DNA of 40,459 nt from Bacteriovoracaceae bacterium (lineage in GTDB: Bacteria; Bdellovibrionota; Bacteriovoracia; Bacteriovoracales; Bacteriovoracaceae), in NCBI GenBank assembly GCA_017858255.1, contig JAFMBV010000024.1, positions 1 to 40,459 of the forward strand, in the 5' to 3' direction. This document shows positions 1 through 40,459 of this stretch, piece after piece; position 1 is the first letter of the stretch; each line of letters opens with the position of its first letter. The notes beneath the pieces are model-generated. The model ran no database searches. It was not told where the DNA came from and saw only the letters and a program-made list of their open reading frames with translations. Position numbers and translations under genes: made by a program.

Positions 1-147
1 TTCACCACCGAAGTGATGAAAAATCTTAAATCATATTCGAATTTCAAAGATCAAATTGCGGAGACGACAAGATCCCCGAGAAACTCAACAAATCGTGTTT
101 CTCAGAGGTTAGCAGGCTTTTTGAGCCGTGTTGTCGTTCGCACAAGG
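1..147 (-). other. Probable rRNA operon leader RNA (16S gene off the left edge)
   Basis: Read on the minus strand, this follows a strong promoter and contains TGATCTTTGAAATT (about 53 to 40), which resembles the boxA antitermination element found before 16S genes. A GGCT-CAAAA-AGCC hairpin (127-115) resembles boxB. An outer 7-bp stem (64-70 with 131-137, ACGACAA/TTGTCGT) encloses two hairpins, GAGAAAC/GTTTCTC (78-84 with 97-103) and the boxB-like one, giving a three-way junction. At the very edge (1-20) is a hairpin with a C(UUCG)G tetraloop. Promoter, boxB and boxA in this order is the usual rrn leader plan. The 16S gene itself is not visible, so a tRNA operon or another antiterminated stable RNA is possible. 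Confidence 0.6.
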
Positions 148-212
148 CGGGATATTATAGATCCCTTGTAGTCCCGTCAAGATTTATTTTACTTTAAGTT
201 AATTTTTTTTTC
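148..212 (-). promoter_or_regulatory. Strong rrn-type promoter with UP element and GC-rich discriminator
   Basis: On the minus strand, -35 TTGACG (180-175) and perfect -10 TATAAT (159-154) are separated by 15 bp. Upstream of the -35 is a run of A/T tracts (about 212-182) like an UP element. Downstream of the -10 the sequence is GC-rich (ATCCCGCC), the kind of discriminator linked to ppGpp-sensitive stable-RNA promoters. Transcription would start near 147 and run off the left edge. The 15-bp spacer is one or two bases shorter than usual. Confidence 0.65.
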
Positions 213-239
213 GTGTACCCAAAAATTACATAGCAGGTC

Positions 240-252
240 TATAATATTTAGA
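240..252 (+). promoter_or_regulatory. -10 element placed for a leaderless transcript
   Basis: TATAAT at 240-245 is followed by seven bases and then the ATG at 253, so the expected start of transcription falls on or beside the start codon. No Shine-Dalgarno sequence lies between. No convincing -35 is seen about 17 bp upstream. Confidence 0.5.
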
Positions 253-672
253 ATGACAAAGGAATTTTCACCAGAAAACCTCTTCTCCTCTTGGATGGAG
301 ACACCCAGTATGTGTCTCCTAAAGTCTATTAACGAGGGTGCAGACTTTCAATGCGTGTATTCCTCCACCATCTCCTACAAAACTGGCAGCACCTACTCTA
401 TATACGAAATTCCAGGACTTATTAGACTAATTGGCAAAAAAATTGACCTTTTCACCAAGGGTTTACAACAACAATTGTCAGAAAACTCTAAACAACTCCC
501 TATTGTTCTTCACTGGGAAGGCAAGGATAGAGAGATACTCCTAGTAGAGCTAGAACTGGAATCCGAGGTTAACCAAGAGTTTAAAGATAATATAGAGATC
601 AATAGAGAGAAGTTGAGAGAATGGCTTTATCTTGAAGAAAAGCGTACCGGAGCAGAGAGGACAAAACTTTGA
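253..672 (+). CDS. Hypothetical protein, 139 aa, upstream partner of PilZ protein
   Basis: I do not recognise this family. The protein is soluble, with no signal peptide or membrane segment, mixed alpha/beta composition and a charged C-terminal helix (about residues 105-139). The start at 253 has no Shine-Dalgarno sequence but sits 7 nt after a perfect TATAAT, consistent with a leaderless mRNA. An alternative start is the Met codon at 310, with a weak GGAG about ten bases upstream. Its stop overlaps the start of the PilZ gene by 4 nt (TTGA), so the two are almost certainly co-translated. It is divergent from the rRNA leader. A role linked to c-di-GMP sensing is inferred only from this coupling. 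Confidence 0.75.
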   Translation: MTKEFSPENLFSSWMETPSMCLLKSINEGADFQCVYSSTISYKTGSTYSIYEIPGLIRLIGKKIDLFTKGLQQQLSENSKQLPIVLHWEGKDREILLVELELESEVNQEFKDNIEINREKLREWLYLEEKRTGAERTKL

Positions 673-1064
673 AGGTTCAACGAAACTTTCCAAGATATGA
701 GGTCATACACCTTAAGCCCAAGCTTATATTCCCAAACTTTAGCAGTAGTGAATTCTTTATAAAAGACATCTCTCTTGGCGGTATTCAAGTATTCTCGCCA
801 AATCATGTATCCCTGAAAAGCTATAACGAAGTAAGCTTTAGCCTTGGCTCTAAAGAGCCTATTAAACTAAATATCAACCAGGTATGGAAAACAGAAGATC
901 CTAATATTGATGAAAGATATAAAGACGCTCTTAAAGAAAAGTTTTACGAGATTACTTTTAGAAGTGGTTTTTGTCTGAAATTTTATGACATGAATGATTT
1001 TAAAAACTGGCAAAACTTAATATACGCCCTTCATCAGCACCAAAAACAAAAATCAAAAAGCTGA
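669..1064 (+). CDS. PilZ-domain protein (probable c-di-GMP effector), 131 aa
   Basis: The N-terminus carries the PilZ c-di-GMP-binding signature: R5-x-x-x-R9 (RNFPR) and D33-x-S35-x-x-G38 (DISLGG). The protein is one PilZ barrel with a short C-terminal helix, so it should be a soluble c-di-GMP adaptor. The start is TTG at 669, overlapping the stop of the upstream gene. AGAGAGGA (654-661) is a well-placed ribosome-binding site and supports TTG. It converges with the GT4 gene on the other strand, overlapping its 3' end by 12 bp. Lying beside a polysaccharide locus, it could pass c-di-GMP levels to polysaccharide synthesis or to motility; the target cannot be read from sequence. Confidence 0.8.
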   Translation: MKVQRNFPRYEVIHLKPKLIFPNFSSSEFFIKDISLGGIQVFSPNHVSLKSYNEVSFSLGSKEPIKLNINQVWKTEDPNIDERYKDALKEKFYEITFRSGFCLKFYDMNDFKNWQNLIYALHQHQKQKSKS

Positions 1065-2231
1065 TTCAAGTTGCTTTAAATAAAGCTCTTTCAATTTATG
1101 GGCCTTGTCCCTACCATTTTGAATAACTCTAAAACGATCATCTCCTGAAACCTTTTTTATCGATTCAAAAAGGCCTTGGTAATCATGAGGTTTAAATACA
1201 TATCCCGTTTGACCATCCTCAATAAGCTCATGGCTACCACCTAGTGCCGTACTAATCAAAGCGGAACCTCCATGGTAAGACTCAAGAATAACACGACCAA
1301 AGGGTTCGGGTTCGAGACTTCCATGAATAAATACGTCTAAACTAGAGAATATATCTGCAGGAGTTCCCATCCCCTTGAAGACGACAAAATCATCTTCAAA
1401 CTTACGGGCCAATCTAATTAGTGAACTCTTATATCCAATATGCTGTCCTTTAGTTTTATAAATTTCGTCTCCATAGATATAGAAATTTTTAAAACCAAGG
1501 TCTTTAAGTTCATTTTTATAGAGTTCAGCAAAGAATACTAAAGAATGGATTCCTTTCCATGGTGCCATCATACTTGCGGTACCCAAGATTAGAGGTTCGT
1601 CATGACTCAACCTAAAAGGGATAGTTCCGACAGGATTATAGAGGACATGAATCTTTGAAAAATAACGCCTAAAAGATTTAATATGATCAGCGACATCAAA
1701 AGAGTTGCCAATGGCCTCTAATTTGAATTGGTGGGGCAAGCGAAAAAGGTACCAAATAAGCTTATAGAAGCCTATGGCATATGGGTAATCTCTAAAGTGC
1801 CATAATAGTCTTCCTTTAAAGCCCGATACAATTCCCAAAAGATAGACAACAAAACCCACCTTATTGCCACCTACCCACCAAACACGAGGATTAGAAAGAT
1901 TAAGTCGACTTAGATTCTTTACGGTAACAAGTAAACCAAACAAGACCTGGGGTAACCATAGAAGAACCCCTAAACCGTGACTTCGACTTAAATTGTAAAG
2001 AATGGGACTGTAGAGATAGTAAGAGATTTGATTATTACGAAACCCATTTTCGACAATAAAGTTTGCCAATTGAGATGTCTCTTCTATCTTTTGAAAATAC
2101 GGTAGATAAAAGTGAACGACATAATTTGGTTTCATTTTTTTGAGGTCTGAAGCCTGTAAAACAAAGCTTCGCTCAGCACCACCAAGATATGGACTATTTA
2201 AGAAACAATATACATTAGAGTTATTGCTCAT
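1053..2231 (-). CDS. Glycosyltransferase family 4-like protein, 392 aa
   Basis: A GT-B fold retaining glycosyltransferase. The N-terminal domain has the glycine-rich acceptor loop YLGGAERS (residues 15-22). The C-terminal domain has the nucleotide-sugar EX7E motif, E309-PFGRVIL-E317, followed by a GG-x-x-E segment (about 329-333) typical of GT4. It should add a sugar to a lipid-linked repeat unit on the cytoplasmic face of the membrane. It is the last gene of the minus-strand polysaccharide operon and overlaps the preceding GT4 gene by 11 bp. The donor sugar cannot be predicted. Length is normal for the family. Confidence 0.85.
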   Translation of the reverse strand: MSNNSNVYCFLNSPYLGGAERSFVLQASDLKKMKPNYVVHFYLPYFQKIEETSQLANFIVENGFRNNQISYYLYSPILYNLSRSHGLGVLLWLPQVLFGLLVTVKNLSRLNLSNPRVWWVGGNKVGFVVYLLGIVSGFKGRLLWHFRDYPYAIGFYKLIWYLFRLPHQFKLEAIGNSFDVADHIKSFRRYFSKIHVLYNPVGTIPFRLSHDEPLILGTASMMAPWKGIHSLVFFAELYKNELKDLGFKNFYIYGDEIYKTKGQHIGYKSSLIRLARKFEDDFVVFKGMGTPADIFSSLDVFIHGSLEPEPFGRVILESYHGGSALISTALGGSHELIEDGQTGYVFKPHDYQGLFESIKKVSGDDRFRVIQNGRDKAHKLKELYLKQLESAF

Positions 2232-3243
2232 TCATGACCCGCGCTAACAAATGGTCATACAAACTCTCATTATGGGACAAACGAGTATGCTCATAAACAC
2301 TTTTAGATACCCTTTGATAATCACTATCCGTTAATGAAGAAAAGAACTTACTAAAGGCGTTGTCACGAAGTGGCAATATCCAACCGGTATCACCATCATG
2401 GCAAGACTCCACTAAACCACCAAAGGGTGAGACGATACTAGGAGTACCAAAAGATCCGGCCTCTAATACAGTTAAACCAAAACCTTCATAGAACCCTCTA
2501 TCAGAGTGATCTAAACTTAGTAATAAATTAAAATGACATTGACTTAGAATCTCACCACGCAACTCATTTGAAACCTTAGAGATATTCTCCACCTTAACAA
2601 ATTCGTTACTTGGAAAATCTTTAGTAATAAACAAATGAACAGTTTTATTTAGTGCCATGGATATGACTTTGGATACTTTAAAAGCGTAATCAAGGTTCTT
2701 ATGGGGAACATCTCTAGCGATACATGAAATGTTAATAACCTGATCCTCTAGACTTTTCTTTACGAATTTAGCGCTAGAAATATCAATACAGTTATGAAAG
2801 ACAATATCACGATCATAAGATAATTTTAGCCCACGCTCACAGGTCTTTTTTAAAGTAAACTCACTAATAAAGACATTAAAGAATGACTTCTCCAATGAAG
2901 CGAGAAAATGTCGTTTAAAGAGCTTCTTATAAATTCTTTTTAACATATTCGGACTCGTGAAAAGAATCTCACTTCCATGAATAAAGTTAATATTTCTATC
3001 GATGTAATGAGAAAGATAGTGAGCACCAAAGAAATGAATATGAAGACCATACTTATATTTGTGTTTTAAGGGGTTGCCCTTAAGCTGTTGGACATTATCC
3101 CAGACCAAAACATCATAATCTAGACCAAGGTTTTGTAGTGCTCTTTCAATAGATTTAGTAAATGTAGAGAGCCCACCTAATTTAGGTGGGTAATCAGGAG
3201 TTGTGATTAAGATTTCTGATGTCTCAGAATTAATATGAAGCAT
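2221..3243 (-). CDS. Glycosyltransferase family 4 protein, 340 aa
   Basis: A GT-B glycosyltransferase. The N-terminus shows the GT4 entry motif TTPDYPPKLGGLS (residues 14-26). The C-terminal donor-binding motif is E253-GFGLTVL-E261, followed by GG-x-x-E and GDTGW, as usual in this family. It is predicted to extend the undecaprenyl-linked oligosaccharide. It lies 42 bp after the WecA-like gene and overlaps the following GT4 gene by 11 bp, so it belongs to the same operon. The ATG at 3243 lacks a clear ribosome-binding site; upstream sequence is AT-rich. Confidence 0.85.
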   Translation of the reverse strand: MLHINSETSEILITTPDYPPKLGGLSTFTKSIERALQNLGLDYDVLVWDNVQQLKGNPLKHKYKYGLHIHFFGAHYLSHYIDRNINFIHGSEILFTSPNMLKRIYKKLFKRHFLASLEKSFFNVFISEFTLKKTCERGLKLSYDRDIVFHNCIDISSAKFVKKSLEDQVINISCIARDVPHKNLDYAFKVSKVISMALNKTVHLFITKDFPSNEFVKVENISKVSNELRGEILSQCHFNLLLSLDHSDRGFYEGFGLTVLEAGSFGTPSIVSPFGGLVESCHDGDTGWILPLRDNAFSKFFSSLTDSDYQRVSKSVYEHTRLSHNESLYDHLLARVMNEQ

Positions 3244-3285
3244 GTTATATAAAGGATAAACTTGTTTTGGGTTTGTGAGAAGGAA

Positions 3286-4554
3286 TTATGCAGCTTTTTT
3301 TCCACTATCATGAGAACTTTCCTTCTCATCTGAGTGTTCAAGGTCGAGGAGATCGGCTTCCTCTTTTCCAATAATTTGGATTTGAAAATCATCAACTTCA
3401 ATTGAACTAATAACACCAATATCTTTTTTGAGAAGGTAAACAAAGAGAGCATTTGGTCTTAAGTTTAAGGTATCTTCACTCTCCCAATGCTTTAAGCCTA
3501 TTGCGATATATCCAGAGGTCAACAATCCAATTGATGAAACTAAACCAAGAATCGGACCAAAATAGTGGGTAATTGAAAAACCTATGCCCATAATTGAAGC
3601 ATATCCCAGAGCATAGACAGATGAAGCATTAGAGGGGCTAAAGTTATAATAATTTCTAAGAATATGGTGAAGGTGAAACCTATCGCCCTTAAAGGGAGAT
3701 TTCCGAGTGTATAGTCTTCTTAAAAAACTAACTCCCAACTCAACCATAGGCAGAGATAAGGGCATAAGAGACATAGCAAGTGCATCAGGTTGACCAACCT
3801 TAATACGGGTCAAAAAACTATATACAAAACAACTGAAAAGGAGACTCGTGAAACCTATAAAGCTACCTCCAATTTCTCCTAAGTGAATCTTTGCAGGCTC
3901 TTTGTTAAAAAAGTAAAAAGAAGCTAAAGCAGATAGGCCAACAAGACTGCCGATTGTTGCGGAGGGAATAGAAAAATTATAAGCGATTATTAAAAAAGAG
4001 AAATAAGTGACACCACCGAGTTTAATCGTCAGTGTGTCGAGCCCATCAAGAAGATTACTACCGTTTAGAACACCTAGACCCCAAAAACTAATCACCATAA
4101 AGGCAAGTGCTCCCCACTTTGGAAACAAAACCCTAGACTCTAAAACAGCAAATAAACCAATACAAGATAATTGTAAGAACAGCTTCACCATAGGCCTAAG
4201 TTCAAAGCGATCATCGAAATAACCATAGAGCACAATAATGCATGAACTTAAAAGCCAGTACTTGATGCTGTAATAGTCAAACTCGCTAAAAAATGAGTGA
4301 AAATACTTATGATTATAAATAAGGAAAATTCCACTAATTATAGAAAGGCTTAAAGGCAAACCACCCAATTGAACGGCATTTGTTATTGATTTTCGTGCAG
4401 GAATATAGAATATTTTTTTTAAACTAGTAAATGGAGAACGAGCGACAAGGTAGAGAGAAGAGAAAAGGACAGTACCAACACCAAAAACTGTTGGAAAAAT
4501 CCACCACAAATCGCGGTTAATCAAAAACTGAAAAAAAGAGAACTTATCGCTCAT
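3286..4554 (-). CDS. WecA/TagO-like polyprenyl-phosphate sugar-1-P transferase, 422 aa
   Basis: An integral membrane protein of the MraY/WecA superfamily with about eleven hydrophobic segments. It should start repeat-unit synthesis by transferring a sugar phosphate (probably HexNAc-1-P) to undecaprenyl phosphate. Visible hallmarks are the D114-D115 pair in GYFDDRF, NLLDGLDTL (167-175) and the HLHH histidine motif (294-297) after GDRF. One oddity is the usual LGD-x-G[SA] loop, which reads HLGEIGG (224-230), with Glu in place of the conserved Asp. The C-terminal 40 residues are a charged cytoplasmic tail. AAGAAGGG lies just upstream of the ATG. It follows a 134-bp gap after the GT2 gene, in which I see no gene. 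Confidence 0.8.
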   Translation of the reverse strand: MSDKFSFFQFLINRDLWWIFPTVFGVGTVLFSSLYLVARSPFTSLKKIFYIPARKSITNAVQLGGLPLSLSIISGIFLIYNHKYFHSFFSEFDYYSIKYWLLSSCIIVLYGYFDDRFELRPMVKLFLQLSCIGLFAVLESRVLFPKWGALAFMVISFWGLGVLNGSNLLDGLDTLTIKLGGVTYFSFLIIAYNFSIPSATIGSLVGLSALASFYFFNKEPAKIHLGEIGGSFIGFTSLLFSCFVYSFLTRIKVGQPDALAMSLMPLSLPMVELGVSFLRRLYTRKSPFKGDRFHLHHILRNYYNFSPSNASSVYALGYASIMGIGFSITHYFGPILGLVSSIGLLTSGYIAIGLKHWESEDTLNLRPNALFVYLLKKDIGVISSIEVDDFQIQIIGKEEADLLDLEHSDEKESSHDSGKKAA

Positions 4555-4688
4555 TTATTGGCCCTTCTTCATTAATACCTATTCGGTTTAAGTAGTGAAA
4601 AGCGTTAGGAAAACATACATAAGGGATTAAAATTAAAGTGAGGCACTTCAAGTAGTTAAATTTACATGTGATTAAATTGTTAAAAGAA

Positions 4689-5762
4689 TTATTTCGGAGA
4701 GAAAAAAGAGGCGCCATTAAGAATATCTGCACTTCGCAGTTCTACATAAATACTATTGACGATCCTCAGTTGGTTAAAAGGAATAAGTAAAAATGTAATT
4801 ATGAAAAAATTCGCGATATCGATTATCCATGAGAAAAGCATATATTTTATCAGGTTTGGGATACTTATCTTACCCTCGGGCCAAGGGTAGTTTTTAGCTT
4901 TGGTATAAATTTTCATCATCTTAGGAAATTGAAATACCCCATTTATCAAAAAAGGCAGTATTAAAAAAACTGGATGAAAAATCATCGCTAAAGTAATCGC
5001 AAGAATAACGATTAATCCTTTCTTAAGGCCATTTACAAAATAATCATACTGCATTCGAGACTTATACTCGTAATTTCTTATTTTAATAATATAGAGGAAC
5101 TTCTTATAGAAGCTTTTTTTAAGTATATGAGCATGAAAAGTGTAAGGAATAATTTTTGGAGGATGATTAACAATAAGCTTGTCTATGTAAGTAGGAGTGA
5201 CCTCAAATTTGCGACAACGCTCCCCGATCTCAAAGTCTTCGGCCCAATTATTTAAATAGGTATCAAAACCTCCTAATTGAAAAAAGAAATCCTTTAAGAT
5301 AGCACAATTACCAGAGCCAAAAACGCCACCCTTCATATCGAAGCCATGTATAATAGGCCTCATTGGAGGCAAATCAGAGGTCACTTTTCCATAGATTATC
5401 TTATCGCCTTTTTGACCGTCTTTTTGAGAGAAACAAGACCCGATAACCTCTAGCCAGTTAGGTGTTGCTAAACAGTCATCATCAATAAAGGCCAGAATCT
5501 CTGAATTCTCTGTCTCACTACACGAGGCCCCAAAATTACGACCACCACCAGCACCTAGGTTTTTCCCTGAGGTAACGATGGCGCAATGAAGGTCATGAAA
5601 TTTGCTAACGATTCCTTGAATAAAATCATTACCACTGCCCCCAGGATTATTATTAACAATTATCACATTGAAATTTTTGTAAGTTTGGACAGAAAGAGAA
5701 TTAAGCAATGCTTCAAGGCTCTTCCTTCTTTCAAATGTGGGCACAATGACAGAAATTTTCAA
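4689..5762 (-). CDS. Glycosyltransferase family 2 protein with C-terminal membrane segments, 357 aa
   Basis: A GT-A fold inverting glycosyltransferase. It begins with SVIVPTFERRKSL (residues 4-16), continues with a V-x-NNNPGG loop, and has the metal/nucleotide-binding triplet D94-D95-D96 in AFIDDDC. A WAEDFEIGERCRK segment further on provides the acidic ED pair typical of GT2 catalysis. Two hydrophobic hairpins in the last third (about 245-275 and 305-330) anchor it in the inner membrane. Its start overlaps the stop of the pyruvyl transferase gene by 4 nt. It most resembles rhamnosyl or galactosyl GT2 enzymes in architecture, but the donor is unknown. Confidence 0.85.
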   Translation of the reverse strand: MKISVIVPTFERRKSLEALLNSLSVQTYKNFNVIIVNNNPGGSGNDFIQGIVSKFHDLHCAIVTSGKNLGAGGGRNFGASCSETENSEILAFIDDDCLATPNWLEVIGSCFSQKDGQKGDKIIYGKVTSDLPPMRPIIHGFDMKGGVFGSGNCAILKDFFFQLGGFDTYLNNWAEDFEIGERCRKFEVTPTYIDKLIVNHPPKIIPYTFHAHILKKSFYKKFLYIIKIRNYEYKSRMQYDYFVNGLKKGLIVILAITLAMIFHPVFLILPFLINGVFQFPKMMKIYTKAKNYPWPEGKISIPNLIKYMLFSWIIDIANFFIITFLLIPFNQLRIVNSIYVELRSADILNGASFFSPK

Positions 5763-6832
5763 TCATCTTCCTTTTTAATAATTGCCTCGGCACTAGTCTT
5801 AAGTATTTTTTGATAGTGCGCTAAATGACTATTAAGATTTTTCACATAACTACTATAATTCGTTTTAATATTATCCAAAACACTCATCAGGTTTTCTGTA
5901 TTACAGCTTTCTGTGGTTACAGAGTAATTATCAAGTTCTAAAGACATCATAAAATCACGACATTTAGGACGATATTCAATCATGATAGAGGGCACCGACA
6001 CACAAAGAGCTAAGCATATTGAATGCAATTTTGTACCAACGAAAAGATCACACCCATGAACTTTATTAAAATATTCCTCATAAGAAAGATAAACTTTCTC
6101 AATCGTTTTCGTGTCCGTTAACCTTGCAATTTCTTCGGTAATCGTAAGATCCTCAGGACAAACCACAAACCAGATGATTTGATATCCCCTATCTTTTAGA
6201 GTCTGCGCCAGTTCTTGAAAAAATCTTTTTAGATTCTCTTCTCCGCCTTGAACATTCCCTAGAGAGCTCCCAACATTTAGGCCAACAGTTAAATCATTAT
6301 CACTAAGACTTCGCTCTAGTGGCCTAGAGAGATATAAGACAGGATCACCTATAACCTTTGAAGAAATACCAATCTTTATAAGTTGCTCCATACTCAATGG
6401 GCCCCGTACGCCTATAAAAGGGGAATCTTTTAAAACTTCCTTCCACTCAGTTTCTTGCAAAGAATAACCTTCTCGATTCGCCCAATATGAAGTTTGAGCA
6501 ACACCTGTACCCAATACATAAAGAGGTCCAAATATTTCTTTACCTTTTTTTGCTTCACGTAGGCACATATGATTAATCAAAGTTCCACCAGCAAGTAGCG
6601 GCACAATATCCGCTTTTTTATAAATTGAATAAAGAAAGGACTCTATTCGCCCACCTCTAAAATGAATAATGGGGTGACCAATAAATAATTTTTCATAAGC
6701 ATTAAAAAGAGCAACATCTCCAACATTTGAAATATTTGGATAACCCCCAATATACATAATTATTCTTTTACGAGAAAAAAGATGCCTGAGATATTGATAG
6801 ACTGAATACATTGTAAGTTTAAATTTTTGCAT
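5759..6832 (-). CDS. Polysaccharide pyruvyl transferase family protein, 357 aa
   Basis: This belongs to the CsaB/WcaK/PssM family, which adds ketal-linked pyruvate from phosphoenolpyruvate to a sugar of a surface polysaccharide. Family features seen are YIGGYPNISNVGDVALF near residue 30, the AGGTLIN loop, RGPLSM, the GLNVGSSLG stretch that opens the second domain, and GTKLHSICLAL with the conserved K-x-H near residue 270. The gene overlaps the Wzx gene by 14 bp and the GT2 gene by 4 bp, so the pyruvate is probably added to the repeat unit made here. The first 25 residues precede the conserved core, so the true start could be further in. The product should therefore be acidic. Confidence 0.8.
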   Translation of the reverse strand: MQKFKLTMYSVYQYLRHLFSRKRIIMYIGGYPNISNVGDVALFNAYEKLFIGHPIIHFRGGRIESFLYSIYKKADIVPLLAGGTLINHMCLREAKKGKEIFGPLYVLGTGVAQTSYWANREGYSLQETEWKEVLKDSPFIGVRGPLSMEQLIKIGISSKVIGDPVLYLSRPLERSLSDNDLTVGLNVGSSLGNVQGGEENLKRFFQELAQTLKDRGYQIIWFVVCPEDLTITEEIARLTDTKTIEKVYLSYEEYFNKVHGCDLFVGTKLHSICLALCVSVPSIMIEYRPKCRDFMMSLELDNYSVTTESCNTENLMSVLDNIKTNYSSYVKNLNSHLAHYQKILKTSAEAIIKKEDD

Positions 6833-8339
6833 TTATATATTTTACCATTTCACTAATTTTAAAGAAGTTTGCTTCAGGTTTTGGAAAAAAAGTGTAATAA
6901 ATATTAAAAAGTATAAAATAAACAAAAGTGATGAAAAAGCATTTTAAAACAAAAATAGGAAGAGTTACTTCGAAAGAAAAATTACTAAAGACTAAGTAAA
7001 TGAGTCCATAGGACAGAACACCTATGCAATAATTTGGTACCAGTACTGAGAGTTGCTTAAAGATGCCTAAATTAGCATATTTTTTAAGCATTAACGGTAT
7101 AAGCAGCCCCTTACTAATCATAAACCCAGTAGCAGTTCCTATAACAACGCCAAGAACACCAATCTTCTGAACTAGAATAATACTTATCGTAAAGTTTAAA
7201 ATTGCCTCAAAAAATGTACTTATCCCTAAAATATTGTGCTTATTGAGAGAGTACATAATATTCACTCCAGGGTATTGAGTTATCATAAGCAACTGGGGAA
7301 TTAGCATCAAGTAAACTATGTTAAGGGATACTTGATTATAGTCTCCAATCCATAATTTTAAAAAATCTGGTGCCATTAATGATATGCCGAGAATAAAGTA
7401 ACTTGCTAAAACTGAGGAATAAAAAAAACTTTTGAAGGAAAGGCCTTTAAATACCTCATCCTTTCCAGCACCCTTATGAAAAGACAGACGTGTAAGTAGG
7501 ACACCAAACAGACCAAAACATAGAGCATTCACGCTAAATATTAATGTCGTTCCTATCTTATAATAGGCTATTGATTTTAAATTTATAAATTTTAAAATCA
7601 AAAAAGTATCCAATTGATTTCTGAGTGCGTCGGAAGCATACATAAGCATACCTCCTCCTCCATATACCAAAGAGATCTTTAAAAAATCAAAATCCTTTTG
7701 AATGCTCCAACCCTTTAAGTAGTTTTTAGTCTGGAGAGACTTAGAAAATACTAACAGGATAAAGAGAAATAAATTACTACACAGAAGTGCCCAAGGTAAG
7801 ACAAGAAAGCCCTTATCAATAAACAGTAAGATAATGACCAATCTCAAGATGATTGAAGCACTTAATGAAATATTATAATAGACATAATTTTCATGGCCAT
7901 TATTGACGCCAATTAAAAGTTTATTAAAAATTGAAAGGCTTAAGGCCGTAATAATAATGGGTATACTACGTGAATAATCAATATAGATGTCCATTGGCAA
8001 TTCAAAAAAGTTAAAGGCGACATCTTTAAGAAAATATACTGACAGCCAAATGAGAAGAATAACAAAGGAATAAAAATATAAATGAGAACGAACAAAAGAG
8101 ACGAGTGATTCGTTATCGTCTTTGCCAAGATAGAAAGGAACATAGCGGTTTACTGACTGTATTGTGCCAAAGAGAAAAAGACCTTCGAAGGAAATGAATG
8201 TGTAAAAGAATATCCACAATGAAAAGTACTCTTCACCTAAGTTACTAATGACAAAAGGAGTAATAATTAGTCCAACAACGAACTGAATGACTTGGCCGAT
8301 AAGACTTGTTAAAGACTTAAATTTTAGACTTCCACTCAA
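6819..8339 (-). CDS. Wzx-type polysaccharide flippase (MOP superfamily), 506 aa
   Basis: A polytopic membrane protein with about 12-14 hydrophobic segments, of the oligosaccharide flippase type that moves undecaprenyl-linked repeat units across the inner membrane. The opening residues (SLTSLIGQVIQFVVGLIIT) match the first helix of the family, and length is normal. Translation starts at TTG (8339), supported by TAAGG 6-10 nt upstream; there is no better ATG. It is the first gene of the minus-strand operon. The 153 bp to the divergent radical SAM gene are AT-rich and contain TTTTATAATAAAA (8374-8386), a nearly palindromic sequence that could serve as a -10 on either strand. Confidence 0.8.
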   Translation of the reverse strand: MSGSLKFKSLTSLIGQVIQFVVGLIITPFVISNLGEEYFSLWIFFYTFISFEGLFLFGTIQSVNRYVPFYLGKDDNESLVSFVRSHLYFYSFVILLIWLSVYFLKDVAFNFFELPMDIYIDYSRSIPIIITALSLSIFNKLLIGVNNGHENYVYYNISLSASIILRLVIILLFIDKGFLVLPWALLCSNLFLFILLVFSKSLQTKNYLKGWSIQKDFDFLKISLVYGGGGMLMYASDALRNQLDTFLILKFINLKSIAYYKIGTTLIFSVNALCFGLFGVLLTRLSFHKGAGKDEVFKGLSFKSFFYSSVLASYFILGISLMAPDFLKLWIGDYNQVSLNIVYLMLIPQLLMITQYPGVNIMYSLNKHNILGISTFFEAILNFTISIILVQKIGVLGVVIGTATGFMISKGLLIPLMLKKYANLGIFKQLSVLVPNYCIGVLSYGLIYLVFSNFSFEVTLPIFVLKCFFITFVYFILFNIYYTFFPKPEANFFKISEMVKYINAKI

Positions 8340-8373
8340 TTTATCGCCTTACTAAAAGAGAACAACACCATAA

Positions 8374-8386
8374 TTTTATAATAAAA
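8374..8386. promoter_or_regulatory. Possible shared -10 region of divergent wzx and radical SAM genes
   Basis: TTTTATAATAAAA gives TATAAT on the plus strand (8377-8382) and TATTAT or TATAAA on the minus strand. It lies in the only intergenic gap between the divergent operons. No clear -35 is seen in either direction. Confidence 0.3.
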
Positions 8387-8495
8387 TTAACTATTTAGCT
8401 GAGGTGCAAAATTTTCCGTTGTGAGTAAATAAGGATTAATAAAAGCAGTAAAAAAGCCGAAAAGATAAGAAATAACGGCACATCAGGAGGCAGTG

Positions 8496-9623
8496 ATGTC
8501 AATCGCAAGAGGCGCAAAGGCCCTAGTGACAGGTAAATATCGTTTTGGTCAACTTTGGAATTGGTATAAGGCCTACCACTTCCCTTGGGCATTGGATGTT
8601 AAACATGATCCTCCAAGGCTTGGGGTATTCCTCACGACAAAATGTAATATGAAATGTGACTTCTGCCTGACTCACTCTACGATTATTGAAGATAACGAAT
8701 TCAAGTATCAGGGCTCTGATGATATGTCGATGGACACTTTTAAGGATATTCTTAAAAAGTTCCCTAATACGCTCATTATATCCTTCATTGGAAATGGCGA
8801 ACCAATTCTTAATAGAAATATTTACGAGATGGTCAAGTACGCCCAATCGAAAAAGATGAGATCAACACTCTTTTCAAATGGACTCGTTATGGAGAGATTC
8901 ATAGAAAAGATTATCGATTCCAAAATAAAGACATTTAACATAAGTCTAAATTCGATAGATCCGGAAGAATACGAACGCTTTACTGGATACAAAGGGACCT
9001 ACTTTCACAAGGTGGTTAACAACACAAGAGCACTAGTAGAGGCCAGAAATAAAGCTCCTGACTCAGACATGGAAATCACAGCGACTATAATGGTCGACAA
9101 GCAAAACTATAGAAACATGGGAAAAATGATTAAGTTTTCCGAGGAGCTTGGCATTGATCAAGTTATCCTATCTCACTTCATGCCTTGGACGACGCCGGGA
9201 ATGACGGCGGAAGAACGCTCGATTTACTCTGATGATAAGGAGGCCATGGATTATATTAATGAATTAGCTTCGAAGACCTATAAAGTTGCCGTAACCTTTC
9301 CAACTATCTTTGATGGTGAGAAGAATAACAGACTGTGTAGAGATAATGTTCTCTCTATGAGTATTGACGGTGATGGGAATGTAAGTGGGTGCGAAAGAAA
9401 AATGCTCAACACTGAACGAAACGGTAAGTATTGGGAAAAGAATGTATTCAATAACGAACACTTTAAGTATTTGAGAAAAATATTTATAACAAAAGAAGAA
9501 AAGTTACCAGATCCTTGTGTTACATGCTTTAACAATACAACTTGTGAAACAAAATCTACTGGTAAATCCAGTGGTCAAGATCAGCAAACTGATATAAAAG
9601 TGGACTACAAAGAGATTGCTTAA
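8496..9623 (+). CDS. Radical SAM/SPASM-domain protein in the polysaccharide locus, 375 aa
   Basis: The radical SAM [4Fe-4S] motif C-x3-C-x2-C is at residues 50-57 (CNMKCDFC), inside FLTTKCNMKCDFC. A conserved GNGEP follows (about residue 108). The C-terminal third has five more cysteines (in LCRD, GCER, DPCVTC and TTCE), a SPASM-like set that would bind extra iron-sulfur clusters. I start at ATG 8496 because AGGAGG (8485-8490) lies 5 nt before it; the GTG at 8493 is too close. Radical SAM/SPASM enzymes modify peptides, sugars or proteins; the substrate here is unknown. It is divergent from wzx and followed by a GT4 gene, which suggests a glycan-related substrate. Confidence 0.8.
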   Translation: MSIARGAKALVTGKYRFGQLWNWYKAYHFPWALDVKHDPPRLGVFLTTKCNMKCDFCLTHSTIIEDNEFKYQGSDDMSMDTFKDILKKFPNTLIISFIGNGEPILNRNIYEMVKYAQSKKMRSTLFSNGLVMERFIEKIIDSKIKTFNISLNSIDPEEYERFTGYKGTYFHKVVNNTRALVEARNKAPDSDMEITATIMVDKQNYRNMGKMIKFSEELGIDQVILSHFMPWTTPGMTAEERSIYSDDKEAMDYINELASKTYKVAVTFPTIFDGEKNNRLCRDNVLSMSIDGDGNVSGCERKMLNTERNGKYWEKNVFNNEHFKYLRKIFITKEEKLPDPCVTCFNNTTCETKSTGKSSGQDQQTDIKVDYKEIA

Positions 9624-9673
9624 TTCTTCTTTTAGTAAAATAAGATTTATGACTATAAACCAATCGTTAACAA

Positions 9674-9685
9674 TACAATGAAGCC
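9674..9685 (+). promoter_or_regulatory. -10 element placed for a leaderless transcript
   Basis: TACAAT (9674-9679) is followed by six bases and then ATG at 9686. There is no ribosome-binding site in the gap. A -35 at normal distance is not evident. Confidence 0.45.
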
Positions 9686-10816
9686 ATGAATCTTATTGTT
9701 TATGTACACGACTATACTCGCCAAATTGGTCATTCAAGGGCCATGATTGAAGTGATAGACCAACTACCTGTTGATAAGGTAAAAGTCGTCTGTTACTCAC
9801 ATGCCCCTAAAGAAGATATCAATTTAGAAAGAGATATCCCCTATGAATTCATAAAGGTTCCTTTTTCAGGCATTAAGCCCTTTCTTTTAAGGAACCTATT
9901 TTTTCAAATCTACACACGATTATTTAAAGCTAAATTCACAAATGAAAGCGATCATTCCATTTCAATTGGAGTATGTAGTTTTAACGCTGACATAATAAAT
10001 ATTCAATTCGCCCACTTCCTTTGGGAAAAGGAGTATTTTAAAGTCAATAAGATGGGCCCTCTAAAGTTTATGTATAAGAAAATACTTTTAAGATACTTAA
10101 CCTTATGCGAAGACATCTATTATAAGAAGAAGGGGTTGAAATTTGTATTCCTGTCAAAATTCATTGCAGATAAATTTATAGACCGCTTTAATATAAAAGG
10201 GAAAAATCATGTCACAGCTTATTCTTCGGCCGACATAGTTCAGTTTAAACCCAATGTTGAAATATCCTTAGAAGTAAAGCTTAAGAAACTAATAACTATT
10301 CACAAGGAACTTGCCAATTTAGATATCAATAAGACGACTTTCTTATTTGTGGGAGCTTTTGAAAGAAAAGGTTTACCACTATTTGTGGATTTAATACCGG
10401 AAGACTGTAACCTTATCGTAGTAGGTCAATCAGAAAGCGGAAGTACTTTTAAACTTCCTCAAAAAGAAAATATCTTCCACGTTCCCTTTACTAAGGATAT
10501 CCCACTCTTTTATAACCTTTGTGATATTTTTGTCTTTCCGACACACTTCGAACCCTTCGGTCTGGTGCTTCTAGAGGCGACAATATCAGGGATGCAAATA
10601 ATCACAACATTTGAGTCTGTTGGGGCAAGTGAATTACTTGTAGATTTACCTAATATATCCTTCGTTAACGCTAATAACTTAACAAAGGAAACCTTTAAAG
10701 GATTCAACAAAATAACAGATGAAGAAAGGCAGATCAATCACGAAGTAAGACGCCAACATCTCTCAAAATACACATGGAAAGCCTGTGCTGAAGAATGGAA
10801 GAAAGTAATAGAGTAA
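9686..10816 (+). CDS. Glycosyltransferase family 4 protein, 376 aa
   Basis: A GT-B retaining glycosyltransferase. The acceptor domain covers roughly residues 1-190. The donor domain begins with FLFVGAFERKGL (219-230) and contains the EX7E motif E289-PFGLVLL-E297, then a variant GASELL loop. It should act on the cytoplasmic side in assembly of the local polysaccharide. It lies 62 bp after the radical SAM gene and has its own TACAAT six bases before ATG, so it may be transcribed separately as a leaderless message. It ends 2 bp from the stop of the convergent SLBB gene, and I see no terminator between them. Confidence 0.85.
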   Translation: MNLIVYVHDYTRQIGHSRAMIEVIDQLPVDKVKVVCYSHAPKEDINLERDIPYEFIKVPFSGIKPFLLRNLFFQIYTRLFKAKFTNESDHSISIGVCSFNADIINIQFAHFLWEKEYFKVNKMGPLKFMYKKILLRYLTLCEDIYYKKKGLKFVFLSKFIADKFIDRFNIKGKNHVTAYSSADIVQFKPNVEISLEVKLKKLITIHKELANLDINKTTFLFVGAFERKGLPLFVDLIPEDCNLIVVGQSESGSTFKLPQKENIFHVPFTKDIPLFYNLCDIFVFPTHFEPFGLVLLEATISGMQIITTFESVGASELLVDLPNISFVNANNLTKETFKGFNKITDEERQINHEVRRQHLSKYTWKACAEEWKKVIE

Positions 10817-10818
10817 AA

Positions 10819-11358
10819 CTATTTTTGAACTTGGCGATATAAAAGAATTGAACTCAGAACTGTAAGCACAACCCCCACCAAACTTGTATAATAAGACCTA
10901 TCTCTATAAAAATTATCCTTTGGAATAAAGATAGTATCTCCTGGCTGAAGTTTGAAATTTTCAATATCTATATTGCCACCTTCAGAAATATCGAAAGACA
11001 ATTTCTTTCTCTCACCATCTCTAGAAGTAGTAACATAGACATCATCAAAAACAGCATCTGCACTTGGACCACCGGCCAATGAAATCCCATTGATTAAATT
11101 GGTATCCAAGGGAATGAAGTGAAGCCCAGTATTTTTAATCTGACCCCAGAAATGTACGGGAATAAGCACCTTACCTTTTACCGAAGGTGAGTAGAAAATT
11201 GAGCCAGCTTTTTTACCAATATTTTCGACTTCAGAAGGTAGGGCCAATTCTCTAATATTATAACTAACAGCATCTTTTGATTTATTTTCTTTTTTCTTTT
11301 TAGCAAAAGAAGGTTGAATAAGAAGAAAAACTAAAAGAAATGTCATCATTTTTTTCAT
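10819..11358 (-). CDS. SLBB-domain exported protein with C-terminal membrane anchor, 179 aa
   Basis: The N-terminus (residues 1-19, ending PSFA) is a signal peptide, followed by a Lys-rich stretch. A single SLBB (ubiquitin-like, sugar-binding) domain covers about 60-148: GKVLIPVHFWGQIKNTG, then NGISLAGGPS, VYVTTSRDGE and LQPGDTIFIP are the usual landmarks. Residues 155-175 form a hydrophobic segment, so it is probably held in a membrane. Unlike Wza-type exporters, there is no polysaccharide export (PES) domain and no lipobox Cys. AAAGG lies 7 nt before the ATG. It is the last gene of the Wzz/Wzy block and is likely a periplasmic part of the export machinery, perhaps paired with a Wza encoded elsewhere. 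Confidence 0.75.
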   Translation of the reverse strand: MKKMMTFLLVFLLIQPSFAKKKKENKSKDAVSYNIRELALPSEVENIGKKAGSIFYSPSVKGKVLIPVHFWGQIKNTGLHFIPLDTNLINGISLAGGPSADAVFDDVYVTTSRDGERKKLSFDISEGGNIDIENFKLQPGDTIFIPKDNFYRDRSYYTSLVGVVLTVLSSILLYRQVQK

Positions 11359-11384
11359 AAATATACCTTTAATTAGATTTTATA

Positions 11385-12971
11385 CTAAACATCTACAATT
11401 TCAAAGGAATCAAACTCACCCTCATCTAAATTCTCACTCTTTTCTTGAACCCTTCTCTTATCCTTAATGGTTTTGTAAACATTAAAACCTGTTCCTGCCC
11501 AAAACCAATAATAGAAAGACTCTGGATTAAATGGCAAGGCCACCGAACCCCAATTAAAAACGGATAAAACAAATACAGTCATTGAGCAACATGCTAACAA
11601 AGAAAAGGCCGTAAGCTCTTTCCAGCGTAGTAAGGTGATAAGCCTTGAGAATAAAGATACGTTTACCGCGACAATTATAAATAGATAAATAAAAGCGCCT
11701 AAACCTAGTTCTAAGAAGAGAAAAATAATTAAGTTATCATTACTCCAAAACCAAATTTTAGGCTTATCTAAATGTCTATTACGCCTCTCCTCAAAGTCAG
11801 GTAGAAATTTTTGAGTCATCCCCACACCATAGCCAAAGGGAAGCTCTATTCTTTCATCAAATATATCCATAAAAGTATCAAAATTGGCCCTATTCGCTAA
11901 CATACCAGAATCCATTAGTCCCTCATATCTGCTTAAGGCACCATCAAAATTGATTCCCTGCTTCTCTAAGAAGTTAGAAGTTAGAGGTAATGTAAATACG
12001 AAGACAAAGACGAAGATTAGGGCCGTAGCTCCTCTTTTAAATTTAAGCCTTGAACCAATAAACTTAAGAAAAGCAAAGGAGACCACAATAAGGACCATCT
12101 TAAGGGTTGCACTCCTAACCTGAGAAACGAAAGAGGCAAAAAAGAAGGAGGAGATCGAAAGCCACTTAAATAGACTTAAAAAAGCCTGCAAAGGGGGATT
12201 CTTTTTAACTATAATTGATGGCTTGAAAAGAAGTAAAAAAGGAATCGTTAAATAAAATAGAACACTCATGCCTCCTGGCACAAAACTCAATCCCCATGGA
12301 CGGTAGACTAAACCTGTGAAAGCCGAGTACTTCGCAAATAAAGAACGGTAATTTTCTGAGATACCATAGAGAAAATTCTCATCTAACTGATTTTGGATAA
12401 TCACGATAATGGATGTTAAGAATAGAAATATGTTAAAGAGAAGAAGCATCTTCTGACCTTTAACTTCCATTAAGTTAATGGGAAAATTTTGAATAAAAAA
12501 GAATAATAAAAAAGGAAAAATAAATATCTTGGAGGTAGCTATACCTGCGATAAACCCAGCACCATTAGGGTTAAATAATTCGAGAGCAAACCAGATAAAG
12601 TGAAAAAATATACCAATAACGAGGTAATTGGGCACCACTTCCCTATTTATAAGTTTTTTACTTGAGATGCTTGAGCGAATAATTAGACCGGCCAAGAAAA
12701 TATCGAAGATCAATCTAAAAATTATATTATAGCCCCACAGTACTCTTCCCTGGCCCTCGAACAGAGTAAACAAGGCCAATGCCCAAAATATCTGGGTTTT
12801 GTCTGAGGTGATAATCAACAGGCCTAATAAAACGGTTTGCCCTAAGTATAAATACTTCACCGCAGGCAAGCCCAGAATATTAAATAGAATGTTTGCGAAG
12901 CAAATTATAATAAAAATTGAAAACAGAGAACGTGAAGTTTTCTGGTCTGCATTATTGGCGATTCCTTCCAT
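11385..12971 (-). CDS. Wzy/O-antigen ligase-like membrane polymerase, 528 aa
   Basis: A polytopic inner-membrane protein with about 11-12 hydrophobic segments and a long periplasmic loop (about residues 335-400) before the last helices. This is the usual layout of Wzy polymerases and WaaL-like ligases. Motifs RPWGLSFVPGGMSVLF before the loop and GYGVGMTQKF within it resemble O-antigen polymerase landmarks. It probably joins flipped repeat units into chains. A charged cytoplasmic tail closes the protein. It lies between Wzz and SLBB genes, supporting polymerase over ligase. It has TATTAT six bases before ATG and a terminator-like hairpin upstream, so it can probably be transcribed without Wzz. 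Confidence 0.75.
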   Translation of the reverse strand: MEGIANNADQKTSRSLFSIFIIICFANILFNILGLPAVKYLYLGQTVLLGLLIITSDKTQIFWALALFTLFEGQGRVLWGYNIIFRLIFDIFLAGLIIRSSISSKKLINREVVPNYLVIGIFFHFIWFALELFNPNGAGFIAGIATSKIFIFPFLLFFFIQNFPINLMEVKGQKMLLLFNIFLFLTSIIVIIQNQLDENFLYGISENYRSLFAKYSAFTGLVYRPWGLSFVPGGMSVLFYLTIPFLLLFKPSIIVKKNPPLQAFLSLFKWLSISSFFFASFVSQVRSATLKMVLIVVSFAFLKFIGSRLKFKRGATALIFVFVFVFTLPLTSNFLEKQGINFDGALSRYEGLMDSGMLANRANFDTFMDIFDERIELPFGYGVGMTQKFLPDFEERRNRHLDKPKIWFWSNDNLIIFLFLELGLGAFIYLFIIVAVNVSLFSRLITLLRWKELTAFSLLACCSMTVFVLSVFNWGSVALPFNPESFYYWFWAGTGFNVYKTIKDKRRVQEKSENLDEGEFDSFEIVDV

Positions 12972-12983
12972 AGGACAATAATA
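12972..12983 (-). promoter_or_regulatory. -10 element placed for a leaderless wzy-like transcript
   Basis: On the minus strand TATTAT (12983-12978) is followed by TGTCCT and then the ATG at 12971, a six-base gap with no ribosome-binding site. There is no clear -35; upstream sequence is A/T-rich. Confidence 0.4.
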
Positions 12984-13006
12984 CTTTATTTTTTTGATTT
13001 ATTGAT

Positions 13007-13036
13007 AAAAAAACCTATCCCGAGTATTACTCTCGG
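13007..13036 (-). terminator. Probable intrinsic terminator after the Wzz gene
   Basis: Immediately after the TAA of the Wzz gene, the minus strand reads CCGAG-AGTAATA-CTCGG (13036-13020). Six bases and a run of seven T (13013-13007) follow. The stem can be lengthened by pairing AACC with the GGTT next to the T run. It would separate the Wzz message from the Wzy message. Confidence 0.55.
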
Positions 13037-14536
13037 TTAGTCAAAGTCAGGAGTGTTACCAATAATAGTGAGGTCTTCAAAGCTCTTTTCAAGTTCGTGT
13101 TGATCGTAAATTCTATCGTCGAGAAGAAAGAAGCTCGAAATAACCAACACAAGTAGTCCCAAACTTATAGATAAAGAAAATAGTATGATTTTTGATTTAC
13201 TTACTTTCTTATACACATTTTGTGTACTCAGCTGATTTTCAAAGACTAGGTCAGATACAACAGTAGAGTTTAAGAGAGTCAGTTGGAGTATTTTCTGCTC
13301 TAGAAGTTTAAAATAATCAAATGAGGGCTTAATATTTTCAAGTTTTTCATCCACAAGGCTAAGTTCCTTAACTTGTCCTTCCCTTTGCAAAATTAGTCTG
13401 TCAAACTCTTTCGTTGTTTTCTTGTATTGTTCCGACTTAACTTTAAAGTCAAATTCAGTGAAGTTAGACTCATTTTCTTTCTTTAAGATAAAACTAGCAT
13501 CACTCGAAACTTTACGCCCAGACATACCCATTGATATAAGTTTCTTCTTAGATGACATGAGGTCGGCCTGAAGCTGTTTTACGATTACATTATCTTGAGT
13601 ACTGATAGAATTACTCACAGATTGAACTGCTCCAATATCTTCTTCAAGCTTCTTAATTTTCTCTTCCAATCTCTTTCGCTTTTGATATACGAGCAATTTA
13701 TCGGTCTTGATCTCGCCCTTATAGGCTTTCTTAGTTTCCGTAACTTGAGTCTCAGCTAAGGCCAGTTCTAGTTTTAACTTTTGTCTAAAAAGATTATTTC
13801 TTTCTATCTTATTAGTCATAGACGCGATACTTGCAGTAAGTGCTCGGGCCTGATCTTTTAATGACTTAATATCGACGATACTAAGCTCTTTTCTCTTCGT
13901 ATCAGCTATTTCACTTGATATTTTAATTTGCTCATCAATTTTATGACGAATTGCCTCAACCCTACTTTTAACAATTCTTTTACTAACTTCATTCAATAGA
14001 AACTTAGTTGTATCAGGATCTAGTGAACTCACTTGAACAAAATATTTATTAACGACGAGACGGTCTGGCACTATGCGAATAAAGGAAAACAATATTCCCC
14101 GAAGTTTGGACTCAATACAAAGCTCTAAACCACTACAACCTTTCATTATACTATCAAAATTAATTGTCGATTTTGAATTAATTGGTGATAGGTTAAGTGT
14201 TCTAAACTCTGGAAGTTTAATTAACTCTGAAGTAAATTCTTGTTGAAAGTCTAATGAACTAATAAGGCCTACAACCTCTCCTTCAGACAAAGAACTTGTC
14301 TGTTCACCTAAAACAGAAGCAATTGCACTAGTTGGGCTATCAGACTCTGTGGCAATATTTTTGAAAAACTTTTTACGTAAATAGATATCACTTTGATTTT
14401 GATAAAAATAACTTGCGTACCCAAACACAATGACGGGCAGAAAAATGGAGAACCATTTATAACGAATCATCAACTTCCAAAAGAATGGGAAGTTTATGAT
14501 GGTCGTTTCATGTAGGATGATATTTAGTTTTTTCAT
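13037..14536 (-). CDS. Wzz-type chain-length/co-polymerase protein, 499 aa
   Basis: This has the layout of a polysaccharide co-polymerase: a cytoplasmic N-terminus, a membrane segment at about residues 29-47 (WFSIFLPVIVFGYASYFY), a long periplasmic region with extended coiled coil (about 195-430), and a second membrane segment at about 455-478. It lacks the cytoplasmic tyrosine-kinase domain of Wzc. The two genes just upstream encode BY-kinase-like partners, so it resembles Gram-positive-style split systems (CapA/CapB). It probably controls chain length of the Wzy product. Its start overlaps the preceding gene by 1 nt. Most of the N-terminal periplasmic part has no motif I can name. Confidence 0.75.
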   Translation of the reverse strand: MKKLNIILHETTIINFPFFWKLMIRYKWFSIFLPVIVFGYASYFYQNQSDIYLRKKFFKNIATESDSPTSAIASVLGEQTSSLSEGEVVGLISSLDFQQEFTSELIKLPEFRTLNLSPINSKSTINFDSIMKGCSGLELCIESKLRGILFSFIRIVPDRLVVNKYFVQVSSLDPDTTKFLLNEVSKRIVKSRVEAIRHKIDEQIKISSEIADTKRKELSIVDIKSLKDQARALTASIASMTNKIERNNLFRQKLKLELALAETQVTETKKAYKGEIKTDKLLVYQKRKRLEEKIKKLEEDIGAVQSVSNSISTQDNVIVKQLQADLMSSKKKLISMGMSGRKVSSDASFILKKENESNFTEFDFKVKSEQYKKTTKEFDRLILQREGQVKELSLVDEKLENIKPSFDYFKLLEQKILQLTLLNSTVVSDLVFENQLSTQNVYKKVSKSKIILFSLSISLGLLVLVISSFFLLDDRIYDQHELEKSFEDLTIIGNTPDFD

Positions 14537-15384
14537 TATTTACTAAATAGCCTCTTCCACCACGGTCGGTTATCCTTAGCATTATTGCGATTGGAGTCAT
14601 TAGAATCATCTTCATTCTTTGACGAAGAAGACTTCTCTTCAAGTAAAAGGCCTTTTAAGTTAATTCCATAACCTAAGAAGAACTTCTTTATATCTTCAAT
14701 ATCACTTTTCTTAGTTAAACTCTGAGCGACAATAATACTTATCGATTCAAATTTCATGATGACAGGAAAGTATCCTTCTGAATCAATTTGTATTTTATGA
14801 AGCTCTGGCACATCCCAAAAGACAATGTCATAAAGGTCGACAATTTGGTCAAAAACCTCGTCATACTCACCTAATTCGTTATCTACGGCCAATGATAGGA
14901 TTTCATCTAAGTTGATAAATTCAAAGTGATTATAAAAAGACTTTATATTTATAACTTTATCTTTACCCCAATAGTCATAAGGAATATTTTTACTGATAGA
15001 GACAATATCTTTGAAAGCGCCTTGCTTTAAATTATCGCTAATAATACCTATTTTTAAGTCTTCTTTATGATCAAAAAAGCTTGCAAGGCCTAAGATTGTC
15101 TTTTGTTGACTCGTTTGATAACCCGTAGAAGTAATCGCAAATGACTTCACTCCGGCCATGTAATCGCTATAAAAGCTTCTTCCGATTTTAAATAATTCGT
15201 GGTGATTACTAACTTTATAGAAATACCTATTAGACTTCTTCTTTTTTGGTTTTTCTCTTTTATTCTCATTTGCATCAAGGATTTTAAGGTCAGGTCTTGA
15301 GTTCTTAGAACCTTCCTCGAAAGTATCCTGAGTTACTTTCTCTTTCTCTACTTGATTTTTTAGTTTCAATTTAAGACCGCTCAT
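14536..15384 (-). CDS. BY-kinase/MinD-like protein with degenerate Walker A, 282 aa
   Basis: Residues 60-255 align with the cytoplasmic kinase domain of Wzc/CpsD. HELFKIGRSFYSDYMAGVKSF corresponds to the start of that domain. The Walker A position reads T87-G88-YQTSQQ-K95-T96, keeping only the outer Gly and the Lys-Thr. The Walker A' position IISDNLK keeps D117. Walker B reads VFWDVPE with D191 and P193. The C-terminal part ...GYGINLKGLLLE matches the family's last strand. There is no C-terminal tyrosine cluster; the tail is Ser/Asn/Asp-rich and ends WWKRLF. It overlaps the neighbours by 4 nt and 1 nt. It is likely a Wzz partner; kinase activity is doubtful, though it may still bind nucleotide. 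Confidence 0.65.
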   Translation of the reverse strand: MSGLKLKLKNQVEKEKVTQDTFEEGSKNSRPDLKILDANENKREKPKKKKSNRYFYKVSNHHELFKIGRSFYSDYMAGVKSFAITSTGYQTSQQKTILGLASFFDHKEDLKIGIISDNLKQGAFKDIVSISKNIPYDYWGKDKVINIKSFYNHFEFINLDEILSLAVDNELGEYDEVFDQIVDLYDIVFWDVPELHKIQIDSEGYFPVIMKFESISIIVAQSLTKKSDIEDIKKFFLGYGINLKGLLLEEKSSSSKNEDDSNDSNRNNAKDNRPWWKRLFSK

Positions 15385-16796
15385 TTCTTATCCTCCCGGT
15401 CTTTGCTTGAATTACTAAATAACAACCCCTTTATTGGTATTTGATAACGCTTAAAATATGAAATCATTTCATTAATTTCTGATATCTTTGAAACATTCTT
15501 TCCTACAATAAAGGAAACATTGTCCAAAGACCTAATGATTGGAAAATATACTTCTTTATTAGAATCTAAAATCTCTAATTCTGGCAGATCCCACAATATC
15601 AAATCAAAAGAATCAATTAAGAAGTCTAAGAAATCCTCAAAATTATAGGCGGTAATCTTTCTTTCGATCTTTTTTAATTCGCTATACTCGATAACTTCAA
15701 ACCCATCACCCGTATAAAAATCATAATGAAGGTCTTCATCAAATACTCTGGCCTCTTTCTTTCGTGCTTGAGTCGCAATCTTACTGTAGAACGAATCCAC
15801 TAAAGAAGGTGTAATAACACAAATATTGACATCTTCGTGGTAATTGAAAAATGACAAGATCCCCAGAACAGATTTTTCTCTCTCTTCTTTAAGTCCTATA
15901 GAGGAAAAGGAGAATGATTTAAGACCTGAGCGAAAATCCTTTAAGAATGAACTTCCTACTTTAAAAAGTTCGACATGGTCCTTTGCTCTATAATAGTAGC
16001 CATGGCCACTACGGTTCTTTTTCCTAGAAAAAGTATGTTTCTCATAGTTTACTTTTCTTTCTTCATTTTGATCATTGTTTTTGAGTTTTAAACTCATTTT
16101 GAGTGGTTTAGGTGTACTCTTCGGTTCCTTCGCTGAAGGTTCGGGAGTCTTTTCTTCAACACTTTCTGTTTTACTTTTTGGCCATTTAAAGTTTAAAACC
16201 TTTTTTTCCACTTCGGCCGTTTCGCTTTTTGCTTCTGTAACTTCTATTTGTTCTTTAACAGGAACACTTTTACCGTCAGAGAGTTTCCCTAGAAAATCCT
16301 GATTAATAAGATTTTCAAGCTCATCTAGATTAAAGTATTTTATGTCTTCTTTTTGCTCGAATCCAATCTGTCCATCAATTTCATTCTCATCTAATTTATC
16401 TATCGTGTCTTCTACAAGAGAGACAAACTCACTAGCATGATGGCGAGGTTCAAAAAGTAGGCTTATTCGAGTAGCTTCATCAATGCTTATTTTTTCAACA
16501 ACAACTTGCTTAATACCCTTATTCTCATTGATGAACTTCTTAAGATCTTTTGGATTAACAATTTCAATCCCAGAGTCACGAAAAATTTTAACTTGGGTAA
16601 TGGCCTCAGTAGAGTCCTCTGTATTTGGCTTTGGAAGACTTACATTTTTTTCAAAAAACTCAGACTTAAGTTTAAATTCTTTTTCAAGAGAGTCACGCGT
16701 ACTAGTTTCTTTTCCATCCACAACTCTAAGGTTGCTAGATTTCTCTTGCGTTACTTCTCCCTCCAAAATGTCTATTTTCTTAAGTGCTTTTGCCAT
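15381..16796 (-). CDS. BY-kinase-like protein with long N-terminal extension and degenerate Walker A, 471 aa
   Basis: Residues 234-471 are a paralogue of the 282-aa protein encoded directly downstream. Both open with a MSLKLKN-like stretch, share HVELFKVGSSFLKDFRSGLKSF, have a broken Walker A (here I300-G301-LKEERE-K308-S309), and a Walker B LWDLPE (D403, P405). The Walker A' Asp is absent (ITPSL). Residues 1-233 are a charged, largely disordered extension rich in Glu and Lys with no known domain. There is no tyrosine cluster at the C-terminus. The start has AAAGGA 5 nt upstream. It is the first gene of the Wzz/Wzy block. The role is probably regulation or scaffolding of polymerisation rather than catalysis. 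Confidence 0.65.
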   Translation of the reverse strand: MAKALKKIDILEGEVTQEKSSNLRVVDGKETSTRDSLEKEFKLKSEFFEKNVSLPKPNTEDSTEAITQVKIFRDSGIEIVNPKDLKKFINENKGIKQVVVEKISIDEATRISLLFEPRHHASEFVSLVEDTIDKLDENEIDGQIGFEQKEDIKYFNLDELENLINQDFLGKLSDGKSVPVKEQIEVTEAKSETAEVEKKVLNFKWPKSKTESVEEKTPEPSAKEPKSTPKPLKMSLKLKNNDQNEERKVNYEKHTFSRKKNRSGHGYYYRAKDHVELFKVGSSFLKDFRSGLKSFSFSSIGLKEEREKSVLGILSFFNYHEDVNICVITPSLVDSFYSKIATQARKKEARVFDEDLHYDFYTGDGFEVIEYSELKKIERKITAYNFEDFLDFLIDSFDLILWDLPELEILDSNKEVYFPIIRSLDNVSFIVGKNVSKISEINEMISYFKRYQIPIKGLLFSNSSKDREDKK

Positions 16797-16886
16797 TAAA
16801 TCCTTTCATGAAGCCACATGACCTCATTCTCTTTTCGACCTAAATATTTAAAGTTTTAGGGTTTAAGTTGGATTAAATAGGGACAA

Positions 16887-16905
16887 ATCTTAATAGATTT
16901 AAGAT
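16887..16905. repeat. AT-rich inverted repeat between pheT and the Wzz block
   Basis: ATCTTAA-TAGAT-TTAAGAT has perfect 7-bp arms. It lies in the 160-bp gap between the stop of pheT and the start of the 471-aa gene. It could be a weak terminator for pheT or an operator for the polysaccharide block. There is no clear T run. I see no other gene in the gap. Confidence 0.35.
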
Positions 16906-16956
16906 GTTGCGAGGAAATCACTAAAGTTAAACATATAAGCAAGTGATAACGGAGTA

Positions 16957-19389
16957 TTAGCCTTTCTTGAGATAAATACTCGCTTTTTCTAGGGCGAATA
17001 TAATTTTTTCTTCACATTCTTTAATGAAGTCCCCTTCGAGAGTTTTTTCGGGATCTGAAAGGAAAGTTCCCATGGTAACGAAACAGTCGGTCTTTCCAGG
17101 AGTGTAAATATCTACAATTTTATGCCTAACTTCTGCTTTAATTTTTAATTTATTTAATACATTAAAAATGTCGGCAACACTCTGATTCTCATCTAAACAA
17201 ACAGTGTAATCAAAACGAGAAGAAGGGAATTTTGATAGTGGACTATAAGAAAGTTTATCCTTAATCGACCTCTTCTCAAACTGAGTAAGGTCAATAAGGC
17301 CGATGGCCAGATTACCTTTAATCTTAAAGTTCTTTAAGATTAATGGATGTATACCGAAAACAACGCCATCCATTTTACCCATAATTCTTAGATTTTTAAA
17401 TTCAAATGGATGAACACCAACCCAACTTTCTTCTACTAAATTATTTTTAAACTTTGGATGAGAATCTGTAATATCCATAGGAATATTAAGAAAATTCCCA
17501 AGGCGTTCAATATGGTTTAATAAGTCCAAGGTTGGATCACTTTTACGCGAATAAAATGCAACTCCTAAAACAACTTTTTCATCTGAAAAATTCTTTTCAT
17601 TATGGTGATAAGTCCTACCGAGTTCAAAGAACCTAAAGTCATCATAAGTTTTGGCATTTAAGGCGGTCACCTCTAGAAAACTAGGGATAAGAGAGTCTCT
17701 CATGCGATCTTGTTCAACAGAGAGACTATTGACTAATTTTAAAGATTCCAAGTTATTAGGCCATTGGCACTTATTTAGTAATGACTTTCCAACCATCGGA
17801 TAGCTAGTAACTTCAAAAGCATGTGAATGCTGACTTAGAAAGTCTTGTGCTTTTCTTTTAATAATATGAAGGGGGTTTAGGCGAACCGGAGTTACATCCA
17901 AAAGAGGTCCAACGGGGGTGATATTGTCGTAACCTATAACCCTACCCACTTCTTCCACAATATCGGCCTGGCACTCAATATCTTTAGTCGAGCGATAACT
18001 TGGCACTGTGACCTCTAAACTTTCATCACCTTTTGTAACTTTAAAATCTAACCTTTCCAAAATATCAATGATTTTATGAGTTGATATTTCTTTTCCTAAG
18101 GTTTTAGTTATTTCAAAAACGGAGGTATTGATAACAAGTGGCTTTATATCTTCAAGATTTTGGCCATCATATTCAACTTTTCCAACAACGCTTGCACCAG
18201 GGCAAAGTTGTTTAATCAATTCTAGAGTTCTAAGCAATGTGCGATAGCATAGTTGTGAATCTAAAGTTTTTTCGTAGCGCATTAAACTATCAGTTCTTAA
18301 TCCAAGACGAGTAGAAGTTTTTCTAACCTCTGCGGCCTTCCAATTGGCCACTTCAATGAAAAGCTTAGTCGTCTTTTCAGTCACACCACTATTAAGACCT
18401 CCCATAATACCGGCCAATACCAGCGGTTTATTAGCATCGCAAATGACTGTATCACCAGCGACGAGGTCTCTATCTATTTCATCAAGTGTAGTAAAACTTA
18501 AATTCTTATCTAGGCATTTGATATTAACGCTATCACCTTCAATTTCTTCGCGGTCAAATATATGTAAAGGCATACCTAATTCAAGCATTACATAATTTGA
18601 GATATCAACAATATTATTAATAGGCCTTAAGCCTACTGCTAATAGTCTATCCTTAATCCATTGGGGTGAATCTGTAACCAAAACATTGTCTAAACTTAGA
18701 CCAAAGTACGCCAGACAAGAGCTATCAGCTTCGACGTTTACACCCATGGGAGATTTTTCGTTATTGAATAAACCTTCCAAGTTCTTGGTCCACTCCTCAC
18801 TAAAGGGTGAGTTCAAGGGAGCTTCATATAAAGCAGAGAATTCACGGGCCATTCCAAAGTGTCCCCAGAGATCTGGCCGATGAGTCAAAGATTTATTATC
18901 GATATCAAAAATTATGTCTTCTTTTTTATCCCAAAGAGTTAGGAGGTCAACACCAACAGGAGTTGTTTCAGGTAGGTCCATAATTCCGGGGCTCTTATCT
19001 GCTAGACCAAGTTCTTCTTCAGAACAAAGCATCCCCTCTGACAATATACCTCGTATCTTTTTAGGCTCTAGAGTAAATCCTATTGGCAAGGTCGTTCCAA
19101 TAGGCGCAAAAATTGTTTTCATCCCCAAACGTACATTACTAGCACCACAAACAACTCTAAAAGATTCATTATCATTTAATTTAAATGAAACTAGATTCAA
19201 CTTATCCGCTTCAGGATGAGGTTCGATATGAGTTACTTCAACCGTTTTAACCTCTTTCCAAAACATATTAATTGTTTCAACGCCTTCTACTTCAGCAGTC
19301 CCCATTGTAAGTTTGAGGGCAAGCTCATCAGGAGGAAGTTCCATATCAATAGGTGAAAATTCTCTAATCCAATCAAGTGAAATAAGCAT
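16957..19389 (-). CDS. pheT: Phenylalanine-tRNA ligase beta subunit, 810 aa
   Basis: The full-length bacterial beta subunit. The N-terminal LDWIREFSP segment is followed by the EMAP/OB-type tRNA-binding domain (about 40-150, with VVCGASNVRLGMKTIFAPIGTTLP as a landmark). The B3/4 editing region, B5 domain, catalytic-like core (about 480-680) and a C-terminal FDX-ACB anticodon-binding domain (about 720-808, SKFPSSRFDYTVCL) follow. With PheS it forms the alpha2-beta2 synthetase. It starts 11 bp after pheS with AGAG upstream, as in most bacteria. Length is normal and no frameshift is apparent. Confidence 0.97.
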   Translation of the reverse strand: MLISLDWIREFSPIDMELPPDELALKLTMGTAEVEGVETINMFWKEVKTVEVTHIEPHPEADKLNLVSFKLNDNESFRVVCGASNVRLGMKTIFAPIGTTLPIGFTLEPKKIRGILSEGMLCSEEELGLADKSPGIMDLPETTPVGVDLLTLWDKKEDIIFDIDNKSLTHRPDLWGHFGMAREFSALYEAPLNSPFSEEWTKNLEGLFNNEKSPMGVNVEADSSCLAYFGLSLDNVLVTDSPQWIKDRLLAVGLRPINNIVDISNYVMLELGMPLHIFDREEIEGDSVNIKCLDKNLSFTTLDEIDRDLVAGDTVICDANKPLVLAGIMGGLNSGVTEKTTKLFIEVANWKAAEVRKTSTRLGLRTDSLMRYEKTLDSQLCYRTLLRTLELIKQLCPGASVVGKVEYDGQNLEDIKPLVINTSVFEITKTLGKEISTHKIIDILERLDFKVTKGDESLEVTVPSYRSTKDIECQADIVEEVGRVIGYDNITPVGPLLDVTPVRLNPLHIIKRKAQDFLSQHSHAFEVTSYPMVGKSLLNKCQWPNNLESLKLVNSLSVEQDRMRDSLIPSFLEVTALNAKTYDDFRFFELGRTYHHNEKNFSDEKVVLGVAFYSRKSDPTLDLLNHIERLGNFLNIPMDITDSHPKFKNNLVEESWVGVHPFEFKNLRIMGKMDGVVFGIHPLILKNFKIKGNLAIGLIDLTQFEKRSIKDKLSYSPLSKFPSSRFDYTVCLDENQSVADIFNVLNKLKIKAEVRHKIVDIYTPGKTDCFVTMGTFLSDPEKTLEGDFIKECEEKIIFALEKASIYLKKG

Positions 19390-19400
19390 AATATTCTCTT

Positions 19401-20462
19401 TTAAAAAGCTGAAAATTGAGTGTTAAAACGAAGGTCACCACTATTAAGATGACGGATATCATCTATTCCATATCTCATCATCACCAATCGATCGAGTCCA
19501 AGACCAAAAGCGAATCCATTGTATTTTTCAGGATCGATTCCACCTGATTTCAAAACATTTGGATGAACAATTCCACAAGGTAACAATTCAACCCATCCCG
19601 TTTTTTTACAAACAGAGCAACCCTTCCCAGAACAGATAAGGCATTGAATGTCTAATTCAAACCCTGGTTCTACGAAAGGAAAGAAACCTGGTCTCAAGCG
19701 AACTTCGGTATCTCTTTTAAAGATTTCCTTAAGGAGCGTTTTCATAAAATAAATTAAATTACCAACTGAAATATTCTCTCCGACCATCATGCCTTCGAGT
19801 TGATTAAAGACCATTTCATGGGAGGCATCTGTTCTCTCGCAACGAAAAACAGTTCCCGGTGCAATAAAACGAAAGGGAGGCGTTCTTTCGCGCATTCCCC
19901 TAACTTGAATTGTTGAAGTGTGTGTTCTGAGTAGATGTTTCTTACCCTCAGGACTATCAGGATCATTAAACCAAAAAGTATCCTGCATATCCCTTGCTGG
20001 ATGATCACCTGGAATATTCAAGGCCTCAAAATTATGAAACTCATCTTCAATATGTGGTCCATCTAAAACTTCAAAACCCATGGAGAGAAATACATCTTCG
20101 ATTTCTCTTTGGATCATCGACCTTGGATGAATCCCGCCCGATTTATTTTTATTAAACCAAAAAGATTCCCTGTTATTTAAGTCGATTTTATTTTCTTCTA
20201 ACTTCTGATTAATTTGGACGAGTTCAAACTCTTGGAGCTTCAATGAGACTAGATCGCCAATATCATCCTTGAGCTTATTGGCCTTTGGACCAACTACCTT
20301 TCTCTCTTCCGGTGTACAGTTTCTAAGCCCTTTAAGGATCTCTGAAACCTTTCCTTTTTTTCCAAGAAACTCACTTTTTAAATTAAGAACTTCAGCTTCA
20401 CCTTTTAAGTTTTTAATTTTTTCTTTGAACTCTAGAGCAAGAGAATCTAACTGTTCAACCAT
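19401..20462 (-). CDS. pheS: Phenylalanine-tRNA ligase alpha subunit, 353 aa
   Basis: The catalytic subunit that charges tRNA-Phe. The N-terminal coiled-coil arm covers about residues 1-90. Class II motif 2 is FRCERTDASHEMVFNQLEG, and motif 3 is FAFGLGLDRLVMMRYGI near the C-terminus. A C-x2-C-x4-C-x2-C cluster (CLICSGKGCSVC, about residue 275) is also seen in PheS of many bacteria and may bind metal. The start at 20462 has GAGG about seven bases upstream. A 10-bp hairpin lies in the 71-bp gap before it. It is co-transcribed with pheT. Confidence 0.97.
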   Translation of the reverse strand: MVEQLDSLALEFKEKIKNLKGEAEVLNLKSEFLGKKGKVSEILKGLRNCTPEERKVVGPKANKLKDDIGDLVSLKLQEFELVQINQKLEENKIDLNNRESFWFNKNKSGGIHPRSMIQREIEDVFLSMGFEVLDGPHIEDEFHNFEALNIPGDHPARDMQDTFWFNDPDSPEGKKHLLRTHTSTIQVRGMRERTPPFRFIAPGTVFRCERTDASHEMVFNQLEGMMVGENISVGNLIYFMKTLLKEIFKRDTEVRLRPGFFPFVEPGFELDIQCLICSGKGCSVCKKTGWVELLPCGIVHPNVLKSGGIDPEKYNGFAFGLGLDRLVMMRYGIDDIRHLNSGDLRFNTQFSAF

Positions 20463-20495
20463 TTTGTTGCCTCATGTCTTTTGACGCTATTAAAG

Positions 20496-20521
20496 CCGCC
20501 ATTTTTTCACTAAAATGACGG
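20496..20521 (-). promoter_or_regulatory. Stable hairpin upstream of pheS (possible attenuator or terminator)
   Basis: On the minus strand, CCGTCATTTT and AAAATGGCGG pair over 10 bp (one G-T pair) around a 6-nt loop. It sits between the DUF4416 gene stop and pheS. Only a short CTTTAAT follows, so terminator strength is doubtful. No Phe-rich leader peptide or T-box sequence is visible. Confidence 0.4.
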
Positions 20522-20533
20522 ATTATCAATTAT

Positions 20534-21094
20534 TTACTGGGATTTACTCACCTTTAGCTGCTTTTTCAATTGGTCTCTGGCCACTTCGAATAAGTTTAAA
20601 ACCTTATCTAAGCGATAATCAGGATACGTCCATGGCAATGTGCACCAAGATTTATTTAAGTATTGATAAGTGAGTTCGCCATAAATCCCTTCTCCAAAAT
20701 AGATTCGATGGGAGTAAGGTTTATTGGTGGCGAGCACTACTTGCTCCAAACCAATATAACCTGGATCAATATTTAGAGGTCTCCCCTCCATATTAAATTT
20801 CTCTCTTTGTTCTACTTCAATAAGATTGGTCATTTTCTTCTTCATTAATAGAAAATCACGATCATCAAAAGTGCTGGAAAACACCCAAATCCTTTTTAGA
20901 CCATTGCGCTCCCCCATCTCTTTTTCATAATACTCATTAAGGGAACAATTCTTTTCTTCATGAATTAATGGATTTGAGTCAATAGATATAACTCTCTCAA
21001 GCAATATTAAGACTTCCTCAATAGAATAAAGGTCTTCTCTATATATGAGACCACAGAAGAAGGTTACCTTTTCAGGAAAGTAGGGCTCACTCAT
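20534..21094 (-). CDS. DUF4416 family protein, 186 aa
   Basis: A small soluble protein matching the DUF4416 family pattern: an N-terminal VTFFCGLIYRED strand-turn, then NIDPGYIGLEQVVLATNK near residue 110, HRIYFGEGIYGELTY, and the C-terminal WTYPDYR. No biochemical function is established for the family, so none is given. It overlaps the end of the heptose kinase gene by 4 nt and so is translated in the same operon as cmk, the heptosyltransferase and the kinase. The link to LPS heptose synthesis is suggested by context only. Confidence 0.75.
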   Translation of the reverse strand: MSEPYFPEKVTFFCGLIYREDLYSIEEVLILLERVISIDSNPLIHEEKNCSLNEYYEKEMGERNGLKRIWVFSSTFDDRDFLLMKKKMTNLIEVEQREKFNMEGRPLNIDPGYIGLEQVVLATNKPYSHRIYFGEGIYGELTYQYLNKSWCTLPWTYPDYRLDKVLNLFEVARDQLKKQLKVSKSQ

Positions 21095-22113
21095 GCATAA
21101 CTATCAATAAGTTTTTTGTAAAAGATTGTCAGCTCTTCCATGTTTACAGTTGCTGTACCTTTCTTGGCAACAACAACCCCTGCACCACAATTCCCTATCC
21201 AGGCGGCTTCCGACAAGGTTCCTCCGGCCAACAAACCGGCCGTCAATAAACTTATCGTTGTATCCCCAGCCCCACTCACATCGTATACTTCCTGAGCGAC
21301 CGTTGGAATAATCTCTAGACTCCCACTACCACTTCGATCAAGAAGGGCCATGCCTTCTGGTCCAAGAGTAATTACTATTTTTTCTAACTCTAGTTTATCA
21401 ACGAGAATGGCGGCCATTTCATCTAAACTTTTTTTATCATAAGTATAACCGAGAGACTCCACCATTAGCCTGGCCTCTTTAAGGTTTGGTTTTAAAAGAT
21501 CTGCGCCTTTATAGAAGAGAGGAGAAGTACTGGTACCTGGATCAACACATACAAGTTTCTTTTTTTCTTTCGCCATTTTAATACAAGTTTTTATCAGATT
21601 TTCCGTTAATGTTCCTTTGGCATAATCTTCGAGAATAAGACCACTATGATCATCTAAAAAATCAGAAACTCTTTGAATAAGAATCCCCTCTACATTTTTG
21701 TTGATAGGAAGATTATCTTCATAGTCGATACGACAAACCTGCTGGGTACTTGTTGTTATTCTTTCTTTAAAAATGGTTGGACGACTTGGGTCTCTAACAA
21801 TCCCCCATGTTTTAAGGTTTGTTTCTTCCAATAAACTCTCAAAGCGTGGCGCCCTAATATCTTCACCAATGACTCCACACAAAGTACTCTCAATTCCTAA
21901 GCTCTTTAGATTGTGGCCAATATTAGCGGCAAGACCAAGTTTCTCCCACTCACGCTGAACATGAACGACGGGAACAGGTGCTTCGGGGGAAATTCGAGAG
22001 ACCTCACCTAGGGTGTATTTATCAATACCAACATCTCCCAATACAGCGATTGGCCGTAACTCGGAAAATTTCTTGGTTATTTCTCTAAATCGATCTTCTG
22101 TTATTAGTTTCAC
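21091..22113 (-). CDS. D-glycero-beta-D-manno-heptose-7-phosphate kinase (RfaE domain I type), 340 aa
   Basis: A PfkB-family sugar kinase of the RfaE/HldE kinase group, which makes heptose 1,7-bisphosphate for ADP-heptose. The N-terminal AVLGDVGIDKYTLGEVSRISPEAP is characteristic of the group. PfkB signature 1 is at GLAANIGHNLKSLG (60-73). Signature 2 is DVSGAGDT (278-285), with D284 the expected catalytic base. E. coli HldE is a fused enzyme of about 477 aa; here only the kinase half is present, so the adenylyltransferase (HldC type) must be encoded elsewhere. It lies 9 bp after the heptosyltransferase gene, matching a role in LPS inner-core synthesis. Confidence 0.9.
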   Translation of the reverse strand: MKLITEDRFREITKKFSELRPIAVLGDVGIDKYTLGEVSRISPEAPVPVVHVQREWEKLGLAANIGHNLKSLGIESTLCGVIGEDIRAPRFESLLEETNLKTWGIVRDPSRPTIFKERITTSTQQVCRIDYEDNLPINKNVEGILIQRVSDFLDDHSGLILEDYAKGTLTENLIKTCIKMAKEKKKLVCVDPGTSTSPLFYKGADLLKPNLKEARLMVESLGYTYDKKSLDEMAAILVDKLELEKIVITLGPEGMALLDRSGSGSLEIIPTVAQEVYDVSGAGDTTISLLTAGLLAGGTLSEAAWIGNCGAGVVVAKKGTATVNMEELTIFYKKLIDSYA

Positions 22114-22122
22114 AGGCGCCTC

Positions 22123-23196
22123 TTATTCATCTAGCTTTTCGATCAGCCTTGCACAGGCCATATAAACTTCTTCTACTTCTATTTTAGACATACACTCATA
22201 ATAAGGACAACTAGCTCCTGAGCAATACTTAGTTTCTCCGCACACGACATCAGGAACAATGACTTCAACACTATTATCGTGCTTGTAGGGACCCCACCTC
22301 ATACTTGATTGAACTTTTATAGGACTATAAAGGGCAACAAGAGGAATATCCAACGAGTTCGCCATATGAGTCGTTCCTGTAGAAGGACCAATAAATAAGT
22401 TCGCCTCACTTAAGAGATGAGCATAATGAATCAGGCCTTTAACAGAACCATCGAAATACTTTACAGATTTATTTAACTTAGTATCTTGTGAAATATAATC
22501 ACGAAGACCAATGAGATAAGGCTCATCACTCGGAGTAAATGAAACCATATAAACGAAGTCGTCCCCATATTTATTGTATAGCAAACTAATAAGTTTTCCA
22601 TAGTTTCGACTGGACCAATTTAGAGTATGACCAGACATTCCAGGGTGAATAATAATTAACTTTTTTGTATTAGGAATATTTTCTTCCTTCCTAATAAGTT
22701 TTGCCTGCTCAGTATTAATTTTGATTATCGGTCGGTAATTATCGTACTTAGAGCTGCTGAAGTGAAAATTAAAAGGCGCAGCCAGGGCCATATTATATTC
22801 ACTCTCGTGCATGACAACAGTGCTGCGAGACTGGCGTATCCCTTTATTTAAAAATAAGAATGAAAGGATCTTAGATCTTAGACCGCCGCGATTCTTGACC
22901 CTATTTAGGGCCGCGAAGAATGAAGGAAGAAAGCTACCACCAAGGTGAAAGTAGTATTCCATCTTATAATTTTTAAAGAGATTTCTTAAGAATGAAATTT
23001 TCTTTACGAGAGGCCAATTGGAGTCGTAAACAAAAACTTCATCAATACCTTCACAAAGTTTAATGAGATCACCACTTCTTGGAGATACTAAAAAAGCGAT
23101 GTGGGCGTTTTTATCTTTTTCTTTAATTAAACGAGCAAGAGGGGTACTTAAGAGTGTGTCACCGATTGCATCAGTTCTGTTAATGAGAATATTCAT
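22123..23196 (-). CDS. Glycosyltransferase family 9 (ADP-heptose:LPS heptosyltransferase type), 357 aa
   Basis: A GT9 inverting glycosyltransferase. The N-terminal motif is INRTDAIGDTLLSTPLARL (residues 5-23). The linker IIHPGMSG with NWSS begins the donor domain. The ADP-heptose-binding loop is FIGPSTGTTHMANSLDIP (about 275-292). Near the C-terminus four Cys (CGETKYCSGASCPYYEC) form the cluster common in this family. It should transfer heptose to lipid A-core on the cytoplasmic face. Its start overlaps the cmk stop by 4 nt, and the heptose kinase follows. Whether it corresponds to heptosyltransferase I, II or III cannot be decided from sequence alone. Confidence 0.9.
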   Translation of the reverse strand: MNILINRTDAIGDTLLSTPLARLIKEKDKNAHIAFLVSPRSGDLIKLCEGIDEVFVYDSNWPLVKKISFLRNLFKNYKMEYYFHLGGSFLPSFFAALNRVKNRGGLRSKILSFLFLNKGIRQSRSTVVMHESEYNMALAAPFNFHFSSSKYDNYRPIIKINTEQAKLIRKEENIPNTKKLIIIHPGMSGHTLNWSSRNYGKLISLLYNKYGDDFVYMVSFTPSDEPYLIGLRDYISQDTKLNKSVKYFDGSVKGLIHYAHLLSEANLFIGPSTGTTHMANSLDIPLVALYSPIKVQSSMRWGPYKHDNSVEVIVPDVVCGETKYCSGASCPYYECMSKIEVEEVYMACARLIEKLDE

Positions 23197-23885
23197 ATCG
23201 AGAGGCCGACCTCTTGACCTTTAAGGCGACTCGTCTCAATTAGTTTCATTAAAACCTCATCTTCTTCCATGTCACTTGTATCCATATAGGTGGCACCCTC
23301 TGCGACCTTTAAAGGTGAGACTAAACGATTAGTATCAAGTCTATCTCTTTCAATGACATCCTTTAAGACTTGATCATAAGTGAGATCAGATGATGTGTTA
23401 CTTTTTTCTTTCAATTGATCCAAACGTCTTTTTGCTCGCACTTCTGGTGAGGCCGTCACAAAGATTTTACAAAAGGCATCAGGAAAAACAACTGTGCCTA
23501 TATCTCTTCCTTCCATTACACAAATTTCGAACAGTCCTAACTTACGTTGAAAATCTAAAAGGAAAGACCGTACTTGAGGGAGTTGAGAAAACTCACTAGC
23601 GAGTGCACTTACTTTATGCTCGCGAATTGTATGGGTTAAGTCTTCACCATTTATAACTATTAATTGGGAATCATTTTCACCGTACTTAATGTTTAGCCCA
23701 GCAAGAAAATCTCCAAGTAGTGGACTTTCTTCACAAGGAATATTGTTCTTATCTAAAATGTAGGCAAGTGCGCGGTACATTGCACCGGTATCTATGTAAA
23801 GAAGCCCTAAAGATTGTGCAAGTTTCTTTGCCATGGTTGATTTTCCAGACCCACTCGGACCATCGATGGCAATGACTTTGTGCAT
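23193..23885 (-). CDS. cmk: Cytidylate kinase, 230 aa
   Basis: Phosphorylates CMP and dCMP. The P-loop GPSGSGKST occupies residues 9-17. The CMP-binding segment DTGAMYRALA (about 33-42) and EGRDIGTVVFPDA (about 128-140) are typical. RAKRRLDQL is the lid region, with DRLDTNR and P-L-x-x-A-x-G-A near the end. Length matches the family. It heads the heptose/pheST operon, 86 bp after the transglycosylase gene, and overlaps the GT9 gene by 4 nt. The upstream ribosome-binding site is a weak AAAGAG. Confidence 0.95.
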   Translation of the reverse strand: MHKVIAIDGPSGSGKSTMAKKLAQSLGLLYIDTGAMYRALAYILDKNNIPCEESPLLGDFLAGLNIKYGENDSQLIVINGEDLTHTIREHKVSALASEFSQLPQVRSFLLDFQRKLGLFEICVMEGRDIGTVVFPDAFCKIFVTASPEVRAKRRLDQLKEKSNTSSDLTYDQVLKDVIERDRLDTNRLVSPLKVAEGATYMDTSDMEEDEVLMKLIETSRLKGQEVGLSI

Positions 23886-23971
23886 ATATTTCTCTTTAAA
23901 TTAAGGAATAATTATTAAGAGAAAAAGGTAACAAGGATTTCATAGGAGTGGAAGGTTTAAGCTTACTTAGA

Positions 23972-24979
23972 CTATAAGATATTAGAACGCATTGGCCCAT
24001 CATTCAGCGCTACGTCATCAAAGTCTACGCTTGTTTCCCACCATGTCACAAACTCAATCTCACGCCACTCAAAAGGAAGACGCCTTTTGACGACATATGT
24101 ATTGAAGTACATTGGTGCATTATTTTGAAAGTGTCTCTTAACACCGCTAGAAACTAAACGATAGGCCCTTCTTACTTTATCTAAGTAGAGATTTTTTTGG
24201 CCTACAGGCAAACCCCAACGCAAGCGTCTCTTTGTGTAACCAGAGCCCATATTATAGGCAACAGTGGCATGAACGTAATGGCCTGAAAACTTCTTTAATA
24301 AGCGTTTTAAATAAAATGACCCTAATTGAACATTATGAACAGGGTCTTTCGTCAATTCGTATGCAAGATCAGCTGTGACCGTACGATCCAGAAGGTGATT
24401 TAACCAAAAAGAAGTTTGAGGCATTATTTGCATTAACCCACTTGCATTTACTGGGCTCTTAACTGTCGGATCAAAGTGACTCTCCACCCACATAACTGAG
24501 AGAATCCAAAAAGGATCGACCTGGTACTTATGGGAAAAATGTAAGGCTAGCTGTAGGTATTTCTTTAGACCTTTTTTTAGATGCTGAGGTGCTCTTTCAA
24601 TAATAAGCTCTTCCAACTCGTGGCGTGGTAGTTCTTCTAACCTATAAAGAGGAAACTTTAGTCCAAACGATGCTCCTGCCTGACCAAAAGAATAGAATTT
24701 CTTAGGGGAAACAGCAGGTATATGCGGTGGTCCATATATGGGCTTCTGATTAATATGTCCGTATGTCAGCTTACCAGTAGCAGAGTACTGGGCCCCTTCC
24801 ACAATTAAAATTAGACATGCCAAAACAGATAAGATTTTAACTGCTGCTGGTGCCTGAGTAAGTGCATAGTAAAAAGTCAGAAATGACCTCCCTAAGGCCT
24901 GGAACCACTGCCAGTACTCGATCAAGATGTCGTACCTACTTAGATTTGTTTCGATGCCGTTTGTGGAAGATAGTTTCAT
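23972..24979 (-). CDS. SLT-family lytic transglycosylase, membrane-anchored, 335 aa
   Basis: Cleaves peptidoglycan glycan strands in the periplasm. An N-terminal cytoplasmic stretch precedes one membrane segment at about 46-62 (VKILSVLACLILIV), which also serves as the export signal. The Slt70-type catalytic domain is at about 140-290: the catalytic Glu is E166 in WVESHFDP, followed by SGLMQIMP (180-187) and the AYNMGSG motif near 240. Residues 65-130 are a linker of no known domain. It is transcribed toward cmk but separated from it by 86 bp, and divergent from the DUF255 gene. It resembles MltC/Slt-like rather than MltA or MltB enzymes. Confidence 0.88.
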   Translation of the reverse strand: MKLSSTNGIETNLSRYDILIEYWQWFQALGRSFLTFYYALTQAPAAVKILSVLACLILIVEGAQYSATGKLTYGHINQKPIYGPPHIPAVSPKKFYSFGQAGASFGLKFPLYRLEELPRHELEELIIERAPQHLKKGLKKYLQLALHFSHKYQVDPFWILSVMWVESHFDPTVKSPVNASGLMQIMPQTSFWLNHLLDRTVTADLAYELTKDPVHNVQLGSFYLKRLLKKFSGHYVHATVAYNMGSGYTKRRLRWGLPVGQKNLYLDKVRRAYRLVSSGVKRHFQNNAPMYFNTYVVKRRLPFEWREIEFVTWWETSVDFDDVALNDGPMRSNIL

Positions 24980-25130
24980 GCCCTTGATCTAGCCTCTTCG
25001 ACTCACTATGGCAACGGCGATTGCGCCTTCAACAGATAGACGCGAGATTTTTTCATAGCAAATAATCAATGCCAGAGGACTTCCCCGCGATTTCAACACA
25101 CCATATCAAAATAAAGAAGCACCTACCATC

Positions 25131-25159
25131 TTCAAAGTTTTGCCTAGTTCTTTTATAGT
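25131..25159 (+). promoter_or_regulatory. Likely promoter of the DUF255 gene
   Basis: TTCAAA (25131-25136) and TATAGT (25154-25159) are spaced by 17 bp. A GAAGGA ribosome-binding site then precedes ATG 25195. The rest of the divergent gap (24980-25130) shows no gene or clear structure. Confidence 0.45.
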
Positions 25160-25194
25160 GGAGCCTTAACTTATTAAAAGCACGAAGGACATCT

Positions 25195-27255
25195 ATGACC
25201 TCAACTGACTACAACCATTTAAAAGACGAAAAATCTGCCTATTTAAAGGCCCACAAAGAGAATCCCGTGCACTGGTATCCCTATGGACCAGAGGCCCTTC
25301 AAAAAGCAAAGGATCAAAATAAACCCATATTTTTAAGTGTTGGTTATTCTTCATGTCACTGGTGCCATGTCATGGCGAGTGAATCGTTTAGTGATCAAGA
25401 AACAGCAGAGTTTCTTAATGAAAACTTTATCAATATAAAAGTTGATAGAGAGGAGCATCCTGATATTGACCAATATTACCAGCAAGCTTGTCAGCTCTTT
25501 ATAAAAACTGGTGGCTGGCCATTAAATGCTTTTCTCCTTCCAGATATGCGGCCCTTCTTTGTTGGGACTTATTACCCAAAAGAAAAACAAGGGGAAGGAG
25601 CTACCTTTATGGAACTAGTAAAAGAATTGCATCGTGCTTATACCGAAGACCATAACCAAGTAGAGACGAATGCCAAGAACGTAACAAAATCAATTCAGGA
25701 AGGGATCGTACCAAAAGAAGAAGTTCCTTTTCAAGGACACTTCCCTCCCCCGATGGCCATACTAGACGCTATTAAGGAATTTGCTGATTTAGAAAATGGT
25801 GGTTACGGGCACGCCCCAAAGTTCCCTCATTTTCCCTTCTACGAGTGGGCCATTGAACAGGTCCTCGAAGGCATGATTCAGCAAGAGGCAGGCCAACACA
25901 TCGTTGACTCGCTAGAAAAGATGTTAATGGGAGGCCTTCAAGATCATGCAAAAGGTGGTATCCACCGCTATAGTACAGACGACCAATTCCTAGTGCCCCA
26001 CTTTGAAAAAATGCTCTATGACCAAGCTGGGTTATTAAAAACACTCGCAAAGCTATCTCTCATCTTCCCAAGCCCAGTGGTTTTTGATGGCCTTATCAAC
26101 ACTTTAGAATATCTAAAACTAGAGATGCAACACGATTCAGGTTATTTCTTTAGTGCACAAGACGCTGATAGCGAGGGTGTAGAAGGACTTTACTTTACTT
26201 TTACTTATGATGAATTTTGCGACCTGATCGTTAAGGCCAGCGAAGATGACGATTTAATCTCAAAACAAGACGATATTCTCAAATGGTTTCAAGTATCAAA
26301 AGAAGGAAACTTTCAACAAGGGCTAAATGTTGTTTCTCTAGACCCGAAGCTGAAGAAGGATTTCTTAACCTCAGAAGCGTGGGATATTGTAAGAAGAGTT
26401 CGAAAGCAAATACTTGAGGAGAGAAAAGGCAGAATACCACCTGCTACCGATAATAAAGGAATTTCGAGCTGGAACTCTCTCATGATTTCGGCCTTAGTGG
26501 ATGTTATGCAGTACTGCCAAATTGACTTGATTAAGAGAAAAGCAAGTGAGCTTTTCAATAATGCAGTTGAGGGTCACTTTACCAACTTCCTTTTAAAAAA
26601 TGACAACCAGGGAATGATGCTGAAACATGTGACAACTAAAACAGCGAGTCTTGCTTATCTTGAAGATTTCGTTACTTTTTCAGAGAGTATGATCAGAGTG
26701 TATGAAATTACGGCCAATCCTACTTTTAAACAAAATTTTAAAGATACCCTAGATTTTATTTTAAAAGAGTTCATAAAGGACAACCAAATCTATACGAGAG
26801 CAATCTCCTTAGATGACCATGAGCTTTATCCTAATCAAATACTGTCTCCCTTTGATCAGTCGTTTAAAAGTATGGCCATGACTTTAGGTTCTTTAATCAA
26901 AAGAGCTCGCCTCTTATTTATGGATCCAGAATATGGACAAGAGATAAACTCTTACTTAGAAGACAGTAAGCACTTTATTTTAAGAAACCCCATAAATGGT
27001 GGAGAAGGTCTTAGAACCCACTCGTACCCTCAAGAAGCGTACCGAGTAGTAAAGCTTCCAAAGGCCTGGCTGCAAAATAATGAATTTATCGCCTTTATGG
27101 CCTATTTTCTGCCTAGGTTTGTCTTGGATTACCATGAGTCAGAAAATGAGACTTGGGAAATTTGTAACCTTCAACAATGTGAACTTAAAGGTGAAGGCCT
27201 TAAATCTTTTATTGAAACTTTAAAACCTCAAAACAAAGAACAAAATGAAGGATAA
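25195..27255 (+). CDS. Thioredoxin-domain DUF255 protein (YyaL/SPATA20 family), 686 aa
   Basis: The N-terminal thioredoxin-like DUF255 domain (about 1-170) opens with NHLKDEKSAYLKAHKENPV and carries C54-H-W-C57 in SSCHWCHVMASESF; KVDREEHPDID and GGWPLNAFLLPD are further family landmarks. The rest (about 190-670) is an alpha/alpha-barrel like that of glycan-acting enzymes, with SAQDADSEGVEGLYFTF and NGISSWNSLM-type segments (here DNKGISSWNSLM). The family is widespread and its reaction is not firmly established. No signal peptide, so cytoplasmic. GAAGGA lies 5 nt before ATG. The 3' end overlaps the CoA-transferase-like gene by 11 bp. Confidence 0.88.
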   Translation: MTSTDYNHLKDEKSAYLKAHKENPVHWYPYGPEALQKAKDQNKPIFLSVGYSSCHWCHVMASESFSDQETAEFLNENFINIKVDREEHPDIDQYYQQACQLFIKTGGWPLNAFLLPDMRPFFVGTYYPKEKQGEGATFMELVKELHRAYTEDHNQVETNAKNVTKSIQEGIVPKEEVPFQGHFPPPMAILDAIKEFADLENGGYGHAPKFPHFPFYEWAIEQVLEGMIQQEAGQHIVDSLEKMLMGGLQDHAKGGIHRYSTDDQFLVPHFEKMLYDQAGLLKTLAKLSLIFPSPVVFDGLINTLEYLKLEMQHDSGYFFSAQDADSEGVEGLYFTFTYDEFCDLIVKASEDDDLISKQDDILKWFQVSKEGNFQQGLNVVSLDPKLKKDFLTSEAWDIVRRVRKQILEERKGRIPPATDNKGISSWNSLMISALVDVMQYCQIDLIKRKASELFNNAVEGHFTNFLLKNDNQGMMLKHVTTKTASLAYLEDFVTFSESMIRVYEITANPTFKQNFKDTLDFILKEFIKDNQIYTRAISLDDHELYPNQILSPFDQSFKSMAMTLGSLIKRARLLFMDPEYGQEINSYLEDSKHFILRNPINGGEGLRTHSYPQEAYRVVKLPKAWLQNNEFIAFMAYFLPRFVLDYHESENETWEICNLQQCELKGEGLKSFIETLKPQNKEQNEG

Positions 27256-28192
27256 ATTCTTAAGTAAATTAACTGTTGTTGACCTTACCCATCGTTTGCC
27301 TGGTCCACTCGCTGGCCACTTACTTCATACAATGGGTGCAAGGACTATAAAAATAGAAGACGATAAGTTTGGAGATCCTTTTCTAGATGGTTTTTTTAAA
27401 AAGATGGATCCCTCTTTTTCCTTATGGTACGAGGCCCTAAACTCAGGAAAGGAAATCAAGCGCTTCTCTCTAAAGGAAAATACCTCCGAACTTATTCAAC
27501 TTTTAAAACAAGCAGATATTGTTTTGATGGGTTTACCTAGTAAGTTACAGGGTCAACTCGGTGTAAACTTTCAGGCCCTGAAAGAAGTTATTTCAAAACC
27601 ATTTTCCTTTATTCAAATGACTAGTTCACATACTGACAGATCAGGTATGCACGATTTAAATGCCTTAGCCAAAAGTCGTCTTCTTGATCTCTATCTCTTT
27701 AATCAAAAAAATAAAGGCGAAGAAACGACAAAGAGAATTCGTCCGCCCTTTTTACCCATGGCCGGGATTAGCTATGGAGCTATGTTGGCCCAACACTCTC
27801 TTGCAGCGTACATCATGGCCAAAGAGACCGGAGTTGCTCAAGAAAGTGTTTTATCACTTGAAGAATCAGTAGAAGCTCTCTTGGTTCCTTTTTACAGCAA
27901 GGAACTCTCTTCTACTGGTCAGAGAGAGTTTCTCCATAATGGCCGTTACCCTTGCTACAACATTTATCAATTAAAGGGAGTTGGTCACCTGGCCGTTGCC
28001 TGTCTTGAAGAAAAGTACTGGAATAGGTTTTGTGATATTTTAAACTTAGAGTTAGCTGAGCTGGATCGCTTTGAATACACCGACCCTAAAATCTTTAACA
28101 CCATTGAGTTGGCCATATCTAAGCTTTCCTTAGAAGAGGCAAAATCTAAATTTATAGGCCAGGATTGTTGTGTCGATGTCTTAGACCCGTAA
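27245..28192 (+). CDS. CoA-transferase family III-like protein, short and lacking the usual catalytic Asp, 315 aa
   Basis: The N-terminus VVDLTHRLPGPLAGHLLHTMGARTIKIED matches the CaiB/BaiF and alpha-methylacyl-CoA racemase family. The middle region SYGAMLAQHSLAAYI aligns with the helix after the active site. The catalytic Asp, normally in a GD-x-x-GG stretch six residues before that helix's Met, reads Gly here (PMAGISYGAM). The protein is also about 50 residues shorter than typical members and stops soon after the segment DCCVDVLDP. It overlaps DUF255 by 11 bp and has no strong ribosome-binding site. It may be a non-catalytic or divergent CoA-binding protein. The Asp assignment rests on hand alignment. 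Confidence 0.7.
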   Translation: MKDKFLSKLTVVDLTHRLPGPLAGHLLHTMGARTIKIEDDKFGDPFLDGFFKKMDPSFSLWYEALNSGKEIKRFSLKENTSELIQLLKQADIVLMGLPSKLQGQLGVNFQALKEVISKPFSFIQMTSSHTDRSGMHDLNALAKSRLLDLYLFNQKNKGEETTKRIRPPFLPMAGISYGAMLAQHSLAAYIMAKETGVAQESVLSLEESVEALLVPFYSKELSSTGQREFLHNGRYPCYNIYQLKGVGHLAVACLEEKYWNRFCDILNLELAELDRFEYTDPKIFNTIELAISKLSLEEAKSKFIGQDCCVDVLDP

Positions 28193-28278
28193 AAAAGGAC
28201 ATATTGGCCGGGGCCATTGCGCACTAGGTCTTTATGCCCCACAGGCAATTACTATGATATTAGTAAGTTATGTCTCTT

Positions 28279-28396
28279 TATAATTGGCACTCTCCTTGAA
28301 GTATAGATACCAGAAGACTTGGAAAGGAATTTCAAGTGAGAACAACCAGGAAGGTTATGGAAACAACTCCAAAAACGGAGTCAAAGAGAGGATACC
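28279..28396 (+). promoter_or_regulatory. Promoter -10 and structured leader before the small exported protein
   Basis: TATAAT (28279-28284) suggests transcription from about 28291, leaving a leader of about 105 nt. The leader contains CTTGGAAA/TTTCAAG (28318-28335) and ACTCC-AAAAAC-GGAGT (28366-28381). The second hairpin ends directly before the ribosome-binding site AGAGAGGA, so it could affect translation. No known riboswitch class is recognised. 28193-28278 shows nothing else. Confidence 0.4.
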
Positions 28397-28738
28397 ATGA
28401 CCAGAAAAGTATTATGCCTTTGGATAGCGATGACCTCTCTCCTTATGTCCCACGGAACATTAGCGGGAGAAAGCTACAACAACATTGACCAAAGTATGTG
28501 GGAAAGGGTTCCCGTGGCCTTGGCCGCCAAAGTAAAGAACCCTCAGGCACTAGAGACATTTTACGGTGACATCATAGATGTTAGTAAGATTAGAATAATG
28601 TCTCAAAGTAACGTGGCAGAACTTTTAAGAGGCCATCAAATTGAGTTAAGAGACGGGCAAATCTTCTACCCTGAAGAGATCGAGTTTCTCCTAAGTAGGA
28701 GGGGAACTCATGAAAAGGCTCCTCACACTCCAGATTAA
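28397..28738 (+). CDS. Small exported hypothetical protein, 113 aa
   Basis: I do not recognise a family. Residues 1-23 form a signal peptide (basic start TRKV, hydrophobic core, likely cut after LA in HGTLAGES). The mature part of about 90 residues is soluble and mostly helical, with no Cys. A well-formed ribosome-binding site (GAGAGGA) precedes ATG, and a strong intrinsic terminator follows 34 bp after the stop, so it is a monocistronic transcript with its own promoter and leader. It is likely periplasmic. Nothing in the neighbours indicates its job. Confidence 0.8.
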   Translation: MTRKVLCLWIAMTSLLMSHGTLAGESYNNIDQSMWERVPVALAAKVKNPQALETFYGDIIDVSKIRIMSQSNVAELLRGHQIELRDGQIFYPEEIEFLLSRRGTHEKAPHTPD

Positions 28739-28772
28739 AGACTTCATTTAAAGAAAATGAACAATACTAGAG

Positions 28773-28800
28773 GCCCCTCATTATAGAGGGGCTTTTTTTT
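28773..28800 (+). terminator. Intrinsic terminator
   Basis: GCCCCTC (28773-28779), a 6-nt loop, GAGGGGC (28786-28792) and eight T (28793-28800). It ends the small exported gene. The T run touches the stop codon of the convergent MscS gene. It has no T run on the minus strand, so it is mainly one-directional. Confidence 0.9.
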
Positions 28801-29684
28801 TAGCTTAAGGCGGGGATTTCAATATTAGGTTTATCTTTTACATGAAGATCTACTTGTAAGAACGGAATCTCCACTCCTTCCTCTTTAAAAGCATCACATA
28901 TCATAAAGCGAATATCTGAAAGAATTGATTCGAAATTCCAAATGTCAGAGATCCAAACAGTAAGAGAAAAATCAAGAGAGGAACCACCAAAACCTTTGAA
29001 ATATACTTTGGGTCCTGGGCTCTTAAGTACCTTAGAATGCTTATGAGCAATACCATCTAAAATTCTCTCTACAAGCCGTGGATCAGTACCATAGGCCACG
29101 CCGATACTTACATGATAACGAATTTGCTCACCAGAGAGAGTTTCATTCACAACTTGCTCTGAAATAAACTGAGAATTGGGGACGATAATTGAGACATCAT
29201 CTCTTGTATTAATAAGCGTTGAGCGGGCGCCAATATTTACAACTTTTCCACTCACACCTTTTACTTCAACAAGATCCCCTACTTTAATAGGTCGCTCTAA
29301 AAGTATAATTAGGCCCGATATAAAGTTTTGAGTAATATTTTGAAGTCCAAAACCAATCCCCACCATTAAGACCGCACCAACCGCGGCAAGGGAACTCATT
29401 TTTATCCCCACAGTATCTAAAGTAATAAACCCGCCGATAATAAGTATCGTATAGCGAGTGAAGCGTTTGATAGAATCCTTCGTCCCACTATCGATATCTT
29501 TTCTATCGGCCAATAAACGACCGATACCACGCTCTGCCCAGCGACTAAGTAATGATGTTAAATAGAATATGCCCACCGCAGATAGGAGGGAAAGAAAGCT
29601 GATTTTATGACCACTCACCTCAAAAAGTGTGTACCGAAGAACATTCCAAGATTCTTTTAGTAGTTCAAAACTTTTGCCATTCAT
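28800..29684 (-). CDS. MscS-family mechanosensitive channel, 294 aa
   Basis: An inner-membrane tension-gated channel. Hydrophobic segments lie near residues 25-45 and 68-90, and the pore helix at about 93-125 has the Ala/Gly packing pattern AAVGAVLMVGIGFGLQN followed by FISGLIILLERPIKVGD, the family hallmark. The beta domain (VSGKVVNIGARSTLI, then VPNSQFI) and C-terminal alpha/beta domain complete a normal-length MscS-type subunit. AAGGA precedes the ATG. It lies 9 bp after the methyltransferase gene and is co-transcribed with it. Confidence 0.93.
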   Translation of the reverse strand: MNGKSFELLKESWNVLRYTLFEVSGHKISFLSLLSAVGIFYLTSLLSRWAERGIGRLLADRKDIDSGTKDSIKRFTRYTILIIGGFITLDTVGIKMSSLAAVGAVLMVGIGFGLQNITQNFISGLIILLERPIKVGDLVEVKGVSGKVVNIGARSTLINTRDDVSIIVPNSQFISEQVVNETLSGEQIRYHVSIGVAYGTDPRLVERILDGIAHKHSKVLKSPGPKVYFKGFGGSSLDFSLTVWISDIWNFESILSDIRFMICDAFKEEGVEIPFLQVDLHVKDKPNIEIPALS

Positions 29685-29693
29685 AAAATATCC

Positions 29694-30398
29694 TTACTGT
29701 AATTTTCTTAAAATAAAACGCAGGCACTCGGGATCCCCACTCATCGCTTGAGTCCTATCGCGACAGGGAATCATCTTAATACTTGCTTGACACAAAAAGA
29801 ACGCAATTTCAAAACCGGCATCATTAAATAACCCTTCCCACTCACGGGCCTCTAATATAATCCGTAAAGGTCTATCTTCTTGATAAAGGACAGAGTTTTG
29901 ATGATCAAAAAAGAGGTCATGATCAAAGCTTAAACTCTTGTGAGAAGTCATAACCTCCCCAGCATAGAGACCACCAGGCAAAAGAGCATTAGAAATGACT
30001 CCTAGAGTTTGAAAAACTTCGGGCATTGAACTTAGGCAATGGAGAAAATGCCCATCGAGAATAAAAGAGAAAGGCCCTTTTGGAATTAAATGAGAGCAAT
30101 CTGCCTGCTCATAATTAATTATTGAATGCGGCGCCTGTTCGATGGCGACACTCGAGAGATCAAAGCCGAAGATATCTTTTTTTAAAGAAAGCCCAGATAG
30201 CAATTGGTCGCCCTCTTCAAATATTGACTGATTTCCACATCCTAACTCACACCATGGTCCATCTGTAAGTAGAGGGCTTAGCCACTCATTCAAGGGTGAA
30301 TTCTTTAAGAAACTATAAAGACTAGGAGCTACTCCAACTCTCTCTGTAAGGCTCCGATATTGTTCATCTAATAAGTTCTTCTTTGAGGTAGGGTCCAA
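29694..30398 (-). CDS. Class I SAM-dependent methyltransferase, 234 aa
   Basis: SAM-binding motif I is WCELGCGN (49-56), motif II is DIFGFDLSSVAIEQA (about 73-87), and FSFILDGHFLHCL marks the motif III/post-III region. It resembles small-molecule methyltransferases of the type 11/25 group; the substrate is not evident. I take TTG 30398 as the start because an in-frame stop lies two codons upstream and no ATG or GTG occurs near the conserved core; there is no good ribosome-binding site, so this start is uncertain. Co-transcribed with the MscS gene. Confidence 0.8.
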   Translation of the reverse strand: MDPTSKKNLLDEQYRSLTERVGVAPSLYSFLKNSPLNEWLSPLLTDGPWCELGCGNQSIFEEGDQLLSGLSLKKDIFGFDLSSVAIEQAPHSIINYEQADCSHLIPKGPFSFILDGHFLHCLSSMPEVFQTLGVISNALLPGGLYAGEVMTSHKSLSFDHDLFFDHQNSVLYQEDRPLRIILEAREWEGLFNDAGFEIAFFLCQASIKMIPCRDRTQAMSGDPECLRFILRKLQ

Positions 30399-30440
30399 GT
30401 ATTATCCACAAGTTAGAATGAAAAAAAATTGTACACAGCT

Positions 30441-30470
30441 GCGATGCCACTGTAAAAGTTACTGCATCGC
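30441..30470. repeat. Inverted repeat upstream of the 1265-aa secreted protein
   Basis: GCGATGC (30441-30447) and GCATCGC (30464-30470) are perfect 7-bp arms around 16 bases. It lies in the 248-bp divergent gap between the methyltransferase gene and the giant secreted gene. It could be an operator or RNA stem. Confidence 0.45.
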
Positions 30471-30575
30471 AACACGTTTGTGAACAAAACTGGCATAGTC
30501 TTTGAAGAACCCTTGTTTAGAGTAACGAAAACCCAACTTTAGGACGAGTTTTGGGGTCGATCCTGCACCAATATC

Positions 30576-30586
30576 GGGATCATCCC
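30576..30586. repeat. Short palindrome GGGAT-C-ATCCC
   Basis: Perfect 5-bp arms around one base. It partly overlaps another possible pairing, GATCC (30559-30563) with GGATC (30577-30581). It is part of a cluster of inverted repeats before the gene at 30647. Confidence 0.35.
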
Positions 30587-30602
30587 TGCCCACAGACGTC
30601 CA

Positions 30603-30621
30603 ATTAGGTGCCTAATGGCAC
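30603..30621 (+). promoter_or_regulatory. Two mutually exclusive hairpins just before a ribosome-binding site
   Basis: ATTAGG-TG-CCTAAT (30603-30616) and GTGCC-TAAT-GGCAC (30608-30621) share bases, so only one can form at a time. The ribosome-binding site GAGGAGAAGG is at 30636-30645 and ATG at 30647. This could be a small switch in the leader. Confidence 0.35.
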
Positions 30622-30646
30622 TGACTTTGCTTTTTGAGGAGAAGGT

Positions 30647-33600
30647 ATGAAATTTTTGAAGAAAATGACACCAATGATGCTGGCAACGATGATGCTTGCA
30701 CCTGGTATTTTGCTAGACCAAGCAAATGCAAATGAAAGAATTGGCCGTGGGAATGGAGAGAGAAGAGACAGAACAGGTGGAAGAACTGGCGACCGTGACC
30801 GTGGAGATGACACGAGCGGAGATGTTAGAACCGGCTCTAGAGGCCGGATTGTAACTGAAAGAGATTTCCGCAACTGGGACCGTCGTTACGTAGGGAGAAG
30901 AACTTTTAAACTACTCGATGATGAAGAATTTAAGAGAGTGAGTGACGAAAATAATGGTTATGCGAGAAGGTTACAAAATCAAACGACCTTACTTGATAGT
31001 GAAGAGAAGAAACTTGAAGATGCCGTAAAAGCAAAAAATGCTATTGATAAGGAGATTAGCGATATTTCTGCCGCGATAGTGCAGGCGTTATCAGAACAGT
31101 CTAATTTAAAGAAGTCACTCCCTAACTTAAGAAAGGCAGTTAGAGCGGCGACAGAGCAGAGAGATCTTGCAAAGGTTGCGGCCGATTCGACTAATGAAAA
31201 TGTTATCAAAATTAAAGAGGCCATTGAAAAGGCGAAAAGTGAGCTAAAAACTATAAATGATAATTGTAGTGCTGCTCCAGCTGCCGACTGTAATGCCAAA
31301 ATCACAAATGCTAAGGACAAGCTAGAAGATGCAAAGGCCCCCTTAAAACGAGCAAATCGCCTCGATAAGGTTGCTCAACAACAACTTGCGGCTAAAAACC
31401 AAGTTGTAACGACAAAGAGAAACGAACTAAAAGCTGCAAGTGATAAAGTTGTCGCGATTGATAGCGAAAATGACAAGAGAGCAGAAACTTTAGAATTAAA
31501 GAAGGCCGCAAAGAATACGGCCCTAGCATTGGTCAAAGCACAGCAGGCAGTTCTAAGGCCTATCACAAGAACTTATAATGAGGCGTTAAAGTCACATAAT
31601 GAATCCATGACTAGAAAGAATAACCTTAAGGAACTTCTTATTAGACAAGTCATGAACTTAAATAGTGTTGGCGCAAATGTTGGTGAAGAAGCAGGCTCGA
31701 TTGATGGCGACTACTATGCTGAATACCTTGGATTGCCAGCAGGACAAAATGACGGTGATAGAGATGGTACCGAGTCAGGAAGGTCTGCAGGACAATCTGC
31801 TTCTTACAACCGTGGTTTAGGTCAAGGTGAGATAGAAGGAAACTCAACTGCTAATACTCAAGGGAATATCGACGGTAATAATCTAGGTGTTTATCAAGGA
31901 CATGTCGCCGCTGCAACAGAAGACGGAAATGCCGATGGTAAAGATGAGGCCAATGACTCTGACGCTGCCAATGTTGGTACCGCACAGGGACGTACAGCTG
32001 GGCTTGATAGAGCGAAAGATGAAGGACAAAGCTCAGGAGAGGCCATTGGTGAGAAACAGGCCATTGATAAACATGAAAATGGTGCTCTCGAAACAAGTGC
32101 CGTAAATGGAAACTTTGCTGGTGCCTTCGCGCCAGTTATTCCAGATTACCCAGGATTTAACTGTATCCAAGTTGGAAGTCGTCGCTATCACCGTGATGAT
32201 TATAACTGGAGAAGAGATAGAAGCTGGAGACCTGATCATCAAATTTGTCCAAACTTTCAGCCGAGAAGACATGCTGATTTAGCTCGTACAAGAAGACCAA
32301 TTCTTCGAACGGCTTTTATGGATGCTTATCTAATGAGCTATCGCCAAAACAGAAGAGGCCAATTTGTTCGAACGATTGATAACTATTATATAAATAATTA
32401 TGAGTCTTCACGTGCAGCTGCCTACTCAACTTTCTCAAACAGAGAATACCCAGTTTACACAGAGCAAGGTAGAACTGATGGCTATACTGCTGCCTACGAT
32501 GCTCGTTACCCAATCATAAAGGAAGAGGCCAGAAGAGTCGCCTTTGAAAGTGCTGTTAGTAACCCCAACACCCAATCTCAAGAATATACGGGTACCTATG
32601 CATCAGTAAAAGATGCTGCCTATAAAAAGAGATATGAAGAGATACGTTCAGTAAACTTTGGCAGAGAAGAGCAATCTACTTTTAATGAAAATATAGAAGA
32701 GCAAACTGAGATTTTCAGAGAAAATCGTTTTGCTAAGGTCGATGCAATTTACAACAATCACCCTGTCCTTAAGTTTGTGACATCAGCTATGAAAGATGGC
32801 GGAATAGATAGCATCGCGAAAGCTGATGATATTTTTCAACCTGGTGAGAAAACTCTTCATAGTTTAACAATTATGAATTTTGGAGCAAAGGCCGCTAACA
32901 ATGTAACCGTTAAGGTTAATGATGGTAGTTTGATGAAACTTCCTACAATTGAGGGCAAGAGGAAAACGACGATCAAAGGCGCGCTCGCGGGGCAAGTTCC
33001 AACGAGGGCGAAAATTGGCAATAGTTTTGAAACGAACCTAAAAGTTTTCTCTCCATTAACTGCAGAGAAAAAAATCCAGGGGAGACACTACTACGCTACA
33101 TCTTCAGAACGTTTAAATTTTGGTGATGTTAAAAAGGTCTCCGTTGCTTACCCAATGGCACTTAGTTCACTAAAAACTGCTTCTCAGTTGCTTATTAATC
33201 AGGGCAACACACTTTCAATGAGTGTTAGTAATAATTCCAGTCGTAAATATACTGGTGACCTAAAAGTTGAGCTGGAAGTTAATTCTCAAACGGGAATCAT
33301 CACTAAAAACTTTGATGATATCAGCGAAGTAAAAAAAGGTGGATCAAAGACGATAAATTCAGCAAAAGTCTTAGTTGCTAGTGAGAGAGATACTTTCACT
33401 CCCCTTACCTTTACAGCTGTCATTAAAAAACAAGGCGTAACTCTAGGAGTACTAAATAGCGCCTTAACGACAATGGCAAAAGCGCCATATAGTGCTAAGA
33501 GTGGCAAACCTGTTTTTCTTGCCAACTCTGATAAGAATCCTAGTGACTTGATTGGTGCCCTCGAGAGAGTTGGTGGCCTAGCAAATGCATCAGTGATTGA

Positions 33601-34444
33601 TTTATCTTTAAGCAGAATGAATAGAGATGTTTTAGCTAAAGGACTCAACAAGAAAATGATCATCTCTCTTGATGACTTACGAGGCTCAACAATGGCCGGA
33701 GTGGCCACTCTTCTTAAAAACTCAGAAGACACTGTCATGATTTTTGTTGATGAGAGAAATGCTGGAATTAACCTCGCAGCTAATCAATCTGGACTTAGAA
33801 ACGCAACTGTTCTTCCAGTAAACCTAAAAGGAAATAACGAACGCTTTAACCTTCGTTTTACGAATCCTTTCCTAGATGGTGTTAAGGAAATGACAGTTGT
33901 TGCTCAAACAACTCCCAGAGGAATGGTTGCGGCGATGGATACTCTTAAAGGCATGATGAAGACAAATAACGAGTTTGTAAGTGAAGCTGGTAGTGCACTT
34001 AGTGAGAGAAGTGTTTTAACAAAAAGCTCTGCTATGGAAAACATGATTGCCATGGCAACAGCTGAAATTGTTAATATCTCAAAGGCCTACGATGCAACTA
34101 ATAATGATCGTTATAAGGAAATGGTTGGTGATAATAATAGAATTTATGCACGAATTCTTGATCAATCAGGTAAGAAAGTAAAAAGAAACACACTTTCTAA
34201 AAACCTTGCTGCCTGGACGATGTATCAAGTTCTAGATCATTCTCTTGATAAATTTGATCCAGTAGATGATGTTATGGATCAGGATATCGAACTTAAAGTT
34301 GAAGATAGATTAAGAGATACTATCAAAGGTACTGGACTATTTCGCTTAGGTAAGGGTTTAAGAGATAATCTTAAGAAAGAGTACAAATCACTGTACAATA
34401 AAACGGATGAAAATCCCTATGTTCAGAGTCCTTTCAAGTTTTAA
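30647..34444 (+). CDS. Large exported protein with coiled coil and GX3 repeats, 1265 aa
   Basis: I know no family for the whole protein. Residues 1-29 are a signal peptide ending ANA. Residues 30-70 are Arg/Gly/Asp-rich and probably disordered. Residues 88-335 form a long charged coiled coil. Residues 366-418 and 444-468 are strict four-residue repeats with Gly (sometimes Ala/Ser) at every fourth place. Residues 500-560 are Tyr/Arg-rich with two Cys. About 730-800 (LTIMNFGAKAANNVTVKV) and 845-890 look like Ig-like beta-sandwich domains. The rest is mixed alpha/beta ending in helices. A strong ribosome-binding site precedes ATG. An intrinsic terminator follows the stop by 27 bp. It is probably a surface or periplasmic structural protein. 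Confidence 0.8.
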   Translation: MKFLKKMTPMMLATMMLAPGILLDQANANERIGRGNGERRDRTGGRTGDRDRGDDTSGDVRTGSRGRIVTERDFRNWDRRYVGRRTFKLLDDEEFKRVSDENNGYARRLQNQTTLLDSEEKKLEDAVKAKNAIDKEISDISAAIVQALSEQSNLKKSLPNLRKAVRAATEQRDLAKVAADSTNENVIKIKEAIEKAKSELKTINDNCSAAPAADCNAKITNAKDKLEDAKAPLKRANRLDKVAQQQLAAKNQVVTTKRNELKAASDKVVAIDSENDKRAETLELKKAAKNTALALVKAQQAVLRPITRTYNEALKSHNESMTRKNNLKELLIRQVMNLNSVGANVGEEAGSIDGDYYAEYLGLPAGQNDGDRDGTESGRSAGQSASYNRGLGQGEIEGNSTANTQGNIDGNNLGVYQGHVAAATEDGNADGKDEANDSDAANVGTAQGRTAGLDRAKDEGQSSGEAIGEKQAIDKHENGALETSAVNGNFAGAFAPVIPDYPGFNCIQVGSRRYHRDDYNWRRDRSWRPDHQICPNFQPRRHADLARTRRPILRTAFMDAYLMSYRQNRRGQFVRTIDNYYINNYESSRAAAYSTFSNREYPVYTEQGRTDGYTAAYDARYPIIKEEARRVAFESAVSNPNTQSQEYTGTYASVKDAAYKKRYEEIRSVNFGREEQSTFNENIEEQTEIFRENRFAKVDAIYNNHPVLKFVTSAMKDGGIDSIAKADDIFQPGEKTLHSLTIMNFGAKAANNVTVKVNDGSLMKLPTIEGKRKTTIKGALAGQVPTRAKIGNSFETNLKVFSPLTAEKKIQGRHYYATSSERLNFGDVKKVSVAYPMALSSLKTASQLLINQGNTLSMSVSNNSSRKYTGDLKVELEVNSQTGIITKNFDDISEVKKGGSKTINSAKVLVASERDTFTPLTFTAVIKKQGVTLGVLNSALTTMAKAPYSAKSGKPVFLANSDKNPSDLIGALERVGGLANASVIDLSLSRMNRDVLAKGLNKKMIISLDDLRGSTMAGVATLLKNSEDTVMIFVDERNAGINLAANQSGLRNATVLPVNLKGNNERFNLRFTNPFLDGVKEMTVVAQTTPRGMVAAMDTLKGMMKTNNEFVSEAGSALSERSVLTKSSAMENMIAMATAEIVNISKAYDATNNDRYKEMVGDNNRIYARILDQSGKKVKRNTLSKNLAAWTMYQVLDHSLDKFDPVDDVMDQDIELKVEDRLRDTIKGTGLFRLGKGLRDNLKKEYKSLYNKTDENPYVQSPFKF
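34371..34406 (+). promoter_or_regulatory. Promoter inside the 1265-aa gene, placed for a leaderless downstream transcript
   Basis: TTAAGA (34371-34376), a 17-bp spacer and TACAAT (34394-34399), then seven bases to ATG 34407. The start of transcription would fall at the start codon of the subtilisin-like gene, within the last codons of the upstream gene. Confidence 0.45.
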
Positions 34445-35288
34445 GATTATAACAAAAGACAAATTCTTTAGGGTCCTCTATTTGGGGACCCTTTTTTTTG
34501 GCCTCCAAAGTATTAATGCTAAGACCTACTCCATCGCTCTTTTAGATACAGCTTTCTGTCCTCATCTCATTAAACATGAAGCGAATATACAAATTACTGC
34601 CGTGATGGATCTCACCCAAAGCACTCAATACCAGTGCAAGAAAAGTAAGTTAAATAATAGGCAATACCACGGTCATTGGGTGCTCTCGGAGATTTTGAAT
34701 CATTTAAAAACAAAAGATAAAATAATTGTTACTCCCATGATCATTTTTAATAAATATGGCCAACAAAAATTTGAGTATTGGAAACGCGCTGTAAAAACCA
34801 TTAAGAGCGGCTCCTATGATCTTGTTGTGGCCGCAGCTGGACTACCAATAATCGATAATCGTGACCGAAACAAAGTTGCAGAGCTAGCTCAACTTGACCT
34901 TCCAATTTTTCTTGCTGCAGGTAGAGCTGGGATAGGGATAAAAAAGGACTCCATCTTATTTCCCCATGATTTCTACCCACAGGAAAGTACAACAATTTTT
35001 GGAAGCTATCATCAGGGGGTTCAAAGTGATAAGCCTCACTTTAAAGATGAGTCTTTGATTAATAGTAAATCAGTTGATTACTTCATCCCCTATAACTATA
35101 GGCCACGCCTATTTGGGGAACTCAAAGGAACCTCTTTGGCCTTGGCCATAGGAACACGTTATTTTTTAAATCATTGCCTAGATAAATCACCTTCTAAAAA
35201 CTGTCTTCAAAAGAACACTAAAGCCTTGTCACTCTCAAATGGTAAAGAGCTTGAAACGGTTTCAGGCCTTAATCTGACAGAGAAGTGA
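34407..35288 (+). CDS. Subtilisin-like (S8 fold) exported protein, 293 aa
   Basis: The order of S8 landmarks is present: ALLDTAF with D47, YHGHWVLSEI with H88, and KGTSLALA with S243 matching the catalytic triad. The oxyanion-hole Asn, normally in AAGN, is Arg here (AAGR, R173). An N-terminal signal peptide of about 38 residues ends SINA. There is no propeptide. It is small for a subtilase. The ATG at 34407 lies 38 bp inside the previous gene; I keep it because a -10 element is placed exactly for it and because no later start preserves the signal peptide except ATG 34419. It may be a divergent protease or an inactive one acting on the neighbouring exported protein. Confidence 0.65.
   Translation: MKIPMFRVLSSFKIITKDKFFRVLYLGTLFFGLQSINAKTYSIALLDTAFCPHLIKHEANIQITAVMDLTQSTQYQCKKSKLNNRQYHGHWVLSEILNHLKTKDKIIVTPMIIFNKYGQQKFEYWKRAVKTIKSGSYDLVVAAAGLPIIDNRDRNKVAELAQLDLPIFLAAGRAGIGIKKDSILFPHDFYPQESTTIFGSYHQGVQSDKPHFKDESLINSKSVDYFIPYNYRPRLFGELKGTSLALAIGTRYFLNHCLDKSPSKNCLQKNTKALSLSNGKELETVSGLNLTEK
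34471..34499 (+). terminator. Intrinsic terminator of the 1265-aa gene, inside the next coding region
   Basis: GGGTCC (34471-34476), a 9-nt loop, GGACCC (34486-34491) and eight T (34492-34499). It begins 27 bp after the stop of the 1265-aa gene. The same bases encode about residues 22-31, the hydrophobic core of the next protein's signal peptide. Confidence 0.8.
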
Positions 35289-35301
35289 GGCATTTCCATC
35301 C

Positions 35302-35326
35302 CGGAGTAATCGATCAGACGACTCCG
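35302..35326. repeat. Inverted repeat after the subtilisin-like gene
   Basis: CGGAGT (35302-35307) and ACTCCG (35321-35326) are perfect arms around 13 bases, 14 bp after the stop. No T run follows, so it may be a weak terminator or an RNA 3' stem. Confidence 0.35.
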
Positions 35327-35407
35327 TTAAGTAACTGAATTCATTAGAACTCACTAAAATCTTTACTAATCTTACGCCAAGAGTCCCCCAACTTTCCCAA
35401 GGCCCGT

Positions 35408-35448
35408 TATAATTAAGAAAAGAATTAAATGCGAACGGATACGGACTG
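35408..35448 (+). promoter_or_regulatory. -10 element and short leader with a 6-codon upstream ORF
   Basis: TATAAT (35408-35413) suggests transcription from about 35420. The leader holds ATG 35429, a six-codon reading frame ending TGA at 35447-35449 that overlaps the main ATG (TGATG). No ribosome-binding site precedes the main ATG, so the short frame may deliver ribosomes to it. There is no clear -35. Confidence 0.4.
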
Positions 35449-37413
35449 ATGAAACAAATAATTTGTAATTTATCTCAATACTTTACCAATGCCACGAAGG
35501 GCATCTCACTGGCACTCTTGTGCTTCCAGCTCGCTCTCTGGTCTCCTACAACCTTTGCTCAATCACAAGCGGCCATAACGGGGCAACCCCAAGGCCCCAT
35601 GACTATAGAGGATCAACGTGCGGCCTGCACTGGACCTGCAAAAACGTGGGATGGTGAACTCAATAGTTGTACTACAACACCTGAAGCAATTGAATTAAAG
35701 GCAGACGCAGAAACCTGCGCCAATGCAGCAGACCCTAATGATTGCTTTATGAAAGAGGCGGAATCAAAATCAGGAGTTAATAAGGGCGATAAATTTAAAA
35801 ATAACAAGCTCGAAACAACCGCCCAAGTAGTCGCTGCTGCTTACTCTCTTTTTTCCCTTGGTGCTATGGTTGCTGGTGGAGACGCCACAGCAGGAGTTTC
35901 AGAAGATAGCTTAGGCGAACAAGGGAATGGAAAATGTACTTCAAAAACTATTTTCTGGGGAACATCATTTGCGTGGATTGCTGGAGATTTATTTCTAAAG
36001 CACAGGGCCAAGAAAAACTTTAAAAATCTTTCAGAAGGTTTTGAAGAAGAAGCAAGCAACGAAGAACAAAAGGCCGGCAATGATGGCTCTTATCAAGCGC
36101 AGGTACGTGCTTTTAACTACCTTCGTAATGAACAATTAGAAATAAAGACTCAAGCAAAATATAGAAGACTTTTACAAATAGCTGTTGTCGCGGGCTTTGC
36201 CGCCTCATTAGGTTTTGCCATTTATGAATTAACGCCAACAGGTCTTCCTGGAAGATGCACTAGTATAACTGGAAGTGCACCTCAAGGACCGACACAAACA
36301 GGCGCCGCCTTAGCCGACCCAAGGGACACATTCAAAAACCAGATTTTTAAAATGGGTACATCGGCTGGAATCTCCGTGGCGTCTGGTATGATGTTGGCAC
36401 TAAACGGCTTTCTTATCCTCCATGCCCATAAAGAAATCGGCCGGGCAGATGATAATATTAAGCAAATCGATGATGTTCTTGAAACCTACTCTCAGTATAT
36501 CGCAGGATTTTGTCCGGATGGTAGAGAAGATGTAAAGGATGACCGCTGTTACTGTTACAACCAAGATGGCAGTAGAAATGATAATAGAACAAACTCTGTT
36601 ATCTGCCAAAATCTCTTTGCCGCAGACTCAATTGACTATTCGTTAAAAAATCAAACCTTAAAGCCTCTTGCTGAAGGTCCAAGGCAAGGTTGTATAAGGG
36701 TAACCGGCCAATTTGATGTCGACTGTAAATGTAGAAGCATGATTAATAATGTCACCAAACAGAACGCTTGTGCAAAAACTCCTTCGAGCTCTATACTCTC
36801 AGGCGGCCTTGGCGCTCAGCTTGGGGCCGGCCAGGCCATGTCAAATTTAGGAAAATTTCCACAAGGGGCCAACAAAGCCTTCGCGACTCTAAACTCTGCT
36901 TCACTAAATGCAAATGCGGCCAAGTCCCAAAAGTTAGTGGATAGTATGCTGGCCCAAGCAAAAGCAAAAGGAATAGATCTCCCCTCAAAGGAAATCCTCG
37001 AGAGTATGGCCAATGACTTTATCATGAAGACCAATAAGTTCGATCAGCAAAACAAGGGGAATGCTCCTGCAAGTGGGATCTTTGCCGCAAACTCAAGTAG
37101 ACCTGCTTCAATGGCAGGCTCATTAAAAAGAGCAGAGAAAAGAGCGGGTGTTAAAAGATCTAGTTTTGGTATAAGTGCCTCCACTGGAAAAATTGGTAAG
37201 AGTGGAAAGGGAAATGGCCAAAAATTTAATTGGAATGATGCTGCCGCTAGACAAGGGAATAAGGTTCAAACTTTTATGGAAAAGAAATACGATTATAAGG
37301 GCAGTGATATTGTAAAAAGAAATGATGTCAGCCTTTGGAATGTTATCTCTCGTCGCTACCAAACAAGTGGTTTAAAGCGTCTATTTGGCGAAGACGAAGA
37401 CGAAGACGAATAA
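35449..37413 (+). CDS. Exported Cys-rich membrane protein of unknown function, 654 aa
   Basis: No family recognised. Residues 1-37 are a signal peptide ending TTFA. A short Cys-containing region (59-104) follows. There are four hydrophobic segments at about 125-147, 168-186, 242-264 and 309-330, so the protein is anchored in a membrane. Residues about 356-450 are rich in Cys (including CYCYNQDG and DCKCRS), suggesting disulfides or metal binding. The last 200 residues are Ala/Lys/Gly-rich and helical, ending with an acidic tail DEDEDE. The tail is encoded by a (GAAGAC)3 repeat. It starts without a ribosome-binding site. It sits between other exported lineage-specific proteins. Confidence 0.78.
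   Translation: MKQIICNLSQYFTNATKGISLALLCFQLALWSPTTFAQSQAAITGQPQGPMTIEDQRAACTGPAKTWDGELNSCTTTPEAIELKADAETCANAADPNDCFMKEAESKSGVNKGDKFKNNKLETTAQVVAAAYSLFSLGAMVAGGDATAGVSEDSLGEQGNGKCTSKTIFWGTSFAWIAGDLFLKHRAKKNFKNLSEGFEEEASNEEQKAGNDGSYQAQVRAFNYLRNEQLEIKTQAKYRRLLQIAVVAGFAASLGFAIYELTPTGLPGRCTSITGSAPQGPTQTGAALADPRDTFKNQIFKMGTSAGISVASGMMLALNGFLILHAHKEIGRADDNIKQIDDVLETYSQYIAGFCPDGREDVKDDRCYCYNQDGSRNDNRTNSVICQNLFAADSIDYSLKNQTLKPLAEGPRQGCIRVTGQFDVDCKCRSMINNVTKQNACAKTPSSSILSGGLGAQLGAGQAMSNLGKFPQGANKAFATLNSASLNANAAKSQKLVDSMLAQAKAKGIDLPSKEILESMANDFIMKTNKFDQQNKGNAPASGIFAANSSRPASMAGSLKRAEKRAGVKRSSFGISASTGKIGKSGKGNGQKFNWNDAAARQGNKVQTFMEKKYDYKGSDIVKRNDVSLWNVISRRYQTSGLKRLFGEDEDEDE
37390..37410 (+). repeat. Tandem hexamer repeat (GAAGAC)3 encoding an acidic tail
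   Basis: Three copies of GAAGAC plus GAA encode EDEDEDE at the very C-terminus of the 654-aa protein. Being in-frame and six bases long, copy-number change would alter tail length without frameshift. Confidence 0.7.
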
Positions 37414-37420
37414 GTGTTAC

Positions 37421-37438
37421 TCTGATACAATAATCAGA
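37421..37438 (+). promoter_or_regulatory. Extended -10 inside a palindrome, leaderless M15 peptidase promoter
   Basis: TCTGAT-ACAATA-ATCAGA is an inverted repeat with perfect 6-bp arms. Inside it TGATACAAT is an extended -10 (TG-n-TACAAT; hexamer 37426-37431). Six bases separate the hexamer from ATG 37438. A dimeric regulator bound to the palindrome would cover the promoter. Confidence 0.5.
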
Positions 37439-38127
37439 TGAAACTTTTTAATTCTAGACCAGATATATTTGGCCTCAATAGAACCCATCTATTAAATAAC
37501 CTCAATGATTTACTACCTGCTGTTTCCCAGTCATTAGAACATCTTCAAAGTACTGCCCTAAGTAGAGGAATCGACCTTAAGCCTGTAAGTACTTTTCGAA
37601 GTTTTGAAGCACAGAAAAACATTTGGAACCTAAAAGCATCTGGAAAAAGAACTCTCTTAAATGACAATGGTGAACCCATTGATTTTAACTCGTTAAAACC
37701 TGTTGAAGTCATGAGGGCCATTTTACGCTGGAGTGCTTTTCCAGGTCTAAGTCGTCATCACTGGGGCACAGACCTTGATGTGATTGATCAAAACTATCTC
37801 AACACAAACCCAGACTATAAGGTTCAACTGATCCCAAGTGAATATCAAAAGGGTGGTCCGTTTGCAGATCTTGGAGACTTTTTAAATCATGAATTACAGG
37901 ATTCAGATTTCTTTCGTCCATATGAGATAGATAGAGATGGGGTCGCACCAGAGCCATGGCACCTCAGTCATAAGTTATCTGTAAAGAATTTCAATAATTT
38001 TAAGATTCAAGACTTCTTGGATTTCTTAGATAGTCCCCATTGTGAAGATATTGAACTTTTAGATGCGGTAAAAGAAGAAGCAGAATTTATTTTTATAAAC
38101 TACTTTGTTAACATATCCTCACCATAA
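37438..38127 (+). CDS. M15-family (VanY/DacB-like) D,D-carboxypeptidase-type peptidase, 229 aa
   Basis: The M15B zinc signature is clear: S105-x-H107-x-x-G110-x-x-x-D114 (SRHHWGTDLD) and E172-P-W-H175. This gives the ligands H107, D114 and H175 and the base E172. STFRSFEAQKNIW near residue 51 matches the family's SGYRS-type substrate segment. Such enzymes trim peptidoglycan peptide stems. No signal peptide or membrane segment is seen, although the substrate lies in the periplasm; export may use another route or the substrate may be internal. The gene starts 24 bp after the previous stop and appears leaderless. Its 3' end overlaps the convergent thioesterase gene by 28 bp. Confidence 0.85.
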   Translation: MKLFNSRPDIFGLNRTHLLNNLNDLLPAVSQSLEHLQSTALSRGIDLKPVSTFRSFEAQKNIWNLKASGKRTLLNDNGEPIDFNSLKPVEVMRAILRWSAFPGLSRHHWGTDLDVIDQNYLNTNPDYKVQLIPSEYQKGGPFADLGDFLNHELQDSDFFRPYEIDRDGVAPEPWHLSHKLSVKNFNNFKIQDFLDFLDSPHCEDIELLDAVKEEAEFIFINYFVNISSP

Positions 38128-38522
38128 CCTACCGCTGCTAACCACTCACTGGCCGGCTCAATAAGCTTACGGGCCTTAAGGTCCATCAGGCCGACATTGA
38201 TATCAAGAACCGCAGCGACCTCTCCATTTTCTTTGATCATTTTTTGATGCATTGTCATCACCAATTTGTTCAGTTTCTCACCTGATTGAGAAGTAATGGT
38301 GATGACCTCTCTATTTTTAAGTTCTCTTTTGAATTTCAAATTAAGCTCTAAAATCACCGGCCCAATTTCTCTTTCTTGAACTTCTTTAAGACCCCAACCT
38401 CTATTGGTTATAAGCTCCCAACGGGCCTCCTCAAAGAGCTGAAGATAAGTTGCATTGTTGACGTGGCCAAAGGTATCGAGATGGGACTCTAATACTTTAA
38501 ATTTATATTCAAATACTTCCAT
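38100..38522 (-). CDS. 4HBT-family acyl-CoA thioesterase (YbgC/FadM-like), 140 aa
   Basis: A hotdog-fold thioesterase. The active-site signature D16-x-F-G-H-V-N-N-A-x-Y (DTFGHVNNATY) is at the N-terminus, with D16 as the expected catalytic residue. The helix LQLFEEARWELI and the later strand VILELNLKFKREL complete the single hotdog domain. Length is normal for the family. It hydrolyses acyl-CoA; chain preference cannot be told. It is cytoplasmic and apparently a single gene. An AGGGG stretch lies 2-6 nt before the ATG. Its 3' end overlaps the M15 gene on the opposite strand. Confidence 0.88.
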   Translation of the reverse strand: MEVFEYKFKVLESHLDTFGHVNNATYLQLFEEARWELITNRGWGLKEVQEREIGPVILELNLKFKRELKNREVITITSQSGEKLNKLVMTMHQKMIKENGEVAAVLDINVGLMDLKARKLIEPASEWLAAVGYGEDMLTK

Positions 38523-38589
38523 GACCCCTAACCTTTGTTCATTTCTATTAAAAAGATAAATGCCTCAAATTATTGCCTGATCATAACTA

Positions 38590-38605
38590 AGTTTTTATAA
38601 AAACT
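38590..38605. repeat. Perfect 16-bp palindrome in the divergent gap
   Basis: AGTTTTTATAAAAACT is perfectly self-complementary. It is flanked by GCCTGA (38575-38580) and TCAGGC (38605-38610), which form a second, outer pair. It lies between the divergent thioesterase gene and the Gly-rich exported protein gene and is a good operator candidate. Confidence 0.5.
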
Positions 38606-38691
38606 CAGGCCATTTTCTACATATTTACAATGGCTTATAGACTCTCCCCCCTTATCCAATCAAAACACTCAAGAATATTCTAAATTCAGTC

Positions 38692-38703
38692 GATAATAGA
38701 TCT
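38692..38703 (+). promoter_or_regulatory. -10 element placed for a leaderless transcript
   Basis: GATAAT (38692-38697) is followed by six bases and ATG 38704. TCAAGA (38669-38674) is a weak -35 at 17 bp. Confidence 0.4.
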
Positions 38704-40459
38704 ATGAACAGTTACACAAGAGACCTGAAAATGCACTTGCTCCTCTCCCTTACTCTAGCGGTAACGGTGACTATCAGCTCCCCCATTTATGCTGAGTTGA
38801 TCCCTGTTAGCAATACACCAAATGCACGCTCTGGTGATAGCGCCGGATCATCTCAAGAGAGCTTTCACCCCCTAAATCGATCAGAACGTTTTAAGAGTTG
38901 TGAAAAAATGGCAGAGCAAAGTTGGAAGGATATCTTATCAAATCCTACCGGCGACTATCTTTCGGGTGCGACAGGACTTAATGAAAATTTCTTTCCTCAA
39001 TTAAGAGAGAGCCTCGTCGGAACAGACCCCACAAGTAATGGTGACAATGCTGCTCAAAAGAAAAATAATATCATCTTTTATTTTAACAGAGTCTTATTAT
39101 GTCATGCCTATTTAGTATCAACAGATATTGATAATTACGACAAAAACTTAGATCAATTCACTGATGATCAAGAATATTCTTCGGCCTTGGGTGCCGGAGG
39201 ACTTGAGTGCATGAATCAACCTACAGATCAAGCAAAACAACAGTGTATGGCCCAAAACGCAGGCCAGGGTGAATTAAAGTGCACGCAAGAAGGCCCTGAA
39301 ACTCATGACTATATGAAATGTAAAAGTATTATTAAATTTATCGATGGTTTCGGCATTGGTAAACAAGTCATGCAAGTACAGCAAACCTTTAGAGCTGGCT
39401 CCCAACAACTAGATGCCCAAGGCGAACTCGCAAAGAAGGCGCGTAGTGAAGAAGGCGTGCAAATTACTGATGCGATGGGAGTCCAGAGAGATTCCTTGGA
39501 GCAGCAAGGAAACCTTGCTTATGAAATGGCGGCGTTTGATGCGGCCAAAGCAGGTACATTAATGTCAATGATCGCCAGCTTCCCAAGACCTAATAAGAAA
39601 ATAGAAAAGTGTGAAAATAATTTTGGTATTTCAATACAACAATACGCAAGTTCGTTTTTAACAAAATTAAATTTACAAACCTCACAAGATGGCGAGGAAG
39701 CTGAGTCTGCTATTCCCATCACCACCGAAGAGCTCGTTGCTTCAGCAGGAAGTGAGTCAGATGTTTGTGTTCAGGCCATTTCAACTAGAGATGGAGAAAA
39801 TTTTCTCTTCGAAAACCAAGCTGTCATTGACACTGTAAAAGGAATCGCGATTAAGGCCGGCCTCGAGGCCCTGGCCAATGGAGTAAAGGGTGCCCTTCTT
39901 CATGATCAGGCAGGTATGGTTGATGATGCCATTAATGATATTGAATCGTTTGAGCCTCCAGAGTTTCCAGTTGCTGAAGTTCCAGAAGCGACAGCTAGTG
40001 AGTGTTTAGTAGACCCAGAAGCCGTGGGCTGTATTGCACCAAATGGTGTTAGCTTTGAGGGCTTTCGTGATGGTGGCTTTAATGCCAATATCGGGGGTTC
40101 TGCCAACCTTGGAGACCTCAGTCAAGCAGGTCTTGATAGTGATGAAGATAGCAATCTCGGTGCCGGTAATACGGACCGATCTCTAATCCCTAATGAGTTT
40201 GGAATTGTTCAAGCAGAAGGTTCTACAGATAACTCCTTCACAGATGGAGCAGCTCGCGCAGGCTCTATCAAGACTGGCCAAGCTGCGGCCGGTGGTGGTG
40301 GCGCTGGTGCAGGCGCCGGTGGTGGCGGAGGCCTCGGTGGTGGCGGTGGTTCACGTGGGCCGGCCTCTAAAAAGGCTCCCTCAGGTACGAGAGATATAAA
40401 GATTAAAACAAAAGGTGATGGCCTTAGGGCAGTTGGTGGTCGCGGTAGAATTGGTTCGA
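38704..40459 (+). CDS. Exported protein with Gly-rich C-terminal region, partial (at least 585 aa)
   Basis: The reading frame is open from ATG 38704 to the right edge, so the C-terminus is missing. Residues 1-30 are a signal peptide ending PIYA. The mature part has scattered Cys (for example in ECMNQ, QQCMAQ, KCTQEG and MKCKS) and mostly helical segments; residues about 220-270 may be coiled coil. Residues about 430-500 are Asp/Gly/Asn-rich. Residues 527-554 are almost pure Gly and Ala, with Ser/Arg after, followed by a basic stretch. No family recognised. A second possible start is the Met codon at 38731, with AGAG upstream. It is probably secreted or surface-exposed, like its neighbours. 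Confidence 0.75.
   Translation, partial: MNSYTRDLKMHLLLSLTLAVTVTISSPIYAELIPVSNTPNARSGDSAGSSQESFHPLNRSERFKSCEKMAEQSWKDILSNPTGDYLSGATGLNENFFPQLRESLVGTDPTSNGDNAAQKKNNIIFYFNRVLLCHAYLVSTDIDNYDKNLDQFTDDQEYSSALGAGGLECMNQPTDQAKQQCMAQNAGQGELKCTQEGPETHDYMKCKSIIKFIDGFGIGKQVMQVQQTFRAGSQQLDAQGELAKKARSEEGVQITDAMGVQRDSLEQQGNLAYEMAAFDAAKAGTLMSMIASFPRPNKKIEKCENNFGISIQQYASSFLTKLNLQTSQDGEEAESAIPITTEELVASAGSESDVCVQAISTRDGENFLFENQAVIDTVKGIAIKAGLEALANGVKGALLHDQAGMVDDAINDIESFEPPEFPVAEVPEATASECLVDPEAVGCIAPNGVSFEGFRDGGFNANIGGSANLGDLSQAGLDSDEDSNLGAGNTDRSLIPNEFGIVQAEGSTDNSFTDGAARAGSIKTGQAAAGGGGAGAGAGGGGGLGGGGGSRGPASKKAPSGTRDIKIKTKGDGLRAVGGRGRIGS
40285..40350 (+). repeat. GGT/GGC low-complexity repeat encoding poly-Gly
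   Basis: Runs of GGT, GGC, GCT and GCC codons encode about 22 Gly/Ala residues with one Leu. Such a linker is flexible and the DNA is prone to length change. Confidence 0.65.

Follow-up and report, generated by a model that had tools for sequence, protein, structure and literature searches.

The locus analysed here speaks to the question of how polysaccharide co-polymerases can cycle in the absence of a kinase. The window, i.e. the whole stretch of 40,459 nucleotides under analysis and part of a 4.08-Mb draft genome of 207 contigs, carries on the minus strand, on which all window features given below are located, the genes B (15381-16796; 471 amino acids), A (14536-15384; 282 amino acids) and wzz (13037-14536; 499 amino acids), followed by a Wzy-like gene and a short SLBB gene. 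The set B-A-wzz lies downstream of pheS-pheT, the overlap being 4 bases between B and A and 1 base between A and wzz. The original prediction had placed A and B as tandem genes adjacent to wzz, which agrees with the ORF list, and had proposed a nucleotide- or phospho-independent regulator acting with Wzz, which is the best reading and is well supported. We consider it probable that A and B constitute a pseudokinase base of Wzz controlling it without autophosphorylation, for which we infer binding, ring formation and an effect on chain length. Directly observed are the modelled fold, the loss of the P-loop and the Tyr tail, the conservation, the gene order, the co-occurrence with Wzz and a motif in the Wzz tail.

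The structure models identify A and B as paralogues with the fold of BY-kinases (Wzc/CpsD), as had been supposed. We built the models from alignments of the window proteins with proteins of related loci, resulting in a mean pLDDT of 81.7 for A (blocks of at least 89 over residues 61-250) and of 71.1 for B (blocks of at least 84 over residues 271-460). The top 19 VIA-align entries are all BY-kinase proteins, including Wzc, Etk, CapAB, BceF and VpsO, for A (Z 12.9-14.2) as well as for B (Z 12.8-14.1), the best matches of the kinase-fold cores (A residues 53-262, Z 14.2; B residues 266-471, Z 14.1) both being to Wzc, at a large rmsd (3-5 Å) and about 14% identity. Foldseek gave the same outcome with best E-values of 2.2e-8 (A) and 3.5e-7 (B). 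Both models show the P-loop ATPase fold of BY-kinases; a model lacking it, named beforehand as an outcome speaking against the prediction, was obtained for neither protein. As single sequences the window proteins A and B show no convincing Pfam or NCBIfam family match, and BY-kinase families surface only when relatives are scanned member by member, TIGR01007 being matched by 6/40 (best 9.2e-6) and EpsG by 3/40 relatives in the NCBIfam scan and AAA_31 by 1/40, at 0.0029, in the Pfam scan. The A/B family profile matches CapA1B1 at 2.7e-4, and profile-profile comparison of A and B with three BY-kinases gave modest probabilities of 84% and 91%. Get3 and MinD structures rank next after the BY-kinases (Z at most 11.5 for A and 11.7 for B), and ParA-class pseudo-ATPases with a siting role exist in CpaE/TadZ. 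Both points would fit A and B being MinD/ParA- or CpaE-like pseudo-ATPases siting the export machine instead of being parts of the co-polymerase, an explanation we judge improbable considering that the best structural matches are the BY-kinase set, that the gene order joins them to a PCP-2 devoid of a kinase domain and that both proteins have, in the helix preceding strand 1, the E..K/R pair which is a BY-kinase motif (in A, E63 in 26/33 and K/R66 in 25/33).

The catalytic motifs are largely lost. The site of the former Walker A motif comprises residues 86-101 in A (STGYQTSQQKTILGLA; 15082-15129) and 299-314 in B (15855-15902), where the window letters GYQTSQQKT and GLKEEREKS confirm that the inner glycines are gone in both proteins. 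Both models have the helix beginning 4 residues past the end of strand 1, i.e. at residue 90 following strand 81-86 in A and at residue 303 directly after strand 294-299 in B, leaving no room for a P-loop. Walker A (G..GK[ST]) is absent from the aligned site in all 66 relatives (33 A, 33 B), taken from 34 of the 35 positive genomes as ORFs of at least 100 amino acids, so that short fragments of G003, G122 and G106 were left out; orthologues with an intact motif, the second outcome named as speaking against the prediction, did not occur among them. GK[ST] strings are present in 7 of these 66 proteins, none within the aligned Walker A columns. Gln93 of A is invariant (33/33) and followed by Q94 in 31/33, forming the motif SxxYxxSQQ. 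The claim of a kept Lys-Ser/Thr holds for the window's own strain but not as a conserved Walker remnant in A, since the Lys two places after Gln93 is K in 15, R in 13, N in 3 and T in 2 of 33 proteins; the corresponding Lys of B is K in 19 and R in 5 of 33. The spacing between the last Ser of strand 1 and the 'LA' of helix 1 is 16 residues in A, as in the BY-kinase domains of G028, G274 and G261, and laying A on these domains without gaps places Gln93 on the Walker Lys, while profile alignment of B with the same domains introduces a 2-residue insertion and places K308-S309 on the Lys-Thr. The register at this site is not certain; the P-loop is absent under either register.

A Walker-B-like [FL]WDxP is common to A and B, appearing in the window as FWDVPE and LWDLPE as originally described, with its Asp present as D191 in 32/33 A and as D403 in 26/33 B proteins, the remaining seven B relatives having E (2), T (2), A (2) or N (1). 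The Walker A' motif has the form DxDxR, and neither protein of the window shows it (IISDNLK in A, VITPSLV in B). Walker A' has been described for BY-kinases in the main text of PMC12004946. A Tyr-rich C-terminal tail was found neither in A (0-2 Tyr among the final 30 residues) nor in B (0-5; 33 proteins each), in line with the claimed lack of a Tyr cluster, both Tyr residues near the C-terminus of window B being located inside the fold (YFKRYQ). The invariance of Gln93 and the near-invariance of D191 could suggest A and B being odd active kinases or ATPases binding nucleotide via a remodelled loop. From the alignments we regard this as highly unlikely, given the missing P-loop glycines, the loop being a helix in the model and the Asp missing in part of the B proteins. 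The Walker-B-like Asp being mostly kept nevertheless counts against the pseudokinase reading, and this residue may still have some Mg- or nucleotide-related role. Also counting against it is a single low-molecular-weight Tyr-phosphatase gene on another contig of the own genome, so that phosphotyrosine turnover remains conceivable.

Comparison across genomes, mostly drafts and many of them MAGs, indicates that the loss of Walker A is family-wide and not decay of one strain. The A1 profile detects relatives in 35/129 genomes of the family, the named records holding relatives being Bacteriovoracaceae, Halobacteriovoraceae, Bacteriovorax and similar MAGs. The survey for the pair, proposed together with the prediction, shows at least two A1 matches in 32/35 positive genomes and a single match in G106, G117 and G118. 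Wzz was detected in 37/129 genomes and together with A in 33/129, a Fisher test for this association taking no account of genome relatedness. Wzz occurs without A in four genomes, the contig ending at wzz in G001 and G056, the match being weak in G159, and G126 having no A or B beside wzz, the latter counting against our preferred model; A occurs without Wzz in G122 (contig end) and G106 (short contig). The pN/pS values to the orthologues of the nearest relative, G002, are 0.156 for A, 0.179 for B, 0.244 for Wzz and 0.179 for PheT, with dS near or past saturation, suggesting a coding constraint on A and B resembling that on pheT. Decay in the own strain only is ruled out by the relatives in 35 genomes, the low pN/pS and the lack of Walker A throughout the 66 relatives. 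That A and B are decaying kinase leftovers of the whole family would account for the lost catalytic motifs, but has next to no probability considering family-wide conservation, low pN/pS and invariant substitute residues such as Gln93; the proposed altered function in place of decay is upheld. Chance origin of the A/B motifs is excluded because they are conserved across the family.

True BY-kinases are nearly absent from this lineage, which keeps two different dead ones for each co-polymerase and is therefore a natural setting for testing which surfaces of the BY-kinase fold count apart from catalysis. TIGR01007 scores above its curated cut-off in 1/129 genomes (G028), which has neither an A nor a Wzz match, and none of its 8 matches in the own genome is above the cut-off. 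The 11 AAA_31 matches of the own genome were considered as hidden BY-kinases and rejected, as those inspected are other proteins, which from context we take to be ParA-, FlhG- or ArsA-like. A scan of 368 genomes of the phylum with profile A4 yielded 39 matching genomes, 37 of these in the same family (some weakly); the two matches outside, G261 and G274, are fused PCP-kinase-like proteins. These fused proteins (L199, 5628-7859; L200, 6113-8350) retain NEGKT and NEGKS as a Walker A-like loop and have no Tyr-rich C-terminus.

The presumed partner Wzz is a PCP-2-like co-polymerase that carries no kinase domain and terminates in a short tail on the cytoplasmic side. PF02706 was matched by 1/14 Wzz orthologues (1.2e-5), and the Wzz profile matches PslE structures weakly (3.9e-4). 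The tail (DDRIYDQHELEKSFEDLTIIGNTPDFD; 13040-13120), presumably docking A and/or B, is kept in its form in all 34 listed Wzz ends and resembles the segments between TM2 and the kinase domain in the fused PCPs of G274 and G261, DLEKMGIKVIGTLPF and DLEKIGIHVIGEVPF, so that Wzz, judged by sequence likeness, looks like a PCP-2 stopping at the point from which A or B would continue. We propose a model in which A and B form the cytoplasmic base of Wzz. The tail following the second membrane helix is similar to the opening helix and strand of a BY-kinase domain, and A and/or B would probably dock on this tail and complete the fold, by analogy to EpsV/EcpK and CapA/CapB. A and B may form, or alternate in, a ring under the Wzz oligomer, and their binding and release instead of autophosphorylation would control Wzz assembly and by this polymerisation by Wzy, bearing on the cell-surface polymers of Bacteriovorax-like bacteria. 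Within the presumed periplasmic part of Wzz, two Cys residues (134 and 140) are invariant in 14/14 aligned orthologues and could possibly form a disulfide.

The original prediction had stated that no system of this kind was described, which does not stand. BY pseudokinases that pair with a PCP-2 devoid of a kinase domain were defined in 2025 for EcpK/EpsV and HfsB/HfsA, and the main text of that report puts forward a third subfamily of PCP-2, independent of phosphorylation, in which a single stand-alone pseudokinase would serve as a scaffold (PMC12004946). Like EcpK, which we compare by its description there, A and B are stand-alone proteins of BY-kinase fold that lack Walker A and the Tyr tail, their presumed partner being a PCP-2 without kinase domain in a Wzx/Wzy-type setting; unlike them, EcpK of the Myxococcus xanthus EPS system is the single pseudokinase of its PCP, is not encoded beside epsV and is reported to lack all three Walker motifs including Walker B (PMC12004946), whereas here two paralogues are encoded beside wzz, mostly keep the Walker B Asp and include an extra module on B. 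HfsB/HfsA of the Caulobacter holdfast, again compared by description, likewise combines a pseudokinase, important for HfsA stability, with a PCP-2 that has no kinase domain, but comprises a single pseudokinase and serves the holdfast pathway (PMC12004946). The same text describes a short-tailed PCP-2 with a separate kinase-fold protein for EpsV/EcpK and, citing others, for CapA/CapB (PMC12004946). The latter (Staphylococcus aureus; PCP-2b), matched by our family profile, shares this division into two proteins; CapB2, however, is an active kinase with a Y-cluster, and each CapB has its own CapA, compared to one Wzz with two partners here. PMC3795738 raises the possibility that CapB1, inactive and accompanied by an active CapB2, is a pseudokinase, which makes a pairing of another type. 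Wzc-type PCP-2a proteins (Wzc, Etk, VpsO, BceF) have a cytoplasmic domain of the same fold as A and B, but fused to the co-polymerase, active and with a Tyr-rich tail (main text of PMC12004946). A/B-Wzz looks like a two-protein version of the phosphorylation-independent pseudokinase scaffold, the differences being two old, co-kept pseudokinases per co-polymerase and the partly folded N-terminal module of B. The words Bdellovibrio, Bacteriovorax and paralog are absent from the main text of PMC12004946, and of the papers listed on Bacteriovorax-like polysaccharide genes, pseudokinases with co-polymerases or degenerate BY-kinases, judged mostly by their listing entries, none deals with two pseudokinases per co-polymerase; for PslE none is listed.

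In a tree of 68 rows A is set apart from B with one row (B_L131) misplaced and modest support (88/51, 85/72), and a topology constrained to keep A as one group passes the AU test (p-AU 0.26), making a single old duplication likely, not proven, as judged from these sequences. It is possible, though we lean against it, that A alone is an EcpK-like Wzz partner and B an accessory adaptor to another process, located outside the ring: A abuts or overlaps wzz in the window and most loci, is better conserved than B (74% and 65% compared to 57% and 57%, against G005 and G004), and occurs with Wzz and without detected B in G117 and G118 (genus g24), which have a receiver-domain protein gene upstream instead. 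Against this, G119 and G121 place a B-type gene directly before wzz and the A-type gene at another site, close to genes that by eye look glycosyltransferase-like, the pair being kept although unlinked, and multiple A1 matches per genome are the rule. In G117/G118 the gene immediately upstream of A (L115, 6931-7455; L112, 1612-2157) was classed by eye as receiver-domain-like. G110 (L119, 4589-10256) carries B-A-wzz and then a second A-wzz pair.

B further differs by its N-terminal extension, originally described as 233 disordered residues. This is correct for most of residues 109-241 (pLDDT mostly below 50), whereas residues 31-110 are modelled as strands and a helix (block pLDDT 64-91); residues 32-107 (16476-16703) form a small predicted folded module with a VVVEKIS..EATR motif common to B orthologues. 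Within the preferred model of a base formed by A and B, this extension would recruit a further partner or signal. As a tentative and rather unlikely elaboration, A and B might form an obligatory hetero-oligomeric ring (e.g. of four copies each) beneath a single Wzz. Two dead kinases differing in their surfaces would there replace the phosphorylation cycle by a partner-exchange switch driven via the N-terminal module of B, so that the co-polymerase cycle would have no nucleotide step of its own.

Two genes follow wzz. The Wzy-like polymerase candidate (11385-12971; 528 amino acids), named from the original prediction and its neighbourhood, has no Pfam match. Poly_export (PF02563), present in every one of the three OPX classes according to the part of PMC9603273 considered, has no match at E 0.01 in the own genome. 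The short secreted, OPX-like protein (10819-11358; 179 amino acids) belongs to a conserved family and comprises an SLBB-like domain only (SLBB_2 at 0.0017, below its cut-off). It has a conserved C-terminal hydrophobic segment, with a YYTSLxGV..LLYRQVK-like end in 13/13 aligned proteins.
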